The notes beneath the pieces are model-generated. The model ran no database searches. It was not told where the DNA came from and saw only the letters and a list, made by a program, of their open reading frames with translations. A program made the translations under genes and the position numbers. Positions 1-50,411 of a DNA stretch of 50,411 nt are shown in pieces. Position 1 is the first letter of the stretch. Each line of letters opens with the position of its first letter. Origin of the DNA: a virus. The stretch covers positions 1 to 50,411 of the IMG/VR virus record IMGVR_UViG_3300034082_000990, one strand, 5' to 3'.

Positions 1-179
1 ACCCTTTCGTTATCAAGCATTATATCAGTTGCCACTGACAAAATATGTTCCATAGTATCAATTGCTCCTGTGTAATATGCATCTGATTCGAAATACTCAT
101 CTTCATTTAAAGGTATGTTATTTCTAGCATCCTCTAAATCTTGTTCTAAACTAATCTTATGTATCTTTAGATATTCCAT
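1..179 (-). CDS. Partial small hypothetical protein
   Basis: Open from ATG at 179 to the window edge (59 residues seen, beginning MEYLKIHKIS, acidic, no recognised domain). It is the fourth gene of the leftward operon that starts at 1312, 13 bases after the stop of the preceding gene. Its visible 3' part contains a promoter module (19-41) and an AACGAAAGG leader, so the end of this gene overlaps the start of the next transcription unit. Function unknown. Confidence 0.6.
   Translation of the reverse strand, partial: MEYLKIHKISLEQDLEDARNNIPLNEDEYFESDAYYTGAIDTMEHILSVATDIMLDNER
19..41 (-). promoter_or_regulatory. Left-arm promoter module P1
   Basis: Minus strand TTGTCA, 11-base spacer starting GTGGC, then TATAAT, followed by AACGAAAGG at the window edge. 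Same fixed spacing as the other left-arm modules. It should drive a gene outside the window. Confidence 0.65.
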
Positions 180-192
180 AAAGTGTGATGAC

Positions 193-369
193 CTAGTCAA
201 AATAGCCCTCCGCCCATAATCCTTGTAGAAAACTGACTGTCATCTCCAAATTAGTTCTAAGTTCTGTCTTATCCATTAAATCGGACGGGGATCTAAGATA
301 GAATAACTTAGCATCATGTACTGAGTTAATCATAGTATCTAAATCATCTTTAGTATATCCTAGCATCAT
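193..369 (-). CDS. Small hypothetical protein (58 aa)
   Basis: Starts MMLGYTKDDL and ends AEGYFD. Its ATG overlaps the stop of the upstream gene as ATGA, a typical translational coupling, which supports the gene despite its small size. Helical and acidic, no known domain. Confidence 0.65.
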   Translation of the reverse strand: MMLGYTKDDLDTMINSVHDAKLFYLRSPSDLMDKTELRTNLEMTVSFLQGLWAEGYFD

Positions 370-578
370 AAGCAGAACTCATCTCCTTCAATATAACCAT
401 AGTATTCATTATATGATTGTTTTAAGTTATCAGGAGCAAATTCCATAAACTTAAATTCAGCATATGCTGTGCCCTCATCTAAATTAGCATTGTTCCATTG
501 CTCAAATAGATGTTGCTCAATATCTACTTGAATTGCTCCAAGAAGATGCTCTCCTACTGTATCTGTAAATGCTTCCAT
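366..578 (-). CDS. Small acidic hypothetical protein (70 aa)
   Basis: Starts MEAFTDTVGE. The start codon overlaps the stop of the upstream DUF1281-like gene as TAATG, so it is translated in the same operon. Rich in Asp/Glu and aromatic residues; no family recognised. Confidence 0.75.
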   Translation of the reverse strand: MEAFTDTVGEHLLGAIQVDIEQHLFEQWNNANLDEGTAYAEFKFMEFAPDNLKQSYNEYYGYIEGDEFCL

Positions 579-1312
579 TATGCTTCCGCCTTTCTATATT
601 CAGGAACTTTGGTTTCTAAGTATACACTATGGGTCTGACATTCTTTAACAGCCTCTAGGTCTGCCTCGCCAAGCCAGTTGCAAGCACCGCAGATTTCTCC
701 ACATTCATTCTCGCAGTATTCCATTTGATTAGTTGCATCACAATCACGGCACATGTTATCGTATTCTGATTCTGAGATAACTTCACCACGGAGGAATTCC
801 ATTTCCCCACCCCAACCTGTTTCTTCTTCATATGATAAAGTAAATAGTAATGTTGGGTATTGTGCAGATAGTTTAGAGATAGCACCAAGAGGTCGTGACC
901 ATGCAGTATTAAAGTTATAATGAACTACATAGTTCTCGCCGTTTTCTGCTTCCTCAATAGTTGTATCAGGATACTTGTCATCTTCTGATACAGCAACATC
1001 CCACTTAGTACCCCACTCACGAACATTAAAGTTGTACCAGTCATTGGTCTCAAACTTCATTGCCTGAGAAAAGTCGGTGGAACGAGGAGGCTGTCCATGA
1101 TATACCTCATCAGTAATACCAGCATCTCTATAGTTATAGATATTATGAAAAGCAAAGATAGGATTAACATACTTAGTCTGCTTGACATCATATGATAAAT
1201 CACCTACAGGTGTAATTGAATAGATGAATGGCTTATTCATCTGCTTGATTAAAGATTTTACTTGCTCAGGATTACCTTCGATAGTTAATCCATTAAATAC
1301 CCAATTTGGCAT
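578..1312 (-). CDS. Api92-like (DUF1281, ferredoxin-like fold) protein
   Basis: 244 aa. The N-terminus MPNWVFNGLTIEG matches the NWxxNxLxIxG signature of the Api92/DUF1281 family of phage and plasmid proteins with a ferredoxin-like fold. Around residues 185-212 it has a cysteine-rich tail (C-x2-C, C-x3-C, C-x2-C arrangement) that could bind a metal. First gene of the operon driven by module P2, about 20 bases downstream of the predicted transcription start, with a GAAAGG ribosome binding site. The biochemical role of the family is unknown. Confidence 0.7.
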   Translation of the reverse strand: MPNWVFNGLTIEGNPEQVKSLIKQMNKPFIYSITPVGDLSYDVKQTKYVNPIFAFHNIYNYRDAGITDEVYHGQPPRSTDFSQAMKFETNDWYNFNVREWGTKWDVAVSEDDKYPDTTIEEAENGENYVVHYNFNTAWSRPLGAISKLSAQYPTLLFTLSYEEETGWGGEMEFLRGEVISESEYDNMCRDCDATNQMEYCENECGEICGACNWLGEADLEAVKECQTHSVYLETKVPEYRKAEA

Positions 1313-1339
1313 TTTATATCCTTTCGTTGATATGTTCCT

Positions 1340-1362
1340 ATTATATATTAGACCACTGACAA
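1340..1362 (-). promoter_or_regulatory. Left-arm promoter module P2
   Basis: Minus strand TTGTCA, 11 bases (GTGG type), TATAAT, then an AACGAAAGG leader into the gene starting at 1312. Confidence 0.75.
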
Positions 1363-1369
1363 ATGTCTA

Positions 1370-1385
1370 TATGATATGGGTCACA
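1370..1385. promoter_or_regulatory. CRP/GlxR-like box, degenerate
   Basis: TATGA-N6-TCACA, one mismatch to TGTGA-N6-TCACA, centred about 44.5 bases upstream of the predicted P2 start. Confidence 0.35.
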
Positions 1386-1473
1386 AACGATAATTTGACC
1401 CCTCCAAATTAGTGTTTACACTTCTATATGTAAATCAATATAGATGTGTAAGCTTTGTGGTCAAGATCATAGC

Positions 1474-1540
1474 AAATTCCAGGGAATATAATTGACAGTC
1501 GTAACGACAATATGCTACCCTCATGTCTTTGCGGGCAAAG
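1474..1540. repeat. Intergenic structured element E1 (diverged copy)
   Basis: Contains the family landmarks AAATTCCAGGG, CAGTCGTAA and a terminal GCGGGC, but no DnaA box. It is the least conserved copy with E2. Confidence 0.5.
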
Positions 1541-1650
1541 AAAAACCCCCCAGCTAGTGGGGGGTCTTGAATAATGGCTGCCTGGATTTCCAACGAAAGA
1601 AATAAACCCGCTTTACTTAGCGCCTGGCCATTGAGACTGATAGACGCACC
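1541..1650 (-). ncRNA. Candidate small RNA with own promoter and terminator
   Basis: No gene fits here. On the minus strand a TATAAT (1651-1656) precedes about 100 bases that end in a clean intrinsic terminator, stem ACCCCCC/GGGGGGT (1545-1565) followed by TTTT. No matching -35 hexamer is seen, so the promoter is weak evidence. It could simply be operon read-through with a second terminator. Confidence 0.3.
1545..1565 (-). terminator. Intrinsic terminator, leftward
   Basis: Seven-base stem ACCCCCC/GGGGGGT with a 7-base loop, followed by TTTTC on the minus strand. Confidence 0.7.
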
Positions 1651-1671
1651 ATTATATTTCCTATTAAAACC

Positions 1672-1685
1672 AGGACCTTAGTCCT
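1672..1685 (-). terminator. Short hairpin after the 1693-3278 operon
   Basis: AGGAC-TAAG-GTCCT on the minus strand followed by GGTTTT, 8 bases past the stop of the last gene of the operon; weak terminator. Confidence 0.4.
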
Positions 1686-1692
1686 AGTCTAA

Positions 1693-2058
1693 TTATACCA
1701 TAACTAGTCGACTGTATTTGTCTACGAATGCCGCCAAGGATAGACTGAATACAACCGTGCTCATATCTTCCTCGTACAGTGTAAACGTTTGAGAGGCCCA
1801 GTTAATTACAGGCACCTTGTGTTCGTTGTCCCCTAGTTGATTTACGTAGAGCCCCCATGATAATGTTTGATTCCAGTCTTCTCCAATTAAATGAGAGATT
1901 GCAATACGTGTTGCATATGATGGGTCCTGCCAACGTGTCTCTGCAGCGCTGACAGCATTTGCCAGTTTGGCTAGCATGTCGTGGCCTGCCCAGTGCCCGT
2001 ATAAAAATATTGTATCGCCCTTTTGGTCTTTAAAACCAAAGTTTGCTCTGTCGCCCAT
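1693..2058 (-). CDS. Conserved phage hypothetical protein (MGDRANFGF type)
   Basis: 121 aa, N-terminus MGDRANFGFKDQKGD followed by a FLYGHWAGHDM segment. This type of small protein is familiar from actinobacteriophages but has no assigned function. Last gene of the P3 operon, one base after the zinc-ribbon gene. No membrane segment or catalytic motif is apparent. Confidence 0.75.
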   Translation of the reverse strand: MGDRANFGFKDQKGDTIFLYGHWAGHDMLAKLANAVSAAETRWQDPSYATRIAISHLIGEDWNQTLSWGLYVNQLGDNEHKVPVINWASQTFTLYEEDMSTVVFSLSLAAFVDKYSRLVMV

Positions 2059-2059
2059 A

Positions 2060-2269
2060 TTATTCCGCCGTTTCTAAAGTAGGTACTGCTTCTTCTATTT
2101 TGTTCAATTCTATCACTTCGTATGCGACCTTGTCAAGGCCACGCTTGCTTGCATTGTAGTGGTGACCGCAAAAGAACAGTTCACCTTCTACTAGTTTAAC
2201 TAAGTACATTGCTTGAGCTGTGTTACATTGATCACATGCTATCCATCTTGTTAGATCTTCCGTTGTCAT
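2060..2269 (-). CDS. DUF7455-like zinc-ribbon protein
   Basis: 69 aa with C-x2-C near residues 12-15 (CDQC) and a second motif C-G-H-H near 34-37, spaced like the actinobacterial DUF7455 family. Probably a small zinc-binding protein of unknown role. The family is largely actinobacterial, which supports the host assignment. Start overlaps the preceding stop as ATGA. Confidence 0.7.
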   Translation of the reverse strand: MTTEDLTRWIACDQCNTAQAMYLVKLVEGELFFCGHHYNASKRGLDKVAYEVIELNKIEEAVPTLETAE

Positions 2270-2412
2270 AGTTTTCCTCCTTCGATCATCTCAGATAGAC
2301 GGTCAAGGATCCAGGAATCAATGTCGTTGATATCAATCTCTGACAACTTTTCCATGATCTCTTCACGAGCAAACTTGTATCCATCTGCCCAGCCATCTTT
2401 ATATTCTGACAT
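2266..2412 (-). CDS. Small hypothetical protein (48 aa)
   Basis: Translates to MSEYKDGWADGYKFAREE followed by an acidic helix. The Gly/Trp/Tyr-rich DGWxDGYxxAREE start resembles many tiny actinophage proteins. ATGA overlap with the gene ending at 2269 and position inside a tight operon support it. Function unknown. Confidence 0.65.
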   Translation of the reverse strand: MSEYKDGWADGYKFAREEIMEKLSEIDINDIDSWILDRLSEMIEGGKL

Positions 2413-2421
2413 AATCTCTCC

Positions 2422-2625
2422 TTAGTAACCTGTTGTTTCGTAGTCTGATATGTATGATTCAGTTAAGTTGTACTTATCACGCAGACGACTTACTTTCTCA
2501 ATACTACCAGTTCCAATGTTGAATGTCAATGGAGCCATTCTCTGTGGGTCGAGCCCGTTGATTTCTGCATCCCAATAGGCCCTCTCCATGGAGAGCCTAT
2601 TAGGAGCGGTGAGTTCAAAATACAT
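2422..2625 (-). CDS. Small hypothetical protein (67 aa)
   Basis: Starts MYFELTAPNRLSME. TAATG overlap with the upstream gene. No known domain; alpha-helical by composition. Confidence 0.7.
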   Translation of the reverse strand: MYFELTAPNRLSMERAYWDAEINGLDPQRMAPLTFNIGTGSIEKVSRLRDKYNLTESYISDYETTGY

Positions 2626-3278
2626 TATGCCTCCCTAACGTTGCAAACTTCGGTGTCATCAATTGTGATGTTGCCGTCATTTGATTCAGCATATAATGAA
2701 TCTGTTATAACTGACTCAAGGTCGTACTCTGAATAGTCTGATAGAACATCATATGAATATGTTCCAGTAACTTCTACAGATGCAGTAAACTGAACTTCCT
2801 TGATAAGTTCGATACCAAGCGCTTCAGCAATGTCACGCAATGTATCTTGGTCTTGTGAATCTGCATATGCCTCGCAGATGATTTCCTTGACTGCATCAAT
2901 CTTAGATTGAATAGAATTTAAAGTCTTCTGCGATTGACGGGCATTGTGAAGGTCCCATTCAATACTGGTAACCTTATCTGTAATGTACTCAGGATTAGAA
3001 TAACCATTAATCTTTTTATACGTTACTAATAGATTAGAGTTATATGTATCTGGTACTAAGTGCTCTGTTGTTTCCATTTTTACCTCTTCCGTTGTTGTTG
3101 GTGCAATTGTAGCATGCTCGACTGACAATAATGTAGTCTTACGCCCGCATGGGCATGTGAGTTCTGTCACACCTGAAGGAAAGCCAAATCCATCAGATGA
3201 TGTAAGTTCAATTAAACAATCGCAATGCTCAGGATCACATGCGAATGTGTATTTACTTGATATGAGTTCGTTGGTCAT
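2625..3278 (-). CDS. Conserved phage protein with N-terminal zinc-binding motif
   Basis: Start chosen at the ATG at 3278 (MTNELISSKY), not the longer frame to 3308, because the -10 of module P3 lies at 3286-3291 and the ATG falls at the expected transcription start: a leaderless mRNA. 217 aa. N-terminal cysteines (CDPEHCDC, then CPCGR near residue 42) could bind zinc; the middle is helical and the C-terminus is acidic. No function known. Confidence 0.75.
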   Translation of the reverse strand: MTNELISSKYTFACDPEHCDCLIELTSSDGFGFPSGVTELTCPCGRKTTLLSVEHATIAPTTTEEVKMETTEHLVPDTYNSNLLVTYKKINGYSNPEYITDKVTSIEWDLHNARQSQKTLNSIQSKIDAVKEIICEAYADSQDQDTLRDIAEALGIELIKEVQFTASVEVTGTYSYDVLSDYSEYDLESVITDSLYAESNDGNITIDDTEVCNVREA

Positions 3279-3285
3279 GAAGAGA

Positions 3286-3308
3286 ATTATACACCAGGCC
3301 ACTGACAT
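3286..3308 (-). promoter_or_regulatory. Left-arm promoter module P3 (leaderless)
   Basis: Minus strand ATGTCA, 11 bases (GTGGC type), TATAAT. The start codon at 3278 follows the -10 by 7 bases, so the transcript should lack a leader, unlike the other modules. Confidence 0.65.
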
Positions 3309-3315
3309 TTACAAG

Positions 3316-3378
3316 GAATTCCAGGGAATATTTATGTGAGTCGTAACACACTTTTGCTCCCCTTAGCTTTGAGGGCGC
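3316..3378. repeat. Intergenic structured element E2 (diverged copy)
   Basis: AATTCCAGGG, GAGTCGTAA and a short CCCT/AGGG stem in place of the CCCGC/GCGGG stem of other copies. No DnaA box. Confidence 0.45.
3335..3350. promoter_or_regulatory. CRP/GlxR-like box, degenerate
   Basis: TGTGA-N6-ACACA, one mismatch, centred about 63.5 bases upstream of the predicted P3 start; overlaps element E2. Confidence 0.3.
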
Positions 3379-3379
3379 T

Positions 3380-3456
3380 TGGCGATCCATATCGGACTTG
3401 AACCGACGGCCTCTACCGTGACAGGGTAGCGCTCTAACCAACTGAGCTAATGGACC
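3380..3456 (-). tRNA. tRNA-Asp (GTC)
   Basis: A full cloverleaf folds on the minus strand: acceptor GGTCCAT/ATGGATC (one G-U pair), D arm, anticodon stem CTACC/GGTAG with loop CTGTCAC giving anticodon GTC, T arm with TTCAAGT loop, discriminator G (typical of Asp) and an encoded CCA. The apparent 62-codon reading frame over it is spurious. Confidence 0.95.
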
Positions 3457-3502
3457 AAGAAAAATTGTGAGCAGTTTTTAATCATGCTCAGGATTTTATT
3501 TA

Positions 3503-4510
3503 TTAAAACGCAGAAACTAATTTTTTAATTTTATTTTTTTCTGCGGTTAGAATTGGGTCAAAGCCTGATGCACCAGCCATAAGTGTTTCAGAATTGCCAC
3601 GACCTGAACGATAATAGTCAAGGCGTTCAGTAAGTGCATTGAAAGCACCCCACTTTGTACCCTTGATGTTAGCGTTAGTTGGTGAGTTATGATAAAGGTC
3701 ATCAAGCAAAACGACTTTATTCTCCCACTTAGTTAGCGCAACCTTAGCAGCATCCTTATCTGGCTTAGGATAAATTGTCTGAATCAACTTTGAGAATTCT
3801 GCATCAGTAATTGATTGAGAATAAAGTGCTTGCGCTTCCTTCTCAAATTCATCAAAGTAACCAAGAGCAAGACCAAGAGTCTCACGAGCAACTTGGATGC
3901 GACCTTCAACAGATTGCGTGTGACGAATCTTAAATGATTGCTTTGCATTACGCATTGCAAGATTAAGAGTGTTTTGGCATACTACACGAACAGGGGTAAC
4001 AGCAGCCTGAACAGCCACAGACCCGTCATGAGATGTCCATACGATTAGATACAACTTAGTTGCATCATTTGCGCCTTGTGGGTCAAGCACCATTGTGCGA
4101 GGAATGTCCACAGTACCAAATACAACTTTACCGCTACGCAATGAGCCAGCAGACTCCCAGCGACAGTCAGCGTTTGCATCATGAATTGCATCAGCAAATG
4201 CAAATAGTTCCTCATTCTGCACAGGCTTGTAACGCTTGCCAACAGTGGCAAGAACATCAGTACCCTGATTGAATGGGTTATCACGAATAACTAACTGAGC
4301 ATTTGATACATCATTCCATGTATCTGAGATGTGGTCAGTTAGTGGAGACAGGCGAACATTCCAATTGGAAAGTTTTGCCTCATCCAACATCATTTGAGTT
4401 GTAACATCCTCATCTTGTGTAAAGATGCGATTTGCGAGATTGTGCCATGCAGGTGCGCCACGCAATGCAAAAGCAACTTGACCGTTTTCGGTTTCGAGAT
4501 TATGAGCCAT
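3503..4510 (-). CDS. DUF932 phage/plasmid-like protein
   Basis: 335 aa; the N-terminal RGAPAWHNLANRI and the central conserved region match the DUF932 (TIGR03299) family found in many phages and plasmids, at about the usual length. Molecular function is not established; family members sit in early or replication regions. Single-gene operon of P4 with a GAAAGG ribosome binding site. Confidence 0.85.
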   Translation of the reverse strand: MAHNLETENGQVAFALRGAPAWHNLANRIFTQDEDVTTQMMLDEAKLSNWNVRLSPLTDHISDTWNDVSNAQLVIRDNPFNQGTDVLATVGKRYKPVQNEELFAFADAIHDANADCRWESAGSLRSGKVVFGTVDIPRTMVLDPQGANDATKLYLIVWTSHDGSVAVQAAVTPVRVVCQNTLNLAMRNAKQSFKIRHTQSVEGRIQVARETLGLALGYFDEFEKEAQALYSQSITDAEFSKLIQTIYPKPDKDAAKVALTKWENKVVLLDDLYHNSPTNANIKGTKWGAFNALTERLDYYRSGRGNSETLMAGASGFDPILTAEKNKIKKLVSAF

Positions 4511-4540
4511 TATTTTTTACCTTTCGTTTGATTAGTTGTA

Positions 4541-4563
4541 AGTATAACAGACCCCACTGACAT
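4541..4563 (-). promoter_or_regulatory. Left-arm promoter module P4
   Basis: Minus strand ATGTCA, 11 bases (GTGGG type), TATACT, then AACGAAAGG leader for the DUF932 gene. Confidence 0.7.
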
Positions 4564-4583
4564 TGTCTAGGATTAGTTACTAT

Positions 4584-4595
4584 ATGTCCGAATTG
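4584..4595 (-). repeat. 12-base repeat CAATTCGGACAT, copy 1
   Basis: Minus-strand copy of a 12-mer also present at 9881-9892 and 9933-9944; lies between P4 and its CRP-like box. Confidence 0.5.
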
Positions 4596-4600
4596 GTCCA

Positions 4601-4616
4601 TGTGATTAATCTCACA
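4601..4616. promoter_or_regulatory. CRP/GlxR-type box
   Basis: TGTGATTAATCTCACA, perfect TGTGA-N6-TCACA, centred about 74.5 bases upstream of the predicted P4 start; identical to the box at 6523. Confidence 0.6.
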
Positions 4617-4680
4617 AAATTCCAGGGATATCCACAGGCAGTCGTAACCCTGTGGATAACCCCTCAGATTTGCGGGCCAG
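4617..4680. repeat. Structured element E3 with DnaA box
   Basis: AATTCCAGGG, then ATATCCACAGG and CCTGTGGATAA forming an inverted repeat around CAGTCGTAA; TGTGGATAA at 4651-4659 is a perfect DnaA box, ATATCCACA at 4628 has one mismatch. Ends in GCGGGC and is followed by an imperfect palindrome at 4677-4696. Confidence 0.65.
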
Positions 4681-4706
4681 CTGCATATGCAACTGGTGTT
4701 AGATCT

Positions 4707-4961
4707 TTACAGACCTAACTCATCCCTAGTTAATTTATTTGTTCTCCCATAATTAATAACTTCGGACGGGAGGTAAAGAGCAGTAGTCTTAGTCTTCTTC
4801 AATGTATCATACACATAAGCACGTACATCACCAAAGAAGTTACGTCGATTAGAAAATGCTAACTCAGTTAAGTATTCTTTATCTACGCCTTGCTCTGAAT
4901 AAATTGTTAAATCATTTAACTTATTTGCGTCATAAATTTCTACACGAAATCTATTTTTCAT
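4707..4961 (-). CDS. Conserved phage hypothetical protein (84 aa)
   Basis: Starts MKNRFRVEIYDANKLND; a small mixed alpha/beta protein of a type common in actinophages, function unknown. Second gene of the P5 operon, 71 bases after the previous stop, with an AAAGG site 8 bases before ATG. Confidence 0.75.
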   Translation of the reverse strand: MKNRFRVEIYDANKLNDLTIYSEQGVDKEYLTELAFSNRRNFFGDVRAYVYDTLKKTKTTALYLPSEVINYGRTNKLTRDELGL

Positions 4962-5032
4962 TTTGTTGCCTTTGTTAGTAGTTGTCCCCGAAGGGAGAGC
5001 AGTTTGGCGACATACTCAGGTCGTTGGATTAT

Positions 5033-5449
5033 TTAGAGATAACGAGCAATTTGCTTCATTGTAGAAGCATTTACTGTTTCCTCATCTGTCATCTTGAGAA
5101 TTGTAAGAGCATTTGTGATGTCATCTTTCATTTCCTTGTATGTGTGCTGATGAATTGTCTCAAAGTCCTTCTCAGGCTCAGCAGGGAAATCGCTTTCGCC
5201 TGTTGTGATGTCAAAATCAACATTGAGAGTTTTGTTCCAAGAGCGATAAGATGTTCTGATGTTCTCAGCCTTTGAGAAGCGGTCAATAGCCCACTTTCCA
5301 ATTTCCTTCTGCCACTTTTCATAAGCCTTCTTATACTTTGCTTCGTTGGCTTCTTGTGAGGCATAGTTCTTTTCTAGTTCTGCTAGACGAGTCTCTAGTG
5401 CCTTGATTACCTTTGGTGTTGCCACCTTTACTGTGATTGCTCTACTCAT
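5033..5449 (-). CDS. Coiled-coil hypothetical protein (138 aa)
   Basis: Starts MSRAITVKVATPKVIKALE; residues 17-60 are strongly charged and helical (coiled coil likely). No family with known function recognised. First gene of the P5 operon with an ACGAAAGG leader. Confidence 0.75.
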   Translation of the reverse strand: MSRAITVKVATPKVIKALETRLAELEKNYASQEANEAKYKKAYEKWQKEIGKWAIDRFSKAENIRTSYRSWNKTLNVDFDITTGESDFPAEPEKDFETIHQHTYKEMKDDITNALTILKMTDEETVNASTMKQIARYL

Positions 5450-5487
5450 TGTTATTACCTTTCGTTGGTTGTTTAGTTTGTTTGAGT

Positions 5488-5510
5488 ATTATAGCAGGGG
5501 GGTCTGACAT
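5488..5510 (-). promoter_or_regulatory. Left-arm promoter module P5
   Basis: Minus strand ATGTCA, 11 bases (GACCC type), TATAAT. Only 24 bases separate it from the end of the next upstream gene and there is no CRP-like box. Confidence 0.75.
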
Positions 5511-5534
5511 TTCTGCGACCCCCCTGCCGTTAGA

Positions 5535-5717
5535 TTATACGCCTAGTAGGGTTTGAGCAGATACCGAAGTCCAACGAGTTTCCTTGTTGGGCATTTCTAG
5601 TAGCACACGCACCGAGCCAGATGTTTGTGGGTGGATTTCCTTAATCACACCTGTTTTCTTTGACTTGAGAGTGGTGAATAAATCGCCCACCTGATACAAC
5701 TTGTCGTTGATTGTCAT
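5535..5717 (-). CDS. Small basic SH3-like hypothetical protein (60 aa)
   Basis: Starts MTINDKLYQVGDLF. The pattern of short beta strands (VGDLFTTLKSKKTGVIKEI) suggests a small SH3-like barrel, possibly nucleic-acid binding; inference only. Monocistronic behind P6. Confidence 0.65.
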   Translation of the reverse strand: MTINDKLYQVGDLFTTLKSKKTGVIKEIHPQTSGSVRVLLEMPNKETRWTSVSAQTLLGV

Positions 5718-5747
5718 TTATTGCCTCTTTTCTTTGTTAGGTTGGTA

Positions 5748-5770
5748 ATTATAGCATTGGGGTCTGACAT
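5748..5770 (-). promoter_or_regulatory. Left-arm promoter module P6
   Basis: Minus strand ATGTCA, 11 bases (GACCC type), TATAAT. Confidence 0.75.
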
Positions 5771-5783
5771 TAGTCTAGCCCTA

Positions 5784-5798
5784 TCTCACTATGTGAGA
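5784..5798. promoter_or_regulatory. 15-base palindrome TCTCAC-TAT-GTGAGA
   Basis: Perfect inverted repeat between P6 and its CRP-like box; possible extra operator or a divergent half of the same site. Confidence 0.4.
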
Positions 5799-5807
5799 AA
5801 GTTATTG

Positions 5808-5823
5808 TGTGATAAAAATCACA
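5808..5823. promoter_or_regulatory. CRP/GlxR-type box
   Basis: TGTGATAAAAATCACA, perfect, centred about 74.5 bases upstream of the predicted P6 start. It overlaps the stop codon of the upstream gene (5819-5821). Confidence 0.6.
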
Positions 5824-5959
5824 AGTATTCGGTTAGATCGCCATCCATGATCTCATTTAGCTCTAAGCCTTCTGAGTCTGCGATTGCTTCCCATAGATCC
5901 ATTTCATTAAAGTCTCCATCAGGATGTCGCTCTGATAAGATAGAATAAAGATTATTCAT
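5819..5959 (-). CDS. Small acidic hypothetical protein (46 aa)
   Basis: Translates to MNNLYSILSERHPDGDFNEM followed by an acidic stretch ending TEYL. TAATG overlap with the preceding gene; its stop lies inside the CRP-like box. Function unknown. Confidence 0.65.
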   Translation of the reverse strand: MNNLYSILSERHPDGDFNEMDLWEAIADSEGLELNEIMDGDLTEYL

Positions 5960-6228
5960 TAGTAATCCTCCTCTGGTAGCCAAGCGTGTAAGTGGTGTTG
6001 CTCTATGATTGCGCTAGCGGGTGCATGGTTGCTTCCACGATAAGATACGCCTTCTGGCATTTCGATTAGTCTATTGTAATCTTCTTCGTAGTAGGCATCA
6101 ATAGCCTCGATGCAAGGTTGCACCATAGAAAGTGGAACGGGTGGGTAATGATTACCCTGTAAGTGATAGCCTAGTGCTACTTCTAAATCTAATTCGTTAG
6201 ATAAATCTAATGCTGTATTGTATCCCAT
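5959..6228 (-). CDS. Conserved phage hypothetical protein (89 aa)
   Basis: Starts MGYNTALDLSNELDLEVALG and contains GYHLQGNHYPPVP; ends in an acidic tail. A small protein type seen in actinophages, role unknown. TAATG overlap with the gene upstream, second in the P7 operon. Confidence 0.75.
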   Translation of the reverse strand: MGYNTALDLSNELDLEVALGYHLQGNHYPPVPLSMVQPCIEAIDAYYEEDYNRLIEMPEGVSYRGSNHAPASAIIEQHHLHAWLPEEDY

Positions 6229-6434
6229 TAGTTAGCCACCTTAAGGATAGCCCATGAACCGCCTGCGTTAATTTCATCAAGTGCAGGTTGTAGTGTTGGA
6301 GCAATTAATTGCTTTAGTAATGACTCTAGCATTAGGACCTGCTCTGACTTATCAAGCATAAGTAAGCGGGCACCTGTTGGATTAGTTTCATCAACTTCAG
6401 TTACGAAGCGGAGAGAGTGTTCGATAGTTATCAT
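6228..6434 (-). CDS. Small hypothetical protein (68 aa)
   Basis: Starts MITIEHSLRFVTEVDETNP. First gene of the P7 operon with ACGAAAGG before the ATG. No domain recognised. Confidence 0.7.
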   Translation of the reverse strand: MITIEHSLRFVTEVDETNPTGARLLMLDKSEQVLMLESLLKQLIAPTLQPALDEINAGGSWAILKVAN

Positions 6435-6463
6435 TTATTGCCTTTCGTTGTTGGTATAAGAGT

Positions 6464-6486
6464 ATTATAGCGTAGGCCACTGACAA
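6464..6486 (-). promoter_or_regulatory. Left-arm promoter module P7
   Basis: Minus strand TTGTCA, 11 bases (GTGGC type), TATAAT; leader with ACGAAAGG. Confidence 0.75.
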
Positions 6487-6522
6487 ATTGTGCAACACTC
6501 CCAAGATTAATCTAATTTATTT

Positions 6523-6538
6523 TGTGATTAATCTCACA
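6523..6538. promoter_or_regulatory. CRP/GlxR-type box
   Basis: TGTGATTAATCTCACA, perfect, centred about 73.5 bases upstream of the predicted P7 start. Confidence 0.6.
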
Positions 6539-6600
6539 AAAATCCAGGGGGTTGTGGATAACGCCCGTAAGCCTGTGGATAACCCCGCAGTATTGCGGGC
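6539..6600. repeat. Structured element E4 with two DnaA boxes
   Basis: ATCCAGGGG, DnaA boxes TGTGGATAA at 6553-6561 and 6574-6582 (21 bases apart, same orientation), then CCCGCA/TGCGGG hairpin. Followed by an AT-rich stretch 6603-6670. Confidence 0.7.
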
Positions 6601-6675
6601 TTCCCGCAGCTTTTATTGATCAAATTTATTTTTATGTTTTATTTTGCGTGTGTATTTTTTTTTATTACGAACAGG

Positions 6676-6699
6676 TTGCGCCGCATTACTGCGGCGCAA
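6676..6699 (-). terminator. GC-rich hairpin after gene 6719-6910
   Basis: Nine-base stem TTGCGCCGC/GCGGCGCAA with a 6-base loop, 20 bases past the stop of the leftward P8 operon. No T run follows directly, so termination may be weak. Confidence 0.5.
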
Positions 6700-6718
6700 T
6701 TCCTGAATTCGTTTTACT

Positions 6719-6910
6719 TTATCTCGAAGTGAATTTTGGAACATTGTATCCACTCGCTTCGTGAAATCGTGTTACATCAAATCGCTCATTATCTTTAGCA
6801 AACATTTCAGCGAAATCATTTACCATTTTAGAAAAAACAGCGGGGTGAGTTTTATCGCTAGCATACTTTAGAATTTCTGCGGTTGCGACATAATCTTTGC
6901 GTGTCATCAT
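6719..6910 (-). CDS. Small conserved phage hypothetical protein (63 aa)
   Basis: Starts MMTRKDYVATAEILKYAS; a helical protein of a type widespread in aquatic and actinobacterial phages, function unknown. ATGA overlap with the upstream gene; last of the P8 operon. Confidence 0.75.
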   Translation of the reverse strand: MMTRKDYVATAEILKYASDKTHPAVFSKMVNDFAEMFAKDNERFDVTRFHEASGYNVPKFTSR

Positions 6911-7113
6911 TTTGTTACGACCTTTCGACCTTCACGATAGAAAATTTTTGTGTAGCATTTGCCTGATGGCGTATAAAGATTTACAGTTGAGTATTCGTTA
7001 GCAAATCCCCAATCGGTGAAAGAGAAAAAATCTTTCCATGCTTCGAATTCATCATTGAACGGCTTACTCCAATGAGGAGCATTTTCATCATAGGCAATAG
7101 TTATTTTATACAT
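6907..7113 (-). CDS. Small hypothetical protein (68 aa)
   Basis: Start set at the ATG at 7113 (MYKITIAYDENAPHW), because the longer frame to 7155 would overlap the upstream gene and this ATG overlaps that gene's stop as TAATG. Aromatic-rich; no known domain. Confidence 0.7.
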   Translation of the reverse strand: MYKITIAYDENAPHWSKPFNDEFEAWKDFFSFTDWGFANEYSTVNLYTPSGKCYTKIFYREGRKVVTK

Positions 7114-7238
7114 TAGTTGTTCTCCAATTCTTTTACACAATCGCATTGTTCGCAATCGTAGTCGTTATCATTACCAAAAAAGATTACTCCGTATCCGTGG
7201 CAATCTATACAATCTATTCTTATTAGTGAGTTTATCAT
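7113..7238 (-). CDS. Tiny cysteine-rich protein (41 aa)
   Basis: Translates to MINSLIRIDCIDCHGYGVIF then CEQCDC. C-x2-C-x-G-x-G resembles one repeat of the DnaJ-type zinc finger, and a second C-x2-C-x-C follows, so it likely binds zinc. First gene of the P8 operon, preceded by ACGAAAGG. Confidence 0.65.
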   Translation of the reverse strand: MINSLIRIDCIDCHGYGVIFFGNDNDYDCEQCDCVKELENN

Positions 7239-7267
7239 TTAGTTTTCCTTTCGTTTTGTTATTGCTT

Positions 7268-7290
7268 ATTATAGCCTAAGCCACTGACAT
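7268..7290 (-). promoter_or_regulatory. Left-arm promoter module P8
   Basis: Minus strand ATGTCA, 11 bases (GTGGC type), TATAAT. It abuts the stop of the upstream gene (7292); no CRP-like box. Confidence 0.75.
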
Positions 7291-7291
7291 T

Positions 7292-7435
7292 TTAGTCCGC
7301 TTCGGGGGTAGTGAATAAGGCTCCCTCATTAAGTAGCCCTACCTCAATGTTAAATAGTTCATCAGGGGTGGCTTCGGATAAATCTACCCAGCCCGCACCA
7401 TTTTGATCAATTCTAAAAATCTCAATGTATCCCAT
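7292..7435 (-). CDS. Small hypothetical protein (47 aa)
   Basis: Translates to MGYIEIFRIDQNGAGWVDLS and ends FTTPEAD. TAATG overlap with the upstream gene. Function unknown. Confidence 0.65.
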   Translation of the reverse strand: MGYIEIFRIDQNGAGWVDLSEATPDELFNIEVGLLNEGALFTTPEAD

Positions 7436-7599
7436 TAGTGTTGTTCCTCGCAATCTTTGTCATAGTCAAATCCGCAAAAGTAGCAACCCATAAATTCTAG
7501 GTGTTCGATACAGTAATACTTAAATTGACTTTCATCACAGCAAAAATGTTGCTCGTCTGCGATTTCATAGAAATCGGTTTTGTCGATTATGTTTAACAT
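7435..7599 (-). CDS. Small cysteine-rich protein (54 aa)
   Basis: Starts MLNIIDKTDFYEIADEQHFC; cysteines at 20, 21, 30, 39, 42 and 50 with C-x2-C near 39-42, probably a small metal-binding protein. First gene of the P9 operon with ACGAAAGG. Confidence 0.65.
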   Translation of the reverse strand: MLNIIDKTDFYEIADEQHFCCDESQFKYYCIEHLEFMGCYFCGFDYDKDCEEQH

Positions 7600-7628
7600 T
7601 AGTTTTCCTTTCGTTTGTTTATTTAGTT

Positions 7629-7651
7629 ATTGTACCGCAAGGGTCTGACAA
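7629..7651 (-). promoter_or_regulatory. Left-arm promoter module P9
   Basis: Minus strand TTGTCA, 11 bases (GACCC type), TACAAT. No CRP-like box; the next gene ends 2 bases upstream. Confidence 0.7.
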
Positions 7652-7652
7652 A

Positions 7653-7865
7653 TTAGTCAGACACCTTGACGGCTAAATAGCGGTATGTATCTTTTAGATT
7701 TAGCGGGGCTGAATAATGAGGTCGAACCTGAACCTTGTATGTATCACAATTCGCATACCATACATCATCATTTTTTTCCGCTGAGATAATTTCACCCTTT
7801 AGAGTTTTTGAGTGATAAGTTTTTCCTACAAGTAGGCTTTCGATAGAATAGACATTTGCTGACAT
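7653..7865 (-). CDS. Small hypothetical protein (70 aa)
   Basis: Start placed at ATG 7865 (MSANVYSIESLLVGKTY): GAAAGG sits 8 bases upstream, while the longer frame (to 7898) would begin inside the -10 of P10. Small beta-rich protein, function unknown. Confidence 0.7.
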   Translation of the reverse strand: MSANVYSIESLLVGKTYHSKTLKGEIISAEKNDDVWYANCDTYKVQVRPHYSAPLNLKDTYRYLAVKVSD

Positions 7866-7897
7866 TTGAGTCCGCCTTTCGTTTGTTGATAGTAGCA

Positions 7898-7920
7898 ATT
7901 ATAGCCTATCCCACTGACAT
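7898..7920 (-). promoter_or_regulatory. Left-arm promoter module P10
   Basis: Minus strand ATGTCA, 11 bases (GTGGG type), TATAAT, leader with ACGAAAGG. Confidence 0.75.
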
Positions 7921-7967
7921 TTTCTAATTACTAGCGAGTAATTCCAAATAATGAGACGCTCAAGTCA

Positions 7968-7983
7968 TGTGATAAAAATCACA
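7968..7983. promoter_or_regulatory. CRP/GlxR-type box
   Basis: TGTGATAAAAATCACA, perfect, centred about 84.5 bases upstream of the predicted P10 start, one helical turn further than most others. Confidence 0.6.
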
Positions 7984-7991
7984 AAATCTCG

Positions 7992-8090
7992 GGCGTGTCG
8001 CAAATTCCAGGGGTTGTGGATAACTCCCGTAACCCTGTGGATAACCCCGCTCTTTTGCGGGCGCATCAACTTTTGTCAAGTCGACACGCC
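7992..8090. repeat. Structured element E5 with two DnaA boxes and closing stem
   Basis: Closed by GGCGTGTCG (7992-8000) and CGACACGCC (8082-8090). Inside: AAATTCCAGGGG, DnaA boxes TGTGGATAA at 8015-8023 and 8036-8044 (again 21 bases apart) and a CCCGC/GCGGG hairpin. Confidence 0.7.
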
Positions 8091-8095
8091 GTTAC

Positions 8096-8194
8096 TTATT
8101 TAAAATCTTTAAAAATTTCCTCAAGCTTTAAAATTTGCTCATCTGTTAAATGATCAATTTCAATTGCTTTTTCAAATCCAAAAAAATCCGTCAT
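8096..8194 (-). CDS. Tiny hypothetical protein (32 aa)
   Basis: Translates to MTDFFGFEKAIEIDHLTDEQ followed by a short helix. ATGA overlap with the upstream gene supports it, but it is very short. Confidence 0.5.
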   Translation of the reverse strand: MTDFFGFEKAIEIDHLTDEQILKLEEIFKDFK

Positions 8195-8406
8195 TCGCTC
8201 ATCAACCTTTCTAAATCGTCTGCGTTATCTCTCATGTAATTATCTTGAAAATCTAGTAACGCCTCATTGTAAGCAATTGGGTCACAATCTTTTAAGATTT
8301 GGGAGGGATAAAAAACAGCGTTACCCATTTCATAGACGGGATAACAATCATCAAGCATTTCATCAAATAATTGTTTAATCGCAAAAGTAATTTCAAAATC
8401 TAGCAT
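8191..8406 (-). CDS. Small acidic hypothetical protein (71 aa)
   Basis: Starts MLDFEITFAIKQLFDEMLDD; helical, acidic. TAATG overlap with the upstream gene, third in the P11 operon. No family recognised. Confidence 0.7.
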   Translation of the reverse strand: MLDFEITFAIKQLFDEMLDDCYPVYEMGNAVFYPSQILKDCDPIAYNEALLDFQDNYMRDNADDLERLMSE

Positions 8407-8567
8407 TAGTTAGTTTCCTTATCTTGTAAAATGTTAAGAATAATTTGTAATTGTTCAACAGAAAGAAGTGCTTGAGCACAGCCCCATGTAAATGCTAAAT
8501 CCATTTCTTGATAATGTTTTTTAGCAAGTGTATTTATTTCTTGAGTTAATTCGAAATTAGTTTTCAT
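8406..8567 (-). CDS. Small helical hypothetical protein (53 aa)
   Basis: Starts MKTNFELTQEINTLAKKHYQ; predicted helical throughout. ATGA overlap upstream and TAATG overlap downstream. Confidence 0.65.
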   Translation of the reverse strand: MKTNFELTQEINTLAKKHYQEMDLAFTWGCAQALLSVEQLQIILNILQDKETN

Positions 8568-8740
8568 TTAGATACATACCAATCTGTCCACATAGGAAGT
8601 TGCTCAGGGTCACCATCATAGTAGTAACGCTCAATGTTTTGTTCACAATCCATACAGAAAGTGTATTGCTCATCTCCGATTTCTGAGATAGCGGATTTCA
8701 TAGGGTTATGTTCTTTACATAGTGTGTTTAGTGTAGTCAT
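8564..8740 (-). CDS. Small zinc-ribbon-like protein (58 aa)
   Basis: Start at ATG 8740 (MTTLNTLCKEHNPMK) with GAAAGG 12 bases upstream; the longer frame begins inside module P11. C-x2-C (CMDC) plus an upstream Cys/His pair suggest zinc binding; the C-terminus is aromatic-rich. Confidence 0.65.
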   Translation of the reverse strand: MTTLNTLCKEHNPMKSAISEIGDEQYTFCMDCEQNIERYYYDGDPEQLPMWTDWYVSK

Positions 8741-8774
8741 TTGAGACCACCTTTCTTTTTGTTTGTATGTCGCT

Positions 8775-8797
8775 ATTGTAGCAGGGGGGTCTGACAT
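8775..8797 (-). promoter_or_regulatory. Left-arm promoter module P11
   Basis: Minus strand ATGTCA, 11 bases (GACCC type), TACAAT. Confidence 0.7.
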
Positions 8798-8813
8798 TTT
8801 GACCTGTTTCTCG

Positions 8814-8943
8814 GGCGTGTCGCAAAACTATTTTTGTGATAAAAATCACATAAATCCTGGGGTTTTCCACAGATGCCCGTAAGCCTGTGGATAACTCCCG
8901 CAAGTACTTGCGGGCCAGCTTGACAATGTCAAGCCGACACGCC
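8814..8943. repeat. Structured element E6 with DnaA box and closing stem
   Basis: Same closing stem as E5, GGCGTGTCG (8814-8822) with CGACACGCC (8935-8943). Inside: TTTTCCACA (8863) and DnaA box TGTGGATAA (8886-8894) as an inverted pair, the perfect palindrome CCCGCAAGTACTTGCGGG (8898-8915), and hairpin CTTGAC-AAT-GTCAAG (8919-8933). Confidence 0.7.
8835..8850. promoter_or_regulatory. CRP/GlxR-type box
   Basis: TGTGATAAAAATCACA, perfect, centred about 74.5 bases upstream of the predicted P11 start; in this copy it lies inside the closing stem of element E6. Confidence 0.6.
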
Positions 8944-8949
8944 GTTAGG

Positions 8950-9072
8950 CTAGTGTGATTCTTGCCACATCTCACGCATCTCCGCTATGAAGTCACGATA
9001 GACGATCCTCGCCATGTATAGGGCGGGGATAGCAAGGGCTAACTGTACTAGTGTAGTAAGTAGTCTATTCAT
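8950..9072 (-). CDS. Tiny membrane protein (40 aa)
   Basis: Translates to MNRLLTTLVQLALAIPALYM followed by a charged tail ending WQESH. Residues 4-24 form one transmembrane helix. ATGA overlap with the upstream gene; last of the P12 operon. Function unknown; could act on the membrane or be an anchor. Confidence 0.65.
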   Translation of the reverse strand: MNRLLTTLVQLALAIPALYMARIVYRDFIAEMREMWQESH

Positions 9073-9236
9073 GCGGTCACCTTTATGTTCTGAACATTAG
9101 CGGTAAACTTTTTACCCTTTCCTAATTCGCTATCGTTAAGCGTTTTAATTAGATTATCAATAGCCTTAACATCATGAGCGACATTATCGATTGAGATTAG
9201 TTTAGAGCCTTGCCAAATTGAGTAAGTGATAGTCAT
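9069..9236 (-). CDS. Small hypothetical protein (55 aa)
   Basis: Start at ATG 9236 (MTITYSIWQGSKLI), two bases after the upstream stop with GGGAG 8-12 bases before; the longer frame overlaps the neighbour. No domain known. Confidence 0.65.
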   Translation of the reverse strand: MTITYSIWQGSKLISIDNVAHDVKAIDNLIKTLNDSELGKGKKFTANVQNIKVTA

Positions 9237-9238
9237 TA

Positions 9239-9427
9239 TTAGTTCTCCCATGTTAGTGCGAATAGTTTTGCTAGTGCTTCATCATCTTCATCATCAAAGT
9301 CATCAAAGTCAAGCGCTGGCGCTTCATCTAGTTCATCATCAAGGTGACGATAGGCGTCTGATACATCTGATTGGATAGTGTCCCACTTAGAGACGGAATT
9401 ATTTTCGTATGAGTATGCGTATGACAT
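9239..9427 (-). CDS. Small very acidic protein (62 aa)
   Basis: Starts MSYAYSYENNSVSKWD; residues 29-51 are almost entirely Asp/Glu with Phe/Leu. Such strongly acidic small phage proteins can be DNA mimics, but nothing specific supports that here. TAATG overlap with the upstream gene. Confidence 0.7.
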   Translation of the reverse strand: MSYAYSYENNSVSKWDTIQSDVSDAYRHLDDELDEAPALDFDDFDDEDDEALAKLFALTWEN

Positions 9428-9540
9428 TATTTATTCATCTCCTTAGCGATAGCCTCTGACTTAGTTAGTGCCTCTAGGGCGATTGCTAGGGAGGCAAGGC
9501 GTTGCGCCTCTACCATTTGCTTGTATTCATCTAGGTTCAT
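9427..9540 (-). CDS. Tiny helical protein (37 aa)
   Basis: Translates to MNLDEYKQMVEAQRLASLAI then a charged helix ending KEMNK. First gene of the P12 operon, with GAAAGAAGG upstream. Confidence 0.6.
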   Translation of the reverse strand: MNLDEYKQMVEAQRLASLAIALEALTKSEAIAKEMNK

Positions 9541-9572
9541 TTATGACCTTCTTTCGTTGTTGTTATTCTGTA

Positions 9573-9595
9573 ATTGTAGCGTATGGGTCTGACAA
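9573..9595 (-). promoter_or_regulatory. Left-arm promoter module P12
   Basis: Minus strand TTGTCA, 11 bases (GACCC type), TACAAT. Confidence 0.7.
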
Positions 9596-9621
9596 ATTGG
9601 GGAGGTTGGCTAGTGTGTCGG

Positions 9622-9637
9622 TGTGATACTAGTCACA
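9622..9637. promoter_or_regulatory. CRP/GlxR-type box
   Basis: TGTGATACTAGTCACA, perfect, centred about 63.5 bases upstream of the predicted P12 start; it also contains the stop codon of the next gene (9629-9631). Confidence 0.6.
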
Positions 9638-9805
9638 CTCTCCACATGGGCATTGAGGAAACTCTCGCTCTTGCTTTATGCGGTTAGCGAGTCGCTCTAC
9701 CTTTAGGTAGGTATCAGCGGAGGCACCTCGGAAAGATACTACCTTTCCTTCAGCGATAAGGTGAGCAGCCTTAACAATCTTTTGCTCTAATGTTAGTGAA
9801 GTCAT
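9629..9805 (-). CDS. Small hypothetical protein with C-terminal CPCGEC motif (58 aa)
   Basis: Starts MTSLTLEQKIVKAAHLIAEG; helical body, then a C-terminal C-x-C-x2-C cluster that could bind a metal. Sole gene behind P13, rightmost of the leftward arm. Function unknown. Confidence 0.65.
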   Translation of the reverse strand: MTSLTLEQKIVKAAHLIAEGKVVSFRGASADTYLKVERLANRIKQEREFPQCPCGECD

Positions 9806-9837
9806 TATTTAACTTCCTTTCTTTTTGTTATACCTTA

Positions 9838-9860
9838 AGCATAACATGGGGGTCTGACAA
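9838..9860 (-). promoter_or_regulatory. Left-arm promoter module P13
   Basis: Minus strand TTGTCA, 11 bases (GACCC type), TATGCT; weakest -10 of the set. The divergent region 9861-10037 to its right holds two copies of a 12-mer, a degenerate CRP-like box and an AT-rich stretch. Confidence 0.6.
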
Positions 9861-9880
9861 AAATCAAGTCGAGAAAGGCG

Positions 9881-9892
9881 CAATTCGGACAT
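9881..9892 (+). repeat. 12-base repeat CAATTCGGACAT, copy 2
   Basis: Direct repeat with 9933-9944, 52 bases apart, in the divergent control region. Confidence 0.5.
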
Positions 9893-9898
9893 TTCGAC

Positions 9899-9914
9899 TA
9901 TGAGTTACATCACA
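9899..9914. promoter_or_regulatory. CRP/GlxR-like box, degenerate
   Basis: TATGA-N6-TCACA, one mismatch, about 75.5 bases upstream of the predicted P13 start. Confidence 0.4.
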
Positions 9915-9932
9915 TTTACAAAAAATAAAGGG

Positions 9933-9944
9933 CAATTCGGACAT
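9933..9944 (+). repeat. 12-base repeat CAATTCGGACAT, copy 3
   Basis: Second direct copy in the divergent region; both copies flank the degenerate CRP-like box, as an operator pair might. Confidence 0.5.
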
Positions 9945-10037
9945 TATGGGCGCACTATCTGAAATTATTTTCGTTTTTTAACTCTGTATCATACATGTAA
10001 AAAATATATTAACATTTTCTTAAATCTGAAAAAGCAG

Positions 10038-10065
10038 TTGACTAGAATATAGGGCGGGGTATAAT
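10038..10065 (+). promoter_or_regulatory. Rightward promoter, leaderless
   Basis: TTGACT, 16 bases, TATAAT; the ATG at 10072 is 7 bases after the -10, so transcription should begin at the start codon. Confidence 0.75.
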
Positions 10066-10071
10066 AAGGGT

Positions 10072-10800
10072 ATGGAACCATATGCATCTATAGTGAAGAA
10101 ACAACTTGCTCAAATATTAGAGAAAGAACCCAATGCTGTTTTAATTGAGAAGAACATTGTTGTATTAAAAAACTGGCTATCAGATGATCTTTGCGACAGA
10201 TTAGTAGCTCATGTAGAATCCTTTGGAGAAGATGCTTGGTGGGAAAAAAATAAACGAGAATGGTGGCATGGCAAATTCTTTTTTATAGAAGATCCAGATC
10301 TTGATGCAGAGCTAAAACATATGCGTATAAGGCTACAGGAGCTCTTTAGACAGGAGCTTTGGGTAGAAAGCATGAACTCTGTTCATAGAATGACTAAAGG
10401 GCAGTCTATGTTCATACATGCTGATAATTTGGCGGAATCCCTTGGATTAGATAATAAGTGCGTATTTGGTGTTACACACTATATAAGCAATTTTGACGGC
10501 GGTGAGATATCCTACCCAAATGTAAAATTTATTTACAAACCAGAAAAAGGCGATTTGTTGCTACATCCTGGATGGGAAGAATATGCCCATCATACAGAAG
10601 ATGTTATAGGTGATAGAGTAAGATATATTGTAGCTGGATTTGCATCACTTCCAGAGGCGGAAGAATTAAGAAAAAATGATCAGCTATATGAAGGCATAGA
10701 TGCAGTTAAAATGTCTAGTGCTGTAAATGGAATATTTGGGAAAGATGATTTGCCTGAAAATTTCTTCACAGTCCCACATGAGTATTTAGAAAAAAAATAA
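10072..10800 (+). CDS. 2OG-Fe(II) oxygenase (prolyl 4-hydroxylase-like)
   Basis: 242 aa. The double-stranded beta-helix core of the P4Hc superfamily is visible: H116-x-D118 as metal ligands, the FDGGEISYPN strand near 141-150, KPEKGDLLLHPG near 157-167, distal His173/174 and Arg182 or Arg184 as 2-oxoglutarate anchor. It should couple 2OG decarboxylation to hydroxylation of a protein or small substrate; substrate unknown. About 50 extra C-terminal residues lie beyond the core. Leaderless from the promoter at 10038; first of four oxygenase genes in this part of the genome. Confidence 0.85.
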   Translation: MEPYASIVKKQLAQILEKEPNAVLIEKNIVVLKNWLSDDLCDRLVAHVESFGEDAWWEKNKREWWHGKFFFIEDPDLDAELKHMRIRLQELFRQELWVESMNSVHRMTKGQSMFIHADNLAESLGLDNKCVFGVTHYISNFDGGEISYPNVKFIYKPEKGDLLLHPGWEEYAHHTEDVIGDRVRYIVAGFASLPEAEELRKNDQLYEGIDAVKMSSAVNGIFGKDDLPENFFTVPHEYLEKK

Positions 10801-10806
10801 AAGGTA

Positions 10807-10836
10807 TTGACTTCTATAAAAACAAAATGATACACT
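10807..10836 (+). promoter_or_regulatory. Possible rightward promoter
   Basis: TTGACT (10807-10812), 18 bases, TACACT. The 10801-11033 gap otherwise holds no gene that I can support; a G-rich stretch lies near 10942. Confidence 0.4.
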
Positions 10837-11033
10837 TAGTTTGCTTTGTGGGGGCTTACCCTGAAACTCAATATGTACCAGATAACATCTGAGAATATCG
10901 TTTTAGGACTGCTTCTCTATCTTTCCAAAAAGAAAAAATTTGGGGGGTAGGGGGGCTTTCCTAAAATCTAATATACCCAGATAAACAATTACAAAACATA
11001 AAGAAAATACATAAGAAAAGGCGGGATAAAAAG

Positions 11034-11114
11034 ATGAAGTTAATAATTTCAATAGCCATAGTAACTGTAATAACCTTTATCCTTGGTATAGCATATCAGA
11101 TATTGGCTAGATAA
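11034..11114 (+). CDS. Tiny single-span membrane protein (26 aa)
   Basis: Translates to MKLIISIAIVTVITFILGIA then YQILAR: one transmembrane helix with a short basic end. AAAGGCGGG lies 9-17 bases upstream. Very short, so it might be spurious. Confidence 0.45.
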   Translation: MKLIISIAIVTVITFILGIAYQILAR

Positions 11115-11127
11115 TAAAACGGACAAT

Positions 11128-11700
11128 ATGGACATTGATTTAATCACACATCCTAGATCAGCAAAACATTGGTTTAGATGGTATATTCAAAATAACACTG
11201 ACCTAACCATAGATACTCTTCCATATATAAAAAAAGAGTCGGGAACAATGGAGATAGATAATTCATTTAATGCCAAATTCAACAGTTTAACCTCTCTTGG
11301 TAATACAATGGCTATAATTAGAAACCCAGAAGACTGCCTTTCTTCATTATTAACTATGGAATCTTTGGATAACTTAGAACTTAGGCTTAATCAGTATGTA
11401 TACTACTATGAGTTTATTCTAGACAATGTAGAGCATATTTTTAGATTTGAAGATGTTATTTCTGATCCCGCCATGATTGCAGAGTATTTCTGCAAAAGGA
11501 GCAATAAGACCTTTAACCCTGTAAAAACAGATTATGCTCAATATGAGCAGTGGTATCTGCAAACTCAGGATCCTAAAAAACTAATTACCTCAAAGACTAA
11601 TAGCCTATATGATCAATCTCGGTCTATTCTCGATAATGTAGATTTATCTAGGCATAATGACCTTTATGAGAAAGCATTGGCAAAATGTTTAATATTGTAG
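11128..11700 (+). CDS. Sulfotransferase-like protein
   Basis: 190 aa. The N-terminus THPRSAKHWFRWYI resembles the 5'-phosphosulfate-binding loop of PAPS sulfotransferases (T/S-x-P-R-S), and IIRNPEDCLSS around residues 63-73 resembles the 3'-phosphate-binding R-N-P-x-D-x2-x-S motif; FRFEDVISDP follows as in the family. It is shorter than typical sulfotransferases. Substrate unknown; neighbours are oxygenases, so a common modification pathway is possible. Could also be a non-catalytic relative, since the classical Lys of the loop is displaced. Confidence 0.55.
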   Translation: MDIDLITHPRSAKHWFRWYIQNNTDLTIDTLPYIKKESGTMEIDNSFNAKFNSLTSLGNTMAIIRNPEDCLSSLLTMESLDNLELRLNQYVYYYEFILDNVEHIFRFEDVISDPAMIAEYFCKRSNKTFNPVKTDYAQYEQWYLQTQDPKKLITSKTNSLYDQSRSILDNVDLSRHNDLYEKALAKCLIL

Positions 11701-11723
11701 TCTCTATTTTCGACTCACTTTTT
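11700..11723 (+). repeat. Direct repeat flanking the tRNA-Ile cassette, left copy
   Basis: GTCTCTATTTTCGACTCAC, nearly identical to 12042-12065 (one insertion, one substitution). It begins at the end of the preceding gene. Confidence 0.55.
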
Positions 11724-11731
11724 TCAAGTTC

Positions 11732-11747
11732 TGTTTCACGTGAAACA
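11732..11747. promoter_or_regulatory. parS centromere-like palindrome, perfect
   Basis: TGTTTCACGTGAAACA equals the canonical bacterial ParB site. It overlaps the -35 region of a promoter whose -10 (TATGAT, 11753-11758) starts 21 bases after the palindrome and precedes the tRNA. Confidence 0.75.
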
Positions 11748-11752
11748 TGTAC

Positions 11753-11758
11753 TATGAT
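11753..11758 (+). promoter_or_regulatory. -10 box of tRNA-Ile promoter
   Basis: TATGAT, 16 bases after CTGTTT (11731-11736), which overlaps the parS palindrome; the tRNA begins 25 bases downstream. Confidence 0.5.
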
Positions 11759-11782
11759 ATATAAGATAATAGGTTAATATGA

Positions 11783-11857
11783 GGGCCTATAGCTTAATCT
11801 GGTTAAAGCAATTGTCTTATATGCAATCGACTTTGGGTTCAAATCCCAATAGGCCTA
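11783..11857 (+). tRNA. tRNA-Ile (TAT)
   Basis: Cloverleaf: acceptor GGGCCTA/TAGGCCT (first pair G-U), D stem GCTT/AAGC, anticodon stem ATTGT/GCAAT with loop CTTATAT giving anticodon TAT, T arm TTGGG/CCCAA with loop TTCAAAT, discriminator A, no encoded CCA. It reads AUA, a codon frequent in the AT-rich genes here. Anticodon UAU is rare in bacteria, which usually use lysidine-modified CAU. Confidence 0.85.
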
Positions 11858-11860
11858 CTT

Positions 11861-11876
11861 TGTTTCACGTAGAACA
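11861..11876. promoter_or_regulatory. parS-like palindrome, degenerate
   Basis: TGTTTCACGTAGAACA, two mismatches to parS in the right half. Its start is again exactly 21 bases before a -10 box. Confidence 0.55.
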
Positions 11877-11881
11877 TGGAG

Positions 11882-11887
11882 TATAAT
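11882..11887 (+). promoter_or_regulatory. -10 box, leaderless gene
   Basis: TATAAT, 16 bases after TTGTTT (11860-11865); the ATG at 11894 is 7 bases further, so the mRNA is probably leaderless. Confidence 0.55.
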
Positions 11888-11893
11888 AGTAAT

Positions 11894-12049
11894 ATGTTAG
11901 CTTATGATGTTCCTCTTTCCGCCCTCATTTTTATTCTATGGGCAGGTGTACCTGTACAGGAATATATAAATGGGCCAACTGAGGAAGAAACTCTGGCATA
12001 TATAGAGATGTTGAACAAAATCATAGAAAATGAAAATGATGGTCTCTAA
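11894..12049 (+). CDS. Small hypothetical protein (51 aa)
   Basis: Translates to MLAYDVPLSALIFILWAGVP, then an acidic helical C-terminus ending ENENDGL. The N-terminal half is hydrophobic but probably not a full transmembrane span. Leaderless from the promoter overlapping the second parS-like box. Function unknown. Confidence 0.6.
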   Translation: MLAYDVPLSALIFILWAGVPVQEYINGPTEEETLAYIEMLNKIIENENDGL

Positions 12050-12065
12050 TTTTCGGCTCACTTTT
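12042..12065 (+). repeat. Direct repeat flanking the tRNA-Ile cassette, right copy
   Basis: GTCTCTAATTTTCGGCTCAC, matching 11700-11723; together they bracket both parS-like boxes, the tRNA and the 51-aa gene. Confidence 0.55.
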
Positions 12066-12090
12066 CGCCGCACTATTTTAGGAGTTTATT

Positions 12091-12828
12091 GTGGAGTATG
12101 AAGTAATAAAAAACAATATTGTTTATTTTAAGAATGCCGTACCAAATCATAAAGAAATTATTGAGTGTATAGAAAATGTCGAGAATAATATAATTACTAA
12201 ATGGGTGCCATGGGGAAATAAATATTCAACTTCATTTGAGCAAAAAGATAGTACAACAGAGCTGTATGGAAACGGAAAGAGTATCCATAGCCCTATTTTT
12301 GATAAAGCAGGAGAATCCAAAGATTATTACTGGGTCTACGACTCTTTGTATAAAGCCTTATCAGAATGCTCTTCGATATACAAAGATATAATGGATATAG
12401 ACGAGTCAGTTAATCCAAGATTAGAGACTCCTGGTTTTGTAGTTGGTAGATACGATTCAGAAAAAAGCAGAGGACTTCACTCAGACTGTAATTACGACGA
12501 CCTAGAACACTCTTATGTTTTTTACCTTAACGATGATTATGAGGGTGGAGAATTAAGCTTTCCAGAACTGGATGTAATTTTTAAACCAGAAGCAGGAAGT
12601 GTTGTAATGTTTAAATCAAATGAGGTAGACAACATACATCAAGCACACATTTCGTATGGTATTAAATATATCATTCCACATTTTTGGAGAATGGGACCAT
12701 CTCAAGGATTTATACCTTTTGGCACAACCTTAGATCAATATGTTAATGATGCGAAAAACAATATTACTCACAATTTTTATGATCTTATTAGAGTAGATAA
12801 AAAGGACGTTGCTAGTGAATACAAATAA
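12091..12828 (+). CDS. 2OG-Fe(II) oxygenase (P4H-like)
   Basis: 245 aa, GTG start with AGGAG 8 bases upstream. Core motifs: H130-x-D132 (LHSDCN), LNDDYEGGELSFPE at 146-159, KPEAGSVVMF near 165-174, distal H183 or H186 and K192 in place of the usual Arg for 2OG binding. Closest in look to the later copies at 34940 and 35746. Substrate unknown. First of three overlapping or abutting oxygenase genes. Confidence 0.85.
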   Translation: MEYEVIKNNIVYFKNAVPNHKEIIECIENVENNIITKWVPWGNKYSTSFEQKDSTTELYGNGKSIHSPIFDKAGESKDYYWVYDSLYKALSECSSIYKDIMDIDESVNPRLETPGFVVGRYDSEKSRGLHSDCNYDDLEHSYVFYLNDDYEGGELSFPELDVIFKPEAGSVVMFKSNEVDNIHQAHISYGIKYIIPHFWRMGPSQGFIPFGTTLDQYVNDAKNNITHNFYDLIRVDKKDVASEYK

Positions 12829-13351
12829 TACAAGATATAAGATATTTGATAACTATCTCGACTTATCTTCTTTTACCAAGCTGCAGTATTCTATTTTAGA
12901 TAATGGTGCTTTCCCGTGGAATTATAATGCTTACATAGTATCTCCAAACGATAAAAGAGCTTTAGATAGACACCAATTTACGCACGTTTTTTTTCGAAGT
13001 TCTCCTAAAGAAACTTTAAAATCTGACCACTACCCAGATTTATCAGATTTAATAAACAAGATAGCCCCATCAGATTTAATGAGAGTCAAGGCCAATCTTG
13101 GAATAAAAACTTCAGAACATTTAGAGGGTGGTTTTCATACAGATACAAATATTCAGCATAATACAGCAATTTTTTATTTAAACACAAATAATGGGTACAC
13201 GCAATTTGAAGACGGAACTATTATAGATAGTGTTGCTAATAGACTTGTTGTTTTTGACTCTACTATACTACATTCTGGATTTTCTCAAACAGACAAAAAT
13301 ACAAGATGCGTAATAAATCTTAACTACACAGGAGGTTTATCTTATGAATAA
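12815..13351 (+). CDS. 2OG-Fe(II) oxygenase family protein
   Basis: 178 aa from GTG at 12815 (GTGAATACAAAT), 8 bases after AGGA; a TTG at 12809 is less well placed. It overlaps the end of the upstream gene. H108-x-D110 (GGFHTDT), distal H153 and R164 form the expected triad plus 2OG anchor. It lacks the NDDYEGGE strand of its neighbours, so it belongs to a more distant subfamily acting on its own or on a different substrate. Confidence 0.75.
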   Translation: MNTNNTRYKIFDNYLDLSSFTKLQYSILDNGAFPWNYNAYIVSPNDKRALDRHQFTHVFFRSSPKETLKSDHYPDLSDLINKIAPSDLMRVKANLGIKTSEHLEGGFHTDTNIQHNTAIFYLNTNNGYTQFEDGTIIDSVANRLVVFDSTILHSGFSQTDKNTRCVINLNYTGGLSYE

Positions 13352-13907
13352 AGTATACTTAGACGAAAATATATTTTACATAGAAGATTTTGTCGATAAA
13401 AACTCTATATCTATACTAAAAGAAGAGATCAATAATTTGGATTCCCTAGATAAAGATCACGAGGGTCTATATCATGACGTATTTCTTTTGACAGATAGAT
13501 CACAAGAGTTATGGGATAACATTGTAAGAAATCTAGAAGGTTTGTTTGACAATGATGAAGAGTACCTGCATAATTTTCCACATGCTCCATTTTTGATAAA
13601 ATATGTAAACAAAGAAAGCAAGCCAACGGGATGGGCAATGTATCCTCATGCCGACAATATAGATTATAAAGATGATCTAGGTGAACATAATGCTAGTGTT
13701 TTAAAAGGAATTGTTATTTATGTTACCGATGATTACAGTGGTGGAGAAATTGTATATGTTAATAAAGATATTACATTTAAGCCGAAAGCTGGCTACTTAG
13801 TTTGCCACCCAGGTTCTACTGAATATACACATGGAGTAAATAGCTTTACTGGTGGAGATAGGATTATAATTACTGGATTTGTTCATAAAAGAAAGAAACC
13901 CAATTAG
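13344..13907 (+). CDS. 2OG-Fe(II) oxygenase (P4H-like)
   Basis: 187 aa; overlaps the previous gene by 8 bases. H102-x-D104 (YPHADN), TDDYSGGEIVYVN at 128-140, KPKAGYLVCHPG, H163 and R173 (GGDRIIITGF). The arrangement resembles the 10072 gene most. Last of this oxygenase group; its stop codon lies in the left arm of a terminator hairpin. Confidence 0.85.
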   Translation: MNKVYLDENIFYIEDFVDKNSISILKEEINNLDSLDKDHEGLYHDVFLLTDRSQELWDNIVRNLEGLFDNDEEYLHNFPHAPFLIKYVNKESKPTGWAMYPHADNIDYKDDLGEHNASVLKGIVIYVTDDYSGGEIVYVNKDITFKPKAGYLVCHPGSTEYTHGVNSFTGGDRIIITGFVHKRKKPN

Positions 13908-13930
13908 AGGCGGATCTAATTGGGTTTCTT
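13893..13930. terminator. Strong hairpin terminator
   Basis: 15-base stem AAGAAACCCAATTAG/CTAATTGGGTTTCTT with an 8-base loop; ends the rightward unit and overlaps the last stop codon. It can act in both directions between convergent genes. A small second hairpin AGCAC-TTAC-GTGCT follows at 13931-13944. Confidence 0.8.
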
Positions 13931-13977
13931 AGCACTTACGTGCTTACATAAGGAGATTTCTCTCAACCTACGTAATT

Positions 13978-14118
13978 TTATTTAGTTCTTTTTCTGTTAA
14001 AAAATCTGATAAAAAGATTTTCTATTTTACACTCAAGACATTTGCAAGTTGACAGAACCTGGTTATCCATTCTAAAGTATGGAGTTTGCATTACTCTGTG
14101 AAAATGCTTTGGTGACAT
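13978..14118 (-). CDS. Small cysteine-motif protein (46 aa), leaderless
   Basis: Translates to MSPKHFHRVMQTPYFRMDNQ, then CKCLEC and a basic tail. C-x-C-x2-C suggests metal binding. A TATAAT (14125-14130, minus strand) stands 6 bases before ATG, indicating a leaderless message. Function unknown. Confidence 0.55.
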   Translation of the reverse strand: MSPKHFHRVMQTPYFRMDNQVLSTCKCLECKIENLFIRFFNRKRTK

Positions 14119-14124
14119 GTATAA

Positions 14125-14130
14125 ATTATA
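14125..14130 (-). promoter_or_regulatory. -10 box of the 46-aa gene
   Basis: TATAAT on the minus strand directly before ATG 14118; no convincing -35. Confidence 0.4.
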
Positions 14131-14134
14131 CCAT

Positions 14135-14332
14135 TTATTGTTGAGCTAGTATATCGTTTTCATCAAGCTTGTTGTAGATTTCACCCATAAAGTAAATCAT
14201 TGCTGGATGTGCTTCTTTTGTTTTTGATTCTACTTCTTCCTCAGTCATACCAGACATTAACGCCATCTTTGTATTGATAGATTCATAGACTGCAACCATA
14301 AGCTCTACTACTGATTCTTTATCCTTGTTCAT
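14135..14332 (-). CDS. Small acidic helical protein (65 aa)
   Basis: Start at ATG 14332 (MNKDKESVVELMVAVYESIN), which overlaps the upstream gene by 14 bases; a longer frame to 14389 is less likely. No family recognised. Confidence 0.65.
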   Translation of the reverse strand: MNKDKESVVELMVAVYESINTKMALMSGMTEEEVESKTKEAHPAMIYFMGEIYNKLDENDILAQQ

Positions 14333-14528
14333 CTTTTCCGTCTTCCGCTCTAAATGCTGGGGAAGGTCCCAGCAAAAAACCATCTTCATGATATTTTACC
14401 ATTTTTTCAATTTCATTGCTACCAACAGTTCCCTTGGCCATTAAGCATAATACGTCATATATTCTATGAAGCATTATATAGTTAACCATAGGAAGGTTGT
14501 CTTCTAAATTATTGCTCTGATTGTCCAT
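14319..14528 (-). CDS. Small hypothetical protein (69 aa)
   Basis: Starts MDNQSNNLEDNLPMVNYIML; helical first half, polar Pro/Gly-containing end. Overlaps its neighbours on both sides, so it is part of the leftward operon downstream of the lysozyme gene. Confidence 0.65.
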   Translation of the reverse strand: MDNQSNNLEDNLPMVNYIMLHRIYDVLCLMAKGTVGSNEIEKMVKYHEDGFLLGPSPAFRAEDGKDEQG

Positions 14529-14715
14529 TTTTTACTTTCATATCTTCAAGCAACTCATCTATAGTATTTAAACCTCTAGATTTGGCTTCTTCAACATATT
14601 CTTTAACTATAATAAGAGCTTTTTCAGCAAGTAGCAAGCCAGGCATATGCATGCAAGGAATATTTCTTGCTACCTTAGCTCTTAATTCCTCATCAAATTC
14701 ATTTTTTAGTGGCAT
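14509..14715 (-). CDS. Small helical protein (68 aa)
   Basis: Start at ATG 14715 (MPLKNEFDEELRAKVARNIP) with GGAGGG 8 bases upstream; the longer frame to 14793 lacks a ribosome binding site. No known domain. Confidence 0.65.
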   Translation of the reverse strand: MPLKNEFDEELRAKVARNIPCMHMPGLLLAEKALIIVKEYVEEAKSRGLNTIDELLEDMKVKNGQSEQ

Positions 14716-14914
14716 TTTTAATACCCTCCAACATTTTTGAATAAATAGCACTACCAATATAATTTTTATAATGGCAAGAAAGGCAATACACAAATATTTT
14801 TTCTTCTACGTCTTCGTTTGAAAAGAGAAGACCTTGGTCTAATGGGCAAACCATCTCTGACACAAGGCCTTCTCTTGAGAGAGCTAGATATTGAGATACT
14901 ACTTGTATCTTAAT
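14699..14914 (-). CDS. Small zinc-binding-like protein (71 aa), probable ATT start
   Basis: The reading frame after the lysozyme stop has no ATG, GTG or TTG near AAAGGAG; the best placed codon is ATT at 14914, giving IKIQVVSQYLALSREGLVSE as the start. CP (residue ~23) and C-L-S-C (~46-49) suggest a zinc ribbon. An internal GTG would give a shorter product. Overlaps the next gene by 17 bases. Confidence 0.5.
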   Translation of the reverse strand: MKIQVVSQYLALSREGLVSEMVCPLDQGLLFSNEDVEEKIFVYCLSCHYKNYIGSAIYSKMLEGIKNATKK

Positions 14915-14926
14915 ATTAACTCCTTT

Positions 14927-15487
14927 CTAACTTTTAGATGGAAATTTATTTAACCACTCTTTTGTTCGAGGAGTTAAACCTTTCCATGACGACCAATCTT
15001 GACCGCCATTGGTCATATAATACGTTATCTCTGCGTTGATTGCTGGATCGAATAACGAGTAGTTACTATCCAGTTTGAACTTTTCTTTACGATCATCACC
15101 CAAGTTTCCTAGCATGTTAATCTGAAAAATTCCATAGGAACTGTCTCCAGTTTTCCTGTTGCCGTTATAAGCCATTGGGCGTCCATTAGACTCCTTTTTA
15201 GCTACAGCCCACGCCATTTTAAGGGCGCTACCCTCAAAGCCTACAGCTTTGAGGAGTTTAACCAATTCTAAATCTGTTAAAGATTCAGAAGGTTTCCACA
15301 CAGTATTGCTGAATTGCTCCAGCATTTCCTTGTCAAGTTGTGCTTCGGTTTTTACTTCTGGTTTTACAACCAGTGCAGATGCTGATTGAATTATTTCTGG
15401 TTGACCAGTAAATAAAAATAGTACAGCTACTGCTATTGCAACATAGTGATGTAAAACATCGCTAAGTTTTTGTTTTATATTCTCCAT
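14927..15487 (-). CDS. Membrane-anchored lytic transglycosylase / lysozyme-like protein
   Basis: 186 aa from ATG 15487 (MENIKQKLSD), 8 bases after GGAGG; the frame extends to a TTG at 15502. Residues 13-28 form a signal anchor. The C-terminal half is a lysozyme-like (SLT) domain: E99 in KKESNGRP as catalytic acid, S-S-Y-G-I-F-Q-I-N at 117-124, NAEITYYM and DWSSW later. It should cleave peptidoglycan, either as endolysin delivered by its signal anchor or as virion-associated enzyme. The separation from the holin candidate at 17852 is only the reductase gene. Confidence 0.75.
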   Translation of the reverse strand: MENIKQKLSDVLHHYVAIAVAVLFLFTGQPEIIQSASALVVKPEVKTEAQLDKEMLEQFSNTVWKPSESLTDLELVKLLKAVGFEGSALKMAWAVAKKESNGRPMAYNGNRKTGDSSYGIFQINMLGNLGDDRKEKFKLDSNYSLFDPAINAEITYYMTNGGQDWSSWKGLTPRTKEWLNKFPSKS

Positions 15488-15520
15488 AGGCATTTCCTCC
15501 AATAGAGATAACGAACTCTA

Positions 15521-15550
15521 AGAATACCATTAACCTTTACAATATGTCAA
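15521..15550 (-). promoter_or_regulatory. Leftward promoter of the lysozyme operon
   Basis: Minus strand TTGACA, 18 bases, TATTCT; predicted start about 27 bases before ATG 15487. Ordinary spacing, unlike modules P1-P13. Confidence 0.65.
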
Positions 15551-15617
15551 CTTAAAAATAAGTATTTATTAATTCTAGTTAACTAATAAACTAGTTGTTT
15601 AATAAACTTTTTCACCC

Positions 15618-15646
15618 TTCCTTTCTATAAAAAAGTTTGGTAGAAT
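15618..15646 (+). promoter_or_regulatory. Rightward promoter of the reductase gene
   Basis: TTCCTT, 17 bases, TAGAAT; about 42 bases of leader before ATG 15695, too short for a cobalamin riboswitch. Confidence 0.45.
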
Positions 15647-15694
15647 AAGACTCTTACTAAATTTTATGTGCCATTAGGCGGAAAAGAGACAAAA

Positions 15695-17779
15695 ATGACA
15701 AAAATCAAAAACTTTAATCAATCTTCAGACTACTTTGAGGAAAAGCCAATGTCACTAATTGAGATTAATGAAGATAGCGCTTTAATAGATAACCCCTATG
15801 AAAATTTTATAGCTATGTCTCGATATGCAAGATGGATACCTTCTGAAAATAGAAGAGAGACATGGAAAGAGACTGTAGATAGATATTTTTCTTTTATGCT
15901 AAATCACTTAAAAGAAGATTTTGACTATACTCCAGATGAAGTTCTTTTGTCAAATCTTAAAGATGCTGTATACAAAAGAAATGTAATGCCTTCAATGAGA
16001 GCTGTTATGACTTCTGGTCCCGCCCTAGAAAGAGACAATGTGGCTGGCTACAACTGTTCGTATTTGCCAGTAGATCATCCAAGAGCATTTGATGAAACAA
16101 TGTATATCTTGATGTGCGGCTCTGGAGTTGGTTTTTCTGTTGAGTATAAGTACATTAATAAACTGCCATCTATTCCTAGCGCATTAGAAAAAACAGGAGA
16201 AGTAATTGTTGTTGAAGATTCAAAATCTGGGTGGGCAACTGCGTATAAAACTCTTTTAAAAAATTTGTGGGATGGTAAGATACCGTCTTTTGATGTTACA
16301 AAAGTTAGACCAGCTGGAGCAAGACTTAAGACTATGGGCGGAAGGTCTTCTGGACCACAACCGTTAGTAAATCTTTTTGATTTTACTATTGCAAAATTTA
16401 AAACAGCAGCAGGAAGACAACTAAAGCCAATTGAGTGTCATGATATTATGTGTAAGATCGGAGAGGTTGTAGTTGTCGGAGGAGTTAGAAGATCAGCTAT
16501 GATTTCTCTTTCAAATATTAATGATATAGAAATGGCTTCTGCAAAATCTGGCAACTGGTGGGAAAACAATCCTCAACGTGCCCTTTCAAATAACTCTGTG
16601 GCTTATTCTAGAAAGCCAGACATGGAGCAGTTTATTGCAGAGTGGAAATCTCTTTATGATTCAAAATCAGGAGAGCGTGGCATATACAATGTTGCAGCAG
16701 CACAAAAGCAAGCGGCACTTTATGGAAGAGACCCAGATATTCATTATGGAACAAATCCATGCTCTGAAATTATTCTTAGACCAAATCAGTTTTGCAATTT
16801 ATCTGAAGTTGTATTAAGAGAAGATGATAATGAGGAGTCGGTTTCAAGAAAAGTAGAACTTGCTTCTATTCTTGGTACATGGCAATCAACCCTTACTAAT
16901 TTTAAATATATTAGAGATGTTTGGAAGAAAAACACAGAAGAAGAGAGACTTCTAGGAGTTTCTTTAACTGGGCAGTTTGGAAATGCAATTTTTTCAGGAA
17001 AATCTAGATCTGCAAACGAATTTGCTTGCGGGAAAGGGTGTGTTGATCTTTGCAGCAATCAGGATCACATAAAAGAAGATAACTATACAAGACTTGAGCA
17101 TATGCTTCAAAGATTAAGAACCCGTGCAAGAGAGGCAAACATTCAAGAAGCATCTGCAATTGGAATTAATCCATCTGCTTCAGTAACATGTGTTAAGCCC
17201 TCTGGAACAGTTTCTCAACTAACTGGAGTTTCATCTGGAATGCATCCATGGCACTCTGAGTATTACATAAGAACCGTTCGTGGATCTAAAAATGATCCAA
17301 TTTCTATATTTCTAAAAGAAGTTGGTATACCAGTTGAAGATGATGTAATGAAGCCAACAGAAACAGATGTTTTTTCTTTTCCTGTAAAGGCCCCTAAACA
17401 TGCCACTTTTAGAAAAGATCTTACTGCAATCGAGCACTTGGAGCTATGGTTAATTTATCAACGTGCTTGGTGTGAGCATAAGCCATCTATTACAGTATCC
17501 GTTAGTGATAATGAGTGGATGGAGGTGGGGGCTTGGGTTTATAAGCACTTTGATGAACTTTCAGGTATATCATTCTTGCCATATTCAGATCACTCTTACA
17601 AGCAAGCACCGTACCAAGAAGTTTCAAGGGAAGAGTATGATGCTTTAGTTGAACAAATGCCTAAGTCTATTCGTTGGGAAGATTTGTCTTTTTATGAAAC
17701 AGAAGACGGAACATCTACTAACGCAACTCTAGCTTGCAGCTCTGACGGCAATTGCGAATTGGTAGATATTAGCGCATAG
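15695..17779 (+). CDS. nrdJ: Adenosylcobalamin-dependent ribonucleoside-triphosphate reductase (class II)
   Basis: 694 aa from ATG 15695 (MTKIKNFNQS), with GGCGGA upstream; a GTG at 15668 is possible. Monomeric class II RNR, making dNTPs for phage replication with vitamin B12. Visible: GYNCSYLP with Cys121, CGSGVGFS, GGRSSGPQPL, catalytic N-P-C-S-E with Cys356 and Glu358, CVKPSGTVSQLTGVSSGMHP, and redox cysteines near the C-terminus (LACSSDGNC). Length is near the 739-aa Lactobacillus enzyme. Odd: residues about 437-462 form an insertion holding CGKGCVDLC. No intein. Confidence 0.92.
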   Translation: MTKIKNFNQSSDYFEEKPMSLIEINEDSALIDNPYENFIAMSRYARWIPSENRRETWKETVDRYFSFMLNHLKEDFDYTPDEVLLSNLKDAVYKRNVMPSMRAVMTSGPALERDNVAGYNCSYLPVDHPRAFDETMYILMCGSGVGFSVEYKYINKLPSIPSALEKTGEVIVVEDSKSGWATAYKTLLKNLWDGKIPSFDVTKVRPAGARLKTMGGRSSGPQPLVNLFDFTIAKFKTAAGRQLKPIECHDIMCKIGEVVVVGGVRRSAMISLSNINDIEMASAKSGNWWENNPQRALSNNSVAYSRKPDMEQFIAEWKSLYDSKSGERGIYNVAAAQKQAALYGRDPDIHYGTNPCSEIILRPNQFCNLSEVVLREDDNEESVSRKVELASILGTWQSTLTNFKYIRDVWKKNTEEERLLGVSLTGQFGNAIFSGKSRSANEFACGKGCVDLCSNQDHIKEDNYTRLEHMLQRLRTRAREANIQEASAIGINPSASVTCVKPSGTVSQLTGVSSGMHPWHSEYYIRTVRGSKNDPISIFLKEVGIPVEDDVMKPTETDVFSFPVKAPKHATFRKDLTAIEHLELWLIYQRAWCEHKPSITVSVSDNEWMEVGAWVYKHFDELSGISFLPYSDHSYKQAPYQEVSREEYDALVEQMPKSIRWEDLSFYETEDGTSTNATLACSSDGNCELVDISA

Positions 17780-17795
17780 TGGTACAATAATATAA

Positions 17796-17811
17796 TTGGG
17801 CTAAAGCCCAA
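17796..17811 (+). terminator. Short hairpin after nrdJ
   Basis: TTGGGC-TAAA-GCCCAA; short stem, no T run; a TATAAT at 17791-17796 overlaps it and may start the next unit. Confidence 0.35.
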
Positions 17812-17851
17812 AATTCCTGGGCAACCCGCCTAGAAATAAGGAGGATCAAAA

Positions 17852-18085
17852 ATGGCAAAAGCTAAAGAAGATCTTAATGGAGATGGAAAGGTTACAATGC
17901 AAGAGAAAATTCTAGCAGCACTAGCAAGTTACGGACGTCATTTCTTGGGAGCTGCAATTGCTCTCTATATGACTGGCAACACTAGTCCAAGGGACCTACT
18001 ACTGGGCGGATTTGCTGCCACAGCACCCGTAATTTTGAAAGCACTCAACCCGAACGAGCCATCGTTTGGCTTTACAAATAAGTAA
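17852..18085 (+). CDS. Small membrane protein, holin candidate
   Basis: 77 aa, AAGGAGG 7 bases before ATG. N-terminal DLNGDGKVTMQE looks like an EF-hand loop; then HFLGAAIALYMTG and DLLLGGFAATAPVILKAL give two short hydrophobic segments separated by a polar turn. This layout occurs in holin-like proteins of aquatic and actinobacterial phages, and the position close to the lysozyme gene fits. Holin function is inferred. Confidence 0.55.
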   Translation: MAKAKEDLNGDGKVTMQEKILAALASYGRHFLGAAIALYMTGNTSPRDLLLGGFAATAPVILKALNPNEPSFGFTNK

Positions 18086-18101
18086 TAAATAGTCGATTAG
18101 A

Positions 18102-18135
18102 AATACTCCTGTGCTAAAATTAGTACAGGAGTATT
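18102..18135 (+). terminator. Inverted repeat with -10-like loop
   Basis: Perfect 11-base arms AATACTCCTGT/ACAGGAGTATT with a 12-base loop containing TAAAAT. It may terminate the holin unit or control the start of the fibre genes; no T tract follows. Confidence 0.5.
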
Positions 18136-18157
18136 CCTATTTAGGAGACTATGGCAA

Positions 18158-18505
18158 ATGGCAGGACAAAAGAATTTCGAAGTAGATCAAAATGCAACAT
18201 TTAGTTTTATAGTAGAATATAAAGACGAAAATGATAATGCGATTGATCTGAGTGGCGCATCTGCAAAGATGCAAGTCCGTGATACAAAAGGCGGAGCTAA
18301 ATTAGCCGTCACATTAACATCACCTTCTGGTGGAATTACAATTGATGGACCAAATGGTAAATTAACTGTAAAAATGACACCAACACAAACAAACAAAATC
18401 TTTTATCCTAAATCATCTTATGATTTAATGGTTATAGATTCTAATGGGAATAAGATAAAGCTCCTTGAGGGTTTTATGACTCTCAGTAGATCGGTAACTA
18501 TATAA
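18158..18505 (+). CDS. Structural beta-sandwich protein of the fibre module
   Basis: 115 aa, starts MAGQKNFEVDQNATF. The pattern (polymerised 'IDLSGASAKMQVRD', 'GGITIDGPNGKLTV', 'YDLMVIDSNGN') is typical of BppU/N-terminal fibre-adaptor beta-sandwich proteins of phages. AGGAG lies 11 bases upstream. An ATG 7 bases earlier opens a frame of only 17 codons. Role in attaching fibres to the baseplate is inferred. Confidence 0.6.
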   Translation: MAGQKNFEVDQNATFSFIVEYKDENDNAIDLSGASAKMQVRDTKGGAKLAVTLTSPSGGITIDGPNGKLTVKMTPTQTNKIFYPKSSYDLMVIDSNGNKIKLLEGFMTLSRSVTI

Positions 18506-18945
18506 TGGTTGAATCCGTAGTTGTTAGAGAGCAAATAAATAAAATTGTAATCTCTTCCGCAGGACCGCAAGGTCCAAGAGGAAGAACAATCTTAAATGGT
18601 TCTGGAGACCCTTCAGCAAATTTAGGACTTGAAGGAGATTTTTATTATAACACTGTCTCTTCGGCTTTTCACGGACCAAAACTTTCTGATCAATCTTGGT
18701 CGGGATCTAGCAAGATATATTTAACTAATAATACTTTAGTGTACTCATGGGAACTAGCTCAAGTTACTGGGCCAACTCTAGGAGTGTATTCTGTTGTTAT
18801 TAGCCATGGGTTAGGATATCAACCAAATGTTACCGTAAAGTCTAGTGCTGGAGATATTTTAGAAACTGGCATAGATTACAATAGTAATAACCAAATAACA
18901 CTGACTATGGCTCAACCATTTTCAGGGACAGCATACCTGTCATAA
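18505..18945 (+). CDS. Minor tail protein with short collagen-like motif
   Basis: 146 aa; overlaps the previous stop by 1 base. AGPQGPRGRT near residues 19-28 is a short Gly-x-y segment, followed by GDPSANLGLEGDFYYN, a motif common in actinophage fibres. The C-terminal half is a beta domain (VISHGLGYQPNVTV). Fibre or fibre-adaptor component; possible prolyl hydroxylation target, by inference. Confidence 0.65.
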   Translation: MVESVVVREQINKIVISSAGPQGPRGRTILNGSGDPSANLGLEGDFYYNTVSSAFHGPKLSDQSWSGSSKIYLTNNTLVYSWELAQVTGPTLGVYSVVISHGLGYQPNVTVKSSAGDILETGIDYNSNNQITLTMAQPFSGTAYLS

Positions 18946-18956
18946 GGAGATAGCAA

Positions 18957-20366
18957 ATGGCAAGAAAATTTTTAGTTAGCGTTGATCTCAACAAGAATGA
19001 GTTGCTCAATGCTAGAATCCAAAACTTAGGCTCAGCGCCTTCTAGTCCAGTATCTGGACAAATTTATTACGATACATCAAATCAAACGATGTATTACTAC
19101 AATGGACTATCCTCGCCTAACGGCCCATGGATGCCAATGTCTGGCTCCACAGAAGTAATTCAAGATGTTATTGGCTCATCGGTACTTGCTGGTACAGCGC
19201 TTACTGCAACTTACGACGATGTAGCTGGAACTACAACATTAAAGTTAAATGACACCGCAGTTGCGGCAGGCTCATACGGATCAACAACAAAGATCCCATC
19301 ATTTACAGTAGACGCACAAGGTAGATTGACAGCAGCAAGCGAGTCAGACGTAGCAACAAATCTTTCAATTGCTGGTGATACTGGAACAGATACAATAGAT
19401 CTTCTTTCAGATACTTTAACAGTTTCTGGCGGAGAAGGAATTGATGTAGATGTAACAGATAACACAATTACAGTTTCTGCAGAAGACGCTTCAACTAGCA
19501 ACAAGGGTGTTGCTTCCTTTGAATCAGCCGATTTTAATACAACAAGCGGACATGTCGAATTAAAAGATACAGTAGTTAAGTCATTAACAACTGATTCAGG
19601 AGATCTTACTCCATCAGGACACTCTCTATCAATTTTGGGAGGAGAGGGAATTGATGTAACACACACTGGAACATCAATTACTGTAGCTGGAGAAGATGCG
19701 AGCACAACTAATAAGGGTGTTGCTTCTTTTGCGGATGCAGACTTTACAGTAACATCTGGTGCGGTAACAATTAAAAATGTTAACCTTGCAACTCAGACTA
19801 CTGGAAATTATATTGCAACAATTTCTGGAACAGCAAATGAAATTGAAGTTACTGGCTCTGGATCAGAAAATTCAGCCGTAACAATTGGATTGCCAGATGA
19901 TGTAACAATTGCAGGCAACCTGACAATTAGCGGCAATCTCGATGTACAAGGCTCAATTAACTCAATAAGCACAACTGAAGTTAATATTGTTGACAACAAA
20001 GTTGTTTTAAATACAAACGTTGACGGTGCACCAATAGCAGATGCTGGATTAAAGGTAAATCGTGGAACTTCAGCAGATGTAGAAATTCTATGGAATGAGT
20101 CATCAGATCAATGGACACTGACAAATGATGGTACAAATTATCACGAGATAACAAGAAAGTATAAGCAAACTCTTAGCACATCAGCAACATCTTATACTTT
20201 AACTCATAATCTAGGAACAAAAGATGTAGTAACTTCTATTTATGAAGTTGCTTCACCATACGCAGAAGTAGAAGCAGATGTTGAACATACATCAGATTCA
20301 GTTGTAACTATTAGATTTGCAGTTGCACCAACAGCTGGAGAATATAGAGTAGTTGTAATAGGATAA
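18957..20366 (+). CDS. Tail fibre protein
   Basis: 469 aa, AAGGAGA upstream. N-terminal MARKFLVSVDLNKNELLNAR is shared in type with other fibre proteins; SGQIYYDTSNQTMYYYNG follows. The middle has repeats built on GGEGIDV and EDAS-T-NKGVASF-ADF; a later VDGAPIADAGLKVNRG region and a C-terminal beta domain complete it. Likely trimeric receptor-binding or shaft protein. Confidence 0.8.
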   Translation: MARKFLVSVDLNKNELLNARIQNLGSAPSSPVSGQIYYDTSNQTMYYYNGLSSPNGPWMPMSGSTEVIQDVIGSSVLAGTALTATYDDVAGTTTLKLNDTAVAAGSYGSTTKIPSFTVDAQGRLTAASESDVATNLSIAGDTGTDTIDLLSDTLTVSGGEGIDVDVTDNTITVSAEDASTSNKGVASFESADFNTTSGHVELKDTVVKSLTTDSGDLTPSGHSLSILGGEGIDVTHTGTSITVAGEDASTTNKGVASFADADFTVTSGAVTIKNVNLATQTTGNYIATISGTANEIEVTGSGSENSAVTIGLPDDVTIAGNLTISGNLDVQGSINSISTTEVNIVDNKVVLNTNVDGAPIADAGLKVNRGTSADVEILWNESSDQWTLTNDGTNYHEITRKYKQTLSTSATSYTLTHNLGTKDVVTSIYEVASPYAEVEADVEHTSDSVVTIRFAVAPTAGEYRVVVIG

Positions 20367-20375
20367 GGATTTTAA

Positions 20376-20747
20376 ATGGCCAAAAAGTTTAAGTCATTAC
20401 TAAACCTTCTAACACTTGCAGAAGATCCACTTGTTGGCTCATCTGGAGATGTATACTTTAATGTTACAAGTAAAAACATTAAGATATACAATGGTGCAAT
20501 GTGGGTTGACTTAACTCCAGGCTCTACAGATCCCGCTCCGTTTTATATGCACACTCACACATACGATGGAGATGTGCATACAATTAACTTACAAGAAACT
20601 ATTGATTTTTCTAATATTAATGAAAATGCTAGCGTTGAAGAAGATACTCCTGTTATAATTGGCATAGATGGTGGAAGTCCAAATTCAAACTATAACAATG
20701 TAAGTTACACACAACTCACCTTGTTAGACGGAGGCGAAATTGCCTAG
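20376..20747 (+). CDS. Tail fibre-associated protein (123 aa)
   Basis: Starts MAKKFKSLLNLLTLAEDPLV; GDVYFNVTSKNIKIYNGAMW resembles the N-terminal part of the 18957 protein, so it is a short paralogue of the fibre head. No enzymatic motif. Confidence 0.65.
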   Translation: MAKKFKSLLNLLTLAEDPLVGSSGDVYFNVTSKNIKIYNGAMWVDLTPGSTDPAPFYMHTHTYDGDVHTINLQETIDFSNINENASVEEDTPVIIGIDGGSPNSNYNNVSYTQLTLLDGGEIA

Positions 20748-21291
20748 TAATTATCCAAATTCGTTAGACAATCTTACAAACCCAGAAAGCACTTCAAGTT
20801 TAGAAGGTCATGCTTCTTTACATGCAACTGTAAATGATGCAATTGAAGCTATTGAACTAAAGCTGGGTGTAGATGGATCTTCAGATGTAAACTCTATTGA
20901 TTACAAAATAGCAGAGTTAGAGACAAGCCTAAATGCTTTAGATGCAGAAAATGCATCAGAGCTACTTGGTTTGGACGGAAACAATGATATATCAGCAACC
21001 GTTTGCGATATTGAAAATGCAACAACTTTAGATTCTTTCAATAAGAATACATTTTCTACTATAAAGTATACAATCCAAATAACCAGGGGGGCAGAAATCT
21101 ATGCCTCAGAAATATTTATTGTAAATCATGAAAATGATATAAATGCTTCAGAATCAAACATAATAACAAACACAAACAACACTCTATTTAGTTATACATT
21201 TGAAGAAAATTCAGGTATAATTAGTCTCAAGATCACCCCTGTAAGTACTGCTGTTACAGCCAGATATTACAGAACAGCAATTAAAAAATAA
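20740..21291 (+). CDS. Tail fibre-associated protein (183 aa)
   Basis: TTG start with GGAGG 4 bases upstream, overlapping the previous gene by 8 bases. Contains GHASLHATVNDAIEAIELKL, a coiled segment found in fibre proteins, and a beta-rich C-terminal domain. Likely part of the same fibre complex. Confidence 0.65.
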   Translation: MPSNYPNSLDNLTNPESTSSLEGHASLHATVNDAIEAIELKLGVDGSSDVNSIDYKIAELETSLNALDAENASELLGLDGNNDISATVCDIENATTLDSFNKNTFSTIKYTIQITRGAEIYASEIFIVNHENDINASESNIITNTNNTLFSYTFEENSGIISLKITPVSTAVTARYYRTAIKK

Positions 21292-21312
21292 GCAGTAAGA
21301 GGAGTCATATCA

Positions 21313-22803
21313 ATGGCAACAGTAAATAAAAACTTTAGAATTAAACATGGTCTGGTTGTTGAAGGCTCAACAGCTACGGTTAATGGTCAAAATATACTTA
21401 CAGAAACAGGTTCAGATCAATATATTCTGAATTTGGTTGGTGGCCAAAACCTCATAGATTCAGTAGCATCTGGTCTTTCAGTAGATGGCAATAGCCAACT
21501 TTCTATTGACCGCACAGTTGTTGACGGTTGGTATGATTCAAATGGTGCAGCAGCGGCAGCACTTTCAGACGCACAAGATTACGCAGATACAGCTGAAGCA
21601 GATGCAGTAACAGCAGCAAATTCTTACACAGATGGTCGTGAGACTGCAATCACAACTGCTTACGAGGCATACGCTGACCAGGCAGAGGTAGATGCTAAGG
21701 CTTACACAGACACTCGTGAAGGAGCAATCACAACTGCTTACGAGGCATACGCTGACCAGGCAGAGGTAGATGCTAAGGCTTACACAGACACTCGTGAAGG
21801 AGCAATCACAACTGCTTACGAAGCATACGCTGACCAGGCAGAGGTAGATGCTAAGGCTTACACAGACACTCGTGAAGGAGCAATCACAACTGCTTACGAA
21901 GCATACGCTGACCAGGCAGAGGTAGATGCTAAGGCTTATACAGACACTCGTGAAGGAGCAATCACAACTGCTTACGAGGCATACGCTGACCAGGCAGAGG
22001 TAGATGCTAAGGCATATGCTGATCAGAAGGTTGCAGACCTTGTTGATTCAGCACCAGCACTTCTTGATACACTTAATGAATTAGCAGCAGCAATTGGAGA
22101 CAATCCAAATTATGCAACAGATTTAGCTACGTCAGTAGGAGAAAAGGTAGCAAAGGCTGGCGATACAATGACTGGGCTTCTTGTCCTTTCAGCAGACCCA
22201 TCAGCAAACCTTGGTGCAGCAACAAAGCAATATGTTGATGCAGCCGAAACAGATGCTAAGGCTTACACAGACACTCGTGAAGGAGCAATCACAACTGCTT
22301 ACGAGGCATACGCTGACCAGGCAGAGGTAGATGCTAAGGCTTACACAGACACTCGTGAAGGAGCAATCACAACTGCTTACGAAGCATACGCTGATCAGGC
22401 AGAGGTAGATGCTATTGCAACAGCTCAAGCAGCACTAGATGACGTTCTTGACGGAACAACACCGTTTACAGATCTCAACATCAATGATGTTGCAAAGCAG
22501 GTGGCAGCAAGAACAACATCCCTTGCTTCAGTTCCAGTAACTGCATACCAGTTTAACAAAACAAACTTTAAATCAGGTAAGTTCTTGATTAAGATTGATA
22601 ACGGAACACACAATGAAATATCAGAAATTCTAGTAACACTAGATTCATCTAATAACGTAGCAATTACAGAATATGCAATCGTTGGAACAAATGGTTCAAG
22701 AGGAACAATTACAGCAGATGTAGATGGAACTCATTGCCGAATCAGAGTAAATCCATTAAATGATTCAACAATTACTGTAGCTGGTACAGTTTTTAACGCA
22801 TAA
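21313..22803 (+). CDS. Tail fibre with 26-residue tandem repeats
   Basis: 496 aa, AAGAGGAG upstream. N-terminal fibre head, then Ala-rich helical repeats of 26 residues with core TAYEAYADQAEVDAKAYTD, five in a row and about two more after an interruption with the AGDTMTGLLVLSADPS fibre motif. The heptad-like pattern predicts a long trimeric coiled coil. The C-terminal 130 residues form a beta domain, probably the tip. Confidence 0.8.
   Translation: MATVNKNFRIKHGLVVEGSTATVNGQNILTETGSDQYILNLVGGQNLIDSVASGLSVDGNSQLSIDRTVVDGWYDSNGAAAAALSDAQDYADTAEADAVTAANSYTDGRETAITTAYEAYADQAEVDAKAYTDTREGAITTAYEAYADQAEVDAKAYTDTREGAITTAYEAYADQAEVDAKAYTDTREGAITTAYEAYADQAEVDAKAYTDTREGAITTAYEAYADQAEVDAKAYADQKVADLVDSAPALLDTLNELAAAIGDNPNYATDLATSVGEKVAKAGDTMTGLLVLSADPSANLGAATKQYVDAAETDAKAYTDTREGAITTAYEAYADQAEVDAKAYTDTREGAITTAYEAYADQAEVDAIATAQAALDDVLDGTTPFTDLNINDVAKQVAARTTSLASVPVTAYQFNKTNFKSGKFLIKIDNGTHNEISEILVTLDSSNNVAITEYAIVGTNGSRGTITADVDGTHCRIRVNPLNDSTITVAGTVFNA
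21638..22030 (+). repeat. 78-bp tandem repeat in fibre gene, first block
   Basis: Five near-identical 78-base units encoding the 26-residue helix; only a few silent differences between units, indicating recent expansion or homogenisation. Limits approximate. Confidence 0.8.
22250..22415 (+). repeat. 78-bp tandem repeat in fibre gene, second block
   Basis: About two further copies of the same unit after a 220-base interruption. Limits approximate. Confidence 0.75.
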
Positions 22804-22818
22804 TTAAATAAAAGGTTA

Positions 22819-22841
22819 TGGGGTTCCTTTTAAAAACCCCA
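22819..22841. terminator. Hairpin between fibre genes
   Basis: TGGGGTT/AACCCCA with a 9-base loop, 16 bases past the stop codon; no T run on the plus strand. Confidence 0.4.
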
Positions 22842-22871
22842 CCAAAACACTTAGGGGATATGTGAACTTAA

Positions 22872-23237
22872 ATGTCTACAACAGATAAGAATTTTAAAGT
22901 AAAGAACGGACTCAATGTAGCTGGAGAAGCCACATTTGGGTCTAATGTCATTTTAGGACAAACCCCCCTCAGATTTGATACAGCAACAAATAAGCTCCAA
23001 ATTCAGCTAAATGGGACATGGACCCCAATAGCTTTTAATTCAGAAATTCCAGATCCAGCTTCACAAATTAGCTTTATGGATATTGGCTTGGCTATTGATT
23101 ATAACGGACAGCCAATATATACAGTACAAGCAAATGGAGTAAATCCCGATTCAACCAGTAAATTTGTAGATGGAGGATCTCCATATTCTACAGATTCTGA
23201 AATTTCAATGGTCTTTGATTCTGGAGTCATATCTTAA
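22872..23237 (+). CDS. Tail fibre-associated protein (121 aa)
   Basis: Starts MSTTDKNFKVKNGLNVAGEA, similar to the head of the 21313 protein; then TPLRFDTATNKLQIQLNGTW. A short fibre-head paralogue without shaft. Ribosome site TTAGGGGA is distant and weak. Confidence 0.65.
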   Translation: MSTTDKNFKVKNGLNVAGEATFGSNVILGQTPLRFDTATNKLQIQLNGTWTPIAFNSEIPDPASQISFMDIGLAIDYNGQPIYTVQANGVNPDSTSKFVDGGSPYSTDSEISMVFDSGVIS

Positions 23238-23290
23238 TTCAGTAAGTGATACAATAAGCAGTATAAATAAAATATATAAGGGGTACCAAA

Positions 23291-26200
23291 ATGGCAACAG
23301 TAAGATTACAGTTAAGAAGAGGTCTAGCAGATGATTGGTTTGATGCTAACCCAACACTAGCAGCAGGAGAAATTGGTATTGAAACAGATACCAACACATT
23401 TAAATTTGGAGATGGAAACACTCCATGGAACTCACTTGAATACGCTCTTTCTGGTACAGTAGATGACTATATTCCTTTAAGTACAAAAGCCCAAGCTGGT
23501 GGAGTCGCCTCTCTTGATAGCTCTGGCTTTGTTCCAGTATCTCAGTTGCCACCTCTTGCAAAAGTTACTGTTAATGCAGTTGCAGATCAGTCAGCTCGTT
23601 TAGCACTTACTGCAGAAACAGGAGATATTGCAATTCAAGCAGATAACGGACAATCTTATGTTCTTTCTGCTTCTCCAGCATCAACAGATGCAAACTGGAA
23701 AGCATTAGTTGGTTCAGAAGCTGTCGTAGATACAGTAGAAACAGCATTGGTGGCTGGAACAGGATTAGATAAAACTTATAACGATGCATCTGGAACAATT
23801 ACAATTGATATTGATTCAACAGTTGCTACATTAAATGGAACACAAACACTAACAAATAAGACATTAACATCTCCAGTAATTAACACACCAACTGGAATTG
23901 TTAAGGCAGATGTTGGTCTTTCAAATGTTGACAATACTTCAGATGCAAACAAGCCAGTTTCAACTGCAACAGCAGCTGCAATAGCTACAGCAAAATCTCA
24001 AGCTCAAGGATATGCAGACGATCAAATTAATTTAGTTATTGGTGCTGCACCAGCTGCTTTAAATACTCTTAGTGAGCTTGCAGATGCACTCGCAGATGAT
24101 GCAAACTTTGCATCAACAGTTACATCTAGCCTTGCAACCAAATCACCAATTGATTCTCCAACCTTTACTGGAACAGTAACTCTTCCAGGATCAACAGTTA
24201 TTGGTTCAGTTGGAAGCGCAGAGATTGGATACCTAGACGGAGTAACATCTTCCGTCCAGGGACAGATTGATACTAAAGCGCCAATCGCTTCTCCAACCTT
24301 TACTGGAACAGTAACTCTTCCAGGATCAACAGTTATTGGTTCAGTTGGAAGCGCAGAGATTGGATACCTAGACGGAGTAACATCTTCAGTTCAGGGGCAA
24401 ATCGATACTAAGCTTGCTTCGGCAGATGCTTCTTCAACCTATGCACCAATAGCCTCACCAACACTAACTGGAACAGTAACTCTTCCAGGATCAACAAGTA
24501 TTGGCGAAGTTTCAAGCACAGAGATTGGATACCTAAATGGTGTAACATCTTCAGTTCAGGGGCAAATCGATACTAAGCTTGCTTCGGCAGATGCTTCTTC
24601 AACCTATGCACCAATAGCCTCACCAACACTAACTGGAACAGTAACTCTTCCAGGATCAACAAGTATTGGTTCAGTTGGAAGTACAGAGATTGGATATCTA
24701 GACGGAGTAACATCTTCCGTCCAGGGACAGATTGATACCAAATCACCAATCGCTTCTCCAACCTTTACTGGAACAGTAACGCTTCCAGGATCAACTAGTA
24801 TCGGCTCAGTTGATAGCACAGAGATTGGATACCTAAACGGAGTAACATCTTCCGTCCAGGGACAGATTGATACCAAATCACCAATCGCTTCTCCAACCTT
24901 TACTGGAACAGTAACTCTTCCAGGATCAACAAGTATTGGTTCAGTCGGAAGCGCAGAGATTGGATATCTAGACGGAGTAACATCTGGAATACAGTCTCAA
25001 ATAGATACCAAGCTTGCCTCAGCAACTGCTGCTTCAACTTATGCACCACTTGCTTCACCTACATTTACTGGTACAGTAACTCTCCCAACAGGAACAGTTA
25101 CTTCTGGAGTTATAGCTAACGGAACAATTTTAGACGAAGATATTAATGCAACAGCAGCAATTGCTCAGTCTAAGATCTCAGGATTAACAACTGACCTTGC
25201 TGCCAAGGCACCACTTGCTTCACCAACATTTACTGGAACAGTATCTGGTGTTACAAAAGCAATGGTTGGCCTAGCAAACGTAGACAACACAACTGACGCA
25301 GCTAAGCCAATATCAACTGCTACACAAACAGCACTTGATGCAAAACTTGCCTCAGCAACTGCTGCTTCAACTTACGCACCACTTGCCTCACCAACATTTA
25401 CTGGAACAGTATCTGGTGTTACAAAAGCAATGGTTGGCCTAGGAAACGTAGACAACACAACTGACGCAGCTAAGCCAATATCAACCGCTACACAAACAGC
25501 ACTTGATGCAAAGCTTGCCTCAGCAACTGCTGCTTCAACTTACGCACCAATAGCTTCACCAACATTTACTGGAACAGTAAGTGCGGCAGACCTAACACTT
25601 TCTGGAAACTTAACAGTTAATGGAACTACAACAAATCTTAACTCAACCAACTTAGTTGTTGAAGATAAGAATATTGTTCTTGGAGATACAGCAACACCAA
25701 CAGATGTAACTGCTGACGGTGGCGGTATTACGCTTAAGGGAACAACAGATAAAACATTCAACTGGGTTGATTCTACAGATGCTTGGACTTCATCAGAAGA
25801 TTTAAACCTATCAACTGGTAAAGTCTATGAAATTGGTGGAACAACAGTTCTATCTTCATCACAAGTACTTGGTAAGTCTCTTCCAAGTGGAACAATTGTT
25901 GGCACATCAGATTCACAAACTCTTACAAATAAAACACTGACATCTCCAGTAATAAATACACCTACTGGAATTACAAAATCAGATGTAGGTCTTTCAAATG
26001 TTGATAACACAACGGATGCAAGCAAGCCCGTATCAACAGCGCAGCAAACCGCACTTGATCTAAAGGCAAATCTTGCCTCACCAACATTTACAGGAACCCC
26101 TACACTTCCTACAGGAACTACTGCGACAACTCAAGCGGCAGGAAACAGCACAACAGCAATTGCTACAACAGCATTTGTTACTGCAGCTGATAACCTAAAG

Positions 26201-28552
26201 GCAAATCTTGCCTCACCAACATTTACAGGAACTGTAGTTCTTCCAAGCACAACCTCAATAGGAAATGTTACTTCAACAGAGCTTGGATATGTAGATGGTG
26301 TAACTTCAGCAATTCAAACTCAAATTGATGCAAAACTTGCTTCTGCAACTGCTGCTTCAACTTACGCACCAATAGCTTCACCAACATTTACTGGAACAGT
26401 ATCTGGTGTTACAAAAGCAATGGTTGGCCTAGGAAACGTAGACAACACAACTGACGCAAATAAGCCAATATCAACTGCTACACAAACAGCACTTGATGCA
26501 AAGTTAGGACTTGCGGGTGGAACATTAACAGGAGCACTTACACTTTCAGGCGCACCATCAGCAGACTTGCATGCAGCAACTAAGGCTTACGTAGATAACG
26601 TAGTTTCTGGAATTAATTTCCATCAGCCAGTAAGAGTTGCAACAACTGCAAACATTACTCTAAGCGGAACACAAACAATTGACGGAGTAGCGGTAGTTGC
26701 TGGAGATCGCGTCCTTGTTAAAGATCAAACTACACAAACACAAAATGGTATTTATGTAGTTGCAGCAGGAGCATGGTCTCGTGCAACAGATGCAGATAAT
26801 AATCCAGCAGGAGAACTTGCAGGCGGAGATTTCTCTCTAGTTCTAGAAGGAACTGTTAACTCAGGTTATGGATATGTTTGCTCTAATACATCAACAATTA
26901 CAATTGGAACAACAAACGTAACATATACACCATTTAATGCAGCAAAAGCTGTATCAGCAGGCTCTGGCCTAACTGAATCTACACCAGGAACACTTGGTGT
27001 TGCAACTGGTGGAATCACATCAGGAATGATTGCTGACGGAACAATTGTAGACGCAGACGTTAACGCATCCGCAGCAATTGCTCAGTCTAAGATCTCAGGA
27101 CTTACTACTGACCTTGCTGCTAAGGCTCCACTAGCCTCACCAACATTTACTGGAACAGTATCTGGTGTTACAAAAGCAATGGTTGGCCTAGGAAACGTAG
27201 ACAACACAACTGACGCAGCTAAGCCAATATCAACCGCTACACAAACAGCACTTGACCTAAAGGCTAGCCTAGCCTCACCAACATTTACTGGTACAGTAAC
27301 TCTTCCAACAGGAACAGTTACATCAGGAATGATTTTGGATGGAACAATTGTCAATGCTGATATAAACGCATCTGCGGCAATTGATAAGACTAAGATTTCT
27401 GGTACAGCTATTACTGCTGGAGATACAGGAACTGTAACTTCAACTATGATTGCTGACGGAACAATTGTTAATGGGGACATAAACGCTTCTGCTGCAATTG
27501 CTCTTTCAAAACTTGCCAGCGGCACAAGCGGACAGATTATTGTTGCTAACGCCTCTGGTGTTCCAACATGGGTAGCTGAATCTGGAGATGTTTTAATCAG
27601 CGACACTGGAGTTACATCAATCTCAGCTGGAGTAATTGTAGACGCAGACGTTAACGCATCCGCAGCAATTGCTCAGTCTAAGATCTCAGGACTTACTACT
27701 GACCTTGCTGCTAAGGCTCCACTAGCCTCACCAGCTTTAACTGGTACTCCAACAGCTCCAACAGCAGCAGCTGGAACAAATACCACTCAGGTTGCTACTA
27801 CAGCATTCGTAGGAACAGCAGTATCAAACCTTGTTGCAGCAGCACCAGCAGCACTTGATACTCTAAATGAATTAGCAACAGCTCTTGGAAATGACGCATC
27901 GTTTTCAACAACTGTTACAAATTCTATAGCAACAAAGGCACCACTTGCCTCACCAACATTTACTGGTACAGTAACTCTTCCAACAGGAACAGTTACATCA
28001 GGAATGATTGCTGACGGAACAATTGTTAATGGGGACATAAACGCTTCTGCTGCAATTGCTCAGTCTAAAATCTCAGGACTTACAACTGACCTTGCTGCCA
28101 AGGCACCACTAGCATCGCCAACATTTACTGGAACAGTAACTGTAGCAGCATCTGGTGTAGCCTTTACAGATGGAACACAGACAAAAGAAGGTGTTCCTTC
28201 ACGGACTACAGTTTATGGTGCTGCTACTGGAGCTCAACAGAGTGCTATAACTTCTAGCGCAACACTAAGCCTACTAGGATATAGAGACTCAATGATTGAG
28301 GCAAACTCAGCATCTGATATTATATTAACAATTCCTCTAAATTCAGCAACAGCATTCCCAATTGGAACATCTATAGATGTTGTAAGAGTTGGAACTGGAA
28401 ACTTGATTATAGCTGGAACAGCAGGCGTAACAATTAATGCTACTCCTCAAAATGCAACAAACCAGGCCAAATTAAGAGCACAATGGTCTTCAGCAACATT
28501 ACTAAAACGAGGAACAGATTCTTGGATAGTAATGGGAGATCTTTCTGTATAA
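23291..28552 (+). CDS. Giant repetitive tail fibre (1753 aa)
   Basis: RBS AAGGGG. The N-terminus (RRGLADDWFDANPTLAAGEI) matches the N-terminal domain of phage major tropism determinants and related fibres. Most of the protein is built from repeats: T-Y-A-P-I/L-A-S-P-T-F-T-G-T-V, GYLDGVTSSVQGQIDTK, and TKAMVGLxNVDNTTDA. The C-terminal ~130 residues form a separate domain ending VMGDLSV. Probably the long side or central fibre. No reverse transcriptase or template repeat is seen, so it is not a diversity-generating system within this window. Confidence 0.85.
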   Translation: MATVRLQLRRGLADDWFDANPTLAAGEIGIETDTNTFKFGDGNTPWNSLEYALSGTVDDYIPLSTKAQAGGVASLDSSGFVPVSQLPPLAKVTVNAVADQSARLALTAETGDIAIQADNGQSYVLSASPASTDANWKALVGSEAVVDTVETALVAGTGLDKTYNDASGTITIDIDSTVATLNGTQTLTNKTLTSPVINTPTGIVKADVGLSNVDNTSDANKPVSTATAAAIATAKSQAQGYADDQINLVIGAAPAALNTLSELADALADDANFASTVTSSLATKSPIDSPTFTGTVTLPGSTVIGSVGSAEIGYLDGVTSSVQGQIDTKAPIASPTFTGTVTLPGSTVIGSVGSAEIGYLDGVTSSVQGQIDTKLASADASSTYAPIASPTLTGTVTLPGSTSIGEVSSTEIGYLNGVTSSVQGQIDTKLASADASSTYAPIASPTLTGTVTLPGSTSIGSVGSTEIGYLDGVTSSVQGQIDTKSPIASPTFTGTVTLPGSTSIGSVDSTEIGYLNGVTSSVQGQIDTKSPIASPTFTGTVTLPGSTSIGSVGSAEIGYLDGVTSGIQSQIDTKLASATAASTYAPLASPTFTGTVTLPTGTVTSGVIANGTILDEDINATAAIAQSKISGLTTDLAAKAPLASPTFTGTVSGVTKAMVGLANVDNTTDAAKPISTATQTALDAKLASATAASTYAPLASPTFTGTVSGVTKAMVGLGNVDNTTDAAKPISTATQTALDAKLASATAASTYAPIASPTFTGTVSAADLTLSGNLTVNGTTTNLNSTNLVVEDKNIVLGDTATPTDVTADGGGITLKGTTDKTFNWVDSTDAWTSSEDLNLSTGKVYEIGGTTVLSSSQVLGKSLPSGTIVGTSDSQTLTNKTLTSPVINTPTGITKSDVGLSNVDNTTDASKPVSTAQQTALDLKANLASPTFTGTPTLPTGTTATTQAAGNSTTAIATTAFVTAADNLKANLASPTFTGTVVLPSTTSIGNVTSTELGYVDGVTSAIQTQIDAKLASATAASTYAPIASPTFTGTVSGVTKAMVGLGNVDNTTDANKPISTATQTALDAKLGLAGGTLTGALTLSGAPSADLHAATKAYVDNVVSGINFHQPVRVATTANITLSGTQTIDGVAVVAGDRVLVKDQTTQTQNGIYVVAAGAWSRATDADNNPAGELAGGDFSLVLEGTVNSGYGYVCSNTSTITIGTTNVTYTPFNAAKAVSAGSGLTESTPGTLGVATGGITSGMIADGTIVDADVNASAAIAQSKISGLTTDLAAKAPLASPTFTGTVSGVTKAMVGLGNVDNTTDAAKPISTATQTALDLKASLASPTFTGTVTLPTGTVTSGMILDGTIVNADINASAAIDKTKISGTAITAGDTGTVTSTMIADGTIVNGDINASAAIALSKLASGTSGQIIVANASGVPTWVAESGDVLISDTGVTSISAGVIVDADVNASAAIAQSKISGLTTDLAAKAPLASPALTGTPTAPTAAAGTNTTQVATTAFVGTAVSNLVAAAPAALDTLNELATALGNDASFSTTVTNSIATKAPLASPTFTGTVTLPTGTVTSGMIADGTIVNGDINASAAIAQSKISGLTTDLAAKAPLASPTFTGTVTVAASGVAFTDGTQTKEGVPSRTTVYGAATGAQQSAITSSATLSLLGYRDSMIEANSASDIILTIPLNSATAFPIGTSIDVVRVGTGNLIIAGTAGVTINATPQNATNQAKLRAQWSSATLLKRGTDSWIVMGDLSV
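24130..25020 (+). repeat. Near-identical DNA repeats in giant fibre
   Basis: Units of about 120-150 bases encode ASPTFTGTVTLPGSTSIGSV plus GYLDGVTSSVQGQIDTK; stretches of dozens of bases are identical between copies, so slippage or recombination can change fibre length. Further repeats continue to about 28130. Confidence 0.75.
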
Positions 28553-28582
28553 TAGAATTGTAAAAGAAAAGGAGATAATGGT

Positions 28583-29746
28583 ATGGCAATAGGCAAAAAA
28601 AGAGGTATAAGGTCCTCTGCACAGGATAACTTCTTAGAGCCAAGTGCAGTAACAGGCTTAAACGCAACAAATGTTGGAACGTCACGCCCATATTTGCTAA
28701 CGGCTAACACAACTTCTGCAGCATCTGCAGCAGGAACTGGAGGAGCAGCAAACTTAGCCTGGACACTTCCATCAGCTTCTCCTGCAGCTACATCTTATAC
28801 TATTACAACAAGTCCTGCAACTTATACTGTCACTACTGGAAATGCAAATCCATATTATACATTCCAAGGACTAGCTTCAGGAGTTTCTTATACATTTACT
28901 GTTATTGCTACTAACGCTGCAGGAAATTCTGCTGCAACCACTTCTTCTTCAACACCTATTTCAACAGTTCCTCAAGCACCAAGCGCAAGTGTTTCAACAG
29001 GTGCTGCTGGAGCAAGCCCAGTGCCAGCTGCTGGAAATGATAGAATTACATTTTCTGCAAATGCAACTGGCGGAAGCGCTATAACTTCATATAGAATAGT
29101 TTCAAGCTTGCGTGGTCAATTGACAGCTGCAGCAGCATCTCCATTTGATACAGCAGATCCAACCCTACCAGATGCAACTGCAGACGAGTCGTATACAGTT
29201 TACGCTTCTAATGCTCTTGGAGAATCTGCAGGAACAAGCACGGCTGCCATTCAGACATTTACACCACCACACTTCCCACCTTTCTTCCCACCATACTTCC
29301 CACCGTTCTTCCCACCGTTCTTCCCACCACACTTCCCACCGTTCTTCCCACCGTTCTTCCCACCGTTCTTCCCACCATTCTTCCCACCACACTTCCCACC
29401 GTTCTTCCCACCGTTCTTCCCACCATTCTTCCCACCATTCTTCCCACCATACTTCCCACCGTTCTTCCCACCGTTCTTCCCACCATTCTTCCCACCATTC
29501 TTCCCACCGTTCTTCCCACCGTTCTTCCCACCACACTTCCCACCGTTCTTCCCACCGTTCTTCCCACCGTTCTTCCCACCGTTCTTCCCACCGTTCTTCC
29601 CACCGTTCTTCCCACCACACTTCCCACCGTTCTTCCCACCGTTCTTCCCACCGTTCTTCCCACCGTTCTTCCCACCACACTTTGTTGGCGGCGGAAACTA
29701 TTACTGCCCTTGCTGTTGCTGTTCAGGTAATAACTGGTTCTGTTAA
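28583..29746 (+). CDS. Fibronectin-type protein with PP[F/H/Y]F repeats and Cys-rich tail
   Basis: 387 aa, AAGGAG upstream. Residues ~40-130 and ~135-225 look like two fibronectin type III modules ([17 protein letters not shown]). Residues 228-367 are 35 four-residue units, PPFF with PPHF and PPYF at intervals of 2-7 units. It ends [12 protein letters not shown] then SGNNWFC, seven cysteines in the last 13 residues. No family recognised. Likely a virion surface appendage; the repeat would form extended polyproline-like rods with aromatic faces, and the Cys cluster could bind metal or cross-link. Possible substrate of the downstream prolyl-hydroxylase-like enzymes. Confidence 0.75.
29264..29683 (+). 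repeat. 12-bp tandem array, 35 units
   Basis: Units of the form CCACCGTTCTTC with CAC or TAC replacing the third codon in some. Since 12 is divisible by 3 all six frames are open through the array, which creates false overlapping reading frames. Confidence 0.9.
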
Positions 29747-29756
29747 TTAATATTGA

Positions 29757-29780
29757 TGGGGCGATAGAAATATCGCCCCA
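29757..29780 (+). terminator. Hairpin terminator after the fibre module
   Basis: TGGGGCGATA-GAAA-TATCGCCCCA, 10-base stem with GNRA-like loop; no clear T run. Confidence 0.65.
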
Positions 29781-29784
29781 GGTA

Positions 29785-29813
29785 TTGATTAAATTAAAAG
29801 GTTAATGTATAAT
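29785..29813 (+). promoter_or_regulatory. Promoter of the oxygenase operon
   Basis: TTGATT, 17 bases, TATAAT, immediately after the terminator, so 29831-37073 is a separate transcription unit from the fibre genes. AAGGAG follows before ATG 29831. Confidence 0.7.
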
Positions 29814-29830
29814 TCTATAAAGGAGAAAAA

Positions 29831-30277
29831 ATGTCGTATTTCGCATATGTAAAAGACGCAAAAGTTGAACATGTTCAATTTGTTAGCACCTCTACGCCAG
29901 CTGGAGAAAAATGGGTAGCACTGTATAGATCAGGAGTTACATTAAAATATTCAAGTAATTATGACGTAATGCCAGGAGACGTATATGTAGATGAAAAATT
30001 TTACAAAAAGGATATAGAGACTGGCGAAACTACTTTATTAGAAGATGGAGCTTGGACGCATCCAAAAGCAGTAAGATTTGCAGGAATTATGGATGGAGAA
30101 ATTGTTGGCCAATGGGGATCAGGCAAAGAAAATTTTGCAAGCCAAGAAGAAATTGATGAATTTGTTGCTATGGTAGAAACTTCAGATGTAGTGGAGTTAA
30201 AGTTAGATGAGCAGTTTGTTGTTGAAAAAGGTTGGCTCTATGATGGAGTTAATTTTACTAATCCAGATAATGCTTAA
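29831..30277 (+). CDS. Hypothetical tail-associated protein (148 aa)
   Basis: Starts MSYFAYVKDAKVEHVQFVST and ends GWLYDGVNFTNPDNA, a Trp-x-Tyr-Asp-Gly ending like phage proteins encoded next to fibres (fibre-assembly or DUF4376-like types). First gene of the oxygenase operon. Function uncertain. Confidence 0.6.
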   Translation: MSYFAYVKDAKVEHVQFVSTSTPAGEKWVALYRSGVTLKYSSNYDVMPGDVYVDEKFYKKDIETGETTLLEDGAWTHPKAVRFAGIMDGEIVGQWGSGKENFASQEEIDEFVAMVETSDVVELKLDEQFVVEKGWLYDGVNFTNPDNA

Positions 30278-30525
30278 TGAGCGCAGAAGAAAATAGCAAA
30301 AGCGCCTGGCAAAAATATAAAGAAAATCTGGGCACAACAAGGCCCTGGGATTTTATAGACCCAAATGCAGAGTATGCAGAAGAGTCTTTATCTCAAGAAA
30401 GATATAGCATTTGCTCCTCTTGCCCAGAATTTATGAAATCTACAAAACAATGCAAAAAGTGTGGTTGTTTTATGGCGTTAAAGACTAAACTTAAAGACGC
30501 TGAGTGTCCAATAGGGAAATGGTAA
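30277..30525 (+). CDS. DUF6171-like zinc-ribbon protein (82 aa)
   Basis: TAATG overlap with the gene before. C-S-S-C-P-E-F then CKKCGCFM and AECPIGKW give a treble Cys cluster (two C-x2-C pairs plus a late Cys), the signature of a small zinc ribbon widespread in aquatic phages beside oxygenase genes. Role unknown. Confidence 0.65.
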   Translation: MSAEENSKSAWQKYKENLGTTRPWDFIDPNAEYAEESLSQERYSICSSCPEFMKSTKQCKKCGCFMALKTKLKDAECPIGKW

Positions 30526-30534
30526 GTAAAAATA

Positions 30535-31197
30535 ATGTATGAAAAAGAAGAGTTGTTCCCAGGACTTTGGGTATATAGAAATGTAATCACTCCAGAATTA
30601 GATGTAATTAATAGACTTGAGAACGCAATATCCAATTCTAAGGGCATGCATACTTGGAAAGAGGCAACAGTAGGATATAGAGAAAAAATGCCTGACTATA
30701 GAGATTGTGTAGATTTTAAATGGAAAAAGTTTGAAGAAAGCAATCCCCTAGATAAATATAATAAAGATGTAGATGCAATTTGGCAAGATGTGCATGACGT
30801 ACAACTTGTTGCGCTAAACGATTATTCTTCTTTCTACAATATTGAATTAAAATATTGGGAAGCTATGAATTTTATTAAATACGGAGAAGGCCAACACTTC
30901 TCCTATCATTCAGATCATGGATGGTCATACATATCAACAGTATCAATGGTTGCATATATCAATGATGATTATGAAGAGGGTGGTCTAAGATTTGATAAGC
31001 TTGATTTAACTATAAAGCCAAAAGCTGGAGACCTATACATATTCCCATCAACATATCTGTTTTCACATGCTGCCCTCCCAGTAAAATCTGGATTAAAATA
31101 TTCAATTGTTACAATGACAGACTATAACGATGCAACTCATACAGAATCTTTTTACAGACAATTCATGTCTGATAAATCAATGAAAGACGGGTACTGA
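30535..31197 (+). CDS. 2OG-Fe(II) oxygenase (P4H-like)
   Basis: 220 aa. H125-x-D127 (YHSDHGW), YINDDYEEGGLRF at 141-153, KPKAGDLYIFPS at 161-172, distal H178 and K188 in the 2OG-anchor position. Hydroxylation substrate unknown. First oxygenase of the right-hand cluster; shares ATG/TGA overlap with the next gene. Confidence 0.85.
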   Translation: MYEKEELFPGLWVYRNVITPELDVINRLENAISNSKGMHTWKEATVGYREKMPDYRDCVDFKWKKFEESNPLDKYNKDVDAIWQDVHDVQLVALNDYSSFYNIELKYWEAMNFIKYGEGQHFSYHSDHGWSYISTVSMVAYINDDYEEGGLRFDKLDLTIKPKAGDLYIFPSTYLFSHAALPVKSGLKYSIVTMTDYNDATHTESFYRQFMSDKSMKDGY

Positions 31198-31931
31198 TGA
31201 ACTTTGATGTTTATAAAGTTTATCCAAACCAGTCAGCAAATATTCAGCCTTTAGGTGTAAAAAGAGAGTGGATGGATGAAACTTTTGACAAGCATGCATA
31301 TCACTGTTTTCCAGTAAGCCTATCAAATACATTAGGTTGGGGAGTTTCCTTTCCAGTAGATATATCATTTATATGGGATGGAATATCAGACTCCACAGAT
31401 ACACACGTTAAAGTTTTAAAAGGAAACGAATATGTATCAACATCAAGAGCCAACGCAACAATTAGTTTTAATACAAACTTAGTTATAAGAACTGAAGAAG
31501 ATGTTACTATGTTGGCAATGCCAACACCAAATTGGCCTATAGAAGGTGTTTGGCCTTTTACTACATTAATAAGCACTTCATTTTTTAAAGGGGCATTTCC
31601 AATTGCTTGGAGAATAACTAAAGCAAATGAGATCATTACTATTCCAGCAAATACACCAGTTGCAGCAATAATGCCAATTTCTTTGGCAAACTTAAACAAT
31701 TCAGTGGCGGTAATAAAAGGATATAAGGATTTACCAGTAGACTTTTTCCCAAAAGAAGATTATGGCAAAATTGTTAGTGATATTAATAAGTCTGGTAAAT
31801 GGACTGACTTTTATAGAAATGCTGTAGACCATAAAAATAATAAAATAGGATCTCATGAAGTTAAATCCTTAAGATTAAAAAATGACGACACCGCTTTAAA
31901 TGGGCCAGAAGGTTGTGGAATACCAGAATGA
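31197..31931 (+). CDS. DUF6065-like protein, first copy
   Basis: 244 aa. HCFPVSLSNTLGWGVSFPVD and the following beta-rich sequence fit the DUF6065 family (function unknown, often near oxygenase genes in phages). No metal-binding HxD is seen. It overlaps the next gene by ATGA. Perhaps a jelly-roll binding or chaperone partner of the oxygenases. Confidence 0.55.
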   Translation: MNFDVYKVYPNQSANIQPLGVKREWMDETFDKHAYHCFPVSLSNTLGWGVSFPVDISFIWDGISDSTDTHVKVLKGNEYVSTSRANATISFNTNLVIRTEEDVTMLAMPTPNWPIEGVWPFTTLISTSFFKGAFPIAWRITKANEIITIPANTPVAAIMPISLANLNNSVAVIKGYKDLPVDFFPKEDYGKIVSDINKSGKWTDFYRNAVDHKNNKIGSHEVKSLRLKNDDTALNGPEGCGIPE

Positions 31932-32647
31932 ACAAAATAACATTTCACTCAAATAAGCATTACAATGATGTTGAAACAGCACCGTGTCCTACAGCAAAAG
32001 TTATACCAAAATGGTGGCATGATGCAGATATGTACGTAAAAGATTTTTATGGGAATCCAGTTTCTAACGCAACTAAAGATGGTGGCAAAATGCTTAATTT
32101 TAAAGCATGCCCAGCAATGCTAGATACATTTACAACAGGGTATACTTTAGTTACACCATGCGATATAGAGTTTTATCAAAAAAATAATAGGATAAAGGCT
32201 AGGGTTCCATTAAAGTTCGACGACTTTGTAGGAGAAAGACCAGAGTCTGCTGGATTTCAAGTTCCTGCTGGATATGAAAAAAATCATTTTCACTGGTATG
32301 CAAATTGGGCGCCAGAGCTTCCAGAAGGCTATAGCTCTCTTTACATACAACCTATAAATCACTTTGATTTACCATGGCTTACCGTTGGTGGTATAATAGA
32401 TAGTGACAAGGTTACAACATCTGGATTGATACCGTTTTTTATACAAAATGGATTTACTGGAGTCGTGCCTGCTGGAACCCCTTACTTGCAGATAATACCA
32501 TTTAAAAGGGAAGACTGGGAATCAGATTTTATTTTTCATAAACCTGTAACTATTATGAGAAAAGCAGCGGAGACATCAGAAACTTTTAGAACACCAGAAG
32601 GTGGAGTCTATAAGAAAAAATTTTGGACTAGAAGGAGATATAAGTAA
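31928..32647 (+). CDS. DUF6065-like or related protein, second copy
   Basis: 239 aa from ATG 31928 (MNKITFHSNKHYNDVETAPC), chosen for the ATGA overlap; a start at 31913 is less likely. Contains IPKWWHDADMY, FKACPAMLDTFTTGYTLVTP and a C-terminal FKREDW; these motifs recur in hypothetical proteins of aquatic phages. The order of elements (GYTLVTPCDIEF versus GWGVSFPVDISF) mirrors the preceding gene, suggesting an ancient duplication. Confidence 0.5.
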   Translation: MNKITFHSNKHYNDVETAPCPTAKVIPKWWHDADMYVKDFYGNPVSNATKDGGKMLNFKACPAMLDTFTTGYTLVTPCDIEFYQKNNRIKARVPLKFDDFVGERPESAGFQVPAGYEKNHFHWYANWAPELPEGYSSLYIQPINHFDLPWLTVGGIIDSDKVTTSGLIPFFIQNGFTGVVPAGTPYLQIIPFKREDWESDFIFHKPVTIMRKAAETSETFRTPEGGVYKKKFWTRRRYK

Positions 32648-32648
32648 A

Positions 32649-33338
32649 ATGGAAAATAGATTAAATACTAATAACACTCACGACTACAGATCATTGGGCT
32701 CTATAACTCCTTCTGGATTTTATGGCGCAGGCCCAGAAAATATTGTAGAGCTAAAGAATTTTTTAACGGATGAAGAAAGAGTAAGGCTGACAAACTTTGC
32801 TAGAAATAACACAACATGGGATATTACTGATTCTCATGTCAATGAAAATGGCACAGTTATATATGATGCTAATGCTTGGCACGATAGAGTTTGCACACGC
32901 AGATCTATGGAGATTTCTGCAGAACCATCTATAGTCGGTGTTGTGGACAATTTGATAGCAAGACTACAGGTTGAAGTAGAAAAGTTTTTTAATGTTAAGG
33001 TTCAGGCAACTGGCCCAGCTATTGTGAGATGGCCTGTTGGAGCAAGACAAGACCCTCATGCAGATAAAGAGCTCCACGAGGGGCCAGATGCTGGTACGCC
33101 AAATGATTTCCCTCATTATGATATAGCATCATTATTTTATTTTAACGATGACTATGAGGGCGGCGAATTGTTTTTCCCAGTTCAAGGAATAGAGTTTAAG
33201 CCAGTCGGTGGATCAGCTTATTTTTTCCCAGGTGATAAAAATTATATCCATGGGGTCAGGCCCGTTATTGCTGGAGGAAGATACACGTCCCCATTCTTTT
33301 GGCAGATACTTGAGCATACTGGAGACCGAAAGCCATGA
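32649..33338 (+). CDS. 2OG-Fe(II) oxygenase (P4H-like)
   Basis: 229 aa from ATG 32649 with AAGGAG upstream; a longer frame starts at 32601 without a ribosome site. H137-x-D139 (DPHADK), YFNDDYEGGELFFP at 164-177, H201 and R211 (GGRYTSPFFW). Complete catalytic set. Closest to classical prolyl 4-hydroxylase catalytic domains in this operon. ATGA overlap with the next gene. Confidence 0.88.
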   Translation: MENRLNTNNTHDYRSLGSITPSGFYGAGPENIVELKNFLTDEERVRLTNFARNNTTWDITDSHVNENGTVIYDANAWHDRVCTRRSMEISAEPSIVGVVDNLIARLQVEVEKFFNVKVQATGPAIVRWPVGARQDPHADKELHEGPDAGTPNDFPHYDIASLFYFNDDYEGGELFFPVQGIEFKPVGGSAYFFPGDKNYIHGVRPVIAGGRYTSPFFWQILEHTGDRKP

Positions 33339-34189
33339 ATCTACAATACAAAGAAATATACCCAAAGATATGGGTTTTTAAAAATCCATGGAAAGACATT
33401 GATTTACTAACACAAACAATTATTGACTCTGAGCAAAACCCAGAAGGGTCTGCTTTAAACTGGCATGGATGGTACACATTTGGCAAGGAAGCCGATCAAT
33501 TTGATTATTCAGTTTCTTCGTCTGAAAGAACCCAGATGGAAAAAGGTTTCTGGGATGAAATAATTGAAGTGTTTAACAAAACAACAAATCAGTATGCGGA
33601 AACATTTGGTGTTCCAATTGATTCAGAGGCTCAGGTTTTTAATGAAGAAGAAGATTCAATGACACAGCTATGGAAAAGAATGGGGCCTTCTATATGTAAA
33701 TATGAGGTAGATGGCGGAATAGAAGACTCTGACTTTGCTATGCATGTTCACACTGATTATCAAAAAGATTATCATGATTTTAGAGGATATAAATTTACAT
33801 TTACATGTACGATGTATTTAAACGGAGATTATGAAGGCGGAGGACTTACATTTTTAGTAGACAATAAAACTCTTTACTATAAGCCAGAAAAAGGTGACAT
33901 ATTGTTGTTCCCAGCAGGTGACCCAGACTTTCTTTCCGATGCTGGTCAATTTTATATGCACGGTGTTGAAAAAGTAAAGGGGTCACCTAAGTATTTTATA
34001 AGAAATCACTGGGTTAGGTTTTATCCTGGATCAGAAGAGTGGCTAAAAAATGAAAAGCTTTATGGTAAAGAAATATGGAAAGAAATGGAAATTGCCAGGA
34101 CTAAAGAAGAAAGAAGATCTGGAGTATATCAAACAATAGATTATGAAGAAATGAAAAAGCTAGAAAGGATTAGTTTAAATGACATTTAA
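33335..34189 (+). CDS. 2OG-Fe(II) oxygenase (P4H-like)
   Basis: 284 aa. H139-x-D141 (VHTDYQ), YLNGDYEGGGLTF at 161-173, KPEKGDILLFPAG, H209, and K219 or R223. A 55-residue charged C-terminal helix follows the core. Overlaps the following gene by 11 bases. Confidence 0.85.
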   Translation: MNLQYKEIYPKIWVFKNPWKDIDLLTQTIIDSEQNPEGSALNWHGWYTFGKEADQFDYSVSSSERTQMEKGFWDEIIEVFNKTTNQYAETFGVPIDSEAQVFNEEEDSMTQLWKRMGPSICKYEVDGGIEDSDFAMHVHTDYQKDYHDFRGYKFTFTCTMYLNGDYEGGGLTFLVDNKTLYYKPEKGDILLFPAGDPDFLSDAGQFYMHGVEKVKGSPKYFIRNHWVRFYPGSEEWLKNEKLYGKEIWKEMEIARTKEERRSGVYQTIDYEEMKKLERISLNDI

Positions 34190-34943
34190 TTTAGAAAATC
34201 AAAATCGTGTAAAAGAAGACATTGTGTTTTTTGAAAATTTTCTTAGTCCAGAAGATTGTGAAAGAGTTATTAAATATTGGGAGCATTCCGTAGAAAAAGG
34301 AACTCTTCCATGGGCACCTATATCATTCTACGACTCATTTGCATCTAATCTGCCAGACGATGAAGATAAAGAAAAGTTTGGTTTAGCACCTGATTTTTTT
34401 ACTACTCTTCAGGATAAAATTCAGGAAGCTACAGAAATATGCAGAGGAGACAAGCTAAGGCTTGTCAGCTATCATGCACAGAAATGGGTGGAAGGTGCAT
34501 ATGCAGGATACCATTCAGATAATACACCAATAGATTCTCCAGAGTACAATTCGTTTGAAAGAAGTAAGTGGGCAGCATTTCTTTATCTAAATGACGATTT
34601 TGAAGGCGGAGTTCTAAACTTTAGAGATCATGATATTTCTTTGCAACCTAAAACTGGAATGCTAGCGGCATTTGCTGGCGGTCACCATAACATTCACGAA
34701 GTTCAGATGATTACCAAGGGTACTAGATTAACAATAGGATCATTTTGGGACAATGAAGAGGTTACTTACAGCGAAGAAAAGCAGGCTTTATGGGAAACCG
34801 ATATTGCAGAGCAAAGAAAAAGACAGGCAGAAGACGCCGAGCTTTGGGCAGCACTTAAAGAAAAAGGCGAAAGATTGAGACCAGGCCCAGATCAAACTGC
34901 TAAAAAAGATGTGGCTTTAAAAATTGAGGGGGAATATAAATGA
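34179..34943 (+). CDS. 2OG-Fe(II) oxygenase (P4H-like)
   Basis: 254 aa. H112-x-D114 (YHSDNT), YLNDDFEGGVLNF at 136-148, QPKTGMLAAFAGG, H173 and R183 (TRLTIGSFW). C-terminal 60 residues are a charged helix. ATGA overlap with the next gene. Full catalytic set. Confidence 0.87.
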   Translation: MTFNLENQNRVKEDIVFFENFLSPEDCERVIKYWEHSVEKGTLPWAPISFYDSFASNLPDDEDKEKFGLAPDFFTTLQDKIQEATEICRGDKLRLVSYHAQKWVEGAYAGYHSDNTPIDSPEYNSFERSKWAAFLYLNDDFEGGVLNFRDHDISLQPKTGMLAAFAGGHHNIHEVQMITKGTRLTIGSFWDNEEVTYSEEKQALWETDIAEQRKRQAEDAELWAALKEKGERLRPGPDQTAKKDVALKIEGEYK

Positions 34944-35749
34944 TAAAAACAACTGTGTTAGAAAATGGAATGATTAGGGAAGAACTTCACCCTCAAGTAT
35001 ATTATTATAAAAATGCAATACCTAACGTAAAAGAGTGGCTAGAACTTGTAAACGATTCTGAAAATAATCCAGATATGTACCCCGTATTAACTCCATGGAA
35101 TCAGTGGGACGTAGATGAGAACAGGTCTATGGGGCACCCATATGTTTATGGTTATAAAAAACTATGTCTCTTAAATAGCGTCTACAATATAGACAAAGAC
35201 GTTTCGGAAGAAACAAAGGAAGCGTTTATTAAAATAAGAGACCCACTGTTTAATGCTATACGAGCTGTGTGCGAAGATTATAAAAAAGAGCAAAATATAC
35301 AAGAAGAATTAATACTATTAGAACAATTTGGAGTTCACAGATATCGTTCTGGAAAGTTTATGGGAGTTCACCATGATTCTCAAGAAGGAGATACACGACT
35401 ACTTTATTCATTAGTTGTTTGGCCAAATGATGATTACGAAGGCGGCGAGCTTTCTTTTTCTATTAAAAATGGTGTACTGACTGGTACAGAAAGTGCTCTT
35501 TTTGCAGACATTGATGATCCTAGAAATGAGGGCCAATATGATTTTTTCATTAAGCCTGAAGCTGGAAGCATTGTAATATTCCCTTCACCATCTCCATTTA
35601 GTCATACTGCACATGAGGTAAAATCTGGATGGAAATACATGTTGCCAATGTTTTGGATAGACCCATCTGGAGAAGATGTTCTTTTTAAGCAAGACCCAGA
35701 CTTTAAGCTAGAATTTGTGTATCCAGATAAAGAGGATCTATTTAAATGA
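34940..35749 (+). CDS. 2OG-Fe(II) oxygenase (P4H-like), tandem copy A
   Basis: 269 aa. H144-x-D146 (VHHDSQEGD), NDDYEGGELSFSI near 163-175, KPEAGSIVIFPS, SHTAH with H222/H225 and K232. Compared with its neighbours it carries an insertion (residues ~176-200) inside the beta-helix. Same residue numbering as the next gene, so the two are tandem duplicates. Confidence 0.87.
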   Translation: MIKTTVLENGMIREELHPQVYYYKNAIPNVKEWLELVNDSENNPDMYPVLTPWNQWDVDENRSMGHPYVYGYKKLCLLNSVYNIDKDVSEETKEAFIKIRDPLFNAIRAVCEDYKKEQNIQEELILLEQFGVHRYRSGKFMGVHHDSQEGDTRLLYSLVVWPNDDYEGGELSFSIKNGVLTGTESALFADIDDPRNEGQYDFFIKPEAGSIVIFPSPSPFSHTAHEVKSGWKYMLPMFWIDPSGEDVLFKQDPDFKLEFVYPDKEDLFK

Positions 35750-36507
35750 TTGACAATGGTATAATTAGAGATAAATTAGAAGGAGCACAAATGATATCTG
35801 AAAAATTGCATGAAAAGGTTTACTACTACAAGAATGTTGTTTCTGACCCAAAGCACCTAGTTAGTTTGATTGAAAGAACAGACTCTGAAAACTATTCAAA
35901 GTTTGTTACACCTTGGGAAGAGTGGGGTGCCTGCAGTGGAGAAATGTATATCTACGGACAGCACAAGAGAATTAAATACCTAAAGCTAGATGAACTTTTA
36001 GAAAAATGTCCAAAAGATATTTTAGAAGATGCTAAGTATATTTTTACTGAAATTTTTGACGGCATGAAAAAGGTTTGTTTGGATTATGCAGAAAAGGTGG
36101 ATGAAAAGTCTAAGCTAATTTTAATGACAGATACTGCTATTAAGCGTTACGAGACTGGTACTTTTATGGGCTCTCATTTTGACCAGCAAGAAGGGGACAA
36201 AAGATTAAAGTATTCTTTAGTTATGTACCTTAATGATGACTACGAGGGCGGAGAGCTTTCATTTAGCATTAGAGACGGAGTTCTTACTTCAACCGACTAT
36301 GCAGCCTCAGAAGATATTGAAGATGATAGAAACAAAGAAAGAATTACTTTTTCAATAAAGCCAGAGGCGGGAAGCGTAATAATCTTCCCATCAGAACCAC
36401 CATATAGTCATACAGCACATTTAGTAAAAAGCGGATTCAAATACATGGTTCCGTCATTTTGGTTGAATAAAGGCTCATTTGTTGACGGAGTCTTTGTTCC
36501 AGAATAA
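35746..36507 (+). CDS. 2OG-Fe(II) oxygenase (P4H-like), tandem copy B
   Basis: 253 aa from ATG 35746 (ATGA overlap); ATG 35791 with AGAAGGAG is a strong alternative start. H144-x-D146 (SHFDQQEGD), LNDDYEGGELSFSI, KPEAGSVIIFPS, H222/H225 and K232, all at the positions of copy A. Even the N-terminal NGIIRDKL matches NGMIREEL of copy A. Confidence 0.87.
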   Translation: MIDNGIIRDKLEGAQMISEKLHEKVYYYKNVVSDPKHLVSLIERTDSENYSKFVTPWEEWGACSGEMYIYGQHKRIKYLKLDELLEKCPKDILEDAKYIFTEIFDGMKKVCLDYAEKVDEKSKLILMTDTAIKRYETGTFMGSHFDQQEGDKRLKYSLVMYLNDDYEGGELSFSIRDGVLTSTDYAASEDIEDDRNKERITFSIKPEAGSVIIFPSEPPYSHTAHLVKSGFKYMVPSFWLNKGSFVDGVFVPE

Positions 36508-36518
36508 AGGGTTTTAAA

Positions 36519-37073
36519 ATGGCAATGTATGTTTTTCAAGAGTTATCTCCAAAAGTTTTTTACTTCACCTATTGTCTTCAAGAGATTGGCAACTATATAC
36601 AGTTTATTGAAGAAACGGAAGACGATTCAAAAACAAATAGATCTCTTATAGGAAAGTGGTCTCATAAAGAATCTTATTCTGAAAAAAATATTTCTTCAGA
36701 TCTATCTGGACAAAATGATGTAGTAGACACCAGAAGCCTTTTTGTAATCAATAACCTAAAGGCAACATTCCATCATTGTTTTACTCAGTACAAGCTATAC
36801 AATAATATAGAAGAGCCTGTAAACCTAAACACAGATTACTCTATTCGTAAGTACTACGAAAACTTTGAAGATAGTGATTTGCCTCATGGTAAATATACAG
36901 CAAAAATGTATATAAATTGTTCTTATGATGGTGGAGAAATTGAGATTCCCAATTCAAATAAAAAGATAAAGCCAGAAGCAGGCAGCATGTTGATATATCC
37001 TTCAGATTACAATATAAAGTCTTTGCCAGGGGTCAATAACTCTAGATATGTCGCAACAGGATATTGGGTTTAA
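36519..37073 (+). CDS. Degenerate 2OG-oxygenase-fold protein without metal ligands
   Basis: 184 aa, starts MAMYVFQELSPKVFYFTYCL. The core pattern remains (Y-D-G-G-E-I-E-I at 136-143, KPEAGSMLIYPSD at 151-163, SRYVATGYW with R176), but the H-x-D pair is replaced by the segment ENFEDSD and the distal His region reads YNIKSLPG. It is intact and in frame, so it is probably a non-catalytic partner or binding protein rather than a decayed gene. Confidence 0.7.
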   Translation: MAMYVFQELSPKVFYFTYCLQEIGNYIQFIEETEDDSKTNRSLIGKWSHKESYSEKNISSDLSGQNDVVDTRSLFVINNLKATFHHCFTQYKLYNNIEEPVNLNTDYSIRKYYENFEDSDLPHGKYTAKMYINCSYDGGEIEIPNSNKKIKPEAGSMLIYPSDYNIKSLPGVNNSRYVATGYWV

Positions 37074-37091
37074 CACTCTTTCTGCTATAAT
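37064..37091 (+). promoter_or_regulatory. Leaderless promoter of the LamG gene
   Basis: TTGGGT, 16 bases, TATAAT (37086-37091), ATG 7 bases later at 37098. Confidence 0.65.
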
Positions 37092-37097
37092 TAAAAT

Positions 37098-38861
37098 ATG
37101 TCCTACTATATAGATGTGGTAAAAGATTCACCAATTGGCTTGTGGAAACTAGATGAGTCATCTGGCTCAGTGGCCTATGATATTTCTGGTTGTGGCAATC
37201 ATGCATCTTATATCGGTCAAATATCTAAAGCGGGTATGCCTATAGTTTCTGGCGGTGCACATTCAAATAAGATTGACACATCTAACTATATTCAGTTTAC
37301 CATGTCAAAGGATTTTTCTGGAACAACTGGCACAGGTGGATTTGGAACATTTGATACCTATGATAATGATTTTTCCATTGAAGCTTGGATACACCCAAAA
37401 ACAATTACATCTTTGACTCCAATCTTAGCAGACTCCAACGGAATTGGTTTATATTGGGATAATGGAAATATTGTTTTTAAATTAGAGTCAGAGCGAATAG
37501 ATTATTCTGTTCCAAACCCAAACAGAGTTCTTCATGTTGTTGGAGTGTACTCTGTAAACTCAATGAGCCTATATCTAAATGGTGTTTTAGTGGCTACACA
37601 ATCAATATCAATTAGGTTTTCGAATACAAGTATTTCTTTGTTATCTGGACCTGCACTGTCTGGAGAATATTTTTTAATTGATTGTCCAGCCGTCTACAGA
37701 TATGCTTTACCTCAAAGAGCAATATTATCTCACTACAATAATTTATTTTTAAATAATGATGAGCAGGTGTCGGTACCAGACCTAGGTGAGTTATTTAAAG
37801 CTGGAGAAAGATATCAAGAAGTAGAAACTAAGTATGTTTATCCAGCTCAAGTAGCATGGGATACTCTTATCTATGATAATAATGCTCTTTCTTATAGCAA
37901 AAATAATAATAGCATTTATTTAAATTCAGGATTTACTTCTGGAGAATTTGTAGAAGATATGGTTTTGAATATAACAAAAAACTATGTATCCTCTAAGATT
38001 GACTGGGTTGCTTCCAGCGGAGTCTCTGTTTATGTTTCTGAAACTTCTGATTCTGGTCCGTGGACACTTTGCGTAAATGGATCTTCTATACCAGGATTTA
38101 CTCAAGGTTCTAGCTTTTCCTCAACAAAGATTCTATATTTTAAATTTGTTTTTAGTTCTACAAATTCAGATGTATATTTACCAGAACTATACTCATTAAA
38201 AATTTATTTTTATTCTACAAAAAAAATGTTAGGGCACAGCGGTGGCAGTACTCTTTCTATATCTCAGCCAACAAGCGGGTCTATTTGGGATATAGATATA
38301 GCAAACGACAGTTACCCTATAAGACTTAGAGAAAGCAAAAGCGGGATAAGACCAAAATCTTCAGCATTCTATATTGATGCAATAAGCGAAAATAGAAATG
38401 TTGAAATGATATTTACTCCAAAATCTTTATCTAGCGGGCATCTAATATTTAATAAAACTGGATCTGTTGAGACAGCATTATCGTGGGCGGCAGGCGGAGC
38501 AATAACAAAGTCTAATATTAGCAATTTATATATAAATGGGCAGGACGCCTCATCTGCTACAAACATATCATCTTACCTATATATAGGAGAGCCAAACTAT
38601 ATACTAATAAAAACATCTAGTAATATAACTGGGCAAATATGGTTTAATGGTAAACAGTTATTGGGTGTAAGATCTGGTGTATTAGACGATAATTTATATC
38701 AAAATATAGCTTTGTATGCCAACCCGTCAATTAGCCATCAAGAACATTATGACCTATATATTGGAAAATCTGCCTCTATTGCTCAAGGATCGTCCATGGA
38801 GATGACAGAAGAGTCGGTGGCAACCTACTCTAGAGACAGAATTTTGTTCCAGGTAATATAG
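37098..38861 (+). CDS. LamG/concanavalin-like structural protein
   Basis: 587 aa. Residues ~10-215 form a LamG-like jelly roll: GLWKLDESSG at the start, DNDFSIEAWIHPK, then SMSLYLNGVLV and QRAILSHYNN. The middle and C-terminal parts are beta-rich, with a second LamG-like half (ISENRNVEMIFTPKSL, YLYIGEPNYIL). Such domains bind carbohydrates; here likely a virion protein for receptor or cell-wall binding. Leaderless promoter, own unit. Confidence 0.7.
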   Translation: MSYYIDVVKDSPIGLWKLDESSGSVAYDISGCGNHASYIGQISKAGMPIVSGGAHSNKIDTSNYIQFTMSKDFSGTTGTGGFGTFDTYDNDFSIEAWIHPKTITSLTPILADSNGIGLYWDNGNIVFKLESERIDYSVPNPNRVLHVVGVYSVNSMSLYLNGVLVATQSISIRFSNTSISLLSGPALSGEYFLIDCPAVYRYALPQRAILSHYNNLFLNNDEQVSVPDLGELFKAGERYQEVETKYVYPAQVAWDTLIYDNNALSYSKNNNSIYLNSGFTSGEFVEDMVLNITKNYVSSKIDWVASSGVSVYVSETSDSGPWTLCVNGSSIPGFTQGSSFSSTKILYFKFVFSSTNSDVYLPELYSLKIYFYSTKKMLGHSGGSTLSISQPTSGSIWDIDIANDSYPIRLRESKSGIRPKSSAFYIDAISENRNVEMIFTPKSLSSGHLIFNKTGSVETALSWAAGGAITKSNISNLYINGQDASSATNISSYLYIGEPNYILIKTSSNITGQIWFNGKQLLGVRSGVLDDNLYQNIALYANPSISHQEHYDLYIGKSASIAQGSSMEMTEESVATYSRDRILFQVI

Positions 38862-38884
38862 TTTTGTCATCTTGAGTGACAAAA
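38862..38884. terminator. Hairpin terminator
   Basis: TTTTGTCA/TGACAAAA, 8-base arms, 7-base loop, starting at the stop codon of the LamG gene. Confidence 0.6.
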
Positions 38885-38887
38885 AGC

Positions 38888-38916
38888 TGGACTTGTAGAC
38901 ATAAAGATGGTAAAAT
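38888..38916 (+). promoter_or_regulatory. Promoter of the head module, near-leaderless
   Basis: TGGACT, 17 bases, TAAAAT; ATG 38925 follows the -10 by 8 bases. Confidence 0.55.
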
Positions 38917-38924
38917 AATTAACT

Positions 38925-39269
38925 ATGGACATAAAAAGAATTAATGCTCAAATGAAATCTGGCGATACCAGATTAGGTGTCTATGTTTGGGAAATGCCAG
39001 ACGGTAGATGGGTTGGAGACGAAGACAATAACTTCCTTTCCATAGCATCTATGATTGGCAATAAAGAAAGAATTGCTTTGCTTGCTTCAGCTGTAGCACA
39101 CTATGGAATAGATGTTGGGCAGCCTAAGTTTATTGAGGGAAGCAGACAAATTGATGATGAAGAGTTTGAGTATCAAAAGCAAAGATTAAGATGGGGTCTT
39201 ACTCCAGATCCTTTGGATATTAGCGTACATAAAGAAGAAATGGCTAAGCTGAATGGTGGTAAAAAATGA
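38925..39269 (+). CDS. Conserved hypothetical protein upstream of portal (114 aa)
   Basis: Starts MDIKRINAQMKSGDTRLGVY; VWEMPDGRWVGDEDNNFL is a recognisable stretch found in phage proteins next to portal genes. Helical C-terminus. ATGA overlap with the portal gene. Possible head-assembly factor, unproven. Confidence 0.65.
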   Translation: MDIKRINAQMKSGDTRLGVYVWEMPDGRWVGDEDNNFLSIASMIGNKERIALLASAVAHYGIDVGQPKFIEGSRQIDDEEFEYQKQRLRWGLTPDPLDISVHKEEMAKLNGGKK

Positions 39270-40846
39270 TCGATAGCGAAGACGATATGTCTATCAATAA
39301 TATAGAAGTTTCTAACGTGGCGGACTGGATGAGATTTAATAATCCAACCACTCAAAAATCAGACGACCTATTTGATATAGAAGGCGAAGATATTTTAAAG
39401 CTTTCGGGCCTAGGAGCTTCATTTAGAAGAAAAGTTTCTAGAGATCTTCAGAAAGCTTTTGTCGGAAAAGATGGTGCAGTTAGCCAGCAGTTGCAACATC
39501 AGCAAGCAGTTAGTGGGTATGCCACTTTTGATCTAATTCAGCCAGAATACAACCTAGACTATCTATCAACAATTTATGAGATTTCTCCATACAACTATGC
39601 AGCTATAAATGCAAAGGTTGCAAACATTGTTGGATTAGGATTTGATTTTATCGAATCAAAAAAAACAACAGATGCGCTAGATGAAATTAGTGATGAAAAG
39701 CAATTAGAAAGAGCACGTAAAAAGTTAAATAGAATTAAGCAAGACTTGCACAGATGGCTTGAAGATTGTAATGATGATGAGACTTTTAAAGAAACACTTA
39801 TTAAGTTCTACACCGACATAGAGGCTACTGGTAATGGCTACCTGGAGGTCGGTAGAACGACAACTGGGAAGATAGGGTACATCGGTCATATCCCTTCGAA
39901 AACAATGCGTGTAAGACGCCTTAGAGACGGTTTTATACAGCTTCTTTATGGCAAGGCGGTATTCTTTAGAAACTTCGGGGATACAGAAACAATAAACCCT
40001 ATAGCGGGTCAAGAAGATAGACCTAATGAAATTATTCATTTAAAGAAGTACACCCCAAAGAATAATTATTATGGAATTCCAGATATTATTGCTGCACAAA
40101 ATGCAATGGCTGGAAATGAATTTGCTGGTAAATATAATCTAGACTACTTTGAAAACAAGGCAGTCCCACGATATATTATTACAGTTAAGGGAGCAAAGCT
40201 TTCTACAGAATCTGAAAGAAAACTACTTGAGTTTTTCCAAGTTGGGCTAAAGGGCAAAAACCATAGATCCTTGTACATTCCCCTGCCACCAGATTCTCCA
40301 GACTCAAAGACTGAATTTAAAATGGAGCCAATTGAGGCTGGTACGCAAGAGTCCTCATTTAACGTTTATCGTCAATCTAATAGAGACGAAATTTTAATGG
40401 CCCATAGAGTTCCAATTAATAAAATTGGCACTCCAGCTGGAATCAATTTGGCTGCAGCTAGAGATGCCGATAAAACATTTAAAGAGCAGGTTTGCCGCCC
40501 AGCTCAGGAAAATCTAGAAAAGAAATTAAATAAAATAATTCAAGAAATGACTGATGCCATGGAGCTTAAGTTTAATGAGCTTTCCTTGACCGATGCAGAT
40601 ACTCAGTCTAAGATAGATGAAAGATATCTTAGATTCCAGGTAATTACTCCAAATGAAATTAGAGTAAGAATGGGAATGGTTCCACGAGAAGGTGGAGATG
40701 TTCCAGTAGACCTTGCAGCCCAGGCAGCTGAGATTAAGGCTCAGGCTACTCAAAGTAGAGCCCGTGACCAAGAGAGATCAGCAAATTCTCCAGATAAATC
40801 TGGGGAGGGCAGAAATGCAAAGGGAGATGGAAGACAAGTCAACTAG
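39266..40846 (+). CDS. Portal protein (PBSX/SPP1-like)
   Basis: 526 aa. Residues ~85-450 match the PBSX-type portal family: EISPYNYAAINAKV, FYTDIEATGNGYLEV, then RPNEIIHLKKYTPKNNYYGIPD and IMAHRVPINKIG-type segments (DEILMAHRVPINKIGTPAG), and FRFQVITPNEIR-like end. It forms the dodecameric DNA gate of the capsid and the docking site of terminase. The C-terminus is polar and disordered. No terminase gene precedes it in this window. Confidence 0.9.
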   Translation: MIDSEDDMSINNIEVSNVADWMRFNNPTTQKSDDLFDIEGEDILKLSGLGASFRRKVSRDLQKAFVGKDGAVSQQLQHQQAVSGYATFDLIQPEYNLDYLSTIYEISPYNYAAINAKVANIVGLGFDFIESKKTTDALDEISDEKQLERARKKLNRIKQDLHRWLEDCNDDETFKETLIKFYTDIEATGNGYLEVGRTTTGKIGYIGHIPSKTMRVRRLRDGFIQLLYGKAVFFRNFGDTETINPIAGQEDRPNEIIHLKKYTPKNNYYGIPDIIAAQNAMAGNEFAGKYNLDYFENKAVPRYIITVKGAKLSTESERKLLEFFQVGLKGKNHRSLYIPLPPDSPDSKTEFKMEPIEAGTQESSFNVYRQSNRDEILMAHRVPINKIGTPAGINLAAARDADKTFKEQVCRPAQENLEKKLNKIIQEMTDAMELKFNELSLTDADTQSKIDERYLRFQVITPNEIRVRMGMVPREGGDVPVDLAAQAAEIKAQATQSRARDQERSANSPDKSGEGRNAKGDGRQVN

Positions 40847-40862
40847 TCCTACTCAACTAGTT
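40841..40862 (+). terminator. Hairpin after portal gene
   Basis: AACTAGT/ACTAGTT with an 8-base loop, then ATTTGCCTTTT. Confidence 0.5.
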
Positions 40863-40864
40863 AT

Positions 40865-40893
40865 TTGCCTTTTGATACAACAATCTCTATAAT
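40865..40893 (+). promoter_or_regulatory. Promoter of the protease-scaffold gene
   Basis: TTGCCT, 17 bases, TATAAT; ATG 40903 lies 10 bases after the -10, so the message is leaderless or nearly so. Confidence 0.65.
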
Positions 40894-40902
40894 ATATAAC
40901 AT

Positions 40903-42222
40903 ATGATCATAGAAAAGTCACATTGGTCCTCTAATGGAAATGCTATTAATTTATCAGTTCCATTTACAAAGGTCAATAGAGAAAAAAGAACAGTCTCAGG
41001 ATTCGCTACACTAGATAACCTGGATCAGACTGGTGATGTCGTTACCCAAGAAGCTAGCATGAAAGCGTTTGAAAGCTTTAGAGGTAATCTAAGAGAAATG
41101 CATCAGCCTCTTGCAGTTGGCAAGGTTGCATCGTTCCGTCCAGAAACTTTTTATGACCCAACAACAAAAGAATTTTACAACGGAGTTTACGTTGACGCAT
41201 ACATTTCAAAAGGCGCACAGGATACCTGGGAGAAAGTTCTAGATGGAACTCTAACTGGATTTTCAATTGGCGGAAAGATTCTAGAATCAGATAACGAAGT
41301 AAACAAATCAACTGGAGCATCTGTAAGATTTATTAAAGATTATGCACTAGTAGAACTATCAATCGTTGATTCACCAGCAAATGAACTATGTAACATTCTA
41401 TCTATTGAAAAAGTAAACGGACAAATGATTTTTAAGGGCATCGCAGCAGATGTCAAAATGGAAAATATTTTTTATTGTGCAGATAGCGATTCTGTTTTTA
41501 TGTCAACAGAATCAGAATACTTGTCTCCAGTTACTGGAAAGAAAACAGAACTTATTGGATGGGTTGAATCTAACGACGTAAACAAAGCAAAAGAAATAGA
41601 GAAGATTCTTGATTCACGTAGATCAAGATTGCAAACATTGCCTGACAACACAAATATAAATATGGCAATTGCAGAAGGAGGAAATGAAGTGGAAAAGCTT
41701 AATGTAAAAGAAGCAACTCCAGTAGTAGAAGAAGCAGTAGCTCCAGAAGCACCTGCAGAAATTATTGAAGAAGTTGCCCCAGTAGAACAAGAGTCTGCTG
41801 AAGTTGTAGCTGAAGAAACTTCTGCCGAAGTTCTGGAAAAATCAGCAGAACTAACAACTCAGGAATCACCTGACTTTGTTAAAATGCTAGGCGACCTTAA
41901 GGGTTTCTTCTCAGAGACTTTGGAAAAGGCCTCTGAGGCAAACGCTGCTCAGGTTTCAACAATCAAGGAAACAGTCGAAGCTTTTAGCAAGAATGTCGAT
42001 TTGAGAATTTCAGAATTAGCAGAAAAGCACACAGAACTCTCAACAGCAGTTGATTCAATTAAGTCCATCATGGACACAGTTGAAAAAAGAGTAGACGCAG
42101 TAGAATCAGACACTGCAATCAAGAAGTCCTCTGACCTTGGCGGGTCAGTTGGAGTAACAACAATCAAAAAATCAAAATGGAACGGCACTTTCCTCGGTTC
42201 CGTTAGCGAATTAACAAAATAA
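40903..42222 (+). CDS. Capsid maturation protease (XkdF-type) fused to scaffold
   Basis: 439 aa. N-terminal ~170 residues: XkdF-like serine protease with H67 (MHQP), S121 in TGFSIGG and ELSIVDSPAN at 151-160. Residues ~265-310 are an acidic Ala/Glu/Val linker and ~325-410 a coiled coil typical of scaffolding domains, so one protein both scaffolds and processes the procapsid. Located directly before the major capsid gene, as in related phages. Confidence 0.85.
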   Translation: MIIEKSHWSSNGNAINLSVPFTKVNREKRTVSGFATLDNLDQTGDVVTQEASMKAFESFRGNLREMHQPLAVGKVASFRPETFYDPTTKEFYNGVYVDAYISKGAQDTWEKVLDGTLTGFSIGGKILESDNEVNKSTGASVRFIKDYALVELSIVDSPANELCNILSIEKVNGQMIFKGIAADVKMENIFYCADSDSVFMSTESEYLSPVTGKKTELIGWVESNDVNKAKEIEKILDSRRSRLQTLPDNTNINMAIAEGGNEVEKLNVKEATPVVEEAVAPEAPAEIIEEVAPVEQESAEVVAEETSAEVLEKSAELTTQESPDFVKMLGDLKGFFSETLEKASEANAAQVSTIKETVEAFSKNVDLRISELAEKHTELSTAVDSIKSIMDTVEKRVDAVESDTAIKKSSDLGGSVGVTTIKKSKWNGTFLGSVSELTK

Positions 42223-42240
42223 GGGTATGGTGAAAAACTA

Positions 42241-43290
42241 ATGAGTAATGAACTATTAGCAAAAGCAGCTGAAGCAGGCACAACACTAACAGGTGGAATG
42301 ACTGGCGCAGCAAACCCTACCGACGGAATTCACGTAGGTTCCGAGGGTAAGGGAGGCTTGCTCAATCCTGAGCAATCCGCAAGATTCCTAGATTACATGT
42401 TCGATGCAACAGTAATCGGTAAAGTAGCACGTACAGTTCGAATGAGAGCTGACACTACAGAGATTGATCGTATTGGCGTCGGTGAGAAGCTTATGAAGCT
42501 TGCAGCTGAAGCAGAGAACACTGGCTCAAACGCAGCCGTACAGTTCTCAAAGATTTCTCTCACAACAAAGAAGCTTCGTCTAGATTGGGAGCTTTCAACT
42601 GAGTCTCTAGAAGACAACATTGAAGGTGCAGATCTAGAAGATCACATTGCAAGACTTATGGCAACACAGGCTGGTAACGACCTTGAGGACGTAGTCCTTA
42701 ACGGTAACACAGCTCTAACTGGAGATGCACTTTACAAGTCATTCGACGGTGTTGTTAAGATTGCAAAGGCAAACGGCCACGTAGTAGCTGGAGCGGGCGC
42801 AGCAATTTCCCGTGAAATCTTCAACAAGGCTCTTAAGGCAATGCCACGTAAGTATAAGCAGCGTCGTCCAGACCTACGCTTCCTTGCTGGCTCAAACCTA
42901 ATTCAAGACTACTTGTACTCAACATCACAGAACATCCAGAACGTTAACCCACAAGATATTGCTTCAAGCATTATCCGTGGAGACCAGGGTGGTCTAGGTG
43001 GTCCAGCAGGTTATGTAGCGCCATTCGCATTTGGTATTCCAATTGTTGAAGTTCCACTACTAAAAGAAACCCAGACTGGTTCATATGCAACACCAACAGG
43101 AGATCACGGAGACGTCCACTTGACATTCCCAAATAACGTTGTTATTGGTATCAAGCGCGATGTAACTGTTTACCGATTCTTCTGGCCAAAGAAGGACTCA
43201 ATCGAATATACAATGTATACTCGTGTTGGAACCCAAATTGAGCAGGCAGATGCATGGGTAGTCGTAAAAGACGTTAAGGTTGCTTCTTAA
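42241..43290 (+). CDS. Major capsid protein (HK97 fold)
   Basis: 349 aa. Position after the protease and the overall pattern (N-terminal arm, RMRADTTEIDRIGVG strand, AFGIPIVEVPL, and VVIGIKRDVTVYRFFWPKKDS in the C-terminal P/A domains) identify it as HK97-type capsid subunit. Codons such as CGT and CTC are more frequent here than in neighbouring genes, consistent with high expression. Start ATG at 42241; the protease-scaffold gene ends 18 bases upstream. Confidence 0.9.
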   Translation: MSNELLAKAAEAGTTLTGGMTGAANPTDGIHVGSEGKGGLLNPEQSARFLDYMFDATVIGKVARTVRMRADTTEIDRIGVGEKLMKLAAEAENTGSNAAVQFSKISLTTKKLRLDWELSTESLEDNIEGADLEDHIARLMATQAGNDLEDVVLNGNTALTGDALYKSFDGVVKIAKANGHVVAGAGAAISREIFNKALKAMPRKYKQRRPDLRFLAGSNLIQDYLYSTSQNIQNVNPQDIASSIIRGDQGGLGGPAGYVAPFAFGIPIVEVPLLKETQTGSYATPTGDHGDVHLTFPNNVVIGIKRDVTVYRFFWPKKDSIEYTMYTRVGTQIEQADAWVVVKDVKVAS

Positions 43291-43311
43291 TTAAATAAGA
43301 AATAACTACCG

Positions 43312-43341
43312 AAAGGCCCCTAATTAATTTTAGGGGCTTTT
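43312..43341 (+). terminator. Intrinsic terminator after capsid gene
   Basis: Stem GCCCCTAA/TTAGGGGC extended by A-T pairs, 6-base loop, followed by TTTTC and more T. Confidence 0.85.
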
Positions 43342-43366
43342 CATTTTAATTTTATAGTGCTATAAT
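43338..43366 (+). promoter_or_regulatory. Promoter of the connector genes
   Basis: TTTTCA, 17 bases, TATAAT right after the terminator; AAAGGAG precedes ATG 43392. Confidence 0.6.
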
Positions 43367-43391
43367 TTATATACATACCAAAGGAGTATAT

Positions 43392-43790
43392 ATGTCATTT
43401 GACACACTTAAAGTCAAGGATCTAAAAGCATTGGCAGCAAACTTTGCAGTTGATGTTGATGGACTAAAAAATAAAGCAGATGTAATTGCGGCACTTGCAG
43501 AAGAAGGGGTAACTTGGTCAGTTTACCAAGGGACACTTAAAAATATAGAAAATGCAAAAGAAGATGCAGATGAAATTCTTCCTAGACTTGATCCAAGTCA
43601 AAAGCTTGATGAAGATATGATTCTAGTAAAGATGGATAGACCAAATGCTAGATATGATGCACTAGGTTTCACATTTACAAGAGATCATCCATTTGTAGCA
43701 ATGAAGCCCGATGTGGCTCAAGAAATTTTTGATAAGGAGGAAGGGTTTAGATTGGCTACACCTAGAGAAGTACAGGAGTATTACAACTAA
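43392..43790 (+). CDS. Capsid-associated protein with HeH/SAP-like N-terminus
   Basis: 132 aa. Residues 6-38 (LKVKDLKALA then GLKNKADVIAALAEEG) form a helix-extended loop-helix, a small DNA- or protein-binding fold frequent in genes after phage capsid genes. Remaining residues are acidic, with FTFTRDHPFVAM in the middle. Role in head completion is likely by position. Confidence 0.65.
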   Translation: MSFDTLKVKDLKALAANFAVDVDGLKNKADVIAALAEEGVTWSVYQGTLKNIENAKEDADEILPRLDPSQKLDEDMILVKMDRPNARYDALGFTFTRDHPFVAMKPDVAQEIFDKEEGFRLATPREVQEYYN

Positions 43791-43799
43791 GCCTAACAT

Positions 43800-44780
43800 A
43801 TGGCAGAGATATTATTAAATTCTCAATCACCAATAACGCATCAAGTATTCTGGAATGGTGATATAGGAACACCTGTTTCTAACCCAACAGTAAAACTTTA
43901 TGACGTTACTATTGATCCAACAATAAGTCCATCAATAAGCCCAACTACTATTCTAGAAACCCTAAATTCTGTTTTGGATGAAAACAATCCAGGAACTTAT
44001 GTGGTTTACATTCCTTATAATTATACGGATAGAAATAGAACTCTTAGGCTAAAATGGGAGTACTATATGGGAGAAAAGTATGTAAGCAGAGTTGATGAGG
44101 TTTATGTTGTAACTCCATATGTTGATTTTAACCATGTTCAAGATTTAGGTTTTAGCGTAGATGCCTCAGACCCTAATTACAAAAGCTACAAGGAATTGAT
44201 GCTAGCAGAAAGATTCGCTAGAAAGCAAATAGAATCTTACACTTCTCAGAAATTCTTTTTGTACGATGACGTAGTTGTTTTAAATGGATTTGATTCAGAT
44301 GTTTTGCCTTTGCCTAATAAAATAAACGATTTGCATGAGTTGTATGCAGACGACTCCTTGCTTTTGGATAATATCTCTGAGATAAACAACTGGGGATTTG
44401 CTGTAGAAGTAAGTCCAACAGGCTACGGTATAAAGGTAGACAAGTCTTCTCTTTTAGATAACTACACTTATATTGCAAATGGATTAGTGCCTCCTTCTTT
44501 TTATGACAACCCTGGAGTATTTAGAAGTGACGTTTCTTATAAAGTTCAAGGAAGATTTGGATGGGAAAAAGTCCCAGACGATATAGAGCTTGCAGCAATA
44601 GAATTGATGAAAGACTATTTTGCAAAAGATCATGTCTGGAGAAACAAGTATGTTAAAAAAATATCTACTTTTGATTGGGACTTTGAATTTACTTCAGACG
44701 TTTATGCAGGAACAGGAAACGCTTACGCAGACGCTTTATTGTCAGACTACGTAATGTCTGCAAAAGTACAGGTAATATAA
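43800..44780 (+). CDS. Head-tail connector (adaptor) protein with N-terminal beta domain
   Basis: 326 aa. N-terminal ~110 residues form a beta-sandwich like fibre adaptors (SPITHQVFWNGDIGTPV). The rest resembles HK97 gp6-type head-completion adaptors: LAERFARKQIESYTSQKF, and IELAAIELMKDYFAKDH helices at the end. It attaches to the portal inside the neck. One-base overlap with the next gene. Confidence 0.7.
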   Translation: MAEILLNSQSPITHQVFWNGDIGTPVSNPTVKLYDVTIDPTISPSISPTTILETLNSVLDENNPGTYVVYIPYNYTDRNRTLRLKWEYYMGEKYVSRVDEVYVVTPYVDFNHVQDLGFSVDASDPNYKSYKELMLAERFARKQIESYTSQKFFLYDDVVVLNGFDSDVLPLPNKINDLHELYADDSLLLDNISEINNWGFAVEVSPTGYGIKVDKSSLLDNYTYIANGLVPPSFYDNPGVFRSDVSYKVQGRFGWEKVPDDIELAAIELMKDYFAKDHVWRNKYVKKISTFDWDFEFTSDVYAGTGNAYADALLSDYVMSAKVQVI

Positions 44781-45208
44781 TGTTAGACCTAGTAGACTCT
44801 ATGCTCTCAATGAAGTTTGATTTGTATAGACAGTATGAGGAGCAAGATAAAGATACTGGGGCTATAAAAAAAGAATGGCATTATCAAAAAACTGTAGATT
44901 GTTATGCAAAAGGAATTATAACAAATTCATCAACCACACGTTCAGGAGATAAGCAAAGCTTTAACAATAAGTATTCAAATGAACAGATAATCCAAGTTAG
45001 AACTTCTGAAAGAATAACTATGCGTGATAAGATTACAAACATAAGAGATTCTTCAGGCACTGTTATTTGGACAGAACTTAATTATCCAACTGAAACTCCA
45101 ACTGTTTTTGAAGTTATGGGAGTTACCCCTCTAACAGACCCATTTGGAAGCACGATAGGATACAACTCTTCGATGAAGAGATCGGAGAATCAGCAAATTG
45201 GCATCTGA
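44780..45208 (+). CDS. Head closure / stopper protein
   Basis: 142 aa. Small beta-barrel type: MKFDLYRQYEEQDKDTGAIK start, VDCYAKGIIT, and VFEVMGVTPL. Position after the adaptor and length fit the SPP1 gp16-like stopper that seals the filled head. Confidence 0.65.
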   Translation: MLDLVDSMLSMKFDLYRQYEEQDKDTGAIKKEWHYQKTVDCYAKGIITNSSTTRSGDKQSFNNKYSNEQIIQVRTSERITMRDKITNIRDSSGTVIWTELNYPTETPTVFEVMGVTPLTDPFGSTIGYNSSMKRSENQQIGI

Positions 45209-45989
45209 AATTTTAGCAATTAAAGCGGCAAGCGGATTAGTTAATCTTATGGCTAATAAGCCAGCAAGTGGTGCAATAAAAGACAGTACAGTTGCACAAA
45301 TATCTGCTGCTCTATTTTATAAAACAAATGTAATGGCTAAGCTCACAGGAAATGCTCAATTTCAATCAGCATTTAGAAATGTTATATTTGATCAGCTTCA
45401 AGTTGATTTTGGAGATTATATCGATGCAAAAGCAAGAACTGCTCCAAGATCTTTTCATCACGTATACGAGTGGGGAAGAGTTGGCGAAAATGAAGCAAGA
45501 CTGTTTGAATTAAAGAAACTTCCTTCCGATGGCCTTTCGTTAAAAGTTAATTATGAGTTGCTAGATTCACAATCCTTTGTGCCTTCTGAAAACTCTAATA
45601 ATAAGCACGTCTTTGTCAAGAAAGCTTCAATTATGGAAGAAGGCAAGACTGTAGTTATTTCCCCAAGATTTTCTGAGAGGCTTGTGTTCGATGTAGACGG
45701 ATATACAGTATTCATGCCAAAGGGGCAATCAGTTACTGTTAAAAAGCCAGGCGGAGCGGCAACTAAAAATGCGTTCTTTGCACAATATAGATACTTCTTT
45801 ACTGGACAGCTAGTAAGCATGTCTATAAAAAAATCGGGATTCCAAAGACTATTTAATTCATCACTATCTAGAGCATTAGGAGTACCAGCACAAATTAAAT
45901 CAGTTAAATATAGCTTCTCTCCAAATCAATTGGCGAATGAGGCAGAAATTGCAACATCAGCTGCATTTGCGAGGTTTGTAAATGGCTAA
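45198..45989 (+). CDS. Neck or tail-completion protein (HK97 gp10-like position)
   Basis: 263 aa, TTG start with GGAG 11 bases upstream, overlapping the stopper gene. ARTAPRSFHHVYEWG and a central beta region suggest a minor virion protein. Family not certain; position points to neck or tail completion. Confidence 0.6.
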   Translation: MASEILAIKAASGLVNLMANKPASGAIKDSTVAQISAALFYKTNVMAKLTGNAQFQSAFRNVIFDQLQVDFGDYIDAKARTAPRSFHHVYEWGRVGENEARLFELKKLPSDGLSLKVNYELLDSQSFVPSENSNNKHVFVKKASIMEEGKTVVISPRFSERLVFDVDGYTVFMPKGQSVTVKKPGGAATKNAFFAQYRYFFTGQLVSMSIKKSGFQRLFNSSLSRALGVPAQIKSVKYSFSPNQLANEAEIATSAAFARFVNG

Positions 45990-46491
45990 TTATAAATTAG
46001 ATGCTATGTTTGAAATAAGAAAGTTCTTATGGAATAGACTCACATGGCTTTGCATATTTGATGAGAGCGAGTATTACTCAGACAATCTAGGTGAGTCTTT
46101 AGTACCAATAGTTCCAGTTCAGCAGCAGCCAGAAATGAATCAGTTCTTTAGCGGAAAAAAGCACATAGTCTATGATAAGGTTGGAATGTCATATGAGAAC
46201 AACTGGATGATATGCTGCGAGCAGATCCTTCTTACCCTATATTCACCTGACTTGCTGGATATTGTTGAGATGAGAAACTTCCTTACAGATGAATTTAGAA
46301 GAATGGATGAGTCTGCCAGAGATGTGAATAAATGGGCGGGGCTATCAGATAAATTCAAGTTCCATAGTATCCATATAGCAGATATATCATCTACAGCCCC
46401 ATCAGAAGAAATACAAGGCTTCTATGCAGCAGATGTAATATTAGAAGTAAAGTATTCAAGAATAACAGATGGACAAGGCAGATTTGCCTAA
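45982..46491 (+). CDS. Tail terminator protein
   Basis: 169 aa. LYSPDLLDIVEMRNFLTDEFRRMD helix and beta strands on both sides fit tail terminator proteins that cap the tube; it lies just before the tail tube gene, as expected. Overlaps the gene before by 8 bases. Confidence 0.7.
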   Translation: MANYKLDAMFEIRKFLWNRLTWLCIFDESEYYSDNLGESLVPIVPVQQQPEMNQFFSGKKHIVYDKVGMSYENNWMICCEQILLTLYSPDLLDIVEMRNFLTDEFRRMDESARDVNKWAGLSDKFKFHSIHIADISSTAPSEEIQGFYAADVILEVKYSRITDGQGRFA

Positions 46492-46492
46492 T

Positions 46493-46521
46493 TTGCCTTT
46501 TATACCCTAGTAGAGTAAAAT
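46493..46521 (+). promoter_or_regulatory. Promoter of the tail tube gene
   Basis: TTGCCT, 17 bases, TAAAAT; leader of about 65 bases with a long TATATATA tract, then AAGGAG before ATG 46594. Confidence 0.6.
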
Positions 46522-46593
46522 TAGACTAGAGGAAAGGGCCTAGCCAGCCACATATATATATATTAATTTCATGAAATGAAGGAGAAATAAACA

Positions 46594-47346
46594 ATGGCAC
46601 AAAACATTGGAAATGCAAAAAACATTCTTGTTGGTGCATCACCTCTATTCTTGTCTGTAAACGATTCCACTACACCTGGATACGTAGCAGACATGGAAGC
46701 AGGCGTTGTAAAGACAGGAACAGCAATAGTATCACCAGCAACATCTGGACCATCTACAAAGGTACCAGCATTTGCTAATGGTGTAGAATACTGGAAAACA
46801 CTAAACGCACTAGATGTCAACTCAAATGGCGGAGCAGATGCAGCAGCATACCGCAACGTAGGCTATACAAATAACGGTCTTCAGATTAGTTATCAGCCAA
46901 CATTCGATTCAGTAACTGTTGATCAGTTGCTCGATACAGCTAAGCTTTTCAAGTCTGCGATGATGGTTCAGATTTCAACAGAAATGGCAGAAGGTACACT
47001 AGAAAATATTCTAGCAGTATTTGGTCAGAAGTCAAGCACCCTTGCAGAAAATGTAGGAACTGGTTTGGCTCAGACAGATACACTTGGATTGGAAGCAGGC
47101 GCACTTGGTGCAGCTCCAACAGAGCGTCAACTAATTGCAGTTGGACAAGCTCCAACTTCAGGAGCATCAGCAGCTGAGCGTGTATATTATGCACGTCGTG
47201 TTCTTTCTGTAGAGCAGTCACAGTTCTCTTTGGCTCGCACAGCAGCAACGACATTCCCAGTAACTTTCCGTTTGCTACCATCAGGTGACTCAGCTCACAA
47301 TGGTTCAGAATACGGTAAGATTATTGACCGTGTTCTAGCAGCTTAA
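46594..47346 (+). CDS. Major tail tube protein
   Basis: 250 aa. N-terminal NILVGASPLFLSVND, WKTLNALDVNSNGGADA, YRNVGYTNNGLQISYQPTFD and VTFRLLPSGDSAHNGSEYG are a beta-sandwich pattern of tail tube subunits; flanked by the tail terminator and the tail chaperones. Dedicated promoter and strong terminator suit a highly expressed structural gene. Confidence 0.8.
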   Translation: MAQNIGNAKNILVGASPLFLSVNDSTTPGYVADMEAGVVKTGTAIVSPATSGPSTKVPAFANGVEYWKTLNALDVNSNGGADAAAYRNVGYTNNGLQISYQPTFDSVTVDQLLDTAKLFKSAMMVQISTEMAEGTLENILAVFGQKSSTLAENVGTGLAQTDTLGLEAGALGAAPTERQLIAVGQAPTSGASAAERVYYARRVLSVEQSQFSLARTAATTFPVTFRLLPSGDSAHNGSEYGKIIDRVLAA

Positions 47347-47360
47347 TTATATTAATAATT

Positions 47361-47398
47361 AACATCAAAGCCCCCAAGAAATTGGGGGCTTTGATGTT
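47361..47398 (+). terminator. Strong intrinsic terminator
   Basis: 17-base stem AACATCAAAGCCCCCAA with its complement and a GAAA loop; symmetrical enough to work on both strands. Confidence 0.85.
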
Positions 47399-47425
47399 GT
47401 ACCCTTATAATGGTTATGCTATAAT
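47397..47425 (+). promoter_or_regulatory. Promoter of the tail chaperone-tape measure unit
   Basis: TTGTAC, 17 bases, TATAAT; AAGGAGG precedes the TTG start at 47454. Confidence 0.65.
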
Positions 47426-47453
47426 AATTTAGACGATCCTTAAGGAGGATAAA

Positions 47454-47786
47454 TTGGCAACAACAGTATATGATGTAGAAGAGATTGAACTACAAAGCGG
47501 AGCTAAAGTAAAGCTCAAGCCATTATCAATCAAGCAACTACGAAAGTTTATGGAAGTAATTAAAAAAGTGCAAGATGCAGAAGACGAGACAGCAACACTT
47601 GGTATTCTTGTTGAGGCATGCGGAGTGGCACTAGAAACTCAGCTACCAGATCTTGTTGCAGATCTAGACAAGCTTGAAGATGCACTAGACGTTCCAACAA
47701 TTAACAGAATCCTTGAAGTTTGCGGAGGAATTAAGATGGACGACCCAAACCTAATAGCGGCAGCGGTACTGGCTGGTCAGAACTAG
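47454..47786 (+). CDS. Tail assembly chaperone, short form (G-like)
   Basis: 110 aa, TTG start with AAGGAGG 6 bases upstream. IELQSGAKVKLKPLSIKQLR and the following helices fit tail assembly chaperones of siphoviruses, which coat the tape measure during tail building. The final part overlaps a -1 reading frame. Confidence 0.8.
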   Translation: MATTVYDVEEIELQSGAKVKLKPLSIKQLRKFMEVIKKVQDAEDETATLGILVEACGVALETQLPDLVADLDKLEDALDVPTINRILEVCGGIKMDDPNLIAAAVLAGQN

Positions 47787-48124
47787 ATTTAGCCGCTTTA
47801 GAGGGACAAGTTTTTCTTTTAGGACATTGGAAGAATTACGAGGAGTTAGAAGAAAATTTATCAATGCCAGAATTGATTCAGACCTTAACAGCAATGAATC
47901 AAAAAGAACATAACCAGAGAAAGTTTGCAGCATCGCTAAAGGGAATCCAATTAGATGATGAAGCAGAAGAAGAAAAAGAAAAAGGTTCTACCTTTGAAGA
48001 TATCCAAAGAAGAGCTCTTGGAATTAAAGCATCAGCAGATGATGTTGTTGGTTTACAAGGACCCTTCGCAGCACAAGCTGGATTTGGAATTGGCGCAGGG
48101 TTAGGATACTCTAGGAGTAATTAG
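47454..48124 (+). CDS. Tail assembly chaperone, -1 frameshift long form (GT-like)
   Basis: Slippage at CCCAAAC (47744-47750) shifts into the frame that is open from 47735 to 48124, giving a fusion of about 223 aa: 99 residues of the short form plus 124 residues beginning PNSGSGTGWSELDL and containing GHWKNYEELEENL and MNQKEHNQRKFAASL. The conserved order before the tape measure gene matches the lambda G/GT arrangement. The second frame has only a weak internal ATG (47864). Confidence 0.8.
47744..47750 (+). other. -1 ribosomal frameshift site CCCAAAC
   Basis: Heptamer C-CCA-AAC is of X-XXY-YYZ type and is in the correct phase of the short form for -1 slippage to CCC-AAA. Confidence 0.8.
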
Positions 48125-50411
48125 TGGCTGACGAACAAATTGTAACCTCCATAGTCGCCAAAGCCGACTTGTCTAGCCTTGTGTCTGAAGTACACAGGGC
48201 TAGTGCTAGTCTTCAGCAACTCCAAAGAGAGTTACTCGCTTCTAACAGAGCAATTTCTTCTTCAACAAAACTAGCGAACAATTTATTTAGAGATACGCTA
48301 ACTGGAAGCGGACAGTTCTCTAGCCACTTTGTAAATCTTAATTCAGATGTAGATAAATTTGGTAAGAATTTAGATGCAGGTAGATTAAAGCTTAAAAACT
48401 ATTTCCAAACTTTTAGAGAGCATGCTACTACTCAAAAGGGAATGATTAGAGAACTTGCCAAAGAGCAAGTTATGCTTCAAAACTCAGTACTGCAACCTTT
48501 AGGCAGAAATGCTCAAGGTTTAATGCAGTACAACGTCATGATCCCAAGAGGACTAGATGCTGTAAAAAATAGCGCACAGCTAGCTCGCATGGAGCTTCAG
48601 ATAATGAATCGTGCATTATCTGAAGGAGCAGGATCTTTAATTAACTGGGGTAAGAATACTCAGTGGGCAGGTCGTCAGCTTACAGTTGGTCTCACAGTAC
48701 CATTAACAATGTTTGGTGCTGCAGCAGGAAAAGCTTTCAGAGAAGCAGATCAAGAGCTCGTAAGACTTACAAAAGTTTATGGCGGGCTAGCAGCAACATC
48801 TGCAACAGACTTAAAAGCAATTAGAGAAGAAGTTATTCAAACAGCAAAAGCTTTATCTCAAACAATGGGTGCATCTTTTAAAGATACTATTGCTTTAGGT
48901 GCAGATATTGCAGCAACTGGAAAGATGGGCAACGAACTGCTTGGCTCAATAGAAGAAACAACAAGACTTTCTATACTTGGTGAAGTAGACAGACAAGATG
49001 CAATGAAGGCTACACTTTCAATTCAGACAGCATTTAAGCAGAACACAGAACAGCTTACAGAATCAATTAACTTTCTTAACGCAGTTGAAAACCAGACATC
49101 TACAACCCTTAACGATTTAGTAGAAGCTATTCCAAAAGCTGGTCCAGTTATACAGCAACTAGGCGGAAGCATTGAAGACCTAGCTCTCTATATGACAGCA
49201 ATGAGAGAGGGCGGTATAAATGCATCTGAAGGAGCAAACGCATTAAAGTCAGGACTTGCTTCCTTAATTAACCCAACAAAACAAACAGTCGGAATTATGT
49301 CTGACTTTGGTATAGATGTAATGGGAATGGTTGCCAAAAATACTGGAAATACAACTGGTATGCTAATGGATCTACAATCTGCTCTTAATAAGCTAGACCC
49401 ATTGAGCAAAGCAAGAGCGCTAGAGCAAATGTTTGGGAAGTTCCAGTTTGCAAGAATGAGCGCATTGCTCAACAACCTCGGTAAAGAAGGAAGCCAGACG
49501 CTCCAGGTTATGGATTTAATGAAGGCAAGCACTTCAGATTTGGCGGGAATTGCAGAACGAGAATTAGGAATGATTACAGAATCTGCATCTGGTAAATATA
49601 GAAAGGCTATGGAAAGCCTAAAGGCAGAGCTAGCAAGCGTAGGAGAAGAATTCCTTGGAATAGGAACTAAGATTCTAAATGCAGCATCAAAGATTTTAAA
49701 TTTCTTTACTGAGTTGCCAACACCAATTAAAAAAGCTCTTACATTTATGGCAGGCTTCACAGCATTAGTAGGTCCACTTATTATGTTAACTGGTGTGCTT
49801 GCAAACTTCTTCGGATATATAACAAAGGGAATAGTCCAGCTTAGATCTTTCTTTATGAGAGCAAATGGATGGAAAATGCTTACGCCAGAAATTATTGCTG
49901 CTCAAAAAGCAGCAGAGATGGTTGAGAATGCATTCTATTCAGATGCAGCAGCGGCTCAAGTTCTACACAACGCACTGCAGAAGCTTGTTTTAGATTATCA
50001 AAATCTGCAAGCAGCTTCAATGAAAAATGCAGTTCCAGTTAATGGTGGCGTAAGCACAGTTGCTGGAAATACAGTGGTTGCAGCTGGAAGAAGAGTGGTT
50101 GACCCTAACGATCCATATGTTGGAGATCCTAATACTAGAGCAATGTCTCATATTAGACCAAGAGATGTAAACAACCCAGCAACCATATTTGGCGGGGTAC
50201 CAGGAGCTATTCCAGTTAATAGAGGTATATCAAGAACTCCACAAATGTACATGCATGATAGACTTCCAAATATTGAAGGACTAACAAGCGTTAAGGGAAT
50301 ATCCACAGGAATTGTTCCAGGCGAAGCAGCAAAGTTCCATGCATTAATGGCAACACTAGGAATGCAAACAGAGCAAGAGGTTGCTACATTAAAGAAAACT
50401 ATTGCTATGGG
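48124..50411 (+). CDS. Tape measure protein, N-terminal part (runs off window)
   Basis: GTG start overlapping the stop of the long chaperone form (TAGTG). 762 residues are open to the end, starting with the sequence MADEQIVTSIVAKADLSSLV. Helical N-terminus, then the TP901-type core: WAGRQLTVGLTVPLTMFGAA, FKDTIALGADIAATGKMGNE, TTLNDLVEAIPKAGPVIQQL, IEDLALYMTAMREGG and a hydrophobic segment near residues 540-560. It sets tail length and sits inside the tail. The 190-codon minus-strand frame at 49188-49760 is a shadow. Confidence 0.9.
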   Translation, partial: MADEQIVTSIVAKADLSSLVSEVHRASASLQQLQRELLASNRAISSSTKLANNLFRDTLTGSGQFSSHFVNLNSDVDKFGKNLDAGRLKLKNYFQTFREHATTQKGMIRELAKEQVMLQNSVLQPLGRNAQGLMQYNVMIPRGLDAVKNSAQLARMELQIMNRALSEGAGSLINWGKNTQWAGRQLTVGLTVPLTMFGAAAGKAFREADQELVRLTKVYGGLAATSATDLKAIREEVIQTAKALSQTMGASFKDTIALGADIAATGKMGNELLGSIEETTRLSILGEVDRQDAMKATLSIQTAFKQNTEQLTESINFLNAVENQTSTTLNDLVEAIPKAGPVIQQLGGSIEDLALYMTAMREGGINASEGANALKSGLASLINPTKQTVGIMSDFGIDVMGMVAKNTGNTTGMLMDLQSALNKLDPLSKARALEQMFGKFQFARMSALLNNLGKEGSQTLQVMDLMKASTSDLAGIAERELGMITESASGKYRKAMESLKAELASVGEEFLGIGTKILNAASKILNFFTELPTPIKKALTFMAGFTALVGPLIMLTGVLANFFGYITKGIVQLRSFFMRANGWKMLTPEIIAAQKAAEMVENAFYSDAAAAQVLHNALQKLVLDYQNLQAASMKNAVPVNGGVSTVAGNTVVAAGRRVVDPNDPYVGDPNTRAMSHIRPRDVNNPATIFGGVPGAIPVNRGISRTPQMYMHDRLPNIEGLTSVKGISTGIVPGEAAKFHALMATLGMQTEQEVATLKKTIAM

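Follow-up and report, generated by a model that had tools for sequence, protein, structure and literature searches.

An uncultured actinophage fragment, the 50,411 bp stretch of DNA analysed here (hereafter the window), carries a palindrome identical to the chromosomal parS consensus, together with a diverged second copy at the promoter of a leaderless gene. Comparison with related phages suggests that the palindrome is an optional addition to this promoter and that its reader is most plausibly the ParB protein of the host; we tentatively interpret it as an operator. The features of the locus are as follows.

11128 to 11700, plus strand: upstream open reading frame (ORF) of 190 aa, its start sulfotransferase-like by eye, with no match in PHROG or Pfam
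11732 to 11747, no strand assigned: site 1, perfect parS consensus TGTTTCACGTGAAACA, whose core GTTTCACGTGAAAC (11733-11746) is common to relatives
11753 to 11758, plus strand: -10-like box TATGAT, 21 bp after the start of site 1, a possible tRNA promoter in this phage only
11783 to 11858, plus strand: tRNA-Ile with anticodon TAT (ARAGORN; Rfam RF00005, 68.9 bits)
11861 to 11876, no strand assigned: site 2, parS-like TGTTTCACGTAGAACA, in the place of the single palindrome of relatives, its core beginning 3 nt after the tRNA end
11882 to 11887, plus strand: -10 box TATAAT of the leaderless promoter, kept in relatives with and without the palindrome
11894 to 12049, plus strand: leaderless gene for a conserved small protein of 51 aa (MLAYDVPLSAL...), two helices predicted at low confidence
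12091 to 12828, plus strand: downstream 2OG-Fe(II) oxygenase-like gene

Site 1 matches the 16-bp parS consensus without mismatch, and site 2, 129 bp further on, departs from it at two positions; both were present in the window as an earlier note on this DNA had described them, and the distance from the start of each to a -10-like box (TATGAT and TATAAT, respectively) is exactly 21 bp, as that note had also observed. The two sites flank the tRNA-Ile(TAT) gene and are the sole matches at up to three mismatches in the window, for which 1.9e-5 exact matches are expected from base composition and 1.4e-5 under a first-order Markov model. Genome-wide counts of CACGTG were near the Markov expectation, and the idea that avoidance of this hexamer makes the site conspicuous was rejected. 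Both changes in site 2 fall within the core, and by its letters we regard this site as a diverged copy of a chromosome-type parS that may be unable to bind. The anticodon of the intervening tRNA is unusual, AUA being usually read in bacteria by a modified CAT anticodon, and it is conserved in about 50 relatives.

The window is a linear IMG/VR record of 50.4 kb with 38% G+C. The capsid maturation protease encoded by the window shares 45% identity with its counterpart in Streptomyces phage Coruscant (Stanwilliamsviridae), with which the window also has in common the gene order ribonucleotide reductase (RNR), long hypothetical protein, portal, protease and capsid gene; judged by these shared genes and their order, it is part of the genome of an uncultured actinophage, a distant relative of the Stanwilliamsviridae. 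Relatives were gathered by three DNA-pattern scans with different targets, namely the palindrome plus -10 box (26 loci), the start of the 51-aa gene (66 loci, 60 of them true homologues, hereafter AYDVP genes) and the 3' half of the tRNA (49 loci), all of which point to one phage group; several relatives, like the window, are fragments. Relatives of 106-117 kb encode WhiB, which was present in 6 of 10 records and is restricted to Actinobacteriota (PMC10202952); an actinobacterium is accordingly the most likely host. A search of bacterial genomes for capsid relatives that might reveal the host found none, and a search of bacterial genomes for parS plus TATAAT at the phage spacing returned scattered matches, mostly in Firmicutes. 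The phage is presumably virulent, an assumption that we base on the lifestyle of its Streptomyces relatives.

Across this group the usual order is a small membrane-type ORF, tRNA-Ile(TAT), an optional ORF of ~40 aa, GTTTCACGTGAAAC, ATGGAG, TATAAT, six bases and the ATG of the AYDVP gene. The palindrome does not accompany the promoter everywhere: it occurs at 0-2 mismatches in 31 of the 60 AYDVP genes and at 5-7 mismatches in 29, while behind the tRNA the parS core is found at 0-2 mismatches in 28 of 49 loci and at 5-7 in 21, counts that are not independent, many of the contigs being near copies. When collapsed to distinct 40-nt upstream haplotypes, 15 of 28 have the palindrome and 13 lack it. 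TATAAT is kept in 20 of the 21 tRNA loci without the palindrome, and in 12 palindrome-free tRNA loci a spacer of equal length is made up of other letters (TTGGTTTCTCATTTAATAAGGAGTATAAT and TTGGTTTCTCACTTAATAGAGAGTATAAT). Because 29 of 60 genes keep the -10 box and the leaderless start without the palindrome, the promoter does not need it, and the palindrome appears as a dispensable, optional add-on to a leaderless promoter. Relatives with a mutated palindrome but a conserved promoter, which the earlier note had named as evidence against its proposal, thus account for about half of the homologous genes; where the palindrome exists, the conservation of its core nevertheless speaks against a lack of function and in favour of an optional operator or handle. 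Matches with 3-4 mismatches behind the tRNA were found in none of the 49 contigs (random 200-nt stretches peak at 6), so that the palindrome, lacking intermediate degrees, is either there or missing as a whole. Large palindrome-bearing relatives have one copy each; in five others of 96-117 kb no match within one mismatch was found. A tree of the upstream oxygenase, with too few rows, gave at least two changes of palindrome state, no better than shuffled labels.

Conservation is concentrated in the 14-bp core, which corresponds to the parS consensus and differs from it in relatives by 0-2 mismatches. Over 24 distinct haplotypes, the mean pairwise difference was 0.044 per base in the core versus 0.39 in the 10 bp to its left and 0.33 in the 10 bp to its right, a contrast inflated because sites had been chosen for having two mismatches or fewer; no such bias affects the distribution of mismatches behind the tRNA (0-2 versus 5-7). 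Against the consensus, the relatives in this set were exact or off by one base. The variation within the core also resembles that of natural parS. The commonest phage variant, GTTTCACGTGGAAC, present in three haplotypes, is also the commonest single-mismatch chromosomal variant in Actinomycetota (by manual count, 11 of the 27 sites listed for 60 sampled actinobacterial genomes). A different variant seen in the phages, GTTTCATGTGAAAC, occurs in the parS cluster of a Coriobacteriia chromosome. Two variants fall outside this natural pattern, GTTTCACGTAGAAC at site 2 of the window and GTTTCACGTTAAAC in relative L276. The symmetrical variant GTTCCACGTGGAAC was not found at this promoter of the AYDVP gene.

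Among the 31 AYDVP genes with the palindrome, 25 have a core that occupies the spacer and stops 6 nt short of TATAAT, so that the palindrome overlaps or adjoins a conserved promoter, as an operator would. In the other six it ends 19 or 32 nt before TATAAT, that is, 13 or 26 bp further upstream, and its position is therefore not rigid. The distances of 6, 19 and 32 nt form 13-bp steps (L270, L269, L276, L296, L293 and L305), the inserted units resembling GTTGAACGTAATT or AGTTAACAAACAT.

The leaderless promoter itself is well supported, since TATAAT stands just before the ATG in 58 of the 60 AYDVP genes; in the window the ATG lies at 11894, 6 nt past TATAAT. The protein is predicted to fold with low confidence (pLDDT 69, pTM 0.33). 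The earlier note had placed the two palindromes over the -35 regions of this promoter and of a tRNA promoter, and these proposals fared differently. The palindrome overlaps part of a weak -35 hexamer and most of the spacer, but the hexamers at a 17-bp spacer, TCTGTT (11730-11735) and TTTGTT (11859-11864), are both poor, and neither promoter site in the window passed a scan for the sigma-70 consensus. The leaderless promoter at site 2 is borne out by the conservation of TATAAT. The tRNA promoter at site 1 found no such backing: a palindrome upstream of the tRNA occurs only in the window and the near-identical contig L063, and in other relatives the tRNA follows the small ORF with no palindrome before it.

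How the window came to have two sites can be read from rearrangements at the locus. Contig L240, which has the upstream gene of the window but no tRNA, carries one palindrome immediately ahead of the AYDVP gene; the simplest reading is that the tRNA and a second palindrome were brought in at the promoter, which would have left the tRNA under the promoter beside site 1. In L242 the palindrome precedes an inserted gene of 196 aa, and the AYDVP gene further on still has TGGAGTATAATAGTAATATG but no longer the palindrome; G036 shows this arrangement too, with an inserted gene of 207 aa. It follows that the palindrome goes with the tRNA side of the locus, whichever gene comes after it. The genes that follow it differ in L242, L259, L265 and G036, marking an insertion hotspot, and the cargo genes there and in the window (11100-13910) each bring their own leaderless promoter, consisting of GGAGTATAAT, six bases and ATG, which suggests that cassettes of promoter and gene are swapped at a short promoter repeat. 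The joints seem to fall at GGAGTATAAT and not at the palindrome. The 3' end of the tRNA is partly repeated before the palindrome, and the ~40-aa ORF behind the tRNA (L249:2212-2336 and similar loci) finishes on a duplicate of the tRNA 3' tail, ATATAGGCCTAC, and might have entered by recombination at that end of the tRNA. Several 2OG-Fe(II) oxygenase-like genes, three with Pfam or PHROG matches, surround the tRNA locus in the window (10072-10800 and 12091-13907), and the same stretch has a frame matching a PHROG named endonuclease V. A motif resembling TCTCTAATTTTCGGCTCACTTTTCGCCGCAC, not a T-run terminator by scan, recurs directly after several locus genes (window 12043-12082 and 11698-11728, L243:345-385, and L315).

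No candidate for a phage-encoded reader of the palindrome emerged. The ParB_N domain was absent from 23 phage records, under conditions in which control genomes matched, and the HTH_ParB domain from 10 phage records, six of them outside the 23. The earlier remark that no parB is visible therefore holds for the window and for the relatives searched, where a phage parB outside the window was sought and not found, and a phage-borne ParABS cassette is unsupported, parB being absent from everything searched. Comparison of five large palindrome-bearing genomes with four palindrome-free ones identified no gene that tracks the palindrome; the sole correlated ORF was a spurious reading of the tRNA cassette. 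The lack of a phage gene confined to the palindrome-bearing set is what a host-encoded reader would predict, and, together with the absence of ParB domains, it favours host ParB, which on these genomic grounds is the most plausible reader and probably binds the phage palindrome. The proposal that host ParB tethers the phage genome or acts as a repressor is thus supported in so far as the element is of parS type, the phage is an actinophage and no ParB was found in it; tethering and repression are inseparable by sequence, and repression would fit the position of the palindrome better.

We propose, with less than full conviction, that the orphan host-type parS may serve as an optional operator for host ParB at the leaderless promoter, and we infer a course of binding, repression and relief by copy number. 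A dimer of host ParB would bind the site over the -35 and spacer region and, with CTP, load and slide; bound ParB would block the adjacent promoter early in infection, until multiplication of the phage genome made the sites outnumber the available ParB and freed the promoter. RNA polymerase would be excluded at the 6-nt spacing, and could be excluded at the larger spacings by spreading. ParB of Pseudomonas aeruginosa represses promoters beside parS3 and parS4 (PMC5521831). Counting against the operator reading are the weak -35, the roughly half of relatives without the palindrome, its non-rigid position and the small influence of chromosomal ParB on genes near parS in several species (PMC7022226). 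An extension of this reading, in which the orphan parS is a copy-number-sensing switch and the titration of ParB also weakens chromosome segregation in the host, strikes us as improbable.

Of the alternatives, a handle is rather unlikely but carries some weight: host ParB and SMC would load on the phage parS and position or compact the genome, titrate ParB off the chromosome as phage copies build up, or let the phage ride the host partition machinery, the place at a promoter being incidental. Like the operator, a handle would require binding by host ParB. The usually single site per genome, its strictly kept core and its loose position relative to the -10 box agree with a handle, and the parS-like sites of SGI1, which recruit the ParB of a helper plasmid, offer a precedent (PMC10954446). 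Partition would, however, be of little use to a lytic phage, and the site always lies beside a promoter in this group, unlike viral parS in general: among 276 oriented parS sites of other viral contigs, a -10 box at the 5-nt offset was seen 0 times against 1.2 expected. No general viral habit of overlapping promoters was therefore seen, and the overlap is a property of this phage group. Palindromes are often used by phage regulators, and a position in the promoter spacer is typical of operators, so the site could serve another regulator, of phage or host, and equal parS by coincidence; we consider this unlikely, given that seven independent half-site bases and parS-like variation would hardly arise by chance and that no phage gene tracks the palindrome.

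That the palindrome is a passive relic, a functionless border hitch-hiking on cassette exchange beside the tRNA, would agree with the insertion hotspot and with the partial repeat of the tRNA 3' end, but it is quite improbable in view of a core diversity far below that of the flanks, the absence of half-decayed copies with 3-4 mismatches, and cassette joints that apparently fall at GGAGTATAAT. An RNA hairpin that terminates the tRNA transcript or helps to process it is suggested by the six of 49 contigs in which the core begins 3 nt past the tRNA; the predicted hairpin is weak (-4.7 kcal/mol, z -1.0) and, unlike an intrinsic terminator with its GC-rich stem and T-run, is not followed by a T-run, a small ORF parts the tRNA from the palindrome in 22 contigs, and the window has a copy upstream of the tRNA, all of which render this explanation extremely improbable.

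Viruses may often carry orphan parS sites. Many viral contigs contain exact parS (the L122-L238 sample and L097), mostly with no ParB_N gene: of 27 such contigs of at least 30 kb that were sampled, 22 showed no ParB_N match (E 0.01). L097 has three copies, with TAT(A/G)GCATGG lying 5 nt behind each. A search of the open-access literature returned no description of a virulent phage with an orphan parS of chromosomal type. Chromosome segregation is the role in which ParB is mainly considered; if our reading is true, phages in which no ParB is found would exploit it as a transcription regulator or handle via one consensus parS at a promoter.

Set against known systems, the phage resembles the Stanwilliamsviridae (Streptomyces phages Coruscant, Evy and Yaboi) in its capsid protease and in gene order from RNR to capsid, and differs from them in the palindrome, GTTTCACGTGAAAC being absent within one mismatch from the four genomes checked. 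Temperate actinobacteriophages with parABS cassettes also have parS in an actinophage (for example PMC7157519 and PMC10586128), but encode their own partition proteins for prophage maintenance, whereas here no ParB was found. SGI1 is likewise a mobile element with orphan parS-like sites read by the ParB of another replicon, the IncC plasmid (PMC10954446); unlike the phage, it is an integrative element whose sites are of the plasmid ParB/parS type and serve stability and incompatibility. The parS3 and parS4 sites of P. aeruginosa share the location at promoters where bound ParB represses (PMC5521831), although they belong to chromosomal genes of an organism that encodes ParB. The closest likeness in letters is to the chromosomal parS of Actinomycetota (ParABS), with an identical 14-16 bp consensus and the same commonest variant among the sites listed; in the phage, the sites are single or double and lie at a promoter, on a replicon where no parB was found. 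The palindrome is thus a known site in a new carrier and setting.
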